The position numbers and the translations under genes are program-made. Source: a virus. Taken from it: a stretch of 30,875 bases of DNA. This document shows, one piece after another, positions 1 to 30,875 of this stretch. Below the pieces are notes generated by a model. The model made no database searches, had not been told where the DNA came from, and saw nothing but the letters and a program-made list of their open reading frames with translations. Each line of letters starts with the position of its first letter. Positions within the stretch are counted from its first letter, which is position 1. The stretch lies in IMG/VR virus record IMGVR_UViG_3300032315_000352, positions 1 to 30,875 of that record. One strand, given 5' to 3'.

Positions 1-123
1 AACCGAAACAGCCTCAGCCGTAGGCGGCTCCACATCAGCGTCAATGTCATCCCACGCCAACGGAGCAACCCACCCACGCTCACGCGCCAAACGCAACGAC
101 CGCTTGTAAGCAATCAAATCCCG
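1..123. repeat. Terminal direct repeat (copy 1) marking circular closure
   Basis: Bases 1-123 are identical to 30753-30875. A single exact repeat at both ends of a contig is the usual signature of a circular or circularly permuted molecule. The HTH reading frame continues unbroken across the join, so the repeat is one biological copy counted twice. Unique length is about 30,752 bp. A true short terminal repeat on a linear virion is possible but less likely, because the repeat lies inside a gene. Confidence 0.9.
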
Positions 124-717
124 CCACTCCTCATGCGCAGGCTTCACATTCCACAGCTCGTCAAACAATTCGACCATCGCCCGATGGTGCGCAGCCGAAA
201 CAGCCGGCCTTCTCAACATCGACCCCATATTGGTCGGGCTGACATCAAGCCGTCTCGCAATCTTCGACAATGACCAACCGCAAGCCACCAACGCCTGCAC
301 ACGCCGCGCGAAACCCTGCGACGACACCAAAGCACCATCACGCAGATTCGACACGTCAGGCCTGACCGCAAGAATCTTCTCCGCCTTCACCGCCAAAACC
401 CGCTTCAACACCTGGCCCTTGCGCGGGTCACTGTTCGACCCTTTGCGCCCGTAGATCAGCTGCGACACCGCAGTGTTGCCAACCCCTGACAGTTCAGCGA
501 TGCGCTTCCACCCCATGCCGGCTTCTTGCAACATGCGAACGTGCGCACGCACCGGAGCGGCATCCACATAAGGGTCAACCCACTGGCCGTACAACTGCGC
601 ACGCCGTCTCACGCGAGCACGATCGCGTTGACCAGTCGTGCAAGGTGCGCAACGGCACTTGTGAATGACGTAACAGGTCGAAACTTCGGCGTGCTTGTGC
701 TCAGCTGGACAGTTCAT
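1..717 (-). CDS. Large multi-HTH DNA-binding protein, N-terminal part (gene crosses the circle join)
   Basis: The frame opens at ATG 717-715 and runs off base 1. Through the circular overlap it continues at 30752 and stops at 30540, giving about 309 residues. The N-terminus is Cys-rich (Cys 3, 15, 21, 23, 26), with a CRCAPC motif of a kind common in actinophage HTH proteins and possibly metal-binding. Three helix-turn-helix-like segments follow, near residues 70-90, 148-169 and 274-293. The start overlaps the WhiB stop as ATGA (714-717), so the two are translationally coupled. It is probably a cytoplasmic DNA-binding regulator; the target is unknown. Repeated HTH units could bind direct repeats. 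An immunity role is possible but unsupported. Confidence 0.85.
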   Translation of the reverse strand, partial: MNCPAEHKHAEVSTCYVIHKCRCAPCTTGQRDRARVRRRAQLYGQWVDPYVDAAPVRAHVRMLQEAGMGWKRIAELSGVGNTAVSQLIYGRKGSNSDPRKGQVLKRVLAVKAEKILAVRPDVSNLRDGALVSSQGFARRVQALVACGWSLSKIARRLDVSPTNMGSMLRRPAVSAAHHRAMVELFDELWNVKPAHEEWRDLIAYKRSLRLARERGWVAPLAWDDIDADVEPPTAEAVSV

Positions 718-1088
718 GCCGAACCACCAGCCAACGCAACAATTCGATACACAGACCGCTCCGAAATCCCAAACCGATCCGCAATCTCAAGCACCGAAAC
801 GCCAGCACGATGAGCACTCAACACATCACCCCAATCAGCACCCCGAGGAGGAGTCCACCGACCCAAAGGTGCATCAGCCCGCACCCACAACTTGCGTCGC
901 TCCGCCGGAGTCAAACCACCCCACACACCATCGTTCTCACGAGTCTCCACCGCATAGTCAAGACATTGCTGTTTCACCGGACATTGCGCACATATCGCTT
1001 TTGCCATAGCAGCAGATTCGTTGCCCTCGGGAAAAAACGCATCGGGTGCCGTCGTTGCACATAACGCTTCATCTCGCCAGTTGGTCAT
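714..1088 (-). CDS. WhiB-family iron-sulfur regulator with C-terminal HTH
   Basis: This 124-residue protein has the WhiB core: four cysteines (Cys10, Cys33, Cys36, Cys42, with CAQC and a following C) that hold a [4Fe-4S] cluster in known members, then the GVWGG turn at 54-58. Wbl proteins bind the principal sigma factor and modulate host transcription, and phage versions can interfere with host Wbl proteins. Unusually, residues about 94-117 form a helix-turn-helix (EIADRFGISERSVYRIV) after the core. ATG 1088 overlaps the methyltransferase stop by 4 nt and the stop overlaps the next HTH start by 4 nt, so it sits in a coupled operon. Family assignment is very secure; the fusion is read directly from one unbroken frame. 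Confidence 0.95.
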   Translation of the reverse strand: MTNWRDEALCATTAPDAFFPEGNESAAMAKAICAQCPVKQQCLDYAVETRENDGVWGGLTPAERRKLWVRADAPLGRWTPPRGADWGDVLSAHRAGVSVLEIADRFGISERSVYRIVALAGGSA

Positions 1089-1801
1089 GCGCTCAGCCCC
1101 TCAAAATCGAATGGCTGCTCACTGCCAGACCAACCCGATGACCGAGTTTCGTCGCGTGCTGGCCACATGCGCAGCGGTTCGTGCGCCAGTCGTTTGGCAA
1201 TCAGCTCGCAGTAACGTTCTTCCAACTCCACGCCAACAACGCGCCGGCCCAGATTCCGAGCGGCAAGCAAGGTGGCCCCCGAACCTGCGAACGGGTCAGC
1301 GATCACACCTTGAGGCGCATACTCAATCAACGCTTCCATAAGAGGAATCGGTTTTGGTGTCGGGTGCCCCGGATTGTTGGCGTGCGCAACTTTTGGCATT
1401 CGGTACACGTTGGTTCGACGGGCACCCTCCCAACCGTGACCGATAACGTAAACTTCTTCGTCGCCGTAGCCCCAAGGCATCGTCAAGTCACCCAGGCCGG
1501 GGTCATCACCCTTCACCCACAAAAGCCTTTGGCGCACGTTTGCTGGTCGGCTTGCGCGCCAAGTTCCAAACACCAACGCGGGCTTGTCGCCCCATACGCG
1601 CAAGGCATTGTCTCGAGCATCAATTGACTGATCGCCCGCGATCTTTGCGTGACGCTTGCTTCCAATCGTCTTGGACGATTGGAAGGCCACACCATAAGGC
1701 GGGTCGGTCACAAGAACGTCAGCGGCCAACCACTCCGTCACCTCGAGGCAGTCGCCGTGATACAAAGTCACAAAGTCGTCTTGGTAGTAAGGCTCAGTCA
1801 T
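1085..1801 (-). CDS. DNA methyltransferase (beta-class, adenine-N6 or cytosine-N4)
   Basis: This 238-residue protein has the catalytic motif DPPYGV at residues 33-38 and the S-adenosylmethionine-binding motif FAGSG near residue 168. The catalytic motif precedes the cofactor motif, which is the beta-class order of amino-methyltransferases. It would modify adenine N6 or cytosine N4 in phage DNA, probably against host restriction; no cognate endonuclease is adjacent, so it looks like an orphan. ATG 1801 is preferred over an in-frame TTG at 1825 because GGAG lies just upstream and the motif starts soon after. It overlaps the 45-residue gene upstream by 8 nt and the WhiB start by 4 nt. Confidence 0.93.
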   Translation of the reverse strand: MTEPYYQDDFVTLYHGDCLEVTEWLAADVLVTDPPYGVAFQSSKTIGSKRHAKIAGDQSIDARDNALRVWGDKPALVFGTWRASRPANVRQRLLWVKGDDPGLGDLTMPWGYGDEEVYVIGHGWEGARRTNVYRMPKVAHANNPGHPTPKPIPLMEALIEYAPQGVIADPFAGSGATLLAARNLGRRVVGVELEERYCELIAKRLAHEPLRMWPARDETRSSGWSGSEQPFDFEGLSA

Positions 1802-1931
1802 TGTCAACTCCAAAGTCACGTGCAATACGAGCGATAGACGCAGGGCCGAACGATCGCGTCAACATTTGCTCGGTGACCGCCGCAAGCACGCGACGCACGG
1901 TCTCCGCATCCAACTCGAACAGCTCGGTCAA
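1794..1931 (-). CDS. Small hypothetical protein (45 aa)
   Basis: A short frame opens with TTG 1931-1929, overlapping the stop of the upstream coiled-coil gene as TTGA. GGAG lies 8 nt before the start. The frame closes at 1794-1796, eight bases into the methyltransferase gene. The protein is predicted helical and amphipathic (LFELDAETVRRVLAAVTEQM) with a possible HTH-like end (SIARIARDFGV). A GTG at 1940 would add three residues. The snug fit between two genes that would otherwise leave an unused gap supports it. Function unknown; it could be a DNA-binding accessory. Confidence 0.65.
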   Translation of the reverse strand: MTELFELDAETVRRVLAAVTEQMLTRSFGPASIARIARDFGVDND

Positions 1932-2263
1932 GATGCCCACTCCATTTTCATAATCGACCCGACCGAGCGCCCGACCTCGAGCCGATCACGCAACACCCGC
2001 AACGACTCACGCCCAGCACGCAACACCTGCTCCGCCAACTCCGCAGACAACGACAGGTCTGCCGTGTCCTCCTCGGCCCGATACCGACGCACATCCATCG
2101 CCCCATCACTTGACAGAAATGCGCGTGCGTAGGCTTTCTTGTACGCCTGCCTTGCCTCCACCGCCTGCGCGTCAAGCACAGCAATCTCTGCCGCCTTCTC
2201 GTCAATCTGCCGCGCAATCAACGACAACGCCGCAACCACGCTCGACGGTGTGTAATCGGTCAC
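1928..2263 (-). CDS. Hypothetical helical protein
   Basis: This 111-residue protein is rich in Ala, Glu, Arg and Leu and probably forms long helices or a coiled coil (roughly residues 10-50 and 65-100). It starts with GTG 2263, which overlaps the annealing-protein stop as GTGA. It lies between the annealing-protein candidate and the methyltransferase, so it may help recombination or replication, but no family motif is visible. I do not recognise it further. Confidence 0.8.
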   Translation of the reverse strand: MTDYTPSSVVAALSLIARQIDEKAAEIAVLDAQAVEARQAYKKAYARAFLSSDGAMDVRRYRAEEDTADLSLSAELAEQVLRAGRESLRVLRDRLEVGRSVGSIMKMEWAS

Positions 2264-2769
2264 GATGTCGCCTTGCCCAGCTCGGCTTTACGCTGCGTCA
2301 ACGCCTGCATGAGTTCCGGGGTCGCCCAACCCTCAAGCACCGCCTCCGCATGAATGGTCGATAGGTCTGCCAAATCAGCCGCGTTTGACACCCGCACCTT
2401 CCAATCGGGAGCCGCAACACGGTTTACAGTCGCCTTCGCCATTTCTTCACGCGAAGCCCGCTTGTCACCCGAATAGCCAATATTTGCCAGTGCCCGCCCA
2501 ATCGCGGAGGTCTCGCCGTTCTCGAGCGCCGAAGTCTTGTTCGCCATGCCGCCCGAACCATCAACCTCAAACGCATAACCAGTACCGTCAGCGTCGATCG
2601 TGTCGCCCGAACGCCAGACCGAAGCCTTCACAATCCACCGAGTAGCCCCCACAGGCCCCTCAGCGGCCACCAACTCCGTGTTGATACGCCCAGTCGGGTT
2701 GTCGGTATAAAACCGCTTGATACGACTGTCTACGGTCTCGTAGTCCTCAAGTCGGAATTGTCCAGCCAT
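2260..2769 (-). CDS. Putative ssDNA-annealing recombination protein (ERF-like)
   Basis: This 169-residue protein carries ETSAIGRALANIGYSG near residues 85-100, which resembles the conserved segment of ERF-type single-strand annealing proteins. In such systems an exonuclease exposes ssDNA and the annealing protein pairs it with a complement. The YqaJ-type exonuclease is two genes upstream, which supports the call. ATG 2769 is chosen because AAGGAAG precedes it; an in-frame TTG at 2790 overlaps the upstream HNH gene. The stop overlaps the next GTG by 4 nt. An alternative is a general ssDNA-binding or uncharacterised phage protein, since the family match is partial. Confidence 0.6.
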   Translation of the reverse strand: MAGQFRLEDYETVDSRIKRFYTDNPTGRINTELVAAEGPVGATRWIVKASVWRSGDTIDADGTGYAFEVDGSGGMANKTSALENGETSAIGRALANIGYSGDKRASREEMAKATVNRVAAPDWKVRVSNAADLADLSTIHAEAVLEGWATPELMQALTQRKAELGKATS

Positions 2770-2771
2770 GT

Positions 2772-3239
2772 CTAAATCACTTCCTTCCAAGTCACGCGGC
2801 GCACAATGTTGTGCACAGCAGCAATACTGATTCCGTAGTCCGCTGCGATAGTGCGGTAGATTTCCCCGCCAGCCCGTCGCGCGCGAATGCTCAAGACGTC
2901 CTCGGTCTTAAGCGGAGTTGCTGGATGGGCCTCACCAGTAGCGTGTCGTTTTTCAACAAGCCGTCCCTTCTCAGACGCATCGCGCATGTTTTCGGCGCGA
3001 GTGCCCCACGACAGGTGTTGAGGGTTGACGCACGGTGGGTTGTCGCAGGAGTGAAGAACTTCATTCCCTGGCGTTGCCGCGCCGTGAACAAGACCAGCAA
3101 CGACCCGATGTGCGTATACGACTTTCGCGCCGTCCCAAAGCTGGCCGTACCCGTACTTGCTACGCGCTCGGTTCCACTCCATGCACCCACTCGGCGTTGT
3201 CGTCGTTCGCGCCAGAACCGCTTCCAAATCAATGCCCAT
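2772..3239 (-). CDS. HNH endonuclease, homing-type, with C-terminal HTH
   Basis: About 155 residues. It has the SGCMEWNRARSKYGYGQL opening and the core HSCDNPPCVNPQHLSWGT (about residues 65-85), typical of free-standing HNH nucleases of phages. The C-terminus (IRARRAGGEIYRTIAADYGI and following) looks like a helix-turn-helix for DNA recognition. It lies between the exonuclease and annealing genes, which usually adjoin, suggesting insertion of a homing gene. ATG 3239 overlaps the exonuclease stop as TAATG; an in-frame ATG at 3254 is possible but its purine-rich site is too close. It would cut DNA and may promote its own spread. Confidence 0.88.
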   Translation of the reverse strand: MGIDLEAVLARTTTTPSGCMEWNRARSKYGYGQLWDGAKVVYAHRVVAGLVHGAATPGNEVLHSCDNPPCVNPQHLSWGTRAENMRDASEKGRLVEKRHATGEAHPATPLKTEDVLSIRARRAGGEIYRTIAADYGISIAAVHNIVRRVTWKEVI

Positions 3240-3838
3240 TACTTTGCTGCCCATCCTTCAAAGTCGATCAATAGTTGGTCTGCCACCCGCACGAGGTCGG
3301 CAATCATTTCTTCATCACGCGGAACGATCACAATTTGCGGTTCCATCCACGCTGGCACGAATACGCCGCCGACCTCGGTTCGAAGGAGCCATGCGTATGC
3401 GCATACCTGGGCACCAGTGCAATAGAGCTGCCATTGCATTTGTCGCCGGTGAGCAATCGGCGGAACCAGCAAACCGTTCTTGTCCAACGGTACTTTGCCC
3501 CCCGTCTTGATCTCGCCAATCCACTCGTGGTCAAGCGACAACGCGTCAGGGGTCGCAGCGTGCTCCGGGAACTCCTCCGACGCGATAAGCCAACGGTTCG
3601 GCATCAACCCGAACTCCGCCTTCAAGTACCGGCAAATCCAGTCCTCGTTATCGCGGCCAAACGCCATGTACGCGTTGTCCTCGATCTCGGTCGGGTTTGC
3701 CCGCTCCGCCAGCACGTCACGCAAACCGGCAGGCGTTGCCGCCTTCGCCACCTCCGTAGCGGTTACAAGACTGCGTCGAGCTGCTAACCATGCGTCACGG
3801 TTCTCGCTCGTCTCAATGAATCGATCAGCGTGAATCAC
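3239..3838 (-). CDS. YqaJ/lambda-type exonuclease
   Basis: This 199-residue protein shows the PD-(D/E)XK pattern of YqaJ-like viral recombinases: AFGRDNEDWI with a conserved Glu, then ATPDAL, then GEIKTGG, then QMQWQL. These enzymes degrade one strand from duplex ends and feed an annealing protein. GTG 3838 is chosen because GAAGG lies 7 nt upstream and the codon overlaps the preceding stop as GTGA; a GTG at 3859 would add seven residues. The downstream annealing candidate, RusA-like resolvase and SSB complete a recombination set. Confidence 0.9.
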   Translation of the reverse strand: MIHADRFIETSENRDAWLAARRSLVTATEVAKAATPAGLRDVLAERANPTEIEDNAYMAFGRDNEDWICRYLKAEFGLMPNRWLIASEEFPEHAATPDALSLDHEWIGEIKTGGKVPLDKNGLLVPPIAHRRQMQWQLYCTGAQVCAYAWLLRTEVGGVFVPAWMEPQIVIVPRDEEMIADLVRVADQLLIDFEGWAAK

Positions 3839-4032
3839 GCGACCACCTTCTTTGCGCACGGATCATGCTGCGCGATCACTTCATGCAAATCACGCAAGTA
3901 GTCGCGCGGGTTCCAACCCTCCAACTCACACACGACCAAATCCACGCGAATATCCGCAAGCAATTTGAGCTTCATCTGCTCACGCGCTAACTGGTTCAAA
4001 GCGTGCGGAGCGCCCTCGCCCGTAAGAATCAC
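3835..4032 (-). CDS. Hypothetical protein (65 aa)
   Basis: This short acidic-amphipathic protein has no motif I recognise. A GWNPRDYLRDLHEVIAQH segment near its end is probably a helix. GTG 4032 overlaps the upstream stop as GTGA, and its own stop overlaps the exonuclease GTG in the same way. The position directly before the exonuclease suggests a recombination or anti-nuclease accessory, which is inference only. Confidence 0.75.
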   Translation of the reverse strand: MILTGEGAPHALNQLAREQMKLKLLADIRVDLVVCELEGWNPRDYLRDLHEVIAQHDPCAKKVVA

Positions 4033-4211
4033 GCCAGTACCCCCGCAATTGCTCTTGCTTGCGCTCGGTAGATCTGTTTCCAGTACTCAGGAAGGTTTGT
4101 CCACTGCTCGTAAATGACCCCGTCTTTGGCAAACGTCATCGCCGCGTGGTAACCCGCCTCCGCCGCGCGCTCAATCATCGTTGAATCAATTAGTGCCGAT
4201 AAAACACTCAT
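4029..4211 (-). CDS. Hypothetical protein (60 aa)
   Basis: A small predicted-helical protein containing IERAAEAGYHAAM and NLPEYWKQIYRAQARAIA. ATG 4211 overlaps the resolvase stop as ATGA, and the stop overlaps the next GTG. Similar short helical proteins are frequent in actinophage replication regions, but I cannot assign a family. Confidence 0.75.
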   Translation of the reverse strand: MSVLSALIDSTMIERAAEAGYHAAMTFAKDGVIYEQWTNLPEYWKQIYRAQARAIAGVLA

Positions 4212-4657
4212 GCCGCTACCTTCTCTCTCGTTTGCGTATCAACCATGCGCACGATCACCTCAGCACTTGGATGAATCCCGTACACCTTCAACGCCGACAA
4301 CGTCACCACCTGCGAGTCATCCGCATACACGCCCGCCGAAGTCAAAGCGTCAAACGTGGACCTCACCAACTTGTCCAGGTCAGGCCGCACACTCGGCAAG
4401 TCACGTTTCACCGACCTCGGCTTCTGCAACGTAAACGTCACGACGACCTCCACCGGCCCAGTCATCGGAGGATGCCCGCCCATCGCCTCCAACGCAGCGT
4501 GCTTCACATCCTCACGCCATGTACGCAGCGTCGCCGGGTTTACGTCAGTGACAACCGCCCGACCCTTCACAACGAACGCACGCTTAGACCCCTGCGGAGC
4601 CGGAGTGCCATGCACGCGAAACGCAACACCGCTAAACGGTTCATGTGGTGTCAACAT
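4208..4657 (-). CDS. RusA-like Holliday junction resolvase
   Basis: This 149-residue protein matches RusA in length and layout: an N-terminal GTPAPQGSKRAF strand, then RPDLDKLVRSTFDALT and GVYADDSQV near residues 90-120, which carry the conserved acidic metal-binding residues. RusA enzymes cut four-way DNA junctions made by recombination or replication restart, easing packaging of branched DNA. ATG 4657 overlaps the upstream stop as TGATG. It belongs with the exonuclease and annealing candidate downstream. Confidence 0.93.
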   Translation of the reverse strand: MLTPHEPFSGVAFRVHGTPAPQGSKRAFVVKGRAVVTDVNPATLRTWREDVKHAALEAMGGHPPMTGPVEVVVTFTLQKPRSVKRDLPSVRPDLDKLVRSTFDALTSAGVYADDSQVVTLSALKVYGIHPSAEVIVRMVDTQTREKVAA

Positions 4658-4818
4658 CAGAAATTTGCCTCCTCAACCCACTCGCACTCCGGGCAAGTCC
4701 ACGCATACGAATGCGTATCTACTTCCGGGTCGAATCTGGCTTCTACCAAACCAGCGAACGGGCAGTGCCCGCACACGGCTTGCACGTCGAACGTCTGCAA
4801 GTATTGTCCCGACGACAT
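4657..4818 (-). CDS. Small zinc-ribbon protein (53 aa)
   Basis: Two Cys pairs (CGHC near residue 16 and CPEC near residue 43) are spaced as in a zinc ribbon. ATG 4818 overlaps the upstream 39-residue gene as TGATG and fits better than a longer in-frame start at 4875, which would run through that gene. The stop overlaps the resolvase ATG by one base. Probably a cytoplasmic metal-binding adaptor; function unknown. Confidence 0.75.
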   Translation of the reverse strand: MSSGQYLQTFDVQAVCGHCPFAGLVEARFDPEVDTHSYAWTCPECEWVEEANF

Positions 4819-4937
4819 CAGACAATGACCAGTTGCGGCAAAAGAATCTCGCGTGCCGGGTTGTCTCCATCGCACAGAATCTCAATGAGTCGCGGGTTTG
4901 CTTCTGTCTGTGACGAGACAGCCCACACCGGGATCAC
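4818..4937 (-). CDS. Very small hypothetical protein (39 aa)
   Basis: GTG 4937 overlaps the winged-helix gene stop as GTGA, and the stop at 4818-4820 overlaps the next ATG as TGATG, so the frame exactly fills the space. The product is mixed, ending in a hydrophobic stretch (EILLPQLVIV). No family recognised. Coupling on both sides is the main evidence that it is real. Confidence 0.65.
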   Translation of the reverse strand: MIPVWAVSSQTEANPRLIEILCDGDNPAREILLPQLVIV

Positions 4938-5239
4938 GCGACAGTCCAAACTTGTGCGCGTTGACCCGAGGGTGTTTGCCGGAACTCGTCAGTGCGTCGA
5001 ACTTTGCCGAGCGCCTCGAGCTCGGAGAACGCAGAACGCACACGCGAAGGCGACCACTCACTACGCAAGAACTTTTCTGCTTCCCACTGCGCAGACGGGC
5101 CATGAGTTGTGAGATACCAGACGACTGACCAGTGCGAAGGTCGCACGTTAGTCGAGTCGGCTGCCTCATGTGAAGTGATCGGGTCGGAGTGTCGCACACG
5201 CGGCGAATCATCCCAAAGAAGCGTCGGAACAGTGTTCAT
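4934..5239 (-). CDS. Winged-helix-like DNA-binding protein
   Basis: This 101-residue protein contains DPITSHEAAD, then SVVWYLTTHGPSAQWEAEKFL and SPSRVRSAFSELEALGKVRR, a pattern like the helices and wing of small phage winged-helix proteins, followed by QTPSGQRAQVWTV as a possible wing strand. It may regulate the early operon or assist replication. ATG 5239 is preferred because AAAGGG lies 6 nt upstream and the start overlaps the preceding stop as TGATG; a longer in-frame version to 5302 lacks such support. Confidence 0.75.
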   Translation of the reverse strand: MNTVPTLLWDDSPRVRHSDPITSHEAADSTNVRPSHWSVVWYLTTHGPSAQWEAEKFLRSEWSPSRVRSAFSELEALGKVRRTDEFRQTPSGQRAQVWTVA

Positions 5240-5337
5240 CAGTTGCCCTTTCTTTTGTAGCGAGGTTGTAGACGATACGAGACCCATGCTGAAACGCCAC
5301 ACAAGACCGCCAGAGCCGCAAACACACTTGCAAGCAT
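5239..5337 (-). CDS. Tiny membrane peptide (32 aa)
   Basis: One predicted membrane helix (residues about 2-20) is followed by a basic tail ending RYKRKGN, so the peptide probably sits in the host membrane with the positive tail in the cytoplasm. ATG 5337 overlaps the upstream stop as TGATG, and its stop overlaps ATG 5239 in the same way. Function unknown; early membrane peptides of phages can block superinfection or alter host envelopes, which is speculation here. Confidence 0.7.
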   Translation of the reverse strand: MLASVFAALAVLCGVSAWVSYRLQPRYKRKGN

Positions 5338-5498
5338 CACTGGGTTACCGCCGTAGCGAAACCGTCTGTGTAGCCCGTTTGCACAGCCAAAGCCATAAGC
5401 GCGTCAAACGCGGCCCGACTGCCTGCCAACGCAAGCAATGTGAGCTCCCCATGCTCGAAGGCAATCGTTTCCGCAACGCTTTCCGCGTACCCGTTCAC
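5337..5498 (-). CDS. Small hypothetical protein (53 aa)
   Basis: The frame begins with GTG 5498, overlapping the stop of the membrane gene upstream as GTGA, and ends by overlapping ATG 5337 as TGATG. The protein is an Ala-rich helix (ESVAETIAFEHGELTLLAL, then AAFDALMALAVQTGYTDG). No family recognised. A longer open frame extends upstream to 5717 but would cover two coupled genes, so the GTG start is chosen. Confidence 0.7.
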   Translation of the reverse strand: MNGYAESVAETIAFEHGELTLLALAGSRAAFDALMALAVQTGYTDGFATAVTQ

Positions 5499-5650
5499 GA
5501 GGCAACCCCAAGAAGAAGAAACGCAATGAGCACACCCGAAACGATGAGGGTCAGTGCTGGGATCGACAACACTGCAAAGAATGCGATCGTGACCGCCGTC
5601 GCAATGAGGAAGTCGAGCACAGGCCGACGCTTTCGACGTTGCCCGTTCAC
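5495..5650 (-). CDS. Small two-helix membrane protein (51 aa)
   Basis: A basic N-terminus (QRRKRR) is followed by two hydrophobic segments, residues about 12-29 and 31-51, joined by a proline turn, suggesting a membrane hairpin. GTG 5650 overlaps the upstream HTH gene stop as GTGA, and its stop overlaps GTG 5498. It is the second gene of the early operon. Function unknown; it might be a superinfection-exclusion or host-envelope factor. Confidence 0.72.
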   Translation of the reverse strand: MNGQRRKRRPVLDFLIATAVTIAFFAVLSIPALTLIVSGVLIAFLLLGVAS

Positions 5651-5823
5651 GCTGCACGCTCCAGGATTGCGTCACGGTCAAACAGGTAAGCGCCCCGACT
5701 GCCGGGAAGCTTGCCAATGGTGGGAAGGTCTCCCGCTTTGGCTTGTCGTTGGATAGTTCTGCGAGGTAGGCCGAGAACGGTTGCGACCTCGGTCGCCGTC
5801 ATCGGCTGCTTGTTTTCTGTCAT
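5647..5823 (-). CDS. Excisionase/MerR-like HTH protein (58 aa)
   Basis: The protein opens with MTATEVATVLGLPRRTIQRQ at residues 8-27 and then a short wing ending AYLFDRDAIL, the layout of small excisionase-like winged HTH proteins. It heads the early operon. ATG 5823 is exactly 6 nt after a -10-like TAGGGT, so the transcript may be leaderless; an AGGG 8 nt upstream could instead act as ribosome site. No integrase was found, so it is more likely a regulator than a true excisionase, possibly acting on the palindrome at its own promoter. Confidence 0.85.
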   Translation of the reverse strand: MTENKQPMTATEVATVLGLPRRTIQRQAKAGDLPTIGKLPGSRGAYLFDRDAILERAA

Positions 5824-5859
5824 GCCAGCACCCTATGACGCACTAACGACATTAGTCAA
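5824..5859 (-). promoter_or_regulatory. Early promoter P1, probably leaderless
   Basis: On the minus strand TTGACT (5859-5854) is followed by an 18-nt spacer, then TAGGGT (5835-5830), then 6 nt, then ATG 5823. The -35 matches consensus in five of six positions, and the -10 keeps the T-A....-T frame. It lies just past the late terminator, where a new operon must begin. Confidence 0.7.
5842..5856. promoter_or_regulatory. Palindromic operator candidate
   Basis: ACTAA and TTAGT form a perfect 5-bp inverted repeat around a 5-bp centre. The site lies in the P1 spacer and overlaps the end of the -35 element, an ideal place for a repressor. The HTH protein encoded immediately downstream is the natural candidate ligand, by inference. 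Confidence 0.5.
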
Positions 5860-5875
5860 GTGTTTTCTACACAAC

Positions 5876-5925
5876 AAAAGCGCCCCCCGAAGCTGACTCT
5901 TGTGAAGTCAGCCCCGAGGGGCGCT
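5876..5925 (-). terminator. Intrinsic terminator at the end of the late operon
   Basis: AGCGCCCC (5879-5886) pairs with GGGGCGCT (5918-5925), and inside it GCTGACT (5892-5898) pairs with AGTCAGC (5906-5912). On the minus strand the hairpin is followed by TTTTGTTGT. It separates lysis genes from the early promoter P1. Confidence 0.88.
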
Positions 5926-5939
5926 AGTCGTTCTGGGTG

Positions 5940-6020
5940 TTACTGGCAGGACTCGCAGTTCAAAGCTTCCATCGGATCGACCGGGCAGGCGTAACCGTCA
6001 ACCTGTTCCGTGCCGATCAA
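5940..6020 (-). CDS. Tiny Cys-rich protein ending in CESCQ (26 aa)
   Basis: TTG 6020 overlaps the holin-candidate stop as TTGA; the frame ends at TAA 5940-5942, just before the terminator. The product contains YACPVDPMEALNCESCQ, with three cysteines spaced for metal binding or disulfides. It is the last gene of the late operon. No function known. The coupling and the compact Cys pattern support it, but its size keeps confidence moderate. Confidence 0.6.
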   Translation of the reverse strand: MIGTEQVDGYACPVDPMEALNCESCQ

Positions 6021-6253
6021 ACGTCATCCGCCTTCACCGAATAGCCCAGCTCCTCCGGGTACGAATCCACGACCGCGTTCGCGTGCACGTTCGTCAACGC
6101 AGTAACGCCCGCAACAGTTGACAGAACGCCAGCCGTCGCCACAAAAGCGTTCGCCAGGTCAGGGTTGACGATTGCCACAAAAAACGAAGCAATTTGAGAT
6201 GCGACGGCAAGACCGTAAACGATCTGCCGCACGCGAGGATTGTTACTGAACAT
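6017..6253 (-). CDS. Putative holin
   Basis: This 78-residue protein has two hydrophobic segments (about residues 11-28 and 34-53) and a charged tail (SYPEELGYSVKADDV). Small two-helix membrane proteins close to an endolysin are typical holins, which open the membrane at lysis. ATG 6253 follows GAGGG at good spacing. The other membrane protein at 7773-7991 is a rival or partner, since many actinophages carry two. The endolysin lies several genes upstream. Confidence 0.72.
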   Translation of the reverse strand: MFSNNPRVRQIVYGLAVASQIASFFVAIVNPDLANAFVATAGVLSTVAGVTALTNVHANAVVDSYPEELGYSVKADDV

Positions 6254-6292
6254 GATGTCCCTCTCGTGTGTGTAGTTGGTGTCAGGCGAAAG

Positions 6293-6412
6293 TCATTCCG
6301 AGGTCGGCTCGTCGGGCAGCTCGATGTACTCGACGATGTTGTTGACCGGGTGATCGTGGTCGTGGCAGTTTTCGCAATACCCGCCAGGCCCGTAAGCAAT
6401 GAAAGCCCTCAT
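6293..6412 (-). CDS. Small Cys/His protein (39 aa)
   Basis: ATG 6412 overlaps the tail-fibre stop as ATGA. The sequence YCENCHDHDHPVNN concentrates two Cys and three His, suggesting a metal site, followed by an acidic tail. The next 39 bases to the holin start carry its ribosome site. No family recognised. Confidence 0.68.
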   Translation of the reverse strand: MRAFIAYGPGGYCENCHDHDHPVNNIVEYIELPDEPTSE

Positions 6413-7089
6413 GCGATCAACGCCGCAGCCGCAGCCGTATCCGTGAGCGACGGACTAATGCTTGACGGCAACGCACCGCTCACCGATGCGCCCGTAACAG
6501 TCCAACCCGAACCGCTCGAGAAGTTAGTAGTCACCAGCGGTGCGCCGGGAACATTGCCGAGCAACGTACGCACAGTAGGCCGCGTCGTTGCCGCCGACTG
6601 AAAAGCCACCCCAAGAAAGCAATAACCGGGCCTCAACGGAATCGACAAACCGGTAATCGCCTTTACGCCTGTTGCACCGTCACCGGCAACCGTGCCCGCA
6701 TCAATGAGCAAGGTTGACGGAACACCCTGGGGAGTGCCCGTATACACAGCCAAACGCAACAACGAACCGGCCTGACCTGCACCCGTTACGTCAACCGCAA
6801 TCCCAGTGAACGTGTGCGCCGACTCCACGCGGAACGGCAACAGGGTAAGCACGTTTTGGTTACGGGTTGCGGTCGAACGAGTTCCCGGAGTCGAATAGTA
6901 AAAACCGGTTTCGTATTTGGTGCCCGCGCCGATGTACCCCAGCGAGTTCCACGCCAACGTACCGTTACCGATCTTTGTCAACCCGGTATCAGTTTCGTAG
7001 CCGTGCTCGCCAGCCGCCAACGTCGGATTAGTTGAAGTCCACTCGGCTGCTGTTCCCTGCCGCACTCGAATAGTTGTTTGAGCTGGCAT
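6409..7089 (-). CDS. Minor tail / receptor-binding fibre protein
   Basis: The N-terminal 50 residues (RVRQGTAAEWTSTNPTLAAG, then YETDTGLTKIGNGTLAW) match the tropism-determinant N-terminal module used by phage fibres to attach to the tail. The rest (226 residues in total) is rich in Gly, Thr and Ser beta strands, fitting an adhesive domain. It probably binds the host surface. ATG 7089 overlaps the collagen-like gene stop as TAATG. No catalytic residues are evident. Confidence 0.82.
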   Translation of the reverse strand: MPAQTTIRVRQGTAAEWTSTNPTLAAGEHGYETDTGLTKIGNGTLAWNSLGYIGAGTKYETGFYYSTPGTRSTATRNQNVLTLLPFRVESAHTFTGIAVDVTGAGQAGSLLRLAVYTGTPQGVPSTLLIDAGTVAGDGATGVKAITGLSIPLRPGYCFLGVAFQSAATTRPTVRTLLGNVPGAPLVTTNFSSGSGWTVTGASVSGALPSSISPSLTDTAAAAALIA

Positions 7090-7424
7090 TACGGTGTGCC
7101 CCCCAAAATTGTGCCCGAAGTGACCGTGCCGCCAATGAGCAGATATCGGGCATCGTTCGTCGTGTTCTGTGCGGCCTGGTCAAAGCCGAGCACTGCCGCC
7201 GTAGACGTACCCGAGTTCGTAATCGGAGACGTTACCGAGATCGTGCCCGACGGCCCCTGCGCACCCGTCGCACCAGTGGCACCCGTCGCGCCAGTAGCGC
7301 CTTGCGGCCCGGACTGCCCAACCTCCACAGCAACAGCCGTCGAAGTAACCGACACCGCAATGTCATCACCCTCAACCGTCACCTCGACCGGAGTCGAAGT
7401 GACCGAAACCAAAATGTCAGACAT
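7089..7424 (-). CDS. Collagen-like minor tail protein
   Basis: A beta-rich N-terminus (about residues 1-35, alternating VTST motifs) leads to Gly-X-Y repeats, GPQGATGATGATGATGAQGP near residues 39-58, then a TSGTILGGTP end. Collagen-like stalks trimerise and extend fibres. It overlaps the previous gene by 8 nt and the fibre gene by 1 nt, so the two are probably assembled together at the tail tip. Confidence 0.82.
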   Translation of the reverse strand: MSDILVSVTSTPVEVTVEGDDIAVSVTSTAVAVEVGQSGPQGATGATGATGATGAQGPSGTISVTSPITNSGTSTAAVLGFDQAAQNTTNDARYLLIGGTVTSGTILGGTP

Positions 7425-7764
7425 CAGTCACCGTCAACGTGCCAGCCATGAACGGGAACTCTTGCCCGGCAGAAGGCACTAACCGCAACGTGTAGTCATA
7501 CGAACCAGCCGGCACGCCCGCCATTTGCGTTGAGGTAAACGCAACCGTGATGGTACCCGCAGCGCCTCCCAACGTGATGCCCGCCCCAACCGTCGCCGTC
7601 AACAACGTAGTCGAGCTGTCCCGAATGGTAAACGAAGCAGTCCACCCGGTCACGTTCACCGGAGACCCGCTCAGCGAATAAGTGAACTGCTTAGAAAAGC
7701 GGCCCGAGAAACCCTGCACGAAATTGCACAGCCCCGGAAAATCTGAACTCACAACGGTAGACAT
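7417..7764 (-). CDS. Tail-tip beta-sandwich protein
   Basis: This 115-residue protein reads as alternating beta strands (NVTGWTASFTIRD, then TITVAFTSTQMAGVPAGSYDY), like the N-terminal baseplate-upper/fibre modules of siphophages. It is preceded by AGGGG at good spacing before ATG 7764. Located between the membrane protein and the collagen-like gene, it is most likely a virion tip or fibre anchor. Evidence is fold-like pattern and position only. Confidence 0.68.
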   Translation of the reverse strand: MSTVVSSDFPGLCNFVQGFSGRFSKQFTYSLSGSPVNVTGWTASFTIRDSSTTLLTATVGAGITLGGAAGTITVAFTSTQMAGVPAGSYDYTLRLVPSAGQEFPFMAGTLTVTDV

Positions 7765-7772
7765 GGCAACCC

Positions 7773-7991
7773 CTACTGACTAATGAACGTGTTTATGACT
7801 TGCGCCAAACTTGCCCCGCCGACACCCGCCGCACCAATCCACACCCACAAATACTTTTCGATCGCACGAATACGCACCTCGTGGTCGCGCACCTGGTCAG
7901 GAATCGGATCAACCTTCTTCTCAACGTCGAGCAGCTTTGCGTAGATTGTTCCCAGCGTAATGCGGGTCGATGGTTCAGTTGCGTCAGACAT
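7773..7991 (-). CDS. Small membrane protein, lysis-associated candidate
   Basis: A 72-residue protein: a helical charged region (about 15-47, KLLDVEKKVDPIPDQVRDHEV) and one C-terminal membrane helix (about 48-68). This coiled-coil-plus-anchor design is like XhlA-type holin partners. A very strong AGGAGGGG site precedes ATG 7991, and it comes directly after the endolysin gene. It may help membrane opening or regulate the holin. Confidence 0.72.
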   Translation of the reverse strand: MSDATEPSTRITLGTIYAKLLDVEKKVDPIPDQVRDHEVRIRAIEKYLWVWIGAAGVGGASLAQVINTFISQ

Positions 7992-8012
7992 GGCCCCTCC
8001 TAGGGCGGAGGG

Positions 8013-8270
8013 TTAGACGGTGGCGGTAAAGGTTCCGGTGATCTGCGAAGACACAGCCCCGCCCACGGTTTGCACCGGCTGCTGGTAGCGGGCCTTCCAA
8101 CTTGCAAACGAAGCCGTAGACAGTTCTGCCGCGTTGCCGTGCTGAGCTGCCAAAGCGTTCGCAAGCCCTTGGTCTGCCGTCTCCAACCAGTTTGCTTCCG
8201 TGCCCGGAGAATCGCCCGCCAACGCATACAGAACCTTGTTGCCCTGCTTGGTAAAAAACAACGTAGACAT
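8013..8270 (-). CDS. Possible internal product of the endolysin gene (85 aa)
   Basis: An in-frame ATG at 8270 (Met150 of the endolysin) is preceded by AAAGGG with 4 nt spacing, a credible ribosome site inside the gene. It would make the C-terminal domain alone. This may be a dual-start gene or a once separate gene fused to the lysin by loss of a stop codon. Expression is not shown by sequence. Confidence 0.45.
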   Translation of the reverse strand: MSTLFFTKQGNKVLYALAGDSPGTEANWLETADQGLANALAAQHGNAAELSTASFASWKARYQQPVQTVGGAVSSQITGTFTATV

Positions 8271-8717
8271 GGTGCCCTTTCGACGGGTTGACGGTTGCAC
8301 GGCCTTGCGAATATACGGCAGGGGATCTGTTGCGTTGACTGTGCCAATTGTAATTGCTGGCTCAAGCGTCGCGTGAAGGTGCGGCCCAGTCGAGAACAAA
8401 CCGGTACTTCCGACCTTGCCGACGATGTCGCCCACGTTCACACGATCGCCAACGGTCAGACGCGGCTGCTCGACCAGGTGGCAGAAGCCCGCGAATAGAC
8501 CGTCGGTGCGGCGAACGATGATGAGCCAGCCCAGATTGCGCGACTTCGACACAGCTGCGACGAGCCCGGCAGTCCACGACGGAATCGGAGTCCCCGCGGG
8601 GTGACGGTTGAAGTCCACGCCGAGGTGACCGCGCGGCCCATAAAACGGCCCTCGAACACCGAACAGGTTGCCGAGATGTTTAGGTTCGTTATAGAACGCT
8701 TGCAGTTGCGCGCCCAT
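8013..8717 (-). CDS. M23-family endolysin with fused C-terminal domain
   Basis: Residues about 14-120 form an M23 zinc endopeptidase: HLGVDF (His31, Asp35), then GPHLHATL (His113, His115), the metal-binding set of LytM-like enzymes that cut peptidoglycan cross-bridges. After about residue 148 comes an unrelated helical segment (STLFFTKQGNKVLYALAGDS, then NWLETADQGLANALAAQHG). ATG 8717 overlaps the preceding stop as TGATG. Size 234 residues. It may act at lysis or on the tail tip during entry. The C-terminal part has its own likely start (see 8013-8270). Confidence 0.88.
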   Translation of the reverse strand: MGAQLQAFYNEPKHLGNLFGVRGPFYGPRGHLGVDFNRHPAGTPIPSWTAGLVAAVSKSRNLGWLIIVRRTDGLFAGFCHLVEQPRLTVGDRVNVGDIVGKVGSTGLFSTGPHLHATLEPAITIGTVNATDPLPYIRKAVQPSTRRKGTMSTLFFTKQGNKVLYALAGDSPGTEANWLETADQGLANALAAQHGNAAELSTASFASWKARYQQPVQTVGGAVSSQITGTFTATV

Positions 8718-9331
8718 CAGTTATACGCATAAATCTTCATGGTGCCGGTTGCGTTACCGGTCGTGCAAATGAAAGAAATGCCGTCGAACGCCGTCGCGTC
8801 TCGGTGGAACCCTCCGAACTGAATCACACCAGTTGAGGCCGCAGCCGTTGCCGGGTCGTTCGTCGTAAACGATTGACCGGTTGCCATTGTCTGAGTCGCC
8901 GTAGCAGGCCGTATGACCTCTAACGAGCCAACGATGAGCCGAGTGTTTGTATTCGTCGTAAACGACCACGCAGTCAAGCCCGGCTGATTTGAGCTCGTCG
9001 GAGTTGCCGAATCGCCTCGTGACAGCATTCGCTGTTGGTCGTAAACCGCGCTCGAGTTGTCACTACCCGACACTCGCAACCGTGCCGTAAACGTCAGCCC
9101 TGTGCTCGTCGTAGGGAAGTCATAATGGATAACGTAGCGAGAGTACTCTGACGTGAATACGCCGTTCAGAGAGGCTGTGGAAGCCCCGGAGAGGGTAACC
9201 AGCCCAGTCGTCGTATTGAAAGACACCCCAGTGCCCGCAACGCTCGTCGGAATCATCGGCATAAACGTCGCCAAGTTCACGTTCACATCGGATGCCGTCA
9301 ACACCTCACCGCTTGCGAAAGTCTTAGCCAT
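8717..9331 (-). CDS. Minor tail protein
   Basis: This 204-residue protein opens with FASGEVLTASDVNVNL, a start common in actinophage tail-tip proteins, and continues as Gly/Ser/Thr-rich beta strands with FGGFHRDATAFDG near the end. GGGAG lies before ATG 9331. It is probably part of the tail tip or a fibre; no enzymatic motif. The stop overlaps the endolysin ATG. Confidence 0.8.
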   Translation of the reverse strand: MAKTFASGEVLTASDVNVNLATFMPMIPTSVAGTGVSFNTTTGLVTLSGASTASLNGVFTSEYSRYVIHYDFPTTSTGLTFTARLRVSGSDNSSAVYDQQRMLSRGDSATPTSSNQPGLTAWSFTTNTNTRLIVGSLEVIRPATATQTMATGQSFTTNDPATAAASTGVIQFGGFHRDATAFDGISFICTTGNATGTMKIYAYN

Positions 9332-9342
9332 AGTTCACTCCC

Positions 9343-11127
9343 CTAAAATCCGAGCACATAATCGTCATCAAGTTTCCCATATTCGGCATCGTTCAGAATC
9401 ATCGGGAAAGACTGGAAAGTTTCCAAACCAAACTCGACCTCGTACCGTTTCGCCCCATCAACGATCGTGGAGTTGATTCGCACAACCTTGGCATACTGCA
9501 CAATTTGCGGGCCAACCTTCGGCGTGAACTTCACCGTCACAACGTCGCCAAGTTCCAAACCTTGCACCGCCGTCTGATTCGCGCTCGACAAACTGAACAC
9601 GTTGACCAGGATCGAGTCGATCCGATATTGCGGCTGCCCGAACCGAGTCGTGTAATAGTTCGCCAAATATGCGGCATCGTCAGCGTTCTGATTCAACGTG
9701 TCAGCACTCAAACTTGTAACACCGTAAGCGTCAATCGACTCTTGATTCGTGCCGATCTCCGACCCGCCCGGCCAATCAACTTCAAGCACGTTTGCGAGCT
9801 GTTCCGAACCGTACACAACCTGCAACGCCGTAAACGGAATGCCCGAACCGTCATCCGCAAACGTCGCCACCGAGTCGTCAGGGTTCGGGTTGTTGCGCGT
9901 CGCATCCAAAAACGTCAGGTCGCCGTCTTTTGCCACAAACAACTGCCCGAGCTCTGACAGTTCAACTTCTTGCAGGTAAGACAATGCGTTTGCGTTGTCG
10001 GCCACATCCTCGCCAACAAACTTCACGCCAACCTCAATGTTTCGCGCATTGATAGGCCACGCAATTTGCTCCGAGTTGATCAGCCGACTGATGCGCCCGC
10101 CAGTCAACTCCACCGGCATCGTCTGATTCTCGATCGTCTGATTTGCCAGAAGGCTGAAACCGTCAGACGCTTTGATTGTCGCCGTATTGTTGCCACCGAT
10201 CTCGTACGACAAATCCCAGTCGTCAATGTAGCCAGCGAAAACGAATCCCGTTTCTTGCGTGAACGTTGCTGTGGAGGTTGCGCTGCCTGCCGTGCCATTC
10301 CACGAATAGACAGCGGTCGGCCCAGCTAGTCCACGATCGCCGTCGAAGTAAGCGTTCAACGTGCGACCCTCCTCGACCAGTACCGCGTCAAGCAGGTAAT
10401 AAGCCGGCGTTACCGTCGAGCTGTCTCGAGTGCGACTGAACTCTACTCGACCCGCAACGGCCCCCGTTGGTGCCTGTGCTGTAACAAAGATTTGAGTCCA
10501 GTCCGTCGAAGGCGCAGCCGATTGCGTAAACGGAGGCCCGATAGGTGAACCGCCAGAATCAAGCCACGTCAAAATGAGCTGCACGGTTAGCAGACCTCGA
10601 GAGTCAACGCCTCCCGTCGAATGGTAGGCCGATGCCGTGTAGTAGGTGCCAGCAGTTGCCGCAAAGTTTGTAGAAATCGCTGTCGGCTCAAACAGGATTG
10701 CGACAGATCCGAACGGTAGCGACGAAGCCGGCAGACCGTACCTCAGAACGGTATCCGGGCCAATGTTGCTACTCCATGCCGTCGCCGTGCCAATGTACGC
10801 CCTGTCAGGCTCGACCGTAATGACCGGGTATTCAGTCGAAGGGTTCAACGCCAAGTTAGTGCGCGTAACCGTGCCCGACGTACCGTAATCAGCAAACACG
10901 CGCACAGCTCGACGCGGCACAATCGCACCCGCATACGGCGACGACGAATACAACGGGTCAAACCTTCGATCCAGATTGTCTAAAACGATGCTTGCCGACC
11001 CTGCCGAAAACCCATCCAGCAACTCGTCTTTGCCGCGAGATACAGACACCGACCGCACAAAACTCGTAATGTCCGACCACACCGGAGCCGCAGTCGTGCC
11101 TGTATTGAAGTCAACGCGGATAGCCAT
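9343..11127 (-). CDS. Large minor tail protein (tail tip/hub)
   Basis: This 594-residue protein begins with VDFNTGTTAAPVWSDITSFV and LDNLDRRFDPLYSSSPYAG, a hallmark of actinophage minor tail proteins; a central jelly-roll-like region (residues about 110-290) resembles a carbohydrate-binding insert. The C-terminal part carries GLELGDVVTVKFTPKVGPQ, like hub domains. It directly follows the tape measure (TAATG overlap at 11127), the usual place for the distal tail/hub protein. Confidence 0.87.
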   Translation of the reverse strand: MAIRVDFNTGTTAAPVWSDITSFVRSVSVSRGKDELLDGFSAGSASIVLDNLDRRFDPLYSSSPYAGAIVPRRAVRVFADYGTSGTVTRTNLALNPSTEYPVITVEPDRAYIGTATAWSSNIGPDTVLRYGLPASSLPFGSVAILFEPTAISTNFAATAGTYYTASAYHSTGGVDSRGLLTVQLILTWLDSGGSPIGPPFTQSAAPSTDWTQIFVTAQAPTGAVAGRVEFSRTRDSSTVTPAYYLLDAVLVEEGRTLNAYFDGDRGLAGPTAVYSWNGTAGSATSTATFTQETGFVFAGYIDDWDLSYEIGGNNTATIKASDGFSLLANQTIENQTMPVELTGGRISRLINSEQIAWPINARNIEVGVKFVGEDVADNANALSYLQEVELSELGQLFVAKDGDLTFLDATRNNPNPDDSVATFADDGSGIPFTALQVVYGSEQLANVLEVDWPGGSEIGTNQESIDAYGVTSLSADTLNQNADDAAYLANYYTTRFGQPQYRIDSILVNVFSLSSANQTAVQGLELGDVVTVKFTPKVGPQIVQYAKVVRINSTIVDGAKRYEVEFGLETFQSFPMILNDAEYGKLDDDYVLGF

Positions 11128-12614
11128 TAGGCACCCGCAAACACAGGCCCAGAAGCCCGCTCATACCGTTTGATCGCCTTCACGATCTCGCGCCCCACAG
11201 ACACACCATCGGTACCAATGCCCGCGTTCACAGTCACGTTATAGACCGCTCCGCCACCACCGTTAGCCATGCTCAACGTGTCAATGAACTGATCGTAAGG
11301 TGCAACAACCTCCGGCCCACCCTCACCAATCAAAGACCTTGTCGGGCCAACCACGAGACCACCACGAGCCATTCGGGTATAACCGGAACCGCTACCGCCA
11401 CCAGTGCCACCACGGAGAGCCACAAGCGACCGTTGCCCGTTGCGGATCATGTCGTCGCCAAGCTCAGTGTCTGGGTTTTTGCTAATTAGTTGCAGTCTCG
11501 TGCTCACCCCGATTGCCGCGTAGAAATTGTTCAGACCCTCGGCCATAGCGTTGATCACGTCGCGGATACCGCCGAAGGCATCATTGAAAAAACTACTAAT
11601 ATTGTTCAGCGTTTGACCGAGGAAGATCATCACGTTTGCGCCCGTTTCTTGCATAAACCGGCTGACCTGATCAAAGTTGATAATGATTGCCGCAATGAGA
11701 GCACCGAGCGCAATGATGCCCGCAATGATCAAGCCGACAGGGTTTGCCGCCATTGCCGCATTGAGCAACCATTGCGCAGCAGTGATCGCCGTCAAACCCG
11801 CAATGATGTTCGGCACCAGCGTGCCATCCTCGCCCATCTGCGAAATGACATCAATAAATGCTTGAATGCCCTCCATGCCGTCGCCGGCAAACCAGCCCGC
11901 AAAATCTTCCATCGCGCGAATGCCGTCACCCTCAAGCCAATCCAGCAAACGATCAAGGGCTGGCATCAACGCTTCCCCGACACGCTCCTGCACCTCGCCA
12001 AACCGGTTGCGGAGCATCTCGAGCTTGCCCGCAGCAGTGTCTGCATCCTTTTCCGCAAAGCCGCCAACCTGCTCGCGCAGACCCGCCATGATCTGATCGA
12101 AGTTGCCGGCCAGACTGCCCGCATCTTCGAAATCGATGCCGACTTCTTTCAGCGCACGACCCTGGCCCAACATTGCCTTACCGAGCGCCTCCGCAGCAGA
12201 AGGCAAATCGCGGCCCGTGCGAGCTGCATAGTCCAGCAACAGCGGAGTCAAATCCGTGATCTGCTTACCAGTCAGCTGAAAAGACGCAAGCAAACCTTGC
12301 GCCGACGCGATCGCATCATCGTCAAACCGCGTCTTTTTCATCAACGCAGTGTTCAGACGGTTTAGCGCATCAACGTTTGTATCCGCCAACTTCGGAAACT
12401 TCTCAAACGCAAATTGCAGTTCAAGCTGTGCCCGCTCAGCCTCAGCGAACGCCCGCACCGAATCGAAGCCAAACTTTGCCGCCGCCAAACCCGCACCCGC
12501 GAAACTAGCAACCGTAACCTTCGCAACGTTCTTTCCGAACTGTTCCAAACGCCTTTCAGCCGCCCGTAACGCCTTCGGGTCGTCTTTATACAGAATCGGC
12601 AGAATGATAGGCAT
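11127..12614 (-). CDS. Tape measure protein
   Basis: This 495-residue protein is the longest helical protein of the tail module, with a long hydrophobic block (about residues 265-310, ANPVGLIIAGIIALGALIAA) and a Gly-rich C-terminus (RGGTGGGSGSG). It sets tail length; by the usual 0.15 nm per residue the tail would be about 75 nm. A short coiled N-terminus (DDPKALRAAERRLEQFGKNV) follows the start. ATG 12614 abuts the gene upstream. Position after the tail chaperone region supports the call. Confidence 0.92.
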   Translation of the reverse strand: MPIILPILYKDDPKALRAAERRLEQFGKNVAKVTVASFAGAGLAAAKFGFDSVRAFAEAERAQLELQFAFEKFPKLADTNVDALNRLNTALMKKTRFDDDAIASAQGLLASFQLTGKQITDLTPLLLDYAARTGRDLPSAAEALGKAMLGQGRALKEVGIDFEDAGSLAGNFDQIMAGLREQVGGFAEKDADTAAGKLEMLRNRFGEVQERVGEALMPALDRLLDWLEGDGIRAMEDFAGWFAGDGMEGIQAFIDVISQMGEDGTLVPNIIAGLTAITAAQWLLNAAMAANPVGLIIAGIIALGALIAAIIINFDQVSRFMQETGANVMIFLGQTLNNISSFFNDAFGGIRDVINAMAEGLNNFYAAIGVSTRLQLISKNPDTELGDDMIRNGQRSLVALRGGTGGGSGSGYTRMARGGLVVGPTRSLIGEGGPEVVAPYDQFIDTLSMANGGGGAVYNVTVNAGIGTDGVSVGREIVKAIKRYERASGPVFAGA

Positions 12615-13129
12615 TACTTCAACCTCCGAGACACGATTGCGGCATAACGACGAATAACCTCATCGGCAACCTTCACGACCTGATCGCGGTTCTTACGAAA
12701 TGTGTCGAACGCAAACCGACCTCCGCGACCCTTCATCGGTTGACGACGATTCAAGACCGCAATCATGTTCTGCCCCTGCCGAGAAGAACCGTTCGACCTC
12801 GAGCCAGCCAACTCCGCCATACGCACACCAGCGTCAGGCGAACCGGTCACCTTGATCGCAACCAGACTCGACGTTTGCCGATACCTACGAGACCTTCCCG
12901 GCGTGATTGACACCGACCCGCGCACACGACCCCACGCCAAACGGCCCTCGTTTGCCATGCCCGACAATGGGGGAGCAATAGGATACGCCGCCACAACAGC
13001 CTTCGCAGTCGGCTGCACACCGGAGCGCAAATCCTTCCGCAACTGCTTCACCAGCTCGGGAGAAATCTTCTTGAGTTCGGCAATGACCTCCCGCACACCC
13101 TCTGCGCGCATAGTAGGCCGAATCACCAT
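12614..13129 (-). CDS. HK97 gp10-like minor structural protein
   Basis: This 171-residue basic protein opens with an amphipathic segment (REVIAELKKISPELVKQLRK), contains AYPIAPPLSGMANEGRLAWG, and ends with a basic helix. The pattern resembles HK97 gp10-like head-tail joining or tail-completion proteins. Its place between chaperone and tape measure is unusual, since such genes normally lie next to the connector. AGGGAG precedes ATG 13129. Alternative: a tail-tape accessory protein. Confidence 0.65.
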   Translation of the reverse strand: MVIRPTMRAEGVREVIAELKKISPELVKQLRKDLRSGVQPTAKAVVAAYPIAPPLSGMANEGRLAWGRVRGSVSITPGRSRRYRQTSSLVAIKVTGSPDAGVRMAELAGSRSNGSSRQGQNMIAVLNRRQPMKGRGGRFAFDTFRKNRDQVVKVADEVIRRYAAIVSRRLK

Positions 13130-13197
13130 GACAACTCCCTCTTTGTAGGAAGTCTACCGTCAAAGACGAACAACCTAACGAAAAGCACCAACCGGTC

Positions 13198-13607
13198 TCA
13201 ACGTTTGCCCGAATGCTTTTGCGACCTCGCAACCAAATAACGGTGCATAGTCCACAACATGCGCGGCTCCTCAGCCAACAACACAGACGGAGCAATGCCC
13301 GTCTCAACTGCCAACGAAGCGATAAACCAATGGGCTGACGAGTCGCCTAACCCTTTGATCCTTTTGGGGCTGGCAAATCTACGCTGCCCACCAGCTCGCA
13401 CCACGCATCAAAGTCGGCAACGGTTGCCCCCGTACGCTTCTCAACATGCCACGCCATAAAGAACAAGTGTGTCAGTCGAAGGTCAGAGTTCAGTTTGACA
13501 ATGCTCATGTCAAACCGTGCCTCGAACGCAATTAGGTCAGAGGCAACCGTTGCCACGTCTTTCGTGGAACCGTCAAGGAACTTGATTTGTAGGTTAATGG
13601 GATCCAT
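13198..13607 (-). CDS. Tail assembly chaperone, -1 frameshift product
   Basis: The chaperone frame from 13607 and the overlapping -1 frame ending at 13198 can be joined at the slippery heptamer 13362-13368. The fusion would have about 136 residues: 82 in frame 0 and 54 in the -1 frame. The shifted part has DSSAHWFIASLAVETGIAPS and a basic C-terminus. GT-type fusions of this kind bind the tape measure during tail assembly in many siphophages. The -1 frame has no good start of its own, supporting frameshifting. Confidence 0.8.
13347..13607 (-). CDS. Tail assembly chaperone, short product
   Basis: This 86-residue product of frame 0 begins MDPINLQIKFLDGS and contains a helical region (SDLIAFEARFDMSIVKLNSD) and CELVGSVDLPAPKG. 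It is the short G-like form, made when no frameshift happens; stop TAG is at 13347-13349. It lies between the tail tube and tape measure, the standard location. Confidence 0.85.
   Translation of the reverse strand: MDPINLQIKFLDGSTKDVATVASDLIAFEARFDMSIVKLNSDLRLTHLFFMAWHVEKRTGATVADFDAWCELVGSVDLPAPKGSKG
13362..13368 (-). other. Programmed -1 frameshift site (slippery heptamer)
   Basis: Minus strand CCCAAAA is read in frame as C CCA AAA, a perfect X XXY YYZ slippery sequence. It is followed within 20 nt by the zero-frame stop, and the -1 frame stays open for 54 codons. Purine-rich GGATCAAAGGG follows. Confidence 0.85.
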
Positions 13608-13610
13608 GAG

Positions 13611-14024
13611 TTAGGCAGTGCCTCGCGTGATACCAGCAGTGCCCGCGGTCGGCCACGTCACCGAAAGCGTTGCGAGGTCGCCAATGCTCGAAGCCATCGG
13701 CTGATATTCGGTCACCAGGAACACGCCAGTGTACGAAGGGTTAGTCGCGGTCGCCGTGCCCGAGGTCGGCTTGGCAACAACAGTCGCAAACGACCCAAGC
13801 AGCGGGAACAAGGTTGCGTCAACGCTTCCAGCTGCAAAGTCCTGGTGGAAGTCGAGAGTGACCGAAGCGTCACGCAGACCGCCAATGCGAGTGCGGTACG
13901 TCGTGCCGAAGGAGGTCGTCTCCTGCTCCTCGGCTGAAATGTCAAACGTCAACGCAGCAATCGAGGTCGAAAAATTCGAGCCGTTGATCGTCACGTTGTA
14001 GTCAGTTGCTACGAATTTAGGCAC
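13611..14024 (-). CDS. Major tail tube protein
   Basis: This 137-residue beta-rich protein has an N-terminal VTINGSNFSTSIAALTFDIS, a TTSFGTTYRTRIGG loop and a DASVTLDFHQDF strand, typical of actinophage tail tubes. It lies between the tail terminator and the chaperone. GTG 14024 follows AAGGGGACATC, a strong ribosome site, fitting high expression of the tube. The alternative, a related head-tail completion protein, is less likely. Confidence 0.85.
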   Translation of the reverse strand: MPKFVATDYNVTINGSNFSTSIAALTFDISAEEQETTSFGTTYRTRIGGLRDASVTLDFHQDFAAGSVDATLFPLLGSFATVVAKPTSGTATATNPSYTGVFLVTEYQPMASSIGDLATLSVTWPTAGTAGITRGTA

Positions 14025-14033
14025 GATGTCCCC

Positions 14034-14441
14034 TTAGTTGTAGACCAGAACCGCAAAGTCAGCGGTCAAGTATGTGTTGCTGTCCTCTAATGTTACACTC
14101 CCGACGTTGTTCACGCCGGAAACGAAAACGTCTTGGCTTGCACCCGACAAACCTGGCACAGTTTCGAGCGTCGCTTTGACCGATGTCGCCCCCGAAGGCT
14201 CCATATAGTTGTCGAGCAGATTTTGACCGGAGCGCGTCGACGGTCGAGACACGAACACGGTCACGACGAAGTTATACGCCGTCAAACCGTTCCCGCCAAA
14301 CGACTGCGCATAGTCAATCGTGCCGACCGAGACAACCGCGATAGGCGGGTTGATTTGCTCCGGGATAGTGTCCGACGCACGCAGCCCCGTAATGGTCTGC
14401 AAACGGTCTCTAAGGCCGTCTCTGATGTCTTGGATAGTCAC
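14034..14441 (-). CDS. Tail terminator protein
   Basis: This 135-residue protein with an N-terminal helix (IQDIRDGLRDRLQTITGLRA), then NPPIAVVSVG and a beta core (YNFVVTVFVSRPS), resembles tail terminators that cap the tube and join it to the head. GTG 14441 overlaps the connector stop as GTGA. Order connector, terminator, tube fits the usual plan. Confidence 0.72.
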   Translation of the reverse strand: MTIQDIRDGLRDRLQTITGLRASDTIPEQINPPIAVVSVGTIDYAQSFGGNGLTAYNFVVTVFVSRPSTRSGQNLLDNYMEPSGATSVKATLETVPGLSGASQDVFVSGVNNVGSVTLEDSNTYLTADFAVLVYN

Positions 14442-15037
14442 GCCGCCACCGCACGCTTATACGGGCTTAGCAGGGCTTCCACGTCGGGATCGGTGCGACC
14501 CACACGCAACGCACCCATGTCGCCAAAGCCCGCCACACCCAACGGCGAGTCATACCGTTTGAACTGACGCATCGCCAACAGCAGACAGGCCTGCTTCACA
14601 TCGACTGGAACAGCCGGCCAACCGAAGGTGCCAGTGATTCGCACCGTCGCTTCGCTCAACATATACATCGGGAACACGTTGTTATCAACCGCTCGAATGC
14701 GGGTGAACGGTTGCCCCTGCAAGCCGCCCGAGACCCCGTTTAGCGGTTCGAGCTGATAGTCAGCCGCCGCCCAAGTCGTATCGAAGTTGCTGCCGTCTGT
14801 CGCCGTTTGAAGTGTCGTCAACGTCACGATGTCGTCGGTCTGACACAGAAAATACGATTCCGGAGTGTAGACGCGAGTTTGCGCCGTGCGCTGGTAGAAA
14901 ATGCGTTGGCAGTAGCCGTCGATCTCGCGGCTTGCGGCTTCCACCGACAACTCCAACAGTGCATCGTCTACGAGGTCGGTAATGCGCAACGCAGCCTTCA
15001 CCTCAGCGAGTGAACAGTAACCGTTAGTAATTGCCAT
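14438..15037 (-). CDS. Head-tail connector protein (gp6-like)
   Basis: This 199-residue protein begins with CSLAEVKAALRITDLVDDAL and an ASREIDGYCQRIF helix, the hallmark of phage gp6-like head-tail connectors that ring the portal. ATG 15037 lacks a Shine-Dalgarno but sits 6 nt after TAGAAT, hinting at a leaderless start. The gene follows the glycosyltransferase cassette and resumes the structural module. Confidence 0.85.
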   Translation of the reverse strand: MAITNGYCSLAEVKAALRITDLVDDALLELSVEAASREIDGYCQRIFYQRTAQTRVYTPESYFLCQTDDIVTLTTLQTATDGSNFDTTWAAADYQLEPLNGVSGGLQGQPFTRIRAVDNNVFPMYMLSEATVRITGTFGWPAVPVDVKQACLLLAMRQFKRYDSPLGVAGFGDMGALRVGRTDPDVEALLSPYKRAVAA

Positions 15038-15049
15038 GCGCCGATTCTA
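15038..15049 (-). promoter_or_regulatory. Promoter P5 -10 element, probably leaderless
   Basis: TAGAAT (minus, 15049-15044) is followed by CGGCGC and then ATG 15037. There is no purine-rich ribosome site near the ATG. The -35 would lie within the end of the nucleotidyltransferase gene; none is convincing. Confidence 0.55.
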
Positions 15050-15054
15050 GCGCG

Positions 15055-15483
15055 TCAAAGAACGTCAGCGGCCAACCGTGCCCGAATAGCCGTCGTGGAA
15101 ACTCCCACCGTGTACGGAATGTAAAGCAACCAAATGTTGCGAGCATCAAGCCATGCCTGATCGAAACCCATTTGCGCGTGATAGTCGCGCACCGCCCAAT
15201 CAGAACCGATCGCCACAATGTTGGGTTGCACCTCGTCAATGGCTGGCCTCGAGTCATGACCGCCCGTATTCGGGATCACACCCGCGACCGATGCAAACTC
15301 GGCAATGATTTCCGCACGCTCGTCAAACGACATCACCGGAGGTCGCCCCTTATACGCCGTAATGAACTCGTCAGTGTTCAGGGACACGACAACCTCGCCG
15401 AGCTCTGCACACTGCCGCAAGAACCGCACATGGCCCGCGTGAGGCAAATCAAACGTGCCGCCCGTATAAACCGTCTTAGACAT
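15055..15483 (-). CDS. Nucleotidyltransferase (TagD-like cytidylyltransferase)
   Basis: This 142-residue protein has GGTFDLPHAGH at residues 8-18 (the HxGH nucleotide-binding motif) and a C-terminal VSTTAIRARL, as in glycerol-3-phosphate or related cytidylyltransferases. It would activate a polyol or sugar phosphate with CTP. It follows two glycosyltransferases, so it may supply a donor for surface modification; substrate unproven. ATG 15483 overlaps the upstream glycosyltransferase by 8 nt; an in-frame start at 15504 is less likely. Confidence 0.85.
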   Translation of the reverse strand: MSKTVYTGGTFDLPHAGHVRFLRQCAELGEVVVSLNTDEFITAYKGRPPVMSFDERAEIIAEFASVAGVIPNTGGHDSRPAIDEVQPNIVAIGSDWAVRDYHAQMGFDQAWLDARNIWLLYIPYTVGVSTTAIRARLAADVL

Positions 15484-16177
15484 TCGGCCCCCACTGTCGA
15501 ACATGTTCTTGACCTTGAGGAATTGCCCCCGGCCACCAATTCAAATAGCAGCCAGAATGCGCCGGGTCTAAATGCCACCACTGCGACCAAAACCAGTCAT
15601 GGTCAGCCTGCACCGAATAGTCAAACTCGGTTGGGTAACGCCATGAACCGTCAGACTGCCCGTTAGGTGATCTGTGAACGTACGGAACCGGTCGAACAAA
15701 CGTGATCCGTTTACCCTCCGCCACAGCCTTGTGATACATGTGGTCAGTGTTCCACCACCACAACGCCAAACCGTTAGGGTCAGGCAGTCGCATCGTTGAC
15801 GGTCGAATGGCAAACAGGTGCGGCTCAAGCGGAGCAGGGGTGACCATTTCGCCACGGCCCGACATCGAAACAAGGTCAGCATGCTCGAGCGCGTCAAACA
15901 GTGAAGTCAACGCCCCTGCCGGAATCTCAATGTCGTCATTCATCACCACAACGAGCGGTTCAGGCTCAAGCGCGAGCAAGCAGTCAAACGCCTGATTTAC
16001 CCACTTGTTGAATGTGTCGCCCACCTTCACGAGTAAATGGTCGGCTTCCGGTGCGAGCTCGACATGCTCGGGGTAAACCATCACAACCGACTGCCAACCC
16101 GACTCCGCAATAACACGCACGAGACCCGCAAGCGAATCGTTAGGTTTCTTTGTCGGCACCAACACAAACCGAGTCAC
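15476..16177 (-). CDS. GT-A/GT2-like glycosyltransferase
   Basis: This 233-residue protein has VVVMNDDIEIPAG (Asn-Asp-Asp at residues 80-82, a DxD-like metal site), an acceptor-side NGLALWWWNTDHMYHKAV, and YVHRSPNGQSDGS later. This fits a short GT-A glycosyltransferase. GTG 16177 is chosen because it overlaps the upstream stop as GTGA; an in-frame GTG at 16210 would give a longer overlap. It is coupled to the GT-B enzyme upstream and the nucleotidyltransferase downstream. Target could be capsid, tail or host glycans; unknown. Confidence 0.78.
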   Translation of the reverse strand: MTRFVLVPTKKPNDSLAGLVRVIAESGWQSVVMVYPEHVELAPEADHLLVKVGDTFNKWVNQAFDCLLALEPEPLVVVMNDDIEIPAGALTSLFDALEHADLVSMSGRGEMVTPAPLEPHLFAIRPSTMRLPDPNGLALWWWNTDHMYHKAVAEGKRITFVRPVPYVHRSPNGQSDGSWRYPTEFDYSVQADHDWFWSQWWHLDPAHSGCYLNWWPGAIPQGQEHVRQWGPNV

Positions 16178-17361
16178 ACCGGAAACCGTTTCGACAAATA
16201 CGGCACCCACGAGTCATTCCATACCCGGTCGGCATCGAACTGTCGCGCGAACTTCAACGAACTATCTGACACGCCTCGGTCGGCCTCGTACGCCAAACGC
16301 AGCGCCCCCAAAATGCTCGAAATGTTTGGCACTTTGAACCAAGCCTGTTGCGGTTCATCCCAAAACTCTTGACCAGCCACCAGCCACGAATCTTCGCCGG
16401 CTAAATCTTCCGTCGCACACCAGCTCGACGTGATTACCCTCGTGCCGCACGCCTGCGCCTCCACTACGGGAACGCCGAACCCTTCCCCATAGTTAGCCGC
16501 TAAAAGCACATCCGAGGCCGTGTAGAAGGCTGCTAGGGCCTCTGCGGGGTATCCGAGCCGGTTTACGTCAGTGTTGAGCACGCGCACGAACTCGTCAGTG
16601 AGACCAACCCGTTTCAGTAACGCCCCAATGTTGAACCCGCCAAACGCATTTGAAGGCTCCATGTGGAGATACAGGTACGCATCGGGGTGATCTTGACGAA
16701 ACAGGCTGAACGCCAGCAGGTTTTCGGCGATTGCTTTGCGATGCACCAACCCGTTCGCTTTATTTGCCGCAACCATCGACACGAGAAACGCATCCTCTGG
16801 CACAGACAAGTATTCGCGCGTCGGCACACCGAAAACAGACTCGGTCGGCTTCATCACTTGCATGTCGATACCGTGCGGAATGTACGTCGAGTCAATGCCG
16901 ACACCCTCGAGCTGCCGTTGACCGTGAGGCGACATCGTGACAGGTGACACGTTGCCGCGCATGAGAAACCGTTGCACGTTAGGCGGCAACGTCAAATGAT
17001 CGAGCGGCACCCAAGCGAGCACGTCGCCGTCGAACTGCAAATCGTTGTACACCCACACGTCAAACAACGTCAGCACTGCCGAAGGCAACTTCGGATGCTG
17101 CGCCGTAAAGTGCTCATGCCAGACCGGGATGACATCATCCGAAAACGGTTTGTAGCCGCGCGGATAATGCGCCATAGGGCCATGCGGAGTACGAATCTCC
17201 GACTGATTGCCCTCAAGTCCGAAGTTAGACAGGTTTGCTACTTTCAGCCCCGACCGCACCATACGATCGGCCAACTGTTTCACCTGTTGCCCGTACCCGG
17301 TCGGCATGTTGTAACTGTTCGACGCGATAGACACAGCGCCGCGAAGTGTAGGTTTCGCCAT
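16174..17361 (-). CDS. GT-B (GT4-like) glycosyltransferase
   Basis: This 395-residue enzyme has the N-terminal sensing region (SNSYNMPTGYGQQVKQLADR), an STYIPHGID linker, and the C-terminal donor motif NYGEGFGVPVVEAQACGTRV. These are GT-B features that use nucleotide-sugars. It is not a standard head gene yet sits between capsid and connector. ATG 17361 is directly preceded by TACACT plus 6 nt and lies next to an inverted repeat, suggesting its own promoter. Possible role: glycosylation of virion or host surface. Confidence 0.88.
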   Translation of the reverse strand: MAKPTLRGAVSIASNSYNMPTGYGQQVKQLADRMVRSGLKVANLSNFGLEGNQSEIRTPHGPMAHYPRGYKPFSDDVIPVWHEHFTAQHPKLPSAVLTLFDVWVYNDLQFDGDVLAWVPLDHLTLPPNVQRFLMRGNVSPVTMSPHGQRQLEGVGIDSTYIPHGIDMQVMKPTESVFGVPTREYLSVPEDAFLVSMVAANKANGLVHRKAIAENLLAFSLFRQDHPDAYLYLHMEPSNAFGGFNIGALLKRVGLTDEFVRVLNTDVNRLGYPAEALAAFYTASDVLLAANYGEGFGVPVVEAQACGTRVITSSWCATEDLAGEDSWLVAGQEFWDEPQQAWFKVPNISSILGALRLAYEADRGVSDSSLKFARQFDADRVWNDSWVPYLSKRFPV

Positions 17362-17373
17362 GCGTAAAGTGTA
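17362..17373 (-). promoter_or_regulatory. Promoter P2 -10 element, probably leaderless
   Basis: TACACT (minus, 17373-17368) followed by TTACGC and ATG 17361. It lies right after a strong terminator, so a new transcript is needed. A weak TTCTGT could act as -35 at 17-nt spacing. Confidence 0.6.
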
Positions 17374-17384
17374 GACCTTTACGC
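17362..17384. repeat. Perfect inverted repeat at the glycosyltransferase start
   Basis: GCGTAAAG (17362-17369) and CTTTACGC (17377-17384) form an 8-bp perfect inverted repeat with a 7-nt centre. It abuts ATG 17361 and covers the -10 of P2, so a protein bound there would block the promoter. If the transcript began further upstream, it would fold into a hairpin at the start codon. Confidence 0.75.
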
Positions 17385-17395
17385 CGAAAACAGAA

Positions 17396-17426
17396 GAGAC
17401 CCCCCGGAACCTACGACCGGGGGGCC
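17396..17426 (-). terminator. Intrinsic terminator after the major capsid gene
   Basis: CCCCCCGG (17400-17407) pairs with CCGGGGGG (17417-17424) across a 9-nt loop. On the minus strand it is followed by TCTCTTCTGTTTTC, a U-rich tail. It lies 17 nt past the capsid stop and insulates the glycosyltransferase cassette. Confidence 0.9.
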
Positions 17427-17442
17427 TCAGTCTGTGCGAAGG

Positions 17443-18591
17443 TTACGCGTTCGCCAGGTACTTCACGTGTGCTGCGTGCGTCAGGTTGCCGTCGAAACGG
17501 TACGTGAAGCGGTACGCCGTCACATCGTCAGCGAAGTACGCATCCGAGGACACTGCAACGTCAAGACCAGTGGTGACGATCTTGTACGAAGGCAGGTGAC
17601 CGAAGATGACCGGTCGCGCACCGGTACCGATGTTTGCCATTGCCGGGTTTTCGAAGATGGGGAAACCGAGAACCGTGTCGGGCGCACCAGTGACCACGTT
17701 GTAGATGTACTGACCGGCAGTGTCCTTCAGCTTGCGAATGGCACCGATGGTCTGAGTGTTGGCCTGGTAGCCGACACCGGGCAGACGACGAGCCGCACCG
17801 TCAACGCTGTACGCGAGGTCGATGAGGTTGTCAGCCGTGATTGCCGTGGTGCCGCCCGTGATGCCCGAGCCAGCCGCAACGACGATACCGGTCGGCTGCG
17901 TGGTGCCCGTACCCGTAGTCGCCAAGGCGTTGACCGAGAAGCCGATAGCGTTACCGGCCTGCTCAGCAATGACAGCCTCGATGTCGAAACCGGCATCCAT
18001 GATGAGCTCGTTAGCGAGCTGCACGATGAACGAGGTCTTGCGCGGGCTCAGCAGGATGCTGTCGAAAGTCGGGTTGGACTCAGCGATAGCAGAACCAGCC
18101 GCCGTGATCGACGCAGTGCTGTAGGCAGTCCACGTGGGAAGGCGAAGCGATTCGCCCGAGTCACGAGTGATGACCTCAGACGTGTCCAGCATCGGGCCAA
18201 CGAGACGCGCGAGACCGAACACGCGGTCAAGGAAGCCGACCGGAACCGTAGCCGTAGCAGGAACAAGAGTGCGCTTCTCGTGCGAGAAGTTGTGTCCCCG
18301 CTTCTCACCCGTAGCCATAGCCGCGAAAATGTCGCGCACCGACTCCGCGCCAGCAACAGCAGGCACAAACGTGCCGGCGGCCTGCTCAGCCTCAAGACGA
18401 CGCTGCTCCGAACGCTCCGCGTAACCAATCGACTCGTCAAGGCGAGTGATGTCAGCTTCGATACGTTCGATCTTCTGGTTGTCCTCAGCGACAAGTCCAC
18501 GCTTCTCAGCCTCGGCAGTTTCGATAACGTCTCGAACCTGCATGATGAGGTTAGCGCGGGCCTCACGCTGAGTCTTGATGAACTCAGACAT
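17443..18591 (-). CDS. HK97-fold major capsid protein
   Basis: This 382-residue protein has a helical N-terminal delta-domain (about 1-65, charged coiled coil with RGLVAEDNQKIERIEAD), cut by the prohead protease in this family, followed by the HK97 core: RDSGESLRLPTWTAYSTAS, FIVQLANELIMDAGFDIEA, VLGFPIFENPAM and a terminal VAVSSDAYFADDVTAYRF. ATG 18591 has AGGAG at 7 nt. The gene has its own putative promoter and a strong terminator, fitting high expression. Among the most certain calls here. Confidence 0.96.
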   Translation of the reverse strand: MSEFIKTQREARANLIMQVRDVIETAEAEKRGLVAEDNQKIERIEADITRLDESIGYAERSEQRRLEAEQAAGTFVPAVAGAESVRDIFAAMATGEKRGHNFSHEKRTLVPATATVPVGFLDRVFGLARLVGPMLDTSEVITRDSGESLRLPTWTAYSTASITAAGSAIAESNPTFDSILLSPRKTSFIVQLANELIMDAGFDIEAVIAEQAGNAIGFSVNALATTGTGTTQPTGIVVAAGSGITGGTTAITADNLIDLAYSVDGAARRLPGVGYQANTQTIGAIRKLKDTAGQYIYNVVTGAPDTVLGFPIFENPAMANIGTGARPVIFGHLPSYKIVTTGLDVAVSSDAYFADDVTAYRFTYRFDGNLTHAAHVKYLANA

Positions 18592-18717
18592 GTGATGCTC
18601 CTAATGTGTTGGGGTTGATTGTGATTTGGTGGCGATGACGCTCAACCGGCAACAGCAGCGATGACGCACATCTGTTATAGCAATCCTACGACACTATAAG
18701 ACTTTATGTCTATGACA
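18592..18717 (-). promoter_or_regulatory. Capsid gene leader and promoter candidate
   Basis: This 126-bp non-coding stretch has TAGACA (minus, 18712-18707), an 18-nt spacer and TAGGAT (18688-18683), giving a leader of roughly 80 nt before ATG 18591. Alternative -10s (TATAGT, TATAAC) lie within 20 nt. I see no further gene here. GTGTCATAG and GTGTCGTAG recur with a 24-bp period, which may be a regulator site. Confidence 0.55.
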
Positions 18718-18885
18718 CTAAACGTCGCGCGTTTCCCAGCCCTCGCGCTTGTACGTTGTGCGCTTCACCGCATCAATCGCCACAACCGCGTCAGCCCACA
18801 CGCCGACCTGCTCAACCACAACACCCGACACCGGATTACCTGCCGCGTCAAGAATTGCTTGCACGATCTCGTCGCGCTCAAGCAC
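18718..18885 (-). CDS. Small hypothetical protein (55 aa) between protease and capsid
   Basis: GTG 18885 is preceded by GGAG at 7 nt and overlaps the protease stop by 8 nt; the frame ends TAG 18718-18720. The protein has a helix (LERDEIVQAILDAAGNPVSG) and a basic end (VKRTTYKREGWETRDV). Position between protease and capsid suggests a scaffold-like or head assembly role, but no family match is visible. Confidence 0.72.
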   Translation of the reverse strand: MLERDEIVQAILDAAGNPVSGVVVEQVGVWADAVVAIDAVKRTTYKREGWETRDV

Positions 18886-19615
18886 CGCCGTACTCCAACA
18901 CCTTCAACTTGGCCTTCTTGAGCTCAAGGAGACCCATGTCGCCAAGAATCGAAGGGGGCGGCTCAGACTCAAACGTCACAACGTCTTTCATCGGTGCCAG
19001 CTCGTCAAGAACCGCCGTCACAATTGCGCGATCGTCTTGGCTGATCTCCTCGCCCGACTCGATCTTGAGCAACGCCTCGGCCAGCAATGTCGGGTCAACC
19101 GATGCGCGCTGCGCAAGACGGAACAAGCCGCGCACCGAGGTCGTGCCCGTAGTAGCCCGGTAAGCCGGGAACGCGACAATTGAGACCTCGTGCAACCGCA
19201 CGGCCTGCAAAGTGCGATTGTTGCCCTCAGAATCCCACGAATCCTTCAACGTGGTGAATCCAAAACTCATTGAGTCCACGTCGCCACGCCTCAGCAACTC
19301 GGCAACGTCACGACCGCGAGTAGTCTGCGGCAACTCCGCATCAACCAACAGGCCGCGCCCATCCTCAACTAGCGTCATCGTCTTAGCCCGCGTCGAACCG
19401 AGCACCTCGCCCGCGTCGTGATTCCACAACAGTTTGACGTCGTTACGAGTACGAAGGGAACGGCCAAACGCACCCGACGCGACACGCTCCGTAAACGGCA
19501 ACGGCTCCGAAGGCGAATCAAACACAGCCGCGTAACCAGTAAACGCCATGCCGCCGCCGTCAGTCTCGCGCAGCTCAAACTCAACCGGATTGATTCGGGT
19601 TTCGACTTTTGTCAT
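18878..19615 (-). CDS. HK97-type prohead protease
   Basis: This 245-residue protein has the S78-like core: LLWNHD (His66), then SMSFGF (catalytic Ser near 117) and AFPAYRATTG. The extra C-terminal acidic tail (about residues 165-245) may serve as scaffold. It matures the capsid by cutting the N-terminal delta-domain. ATG 19615 is preferred because GGAGG lies 5-6 nt upstream; ATG 19627 would overlap the upstream stop as TAATG and add four residues. Confidence 0.93.
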   Translation of the reverse strand: MTKVETRINPVEFELRETDGGGMAFTGYAAVFDSPSEPLPFTERVASGAFGRSLRTRNDVKLLWNHDAGEVLGSTRAKTMTLVEDGRGLLVDAELPQTTRGRDVAELLRRGDVDSMSFGFTTLKDSWDSEGNNRTLQAVRLHEVSIVAFPAYRATTGTTSVRGLFRLAQRASVDPTLLAEALLKIESGEEISQDDRAIVTAVLDELAPMKDVVTFESEPPPSILGDMGLLELKKAKLKVLEYGGA

Positions 19616-19626
19616 GGTTTCCTCCA

Positions 19627-19905
19627 TTAGTCCTGCCGCACGTTCAGCAAAGTAATCTTCCTAGAATTTGCATCCGCCACCGCCCACAGTTGGTCTTGCG
19701 GCCCCAGCGTCAAAGTCAAATCTCCCGCAGGTGCCAAATGATGCCCAGTCGTAATTGACACGCCCGCCGAGCCGCCCAAATAAACCTTGTGACCCTGGCT
19801 TGTTTCTTCGTTGTGAACGTAAACAACCTGCGCCGAAGCCTGATCAGTGACAACCAACGACGGAACCGTGCCAATGCTGAACTGAGCAGAAAATATAGGA
19901 CTCAT
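19627..19905 (-). CDS. Head module hypothetical protein (92 aa)
   Basis: A beta-rich protein with VVYVHNEETSQGHKVYLGGS, then SITTGHHLAPAGDLTLTLGP, resembling small jelly-roll-like virion proteins seen beside portals in actinophages. ATG 19905 overlaps the portal stop as ATGA, and its TAA overlaps a possible protease start. It may decorate the capsid or join head parts; unproven. Confidence 0.72.
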   Translation of the reverse strand: MSPIFSAQFSIGTVPSLVVTDQASAQVVYVHNEETSQGHKVYLGGSAGVSITTGHHLAPAGDLTLTLGPQDQLWAVADANSRKITLLNVRQD

Positions 19906-21290
19906 TGCTCGTTATCCACATCAGGCAACTCAATGTAATTCAATTCGATCATCTCGACCTCGACCGGCTCAATCGGCACCTGTTGAAGTTGCGCCGACGG
20001 GATGCCCGTGTGAGGCACAGGCGGCAAGCCCAGACTGCTCAACACCTGCTCCGGCTGATAGCCCGCCTGCACAAGCTGTAGCGCCATTTGCACACGCAAC
20101 TGAGTGCTCGACAGATCCGCCGCATCAATGTTGATATTTGCCAACGGCACCCGCACCGTCTCGGCAGCCGAATCCTCAATCGGTCGCAAATCCTCAATGC
20201 GTCGAACATCATTGATTGTCATGTAACCGTTCTGCAAACCCGATGCGTAGAAGTTCGCTCGGGTCGCAATGTCGCCGCGAAGCAAACCATCAAGGTTGAA
20301 CTTTAGAAACGCATTTTCGCCGACCCAAGTGCGCGCCATGAGCGGAGTCATGGCCCCCTCAATCTTCTGAATGATCGGGCGCAAACCGTGCGTCACCCAC
20401 GCAAGATTCGTTTGCTCAACCGACGCATACGAGCTCGAACCCTCAGTAATTGCCAGCAAGTGAGGCGGCACGTTGAAAGCGCGGCAAATGTCAAGCACCG
20501 ACTGATTACGCGAATCAACCAGCGTCGATTTCTCCGGGTCAACCTGAGTCGAAACCCACTTCGCCCCACCAGTCAGAACGCCAGTCTTGTTTGACTTGCG
20601 CCAACCCTTATGGCGAGTGTCAAACCCTGCCGAGAGGGTGTCGGCTTGCTCTTGCGTCAGGTTGCCGGGGAACTCGATAACACCCGCCAACGTGGTGCCC
20701 TGACCGAAGAATGTTGACGCGAACCGCTCGAGCGCCAACGCAAGCCCAAAGTTTTCTTTCAACGCCTCCACGCGAGACACGCCACGCACCGAACCAGGCC
20801 GCACCACATCGGGAATGAACACGACATCTTCAGACGGCACAACCTCGCCCGTATCAACAAGCGTAAACACCAGCCGGCCAATGCCCGACCGCACAACCTT
20901 CACGTTCGTCGGATTCAGCACCGCCAAAGACGACACCTCGCCACGCGAGTTAGAAAACACGCGAATGAACGCGTTACCGTCAAGCAGCAGAGACGTAATC
21001 ACGCCCGAGTAGAACGCTTCACGCGGCAAGTCAACGTCAGGCTTATCAACCCACACCGGCTTAGGTCGGAACGGATAGCGAGCACCGTCGCGTCGCACAA
21101 ACACGTCTAGGGGGAGCGTCGAAATAGTGTCAGCAATCAGTGACACTGCCGAAAACACAGCGTTGACTTGAAACACCGTGTCGGAGTTGATAACGACCTC
21201 CGACCTCGTGCCACCAGTCGGAAAGTCACTGCCCGAAGCAAACAACGCTTGCGCCGTCACAGCTCGAGTCTCAAACAGTCGTTCAAGCAT
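19902..21290 (-). CDS. HK97-type portal protein
   Basis: This 462-residue protein contains VNAVFSAVSLIADTISTLPL, GNAFIRVFSNSRGEV, and a central ICRAFNVPPHLLAITEGSSS with the wing and stem signatures of HK97-like portals, plus GYMTINDVRRIEDLRPIE. It forms the dodecameric ring for DNA entry. ATG 21290 overlaps the small membrane gene stop as TAATG; its end overlaps the next gene by 4 nt. A Pro-rich C-terminal tail closes the protein. Confidence 0.95.
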   Translation of the reverse strand: MLERLFETRAVTAQALFASGSDFPTGGTRSEVVINSDTVFQVNAVFSAVSLIADTISTLPLDVFVRRDGARYPFRPKPVWVDKPDVDLPREAFYSGVITSLLLDGNAFIRVFSNSRGEVSSLAVLNPTNVKVVRSGIGRLVFTLVDTGEVVPSEDVVFIPDVVRPGSVRGVSRVEALKENFGLALALERFASTFFGQGTTLAGVIEFPGNLTQEQADTLSAGFDTRHKGWRKSNKTGVLTGGAKWVSTQVDPEKSTLVDSRNQSVLDICRAFNVPPHLLAITEGSSSYASVEQTNLAWVTHGLRPIIQKIEGAMTPLMARTWVGENAFLKFNLDGLLRGDIATRANFYASGLQNGYMTINDVRRIEDLRPIEDSAAETVRVPLANINIDAADLSSTQLRVQMALQLVQAGYQPEQVLSSLGLPPVPHTGIPSAQLQQVPIEPVEVEMIELNYIELPDVDNEQ

Positions 21291-21415
21291 TAGCCAACCG
21301 CCAAACTAAACACGATCACCAAAACGCCTGCGACGATCAGCGCAGCCGGAACGCTAAACAAGGCCACGCCGCCGACGATCAACAGACAGCCAACCACTTC
21401 CAACAGAGTGCGCAT
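21290..21415 (-). CDS. Small membrane peptide (41 aa) between terminase and portal
   Basis: Almost fully hydrophobic with two membrane segments (about 4-22 and 24-41) and little else. TAGGGG precedes ATG 21415, and the stop overlaps the portal ATG as TAATG. Function unknown; a virion-associated or host membrane role is possible. Confidence 0.75.
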   Translation of the reverse strand: MRTLLEVVGCLLIVGGVALFSVPAALIVAGVLVIVFSLAVG

Positions 21416-21422
21416 GTGACCC

Positions 21423-22946
21423 CTAAACAAAGAACTGCGGAACTACTTGTTCGATACTACCAACAGTCGCACGGTCAACGGCCATGATAGCCGCCACAGC
21501 CGCGTCAATCTTCCGAGGACTGTTAGGGTTTTCTTTCTTCACATGCGGCCCGGCCGGAGTGAGTTTCGTCATCGTGTTATCCAAATGGCGAGCTAACAGC
21601 GGGTCTGCGTCGTGAACTATCCCACCCGCCACGACCGCGTCGTAAAACTTTGCACACGCTTTGATCATGCGCGAAGGTGACTGCGGAAACTCAACAACCG
21701 GCCAACCTTGATCCTCGAGCGCCTGCATCGACCTCTGCCAACGGAACGGGTCACACACGATCTCGCGCACCCGGTAACGCTGGCACGCCTCCACGATCGT
21801 CGCTTCGACCTCGGCAATGTCCACCCGCCAGTCGTCGCCGTCTTGCGCCAAATCCTTTTCCCACGCCTTCACCAAAAACACTTGGATAGGTTCGTCGTCG
21901 CGCTGCACAACCGCCCCCACGATCGCCGTACAGTCACCCGAATACGAACCATCAAACCCGAGCACGATCTCGGCACCGTCAGGCACGTCAAGAGCAACCT
22001 CCGACGCGCACTCATTCCACGCCCCACCCGGCAACCACGACACCGCCGACGACACCCACTGATTCAGCCGCTTGGTACGAAACTCCGGCTCAGGTGTGCG
22101 CTTCACCGCAGACTCAAAATCCGACGCGGCCACGAGGTCGTCAAAACCCGGATTCGCAATCTGCCACGCCTCACGAGACCGAAAATCCATCCCCTCAGGT
22201 GCCTCCCACCACGCCATGAAAAACGCAGGGTCGTCAATCTCGCCCGACGCAACCTTCTTCCCGTACTGATACAAGCCATAACAAACCGAGTCGCGGCCCG
22301 TCGAATCAGACTTCACACCCGCCGTCGTAATTGCCACAAGCTGCCCGATCTTGCCACGGTTACCCATAGCCAACGAAAACACATCAAACAAGGTGCGGTC
22401 TCGGTGCGCATGCAACTCATCCATAATCACGCGAGAAGGGTTGAGACCTTCTTTTGAGTACGCCTCAGCCGAAACAACTTTGAACACTGATTGCGTCGAA
22501 GGCACATATAGCGAGTCTTTGTACATCGTCACCAGCTCGGAAAGTTCCGACGCTTCCACCATGCGCCGAGCCTCACCAAAGACAATGCGCGCCTGCTCCT
22601 TCTCCGCAGCAACCGCGATTACTTCGCCACCTTGCACGCCTTCGCCAATCAAAGAATAAAGACCGATAGCGGCAGAGCTGAGTGCCGACTTGCCATTTTT
22701 GCGCGGCATCCCAATCAGCGCCGTCTGTGCCACCAAACCCCTGTTCTCGTCTCGCGCATACAAATGCTCAAGCAAAGACTTCTGCCACGATCGCAACCGC
22801 AACGCAGAACCCGCAAGACCTGCAATCCCATCCTTACCAACCGACCCAAACAACTCCGCAAACTGTGCCGCGTACCGACCACTACCCCTACGCATCGCCG
22901 CCTCATCAACCGGAGTCAAATATGCCGGCGGCCAACTACTCGCCAT
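21423..22946 (-). CDS. Terminase large subunit
   Basis: This 507-residue protein carries Walker A (GMPRKNGKS, residues 79-87), Walker B (VIMDEL, 173-178), a coupling motif (AITTAGV), and nuclease-domain acidic residues beginning at GFDGSYSGD near 331. It powers DNA packaging and cuts the genome. ATG 22946 has GGAG about 10 nt upstream and overlaps the small-subunit gene by 11 nt; a longer start at 23003 would run deeper into that gene. Full length for the family. Confidence 0.95.
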   Translation of the reverse strand: MASSWPPAYLTPVDEAAMRRGSGRYAAQFAELFGSVGKDGIAGLAGSALRLRSWQKSLLEHLYARDENRGLVAQTALIGMPRKNGKSALSSAAIGLYSLIGEGVQGGEVIAVAAEKEQARIVFGEARRMVEASELSELVTMYKDSLYVPSTQSVFKVVSAEAYSKEGLNPSRVIMDELHAHRDRTLFDVFSLAMGNRGKIGQLVAITTAGVKSDSTGRDSVCYGLYQYGKKVASGEIDDPAFFMAWWEAPEGMDFRSREAWQIANPGFDDLVAASDFESAVKRTPEPEFRTKRLNQWVSSAVSWLPGGAWNECASEVALDVPDGAEIVLGFDGSYSGDCTAIVGAVVQRDDEPIQVFLVKAWEKDLAQDGDDWRVDIAEVEATIVEACQRYRVREIVCDPFRWQRSMQALEDQGWPVVEFPQSPSRMIKACAKFYDAVVAGGIVHDADPLLARHLDNTMTKLTPAGPHVKKENPNSPRKIDAAVAAIMAVDRATVGSIEQVVPQFFV

Positions 22947-23367
22947 TACGTTGACGCTCCATAAACTCTTGCAAAGCCGACTTCTTGACCTCAGCCACCC
23001 CAAGTTTCATACGATCTGCGGGAGTAAAACCAAGCAACGACAAAGCCTGCCGAATTGATTTTTCTAGCTCGCGCAACGCAGCACGTTCACGCCACGCGCC
23101 AGGATCATCCATGACCATTGAGCGCAAGACCTCTCGCTCGTCAAATTGTTCACACGTCATAAGCAACAAATCCGCATCGGTAATGTCACTGATCCACATG
23201 CGCCCGACCTGCCACGCCTTCGACCACAACGCCGAACCCGCCGCGCCAAGATATCGCTCAGGCTCTGGCGTGCCCACTGCTTCCGGCAACGCAATCACAA
23301 CCGGGCCAGGGTTGTAGTGCTTTGAACCAGTCTTGCGTTTGACCTCGGCCGGCTTTTCGTTACTCAA
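22936..23367 (-). CDS. Terminase small subunit (P27-like)
   Basis: This 143-residue protein opens with a disordered basic stretch, then PERYLGAAGSALWSKAWQVG and LLLMTCEQFDEREVLRSMV and ends LLGFTPADRMKLGV, the P27-like small terminase pattern. It binds the packaging start site and hands DNA to the large subunit. TTG 23367 has AAGGG at 8 nt and overlaps the HNH stop by 8 nt. Confidence 0.85.
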   Translation of the reverse strand: MSNEKPAEVKRKTGSKHYNPGPVVIALPEAVGTPEPERYLGAAGSALWSKAWQVGRMWISDITDADLLLMTCEQFDEREVLRSMVMDDPGAWRERAALRELEKSIRQALSLLGFTPADRMKLGVAEVKKSALQEFMERQRNGE

Positions 23368-24097
23368 CGCGGTTACCCTTCAACGAATTGCATCGATGGT
23401 GCGCGAGCTGCACGTTTTCCAAAGTGTCTTGCCCACCTTTAGAAATCGGCAATATGTGATCCACAGTCGGCCCTTCCGGGTGCCTCCCGGACAGCGAACG
23501 GTCAACGGGTTTCCCGCACAATTGACAAAGCCAGCGGTCACGGTCGCCAATGTCCATGATGCGAATGGGCTGCGCTCCGACTACGCCTCGGCGCATCGTG
23601 TTCTTCCGCCGATAGTTAGCCCGACGCGCCTCGAGCTTGCACGTCTCGTGATACCTGCGCCCGCCAGTCAAAGACCTCGGCACGACAATATCGTTCTTAC
23701 ACCAAGCGCACGTCAGAACTTTAGTTGGTGGCAAATTTTGACGCATGATTCGCTCGCGCTCGCGCATAGAACGACGCACCCATTCAGCCCGACAAGTTTT
23801 GCTACCGCAAGTCATGCTGTCCTTACGTTGCGTTTCGTAATCTTCGCCGCAAATCTTGCACTTCATTGAAAGCGGGTCGGGCCGTTTTAGCGCGCTGCGC
23901 AACCGATCTTTGCACGAGTTATTGCAGTACTTCTTGCGCGTGCCACCGAGCAAATCGAGCTCCACGCGCTTACCGCAATACCGGCACTCCACCAACGCTT
24001 TGGGCTTCACGCGGCATTCCGCACTGCAATAAACCCTCACCCGGCCTCGATTGCCCAGCGCGTGAAACTCAACGCCGCACCTCTTGCAATTTCGCAT
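23360..24097 (-). CDS. HNH endonuclease with tandem zinc ribbons
   Basis: Cys pairs at 4/7, 24/28, 38/41, 58/62, 80/83, 97/102 and 130/133 with His150/Cys153 form at least three, probably four, zinc-ribbon-like modules. The HNH core is CQLCGKPV (191-194 Cys pair), TVDHILPISKGG and NVQLAHHRCNSLKGN. It lies directly before the terminase, where HNH partners stimulate cos cleavage in several phages. ATG 24097 has no Shine-Dalgarno but TACACT plus 6 nt before it. It may recognise the packaging site, by inference. Confidence 0.9.
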   Translation of the reverse strand: MRNCKRCGVEFHALGNRGRVRVYCSAECRVKPKALVECRYCGKRVELDLLGGTRKKYCNNSCKDRLRSALKRPDPLSMKCKICGEDYETQRKDSMTCGSKTCRAEWVRRSMRERERIMRQNLPPTKVLTCAWCKNDIVVPRSLTGGRRYHETCKLEARRANYRRKNTMRRGVVGAQPIRIMDIGDRDRWLCQLCGKPVDRSLSGRHPEGPTVDHILPISKGGQDTLENVQLAHHRCNSLKGNRVE

Positions 24098-24109
24098 GTA
24101 AGTAGTGTA
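24098..24109 (-). promoter_or_regulatory. Promoter P3 -10 element, probably leaderless
   Basis: TACACT (minus, 24109-24104), then ACTTAC, then ATG 24097. It matches P2 exactly in the hexamer and spacing. No convincing -35 at 17 nt; TTGACC is present but too near. Confidence 0.55.
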
Positions 24110-24197
24110 CCGGGCGCAAGGTCAATCCGTACCAAAAACGGGTCAGCGCCGACCACATGCACAGAAGGCTTGGCTGAGGGGTGACCTCGTGAAGCGT

Positions 24198-24239
24198 TGG
24201 CAGAAAAGACCCCACCCCCATGAGTGCCACCGGGGGGTG
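24198..24239 (-). terminator. GC-rich hairpin: terminator and/or cos-site candidate
   Basis: CACCCCC (24213-24219 on plus) pairs with GGGGGTG (24233-24239) over a 13-nt loop, immediately after the small HNH stop. On the minus strand a TCTTTTCT tail follows. It may end the upstream operon, but it also lies between an HNH gene and the terminase block, where cos ends of actinophages often map. The 144-bp gap 24098-24241 holds no gene I can support. Confidence 0.5.
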
Positions 24240-24241
24240 CG

Positions 24242-24574
24242 TCAGCGGCTTAGTGGCTTGTTGCCTCGTCGTGCGTTGCATGACCGGTGGGCGGGGGCAA
24301 GTTGTGATGTTGGATCGCCTGCAATCAGGTGGTCGGCTTGCCATGGGTCGCCAGGTATGGCCCCCCTGCCGCATAGGTGACATGCGATTGCGTTGTTGCG
24401 TATCCATTGCGCTTGGCGTTTGTAGGCCGAAGTGTAGAGGGCTGCTTTGCGTGCTTTGCGTTCTGGTGTGTTTTGTCTTGCGGCTTTGGCTTGGTCGTGT
24501 GCTTGTTGGTGTGTTGGGCATCGGGTTGACCGTGAGAGTGTGCCGCATTCGATGCAGGGTTTATTGAAGGTCAT
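24242..24574 (-). CDS. Small HNH endonuclease
   Basis: This 110-residue protein has CIECGTLSRSTRCPTH near the start and an HNH core with CHLCGRGAIPGDPWQADHLI and APAHRSCNARRGN, typical of packaging-linked HNH proteins near terminases. It could nick DNA at the cos site with terminase. ATG 24574 follows AAGG at 6 nt and overlaps the glycosyltransferase by 14 nt. The basic helical middle (about 25-55) may contact DNA. Confidence 0.9.
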   Translation of the reverse strand: MTFNKPCIECGTLSRSTRCPTHQQAHDQAKAARQNTPERKARKAALYTSAYKRQAQWIRNNAIACHLCGRGAIPGDPWQADHLIAGDPTSQLAPAHRSCNARRGNKPLSR

Positions 24575-25637
24575 TGACGGCCTTAGCGAAGGTGGCTTGG
24601 ATTGCAGGCCATGAAAGTTCTGCGCCTTGTTCTCGTGCGAGCTGTGATTGTGTTGCCCAGTCGTTTGACATGGCGCGTATCTTCTCGGGCAGGTCTCCGA
24701 TGGTCGTGATGGTGATGCCGCGTGTGTCGTATCCTCGAGCGCCGAGCGGAGTTGTTACGACGGGCAGGCCGTGCGCGAGTGCTCGACTGACCTTCAAGTG
24801 TGTTCCGGAACCGTGCGTGGTGAGCGTCACAAACGCGTGCGCTGTGTTGAATAGGTGGTCTCGTTGCTCGTCAGTGACATGCCCGTGAAGGGTGACGTTG
24901 TCGGCAGGGTTTTGCACATAGTCGGCACACCCGCCGATGATGTGGATTTCGTAGTCGGGAAGCAGTACGGCTTGGCTTGCAAGCAGTTGTGCTGCGGCAA
25001 TGTTCGGGTTATACACCGAGCCAATAAAGATGAGGTTGCAGGTTGTGCCGTCGCTTATCGTTTCCGGTAAATCGGTGCCGTTCGGAATGTGCAACATGGG
25101 TGCGGTTGGGTTGAACAGTTTTCGTAATGCTTGCGCGTCACTCTCCGACGCATAGGTGATGAGGTCGGCGCGTTCGACCGCGCGCCGTTCAAGATTTGCT
25201 ACCAGCTCGACGTCGAAGCTGCGCGGGTATTGCTGTTGAGTGTTTAGCGTTTCGCAGTTTGCCGCATCGAGTACGAGTCGTGCCGAGTCCGGTACGAAGT
25301 CGATCAACCACGGATGCTCCATCACGATCACGTCAGGCTCGAGCTCGGCGACCTGTGCGCGCAGGTCTCCGAGGTCGCCCTTCACCAACATCGGCATAGG
25401 GTCGAAGGTTGCCACCCCGTTTTGCAGTAACCGCTCTGCCTTGTTCCGAGCTGCCGCAGGTGCCGCCACTACTCGGTAGTCAATGTCGCCGACCTGTTGC
25501 CGGTTGTTGTTGCCGTGCCAGTCGATCGCAAACGTGATGATCTTGCCGAGCGCCGCAAACAATTTGAAGGTGCGTTCTGTGCCGCCCGATTGTGCCGGCA
25601 GAAACGGCCACGGCGCTAAGCCAACAATGCGCGTCAC
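24561..25637 (-). CDS. GT-B (GT4-like) glycosyltransferase, second locus
   Basis: This 358-residue protein has PWPFLPAQSGGTERTFKLFA near the start, CETLNTQQQYPRSF, LHIPNGTDLPE at the domain linker and FVTLTTHGSGTHLKVSRALA with TTPLGARGYD in the donor domain. It is a complete GT-B enzyme in the accessory region, separate from the capsid-linked cassette. GTG 25637 overlaps the 42-residue gene stop as GTGA. Function may be virion or host glycan modification; donor unknown. Confidence 0.87.
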   Translation of the reverse strand: MTRIVGLAPWPFLPAQSGGTERTFKLFAALGKIITFAIDWHGNNNRQQVGDIDYRVVAAPAAARNKAERLLQNGVATFDPMPMLVKGDLGDLRAQVAELEPDVIVMEHPWLIDFVPDSARLVLDAANCETLNTQQQYPRSFDVELVANLERRAVERADLITYASESDAQALRKLFNPTAPMLHIPNGTDLPETISDGTTCNLIFIGSVYNPNIAAAQLLASQAVLLPDYEIHIIGGCADYVQNPADNVTLHGHVTDEQRDHLFNTAHAFVTLTTHGSGTHLKVSRALAHGLPVVTTPLGARGYDTRGITITTIGDLPEKIRAMSNDWATQSQLAREQGAELSWPAIQATFAKAVNDLQ

Positions 25638-25762
25638 AGGATCGACTTTCCGAACTCGAGCAGCCGTTGCCGCATGGTCTCGTCAAGTTGGTCTGCCACT
25701 GTTCCCCAATTGTCGGTGCGTGGTGTTTCTTCTTGCCCATTGTCGGCAGGTTTGTTACTCAT
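25634..25762 (-). CDS. Small hypothetical protein (42 aa)
   Basis: A strong GGAGGG precedes ATG 25762, which overlaps the zinc-ribbon gene stop as ATGA; the stop overlaps GTG 25637. The sequence is polar at first (SNKPADNGQEETPRTDNW) then an amphipathic helix. No family recognised. Confidence 0.72.
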   Translation of the reverse strand: MSNKPADNGQEETPRTDNWGTVADQLDETMRQRLLEFGKSIL

Positions 25763-25863
25763 TCAACCCTCCACGGTTGGTCACAGGAACGGCACAGCCA
25801 CACTCCAGCGTGCGAAGTCATCGGCAAGCCACACGAACACGTCTTAGCCGATATGACGCTCAC
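25759..25863 (-). CDS. Tiny zinc-ribbon protein (34 aa)
   Basis: GTG 25863 overlaps the metallophosphoesterase stop as GTGA, and the stop overlaps the next ATG. Two Cys pairs, CSCG and CRSC, spaced like a minimal zinc ribbon (about residues 9-28). Function unknown; may be an adaptor for the metallophosphoesterase. Confidence 0.7.
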   Translation of the reverse strand: MSVISAKTCSCGLPMTSHAGVWLCRSCDQPWRVE

Positions 25864-27017
25864 AGGATCACCAGACTGCCCAGGTCAAACCCGTTTGCGT
25901 CAACGTCGAACACCAGCAAGCCAGGGTCGGAGTCTCGGCCTCGGATCTGTCGGAACCAGTCGGAACCGTTGTCGAGTGTTGGTGCGCCGAGTGCCCATCG
26001 TTGCCGCCCGGTCACAGGGTTTCGCCCTGCCACGTTTGCCGAGAACGAGTGATAGTGGCCGTGAATGAGCACGTCAACCGATGCGACCGACTGCGCTCCG
26101 AACGTTTGCCGCTCCCACCAAGTCACCGACTGACCAGGGGCGAATTGATTACCGTGAACCATGCCCACACGAGTGCCGCCAACATCAACCGCCACAGACT
26201 CGTCGTACGGTGCGGGGTAATGCCAGGTGACCTTGAGGTTCTGTCCCTCAACAATTTTCTGTACTTGCCGATGCACGAACAGGCCGAGGTCGTCTTGCGG
26301 GTTGCCGAGGTTCTGTTTCCCGTTACGCCATGCCGTGTGATTTGACGGAACCGCCGCAACATCAACCGGCCCAAACGTGTGCATCAGTTCAATGAACTTG
26401 TACAACTCAACCCCGTAAGCATCCATCTGCTGCGCCAACGACAGATCGTTGGTGAACATCGGATTGCCGCCACTCTCGAAGCCTTCAAAGCCATCACCGG
26501 CATCTGTAAGTAACAGGCGGCTGGGCTTACGTTTAGCCAACAACGGCTGAAGCAATGCCCGCTTTTCTGCGAGACGTGCAAGAAGTTCCGGAGTGCCACC
26601 CCTGCGGCCTGTCTTGCCGATCTGCGGATCAGCAAACACGACGACCGTTGTTCGACCTTGGGAAGAATGTTTGCGCGTAACTGGCTTACGGGAAGGTTTA
26701 CTTGCCTCCGCATACAAAGCAGGCAGGTCGATCGTTTCCAGTCGCCGGCGAAACCGTGCCCGATACGAATACAGGTTTACGATGTCGCGGTCGCCGTCAG
26801 CCGTGCGCGCAGATTGTTGCCATTGCGACATGCGTACTGTGTCGCCGACGATCTCGAACAGCTCGGAGTCGAGACCGAACCGAGCGAAAATGTGTGTCCA
26901 GTCGGTCAGCGGTTCGGTTGTGCGAATGTTGGTGAACTCGCCACCGTCAGGGCCGACCTCGACTTGCCCGACCGGTTCTAACGGTTCAGCTGCGTTGCCG
27001 TGCTGTCTAAGCGACAC
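25860..27017 (-). CDS. Metallophosphoesterase
   Basis: This 385-residue protein has an N-terminal domain (about 1-115) then a calcineurin-like core: VVFADPQIG (Asp130), DAGDGFEGFE (174-175 GD), PSNHTAW (Asn226, His227), GMVHGN (His288) and IHGHYHS (320-323). The first motif has DPQ instead of DxH, and the GNHD motif reads SNHT, both seen in divergent phage members. It could be a nuclease or phosphatase. GTG 27017 follows AAGGA at 8 nt and overlaps the HTH gene by 11 nt. Confidence 0.87.
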   Translation of the reverse strand: MSLRQHGNAAEPLEPVGQVEVGPDGGEFTNIRTTEPLTDWTHIFARFGLDSELFEIVGDTVRMSQWQQSARTADGDRDIVNLYSYRARFRRRLETIDLPALYAEASKPSRKPVTRKHSSQGRTTVVVFADPQIGKTGRRGGTPELLARLAEKRALLQPLLAKRKPSRLLLTDAGDGFEGFESGGNPMFTNDLSLAQQMDAYGVELYKFIELMHTFGPVDVAAVPSNHTAWRNGKQNLGNPQDDLGLFVHRQVQKIVEGQNLKVTWHYPAPYDESVAVDVGGTRVGMVHGNQFAPGQSVTWWERQTFGAQSVASVDVLIHGHYHSFSANVAGRNPVTGRQRWALGAPTLDNGSDWFRQIRGRDSDPGLLVFDVDANGFDLGSLVIL

Positions 27018-27243
27018 AACGACAGTCCTTACGCCGATGCCGCCCGATGATGTTTGCGGAAACGTCTACATCGTTTGCGCGCAGCACTCGAGATATCCAA
27101 ATGTGTTTCCGGTTTTCGTCTGCAATGACCTCAACAAACCAGTTTAGGTCGTCGCCCTCGAGGGTTTCCATGAGTACGGCGACACCGCAGGGTACACCTG
27201 GACCCAGTTCTTCGGTTTGTTCTGCCTTCTCTCGGAAAGACAC
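27007..27243 (-). CDS. HTH DNA-binding protein (78 aa)
   Basis: After an N-terminal helix (SFREKAEQTEELGPGVPCGV), the end reads HIWISRVLRANDVDVSANI then GRHRRKDCRC, the HTH and basic Cys tail of small actinophage proteins usually found just upstream of a metallophosphoesterase. GTG 27243 is chosen because AGGGG lies 7 nt upstream and the preceding short gene ends 4 nt away; an in-frame GTG at 27300 would cover that gene. Confidence 0.75.
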   Translation of the reverse strand: MSFREKAEQTEELGPGVPCGVAVLMETLEGDDLNWFVEVIADENRKHIWISRVLRANDVDVSANIIGRHRRKDCRCVA

Positions 27244-27247
27244 GAGC

Positions 27248-27346
27248 TCACCCCTGTGCTGTCGTGGAAGTGTCAGATTGTTGCGCGGCCAGTATGACAC
27301 GCGGAGTCGTGATCTGCCCGGATTGTGCCGAGTAGCGGTCAGTCAT
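27248..27346 (-). CDS. Tiny polar protein (32 aa)
   Basis: ATG 27346 follows AAAGGAGG at good spacing and overlaps the RHH gene stop by 8 nt. The sequence is polar (SAQSGQITTPRVILAAQQ), no family. Support comes from the strong ribosome site and coupling. Its end sits 4 nt before the HTH start. Confidence 0.6.
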   Translation of the reverse strand: MTDRYSAQSGQITTPRVILAAQQSDTSTTAQG

Positions 27347-27506
27347 TGCGGGCCTCCTTTGCGTGCTTCTTCACATACGCCACAAGTGCAGCCCGGATCA
27401 CCTCGGACAGCAAATCGCCGCGAACCTCGGCAACCTGTTGCGCGTTCTGCCACAGCACCGAGGAGACCCGCACGCTACGGGCCTCCATCGGCTTGCGGAT
27501 GCTCAC
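27339..27506 (-). CDS. Ribbon-helix-helix regulator (55 aa)
   Basis: A strand RSVRVSSVLW is followed by two helices (QNAQQVAEVRG, LLSEVIRAALVAYVKK), the Arc/MetJ-like RHH layout that binds operators as dimers. GTG 27506 overlaps the previous stop as GTGA. It is probably a repressor of the early or accessory operon; the target is unknown. Confidence 0.78.
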   Translation of the reverse strand: MSIRKPMEARSVRVSSVLWQNAQQVAEVRGDLLSEVIRAALVAYVKKHAKEARND

Positions 27507-27637
27507 GCGGTCACCGACTCACAGGCAGACAGAATCTCGGCCATTGCCGCGTCGTAGTTGTCGTCGGTGTCGGGCAGGCCTCGCGCCTGCATGAGCGCAA
27601 GCGCGAGACGGTCTGCCTGCTGTTTCGTGGCGCTCAT
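27503..27637 (-). CDS. Small hypothetical protein (44 aa)
   Basis: An acidic, Ala-rich helical protein (TKQQADRLALALMQARGLPD, then AMAEILSACESV). ATG 27637 overlaps the upstream stop as ATGA, and its stop overlaps GTG 27506. Perhaps a partner of the RHH protein; no family recognised. Confidence 0.72.
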   Translation of the reverse strand: MSATKQQADRLALALMQARGLPDTDDNYDAAMAEILSACESVTA

Positions 27638-27798
27638 GCGGTCACCAGGGCTTCCAGTTGGGCCTCAAGCTTCCGACGATCCTGGCGGCAGATTTGAGCA
27701 AACCAACGCAGGCCCAAACGCTCGGCCTCGCGGGTGTGATTGCGAGCCGACTCGATCATGTCGCGCAGCTCTTGGGCGGTGTAGGTGTCGTTGTTCAT
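27634..27798 (-). CDS. Small helical protein (54 aa), operon leader
   Basis: Charged helix-forming sequence (YTAQELRDMIESARNHTREA, then RQDRRKLEAQLEALV). ATG 27798 has no ribosome site; a -10-like CATACT ends exactly 6 nt before it, with TTGCGT 17 nt further up, so the transcript is likely leaderless. A longer open frame to 27882 would use a non-coding stretch and lacks support. First gene of the accessory operon. Confidence 0.75.
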   Translation of the reverse strand: MNNDTYTAQELRDMIESARNHTREAERLGLRWFAQICRQDRRKLEAQLEALVTA

Positions 27799-27833
27799 GT
27801 GTCTAGTATGCACCCCGCGTATGACGAACGCAA
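27799..27833 (-). promoter_or_regulatory. Promoter P4, probably leaderless
   Basis: TTGCGT (minus, 27833-27828), 17-nt spacer, CATACT (27810-27805), AGACAC, then ATG 27798. It falls in the only non-coding gap after the SSB gene. Confidence 0.6.
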
Positions 27834-27850
27834 TACGAGACAGCAAGTTT

Positions 27851-28177
27851 CTAGAACGGAGTGTCGTTATCCGCCAACGCATTCACGACCGGAGCCGGAG
27901 CCTGCACACTGTCAAGGACCTCCACCTTCGGAAAGTTCACCGACACCTGCGCACGAGACTTCCCGTTGTACTCCTCAACCTTCCACGACAACAACCCCTC
28001 AACCTTCACCAACTGCCCAACCGCCAAACGCTGCGTCTCCGACGTACCCCACACCGTCACCCGATCCGGATATTGCGCACCATCACGAGTCACCGCAACC
28101 GTATACACCTGCCCGTTCTTGTACTGCGCCTCACGCTCAACCGTGCCAACAACCTGAACCCTCATGCCCTGCTTCAT
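27851..28177 (-). CDS. Single-stranded DNA-binding protein
   Basis: This 108-residue OB-fold protein begins RVQVVGTVEREAQY, has WGTSETQRLAVGQLVKVEG and ends DNDTPF, an acidic-Pro-Phe tip like that of SSBs, which recruits partner enzymes. It protects ssDNA in replication and recombination. ATG 28177 has GAGGG 6 nt upstream; ATG 28213, which overlaps the previous stop as ATGA, would add 12 residues and is the alternative. Confidence 0.88.
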   Translation of the reverse strand: MKQGMRVQVVGTVEREAQYKNGQVYTVAVTRDGAQYPDRVTVWGTSETQRLAVGQLVKVEGLLSWKVEEYNGKSRAQVSVNFPKVEVLDSVQAPAPVVNALADNDTPF

Positions 28178-28209
28178 CATGTTCCCTCTCGTTTTTTGGA
28201 TGATGTTAT

Positions 28210-28566
28210 TCATTTTGTAGATGTCGCATTGTTTGCAACAAGTAACGCAATCCGCAGCTGTGCCTCCGTGAACTTCGGTTGCGCCTTCACCTTTGGCACT
28301 CGTGCCGGCTTCTCTGCCACCTTCACAACCTCTACCGGAGCAACATACACACCCGGCACGAAATCGGCCCAGAATCGCACCACACGCTTGTCATGGGCGA
28401 ACATGACTTGACGTTGCCGACGGCACCCCGGTCTTTCGTTTGCGAGCTCGGCAGTGAACCGCATCCGTTCGCGCTCGAGCTCAACTTGATTGAGAGACGA
28501 GACAAACGCTCCCCACGCTTGCATGTTTGCATCGACAACATCGGGCCTATACGCAAAATCACTCAT
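28210..28566 (-). CDS. Hypothetical replication-region protein (118 aa)
   Basis: Helical, basic protein with NQVELERERMRFTAELANE in the middle and KVAEKPARVPKVKAQPKF before a final helix. ATG 28566 overlaps the DnaD-like gene stop as ATGA. Between replication protein and SSB, it may be a loader or accessory, but no motif confirms this. Confidence 0.75.
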   Translation of the reverse strand: MSDFAYRPDVVDANMQAWGAFVSSLNQVELERERMRFTAELANERPGCRRQRQVMFAHDKRVVRFWADFVPGVYVAPVEVVKVAEKPARVPKVKAQPKFTEAQLRIALLVANNATSTK

Positions 28567-29351
28567 GCGGCACTCGTGACTTCAGCAGCGCACTTTTCAC
28601 ACGCATAGGCTGGATAGTAGGGATGCCGGGCACACTCATCGGGTGACATGACACCGGACACCGTCGGCTTAGAAAAATCTGGGATCTTCGACGCGTATTG
28701 ATTTCTGATCCACGAACGCCAAGTGGCATCCCAGTCGCGTTTCACCGCCTTAGCACCCGCAACCGATTGCCAGTAATCGTGAAAGGCCTCCAGTTGCTCC
28801 GCAATATTCAGGTCAGGCCGTTTTGAAACTGCCCATGCCTTCATCTCAATCGAAGGCATCCAATCAATGGGGAGGCGGGAGCCGCGTTTAGCGGCGACCT
28901 CTACTACTTCGTAAGAAGTAGTGGTCGGGTCGGGTCGGGTCGGGGCTATCGGTTTGCCATCGGCAGTGTCATGGCTAACGGATGGCAACTTGCTATCCGT
29001 TTTGCCATCGTTTTGCCATCGACTTGCCGCACCTTTGCTACCGGCTTGGCTACGAGCGGCAGACACGGCGGCCCGCTTCTCTTTAGTCGCAGACGCAGGC
29101 GGTTGGTATTCGGCCCAATCGTGAAACCACCACGAGCCGTCAATCAGATTCCAAAGACCGGCAGCCACGAGCTCGTCAGCGTGGTTTGACTCGGCACCCA
29201 TAAGCCGCAAAATTGACGGCTTCACTTCACCGTCAGTGAGGTGACCAGCGCAGTAAGATCCCGCGCGAACCCACAGCGCAAGCGCATCGACGGAAAGGTC
29301 GAGAACTTTAGGGTGCGACCAGAAGCCGTCGTCAACTTTAAACCACGGCAT
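28563..29351 (-). CDS. DnaD-like replication initiation protein
   Basis: This 262-residue protein starts MPWFKVDDGFWSHPKVLDLS with ALWVRAGSYCAGHLTDGEV, a winged-helix replisome-organiser signature of actinophages, then a variable linker and a C-terminal AFHDYWQSVAGAKAVKRDW that resembles the DnaD/DnaT-like helicase-loader tail. It likely opens the origin and recruits the host helicase. ATG 29351 follows GGTGAT; GTG 29360 is an alternative. No origin could be seen nearby, though one may lie inside the gene. Confidence 0.82.
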   Translation of the reverse strand: MPWFKVDDGFWSHPKVLDLSVDALALWVRAGSYCAGHLTDGEVKPSILRLMGAESNHADELVAAGLWNLIDGSWWFHDWAEYQPPASATKEKRAAVSAARSQAGSKGAASRWQNDGKTDSKLPSVSHDTADGKPIAPTRPDPTTTSYEVVEVAAKRGSRLPIDWMPSIEMKAWAVSKRPDLNIAEQLEAFHDYWQSVAGAKAVKRDWDATWRSWIRNQYASKIPDFSKPTVSGVMSPDECARHPYYPAYACEKCAAEVTSAA

Positions 29352-29553
29352 TTTTATCACCGATGTTCTGCAACTGACTAGCCACCCAAAAAAGCATTCG
29401 TTTTGCTTCAGCTTCGCTCATCGCGTCAATAGTGCGGATGAAGTTAGCTCTGCCATCCTCGGAAATCATGTATTCCGCGGCGACAGACTCCATGGTCATA
29501 AAACCGACCCAATCGGGCGCGCCGGTATACATCAGCCAATCGGGTAAGATCAT
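29338..29553 (-). CDS. Small hypothetical protein (71 aa)
   Basis: GGAG lies 8 nt before ATG 29553. The product has DWVGFMTMESVAAEYMISED and DAMSEAEAKRMLFWVASQLQ, probably helical and possibly a replication accessory. An in-frame ATG at 29628 would add a Pro-rich N-terminus (PPHPFWRSEG) but has a poorer ribosome site. It overlaps the DnaD-like gene by 14 nt. Confidence 0.72.
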   Translation of the reverse strand: MILPDWLMYTGAPDWVGFMTMESVAAEYMISEDGRANFIRTIDAMSEAEAKRMLFWVASQLQNIGDKNAVV

Positions 29554-29690
29554 TTCAGTTGCTCCAATTGCTCTAGAAGGTGGTGGAGTGGCTACGCCCT
29601 CGCTCCGCCAAAACGGATGCGGGGGCATTCTCTTGCTTGCAAGTCTACTGCACGATGTACTGCACAACGCTTGAAACGGTGTGACGCGGC
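29554..29690 (-). promoter_or_regulatory. Non-coding gap with paired direct repeats
   Basis: In this 137-bp gap TACTGCAC occurs at 29646-29653 and 29658-29665 (12-bp period). On the minus strand a TAGACT hexamer lies beside it, a possible -10. This could be a promoter with a repressor site ahead of the replication genes. No gene is evident apart from a possible N-terminal extension of the next one. Confidence 0.4.
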
Positions 29691-30023
29691 CTACTGTGCG
29701 TCTGTAACGCCCCCAAAGTCGTCTAACCGCACCCAGCCAGCCCAAGCCAACCAAACACGCTCCAACGACGGATTAGCGTGCGAGCTGATCTTCACCCCAC
29801 GCCTCCGAGCCTCCGCAGCCCACTCATGATTTGACTCGATCAGCCCGTTGATATGCGAATCAAGAAGAATCAGGTTCGACAGACGGTTCAGTGACGGCCT
29901 GCCGCCATGACCTCGGTTCGCTCGATGATGCGGCACGAGCCGGTCGGATTCCATGCCAGTCCACGCGCAACGATTCCCGTCACGATCAAAAACCTTCCGC
30001 ACCAACAGCTTCGACGTGCTCAT
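29691..30023 (-). CDS. HNH endonuclease
   Basis: This 110-residue protein has VFDRDGNRCAWTGM, then LVPHHRANRGHGGRPSLNRL and NLILLDSHINGLIESNHEWA, a compact HNH nuclease. ATG 30023 has AAGG upstream and overlaps the zinc-binding gene stop as ATGA. Similar HNH proteins are scattered in actinophage early regions and may be homing genes or junction nucleases. Confidence 0.88.
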   Translation of the reverse strand: MSTSKLLVRKVFDRDGNRCAWTGMESDRLVPHHRANRGHGGRPSLNRLSNLILLDSHINGLIESNHEWAAEARRRGVKISSHANPSLERVWLAWAGWVRLDDFGGVTDAQ

Positions 30024-30259
30024 GCAATCGCCTTCCACGAGTAGCCCGGAGGATTTGGCCGGCTACTGCGTCGAGGGTCGTTACATGCCACGCACGGCGG
30101 CTCATGGTCACCCAGAACCAACCAGCCCGCACCGAAACAGAACTCGCACACGTCGCCGTTCAATCGACTGCCCGTACCGATGCAGGATGCGCATCGAACG
30201 TCAAGAACTCGCGCCTCGTGCGCCACAATCTCGTCTTGGAACATCTGCAACATCGTCAC
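30020..30259 (-). CDS. Zinc-binding protein with DnaJ-like CxxCxGxG repeats
   Basis: This 79-residue protein has CASCIGTGSR, CEFCFGAGW and CVAC motifs near residues 22-60, like the zinc-binding repeats of DnaJ-type chaperones. GTG 30259 overlaps the previous stop as GTGA. May bind partner proteins; no J-domain is present, so it is not a full DnaJ. Confidence 0.8.
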   Translation of the reverse strand: MTMLQMFQDEIVAHEARVLDVRCASCIGTGSRLNGDVCEFCFGAGWLVLGDHEPPCVACNDPRRSSRPNPPGYSWKAIA

Positions 30260-30543
30260 GAGCTCACCGCCTTGAGATACCGCGCACGGCGACGAGCTTG
30301 CCCGCGCACCTGCCCGTCGTGCTCGTCAACGGTGTGAGGGATCCCCCAGTGAGAGACGTGGTCGCCTGAATCGGTGCGTCGGTCGCAACGGTCGATCGTC
30401 GCGCACGCATCGCAAACGCATCCGGTGAGGGTGCTGCCTTGGTTGTAGTTCGACTTCGCACCGCACAACCCGCACAGACCCCACTGGCCCACAACTTGCC
30501 AGACGGTTTCCGTGAACTCTTCAAGCTCGAACAGTGCACTCAT
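30256..30543 (-). CDS. Zinc-binding hypothetical protein (95 aa)
   Basis: CGLCGAKS and CVCDACATID form a zinc-ribbon-like site; the tail is basic and Arg-rich (QVRGQARRRARYLKA). ATG 30543 overlaps the multi-HTH stop as ATGA and has GAAGG before it; a longer in-frame start (30606) would overlap that gene extensively. Possibly a nucleic-acid binding adaptor. Confidence 0.75.
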   Translation of the reverse strand: MSALFELEEFTETVWQVVGQWGLCGLCGAKSNYNQGSTLTGCVCDACATIDRCDRRTDSGDHVSHWGIPHTVDEHDGQVRGQARRRARYLKAVSS

Positions 30544-30875
30544 GCGGCCACCTTCTGCCCAGGCTCTAACGGAGTCGCCAAACCAAGCTCGCCACGAATA
30601 CGCCACACAGTCCGATCAGCCACACCCGCCAAAACCGAAATGGCACCATCAGACAAACGCATTTCAACGCCCCGCCTGACCGCCTCACGCAACTCGTCAT
30701 GCGACAACTTCATGGGCACGCCAGCCAAAGCCAACTCCACCGCCACCGGATCAACCGAAACAGCCTCAGCCGTAGGCGGCTCCACATCAGCGTCAATGTC
30801 ATCCCACGCCAACGGAGCAACCCACCCACGCTCACGCGCCAAACGCAACGACCGCTTGTAAGCAATCAAATCCCG
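30540..30875 (-). CDS. Large multi-HTH DNA-binding protein, C-terminal part (gene crosses the circle join)
   Basis: This is the second piece of the gene starting at 717. The frame continues from base 1 into 30752 and ends at 30540. It carries the third HTH-like segment (SDGAISVLAGVADRTVWRIR) before the end at EPGQKVAA. Because bases 30753-30875 repeat 1-123, the true start is ATG 717 in the first copy and not any codon in this copy. The gene ends overlapping the next ATG as ATGA. Confidence 0.85.
   Translation of the reverse strand, partial: RDLIAYKRSLRLARERGWVAPLAWDDIDADVEPPTAEAVSVDPVAVELALAGVPMKLSHDELREAVRRGVEMRLSDGAISVLAGVADRTVWRIRGELGLATPLEPGQKVAA
30753..30875. repeat. Terminal direct repeat (copy 2)
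   Basis: This is the second copy of bases 1-123, identical by direct reading. It falls within the coding frame of the HTH gene and represents the overlap left by a circular assembly. Confidence 0.9.

Follow-up and report, generated by a model that had tools for sequence, protein, structure and literature searches.

The major capsid protein (MCP) gene of the 30.9-kb viral record analysed here (the window, by which we mean the whole stretch of DNA) is followed by a hairpin whose apical loop is complementary to the start regions of two other genes, a GT-B glycosyltransferase gene and the tail assembly chaperone (TAC) gene. The capacity for this pairing is conserved among related phages, the loop and its targets having changed in step. 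From these sequence comparisons we think it fairly probable that the hairpin acts as a base-pairing regulatory RNA, antisense to the GT-B and TAC starts, with repression as the inferred outcome and a module of sugar genes as part of what it controls. All of the structural genes are on the minus strand, in the order terminase, portal, protease, HK97-type MCP, GT-B, probable GT-A, TagD-like, connector, tail terminator, tube, TAC and tape measure, and the features discussed below are collected in Table 1.

Table 1. Positions of genes, promoter elements, hairpin and pairing sites in the window.
Feature	Position	Strand	Remarks
HK97-type major capsid protein gene (MCP)	17443..18591	-	PF05065 1.6e-48; phrog_10 3.2e-56; source of the 3' hairpin
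Intrinsic-terminator hairpin 3' of MCP	17396..17428	-	12-bp GC-rich stem, 9-nt loop, U-rich tail
Apical loop TCGTAGGTT, putative antisense element	17408..17416	-	pairing core GTAGGTT at 17408-17414
GT-B -10 element TACACT	17368..17373	-	6 nt before GT-B ATG; putative leaderless-type promoter
GT-B glycosyltransferase (GT4-like)	16174..17361	-	PF13692 and PF00534 above cut-off; phrog_2170 glycosyltransferase 1e-32
Target site 1, AACCTAC	17348..17354	-	codons 3-5 of GT-B
Probable GT-A (GT2-like) glycosyltransferase	15476..16210	-	NDDI motif; weak profile match to same-place GT2 proteins
TagD-like cytidylyltransferase	15055..15483	-	PF01467 3.8e-17; PDB matches 5x3d, 3elb, 1coz
Connector -10 element TAGAAT	15044..15049	-	6 nt before connector ATG
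Head-tail connector (gp6-like)	14438..15037	-	PF05135 5.5e-7; phrog_442
Major tail (tube) protein	13611..14024	-	phrog_4574 1.5e-31
Tail assembly chaperone (TAC), short form	13347..13607	-	between tube and tape measure; slippery C CCA AAA at 13362-13368
Target site 2, AACCTAC	13589..13595	-	codons 5-7 of TAC
-1 frame ORF extending TAC by about 50 codons (...HWFIASLAVETGIAPSVLLAEEPRMLWTMHRYL...)	13198..13404	-	

The 75 nt that follow the MCP stop codon fold with a predicted energy of -39.3 kcal/mol, and by structure prediction a strong stem-loop with a U-rich tail lies after MCP throughout the window's group, both with and without the sugar-gene cassette; in most relatives the loop resembles TTGTAGGTT. 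Because the hairpin is also found 3' of MCP at empty sites, where the cassette is absent, we take it to be the terminator of MCP and not the boundary of an insert. A promoter and terminator scan missed both the hairpin and the -10 elements owing to the limits of its consensus, and in the case of the hairpin because the scan takes no loop longer than 8 nt. A search of the window against Rfam 15 gave no family above its gathering score; the sole match, in another part of the window, was below threshold and due to chance. Behind the terminator lies a putative leaderless-type promoter for GT-B, and the gene itself starts 19.5 nt (median) beyond the hairpin. Among the relatives, TANNNT with a gap of exactly 6 nt precedes 77% of 148 GT-B starts, 48% of 144 connector starts and no tube start; with gaps of 5–8 nt the proportions are 86% for GT-B and 49% for the connector, compared with 9% and 7% in shuffles. 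The -10 element that the earlier note had assigned to the connector is thus borne out, with the same gap in the window as in about half of its relatives.

The gene after the tube gene is identified as a TAC of the G/GT type, with a putative -1 programmed frameshift, because of its place between tube and tape measure, the slippery sequence near its stop codon and its -1 frame extension. The extension reaches 40 codons or more in 113 of 118 loci and contains the conserved motif HWxxAxLAxExGIxPxxL...PRMLWTMxRYL. The complement of the loop is seen at the start of the gene that follows the hairpin (e.g. ATGGCAACCTACAA in L015 and ATGGCGAAACCTAC in the window), and a search of all loci found the same complement also in the opening codons of the gene behind the tube, about 3.8 kb downstream of the hairpin. 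Within the window, three GTAGGTT sites are seen with 1.5 expected, its own 7-nt matches not being notable alone, and in the window's near relatives L005–L009 the match falls to 6–7 nt. The position of the target also moves. In L326 and L332 the TAC site is outside the gene, immediately ahead of the ATG (L258 also has one there), and the reading frame of the GT-B target varies, with offsets of +3 to +9. Because of this variation in frame, the encoded protein is not what is conserved at the target, and conservation as protein sequence was rejected as an explanation, the leucine codon at the TAC target also following the loop. Phages with empty sites pair with TAC in 15 of 23 cases, and it is for this reason that TAC appears to be the primary partner, with GT-B as a second target.

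The strength of the complementarity was evaluated as the longest perfect complement between the loop, with 3 nt on each side, and the 75 nt around a gene start, using distinct loci only and with hairpins chosen by a simple stem-scoring script that was blind to the targets. For GT-B (n = 131) the mean is 6.74 nt, with 52% of loci at 7 nt or more, compared with 5.33 (sd 0.10) when loops are permuted among loci; for TAC (n = 108) the mean is 7.43 nt, with 71% at 7 nt or more, and the permuted value is 5.96 (sd 0.11). In both cases z is about 13.6. The connector, tube and TagD starts, examined in the same way, have no excess (z of -0.4, -1.4 and -0.2, respectively) and the tail terminator start has a weak one (z of +2.6), so that none of these was retained as a further target. 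Complements of 8 nt occur at 10.9 per kb at TAC, 6.4 per kb at GT-B and 0.14 per kb elsewhere. When a 12-nt window is slid over the 3' region, matches of at least 7 nt are found at the loop in 72% and 56% of loci and elsewhere in 0–8%; the complementarity is confined to the loop only. Because the relatives are not independent of one another, we also compared pairs of loci with differing loop classes joined by non-overlapping paths on the tree. A locus's own target is the better match in 17.4 versus 1.6 comparisons for TAC (p 7e-4) and in 16.0 versus 1.6 for GT-B (p 1.3e-3), and the result is not significant for the control genes. Finally, in 43 newly fetched loci treated by the same rules, permutations reached the observed mean in 0 of 5000 cases for GT-B and 14 of 5000 for TAC, the control genes being null in this sample.

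Lineages with different loops have targets to match. Loops with TAGG are found with targets containing CCTA, CAGG with CCTG, CTAGG with CCTAG, GTAGGGT with ACCCTAC and GCGCAGG with CCTGCGC; further examples are CTAGGTTG with CAACCTAG, GCAGGTTG with CAACCTGC, TGCAGGTT with AACCTGCA, TTGTAGGTC with GACCTACAA, TGCGTAGGTC with GACCTACGCA and, at GT-B, TTTGGTTGAT with ATCAACCAAA. In L262 the loop TTGGTTGGTA is matched by TACCAACCAA directly before the TAC start, and one clade pairs its loop with TAC through G-U (loop TGTGGGTTG, target CAACCTACA). At least six loop classes have matching targets, and there are no fewer than 15 switches of class on the MCP tree, unclassified loops being left out. A tabulation for TAC gives 57 loci with TAGG and CCTA, 13 with CAGG and CCTG and none that are mismatched, with four changes on the tree for each trait. 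The same is seen in the codons used. All 64 loci with a TAGG loop have CTA for the first-strand leucine of TAC (background 26%), and 11 of the 16 with a CAGG loop have CTG; in the window CTA makes up only 3.8% of leucine codons. From these patterns we are close to certain that the pairing between loop and targets is real.

The pairing is nonetheless dispensable, since some clades are without it, namely phiPsal1, L104–L120 and L039–L043. In phiPsal1 the hairpin is present but does not pair; among cultured phages, the Rhodococcus phages REQ1, Shagrat and Jflix2 have MCP 3' hairpins with no pairing to the chaperone start, and Madraxi has neither such pairing nor a hairpin in the stretch that was folded. 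A -10 element of its own (TANNNT, gap of 5–8 nt) precedes TAC in 20 of the 33 loci that do not pair, compared with 3 of the 85 that do (Fisher 3e-11). TAC genes without their own promoter therefore have the pairing, and those without the pairing mostly have a promoter.

We propose that capsid transcripts ending at the hairpin would expose its apical loop, and that this plentiful mRNA would bind the TAC and GT-B starts in trans, either whole or as a 3' fragment. The loop would pair with codons 2–7 of these genes, or with the region just before the start, and block ribosomes, such that the chaperone and the glycosyltransferase are held low relative to the capsid for as long as capsid mRNA is abundant. 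Repression in trans seems to us somewhat better than an even choice. The fuller proposal, in which the hairpin is a switch coordinating head and tail that represses TAC and the capsid-adjacent glycosyltransferase in trans until capsid transcription wanes, is offered tentatively, as a possibility that falls a little short of being probable. Action in trans is favoured because a promoter separates the hairpin from GT-B and because TAC is kilobases away. The same facts bear on the reading in which pairing occurs in cis within read-through RNA, as an H-type pseudoknot with GT-B about 20 nt downstream and a long-range fold with TAC, setting the translation of the two genes or read-through at the terminator. 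The distance to GT-B fits a pseudoknot, and both targets lie downstream of the hairpin on its own strand; however, with a promoter between hairpin and gene in 77–86% of loci much of the GT-B mRNA should be free of the hairpin, the more strongly conserved target is the distant one, and phages with empty sites keep that target only. We regard pairing in cis as unlikely.

The sign of the effect is not fixed by the sequence. Some base-pairing RNAs act as activators. StxS, for example, activates rpoS (PMC12197685). Pairing could in this way stabilise the TAC and GT-B mRNAs or tether them to capsid mRNA, or block an inhibitory fold, with head and tail genes being co-expressed. The paired segment, however, covers codons 2–7 or the region before the start, inside the ribosome footprint, which is the usual place for repression, and stimulation is to our minds rather improbable. 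Far less probable still is a DNA operator, present at three places and bound by a phage regulator whose specificity has drifted in step with its sites. Although the GT-B copy adjoins a promoter, the motif lies exactly in the apical loop and nowhere else in the hairpin, its orientation is always antisense, all but three of the 85 pairing TAC genes are without a promoter, and one clade keeps its TAC pairing through G-U.

The proposed repression in trans by the capsid hairpin has relatives among known systems. Recognition that begins at an exposed hairpin loop is familiar from plasmid copy-number antisense RNAs and the like; this is a shared feature, whereas the window loop pairs with the start-codon regions of two genes. 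Tailed phages need hundreds of capsid subunits and few copies of assembly chaperones, and frameshifting, promoters and operon order are the known means of tuning these levels. The Vibrio cholerae RNAs OppZ, CarZ and CisR derive from 3'UTRs and pair with the translation starts of other mRNAs (PMC13250501); an RNA from an mRNA 3' end that pairs with start regions is thus common to both cases, whereas the window element, recognised by sequence analysis, lies in the terminator loop of a phage capsid gene and has targets in the same phage. Among phages and prophages, antisense or small RNAs include StxS, STnc6030, aQ and 24B_1, of which STnc6030 acts on a tailspike mRNA (PMC12197685). These share with the window element the property of being base-pairing phage RNAs, but the latter is conserved by covariation across many species; that review of phage and prophage RNAs does not mention capsid genes at all. 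In the literature on 3'UTR-derived and phage small RNAs, our coverage of which is incomplete, we found none of this kind, and the novelty is accordingly provisional. If the proposal is correct, a base-pairing RNA is built into a structural gene and sets the stoichiometry of virion assembly, so that in a widespread group of aquatic phages the output of heads would be linked to that of tails by simple post-transcriptional means. One synonymous codon change together with one loop base would provide a test of this link. Terminator loops would also be seen to carry conserved antisense information, and those of other phages may merit scanning.

The genes behind the capsid had been described in the earlier note as a self-contained insert, or moron, at a place where normally only connectors lie. 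Relatives were collected with GT-B, MCP and connector queries, nearly all loci compared being metagenomic contigs, and 223 loci could be classified. GT-B lies behind the capsid gene in 180 of these, contrary to the expectation of connectors only, 36 are empty (with about 90–130 nt from MCP to connector in those measured) and seven have other content. GT-B recurs in relatives down to 38% identity, and the Pontimonas phage phiPsal1 has a GT-B, a methyltransferase and a GT2 at the equivalent site. The genes behind GT-B turn over, and include GT2-type genes, TagD, RmlD-like and other epimerases, methyltransferases and an HNH-like ORF. Because GT-B is common across loci, the cargo behind it turns over and phiPsal1 carries such genes at the same place, the site is best described as a hotspot for sugar genes with a long-resident GT-B and not as a recent moron. 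Changes between a glycosyltransferase and an empty site number at least six on the MCP tree, although gain and loss are indistinguishable because the trees of MCP, GT-B and connector conflict in part.

A recent moron should have its own promoter and terminator and be absent from close relatives. The own promoter is present, relatives with empty sites exist, and to this extent the description of a sugar cassette with its own -10 at a variable site holds; similarly, the hairpin that had been read as a flanking terminator is real, as is the -10 element behind it. The terminator, however, belongs to MCP, the cassette has the GC content of its flanking genes, and all three genes are present in six of the six closest contigs (L004–L009), so that they are core in close relatives, which is the outcome that the earlier note had said would count against an insert. 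A moron bringing its own terminator was rejected, given the hairpins at empty sites and the prevalence of GT-B. As a general account of the cassette a recent moron is very unlikely; for GT-B it is already contradicted by its wide distribution, and it could hold at most for the GT-A and TagD genes.

As to the enzymes themselves, the unit recognised earlier between capsid and connector is upheld for GT-B, for TagD, for the position and for the coupling, the last because successive frames share 37 and 8 nt, while the GT-A part is likely only. GT-B has a Pfam group 1 domain and an invariant E-x7-E motif (EGFG...E), as expected of a GT4-like GT-B enzyme, so that its predicted family is clear. The nearest solved structure to its profile is chlorovirus B736L (3oy2, E 2e-12). 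The two share a profile match, but B736L belongs to a eukaryotic virus, and its own donor, acceptor and role are unproven (PMC4691112). The middle gene has no significant Pfam or PHROG match, and the AlphaFold model of its product is poor (pLDDT 49, with a shallow alignment); hhalign matches 25 residues around the NDDI motif to the GT2 proteins found at the same place in relatives, albeit weakly (probability 12%, E 0.002), and a GT-A enzyme is likely. The TagD-like protein has a CTP_transf_like domain with the signature motifs GTFDxxHxGH and STT in common with the TagD and Fom1 cytidylyltransferases (1coz, 5x3d). Its best solved match is the Fom1 cytidylyltransferase chain and not TagD, further matches being ethanolamine-phosphate cytidylyltransferase and TagD; the prediction is thus clear at the level of the family only.

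We suggest that GT-B, GT-A and TagD would constitute a long-resident sugar module under control of the hairpin, most likely decorating the virion. That the cassette acts on the virion is, by a modest measure, the probable reading, and virion glycosylation is plausible as its likeliest function. Glycans are known on the subunits of capsid and tail tube in mycobacteriophages (Freeman et al. 2023, cited in PMC12619734); there the glycans themselves have been seen, whereas the window offers the genes. The cassette might instead glycosylate the host surface, for superinfection exclusion or receptor masking. TagD, glycosyltransferase and epimerase genes also build wall polymers, and Pontimonas, a member of the Microbacteriaceae with which phiPsal1 was found, has an unusual wall of the polyrhamnose type (PMC6106888). 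Hosts among the Microbacteriaceae are inferred from phiPsal1 and from a search of a genome collection, in which the only matches were four within one Microbacteriaceae MAG, so that the host assignment is a weak one. That the cassette sits among the late structural genes, following the one for the capsid, argues against the host surface, as does the lack of a recognisable integrase among the window ORFs scanned. We consider a role at the host surface unlikely, though less so than pairing in cis; phiPsal1 is described as lytic (PMC6106888), which would leave little time to alter the host, and the nearest solved relative of GT-B is itself a viral enzyme, from a chlorovirus.

Strong hairpins are present at the 3′ end of the major capsid protein (MCP) gene in the Rhodococcus phages REQ1, Shagrat and Jflix2 (loci L337, L338 and L340), with no complementarity to the start of the tail assembly chaperone (TAC) gene in these three, and the predicted hairpin is more widely distributed than the loop pairing. 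Loop pairing is also absent from clades among L104–L120 and L122–L124, where a TANNNT -10 element lies a few nucleotides upstream of TAC, and one type of regulation has apparently been swapped for another. Additional copies of AACCTACAAAC occur at +33 to +36 of the tail terminator gene start in L015, L025 and L075, and this start is possibly a third pairing target within one clade; the overall excess of loop complement at tail terminator starts is weak (z 2.6 relative to permuted loops).

The CGTAAAG..CTTTACG inverted repeat flanking the -10 element of GT-B, the glycosyltransferase gene behind MCP, could be an operator or a small hairpin. In L021 an opposite-strand HNH-like endonuclease ORF lies between MCP and GT-B, within the hotspot, and is a possible agent of cargo exchange. 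The third cassette gene is an RmlD-like reductase/epimerase in L023, L024, L025 and L069, and these phages may make their own nucleotide sugar.

A second GT4-like glycosyltransferase, with the terminase downstream and an HNH endonuclease adjoining, lies in a stretch where GC and AT skew are both reversed, and is possibly a separately acquired sugar gene.

Coordinates of features in the window
Feature	Position	Strand	Match
DNA methyltransferase gene	1085-1825	-	phrog_67, 2e-49
Inverted repeat at GT-B -10 element	17362-17383		
HNH endonuclease	23360-24097		
Second glycosyltransferase	24561-25637	-	GT4-like
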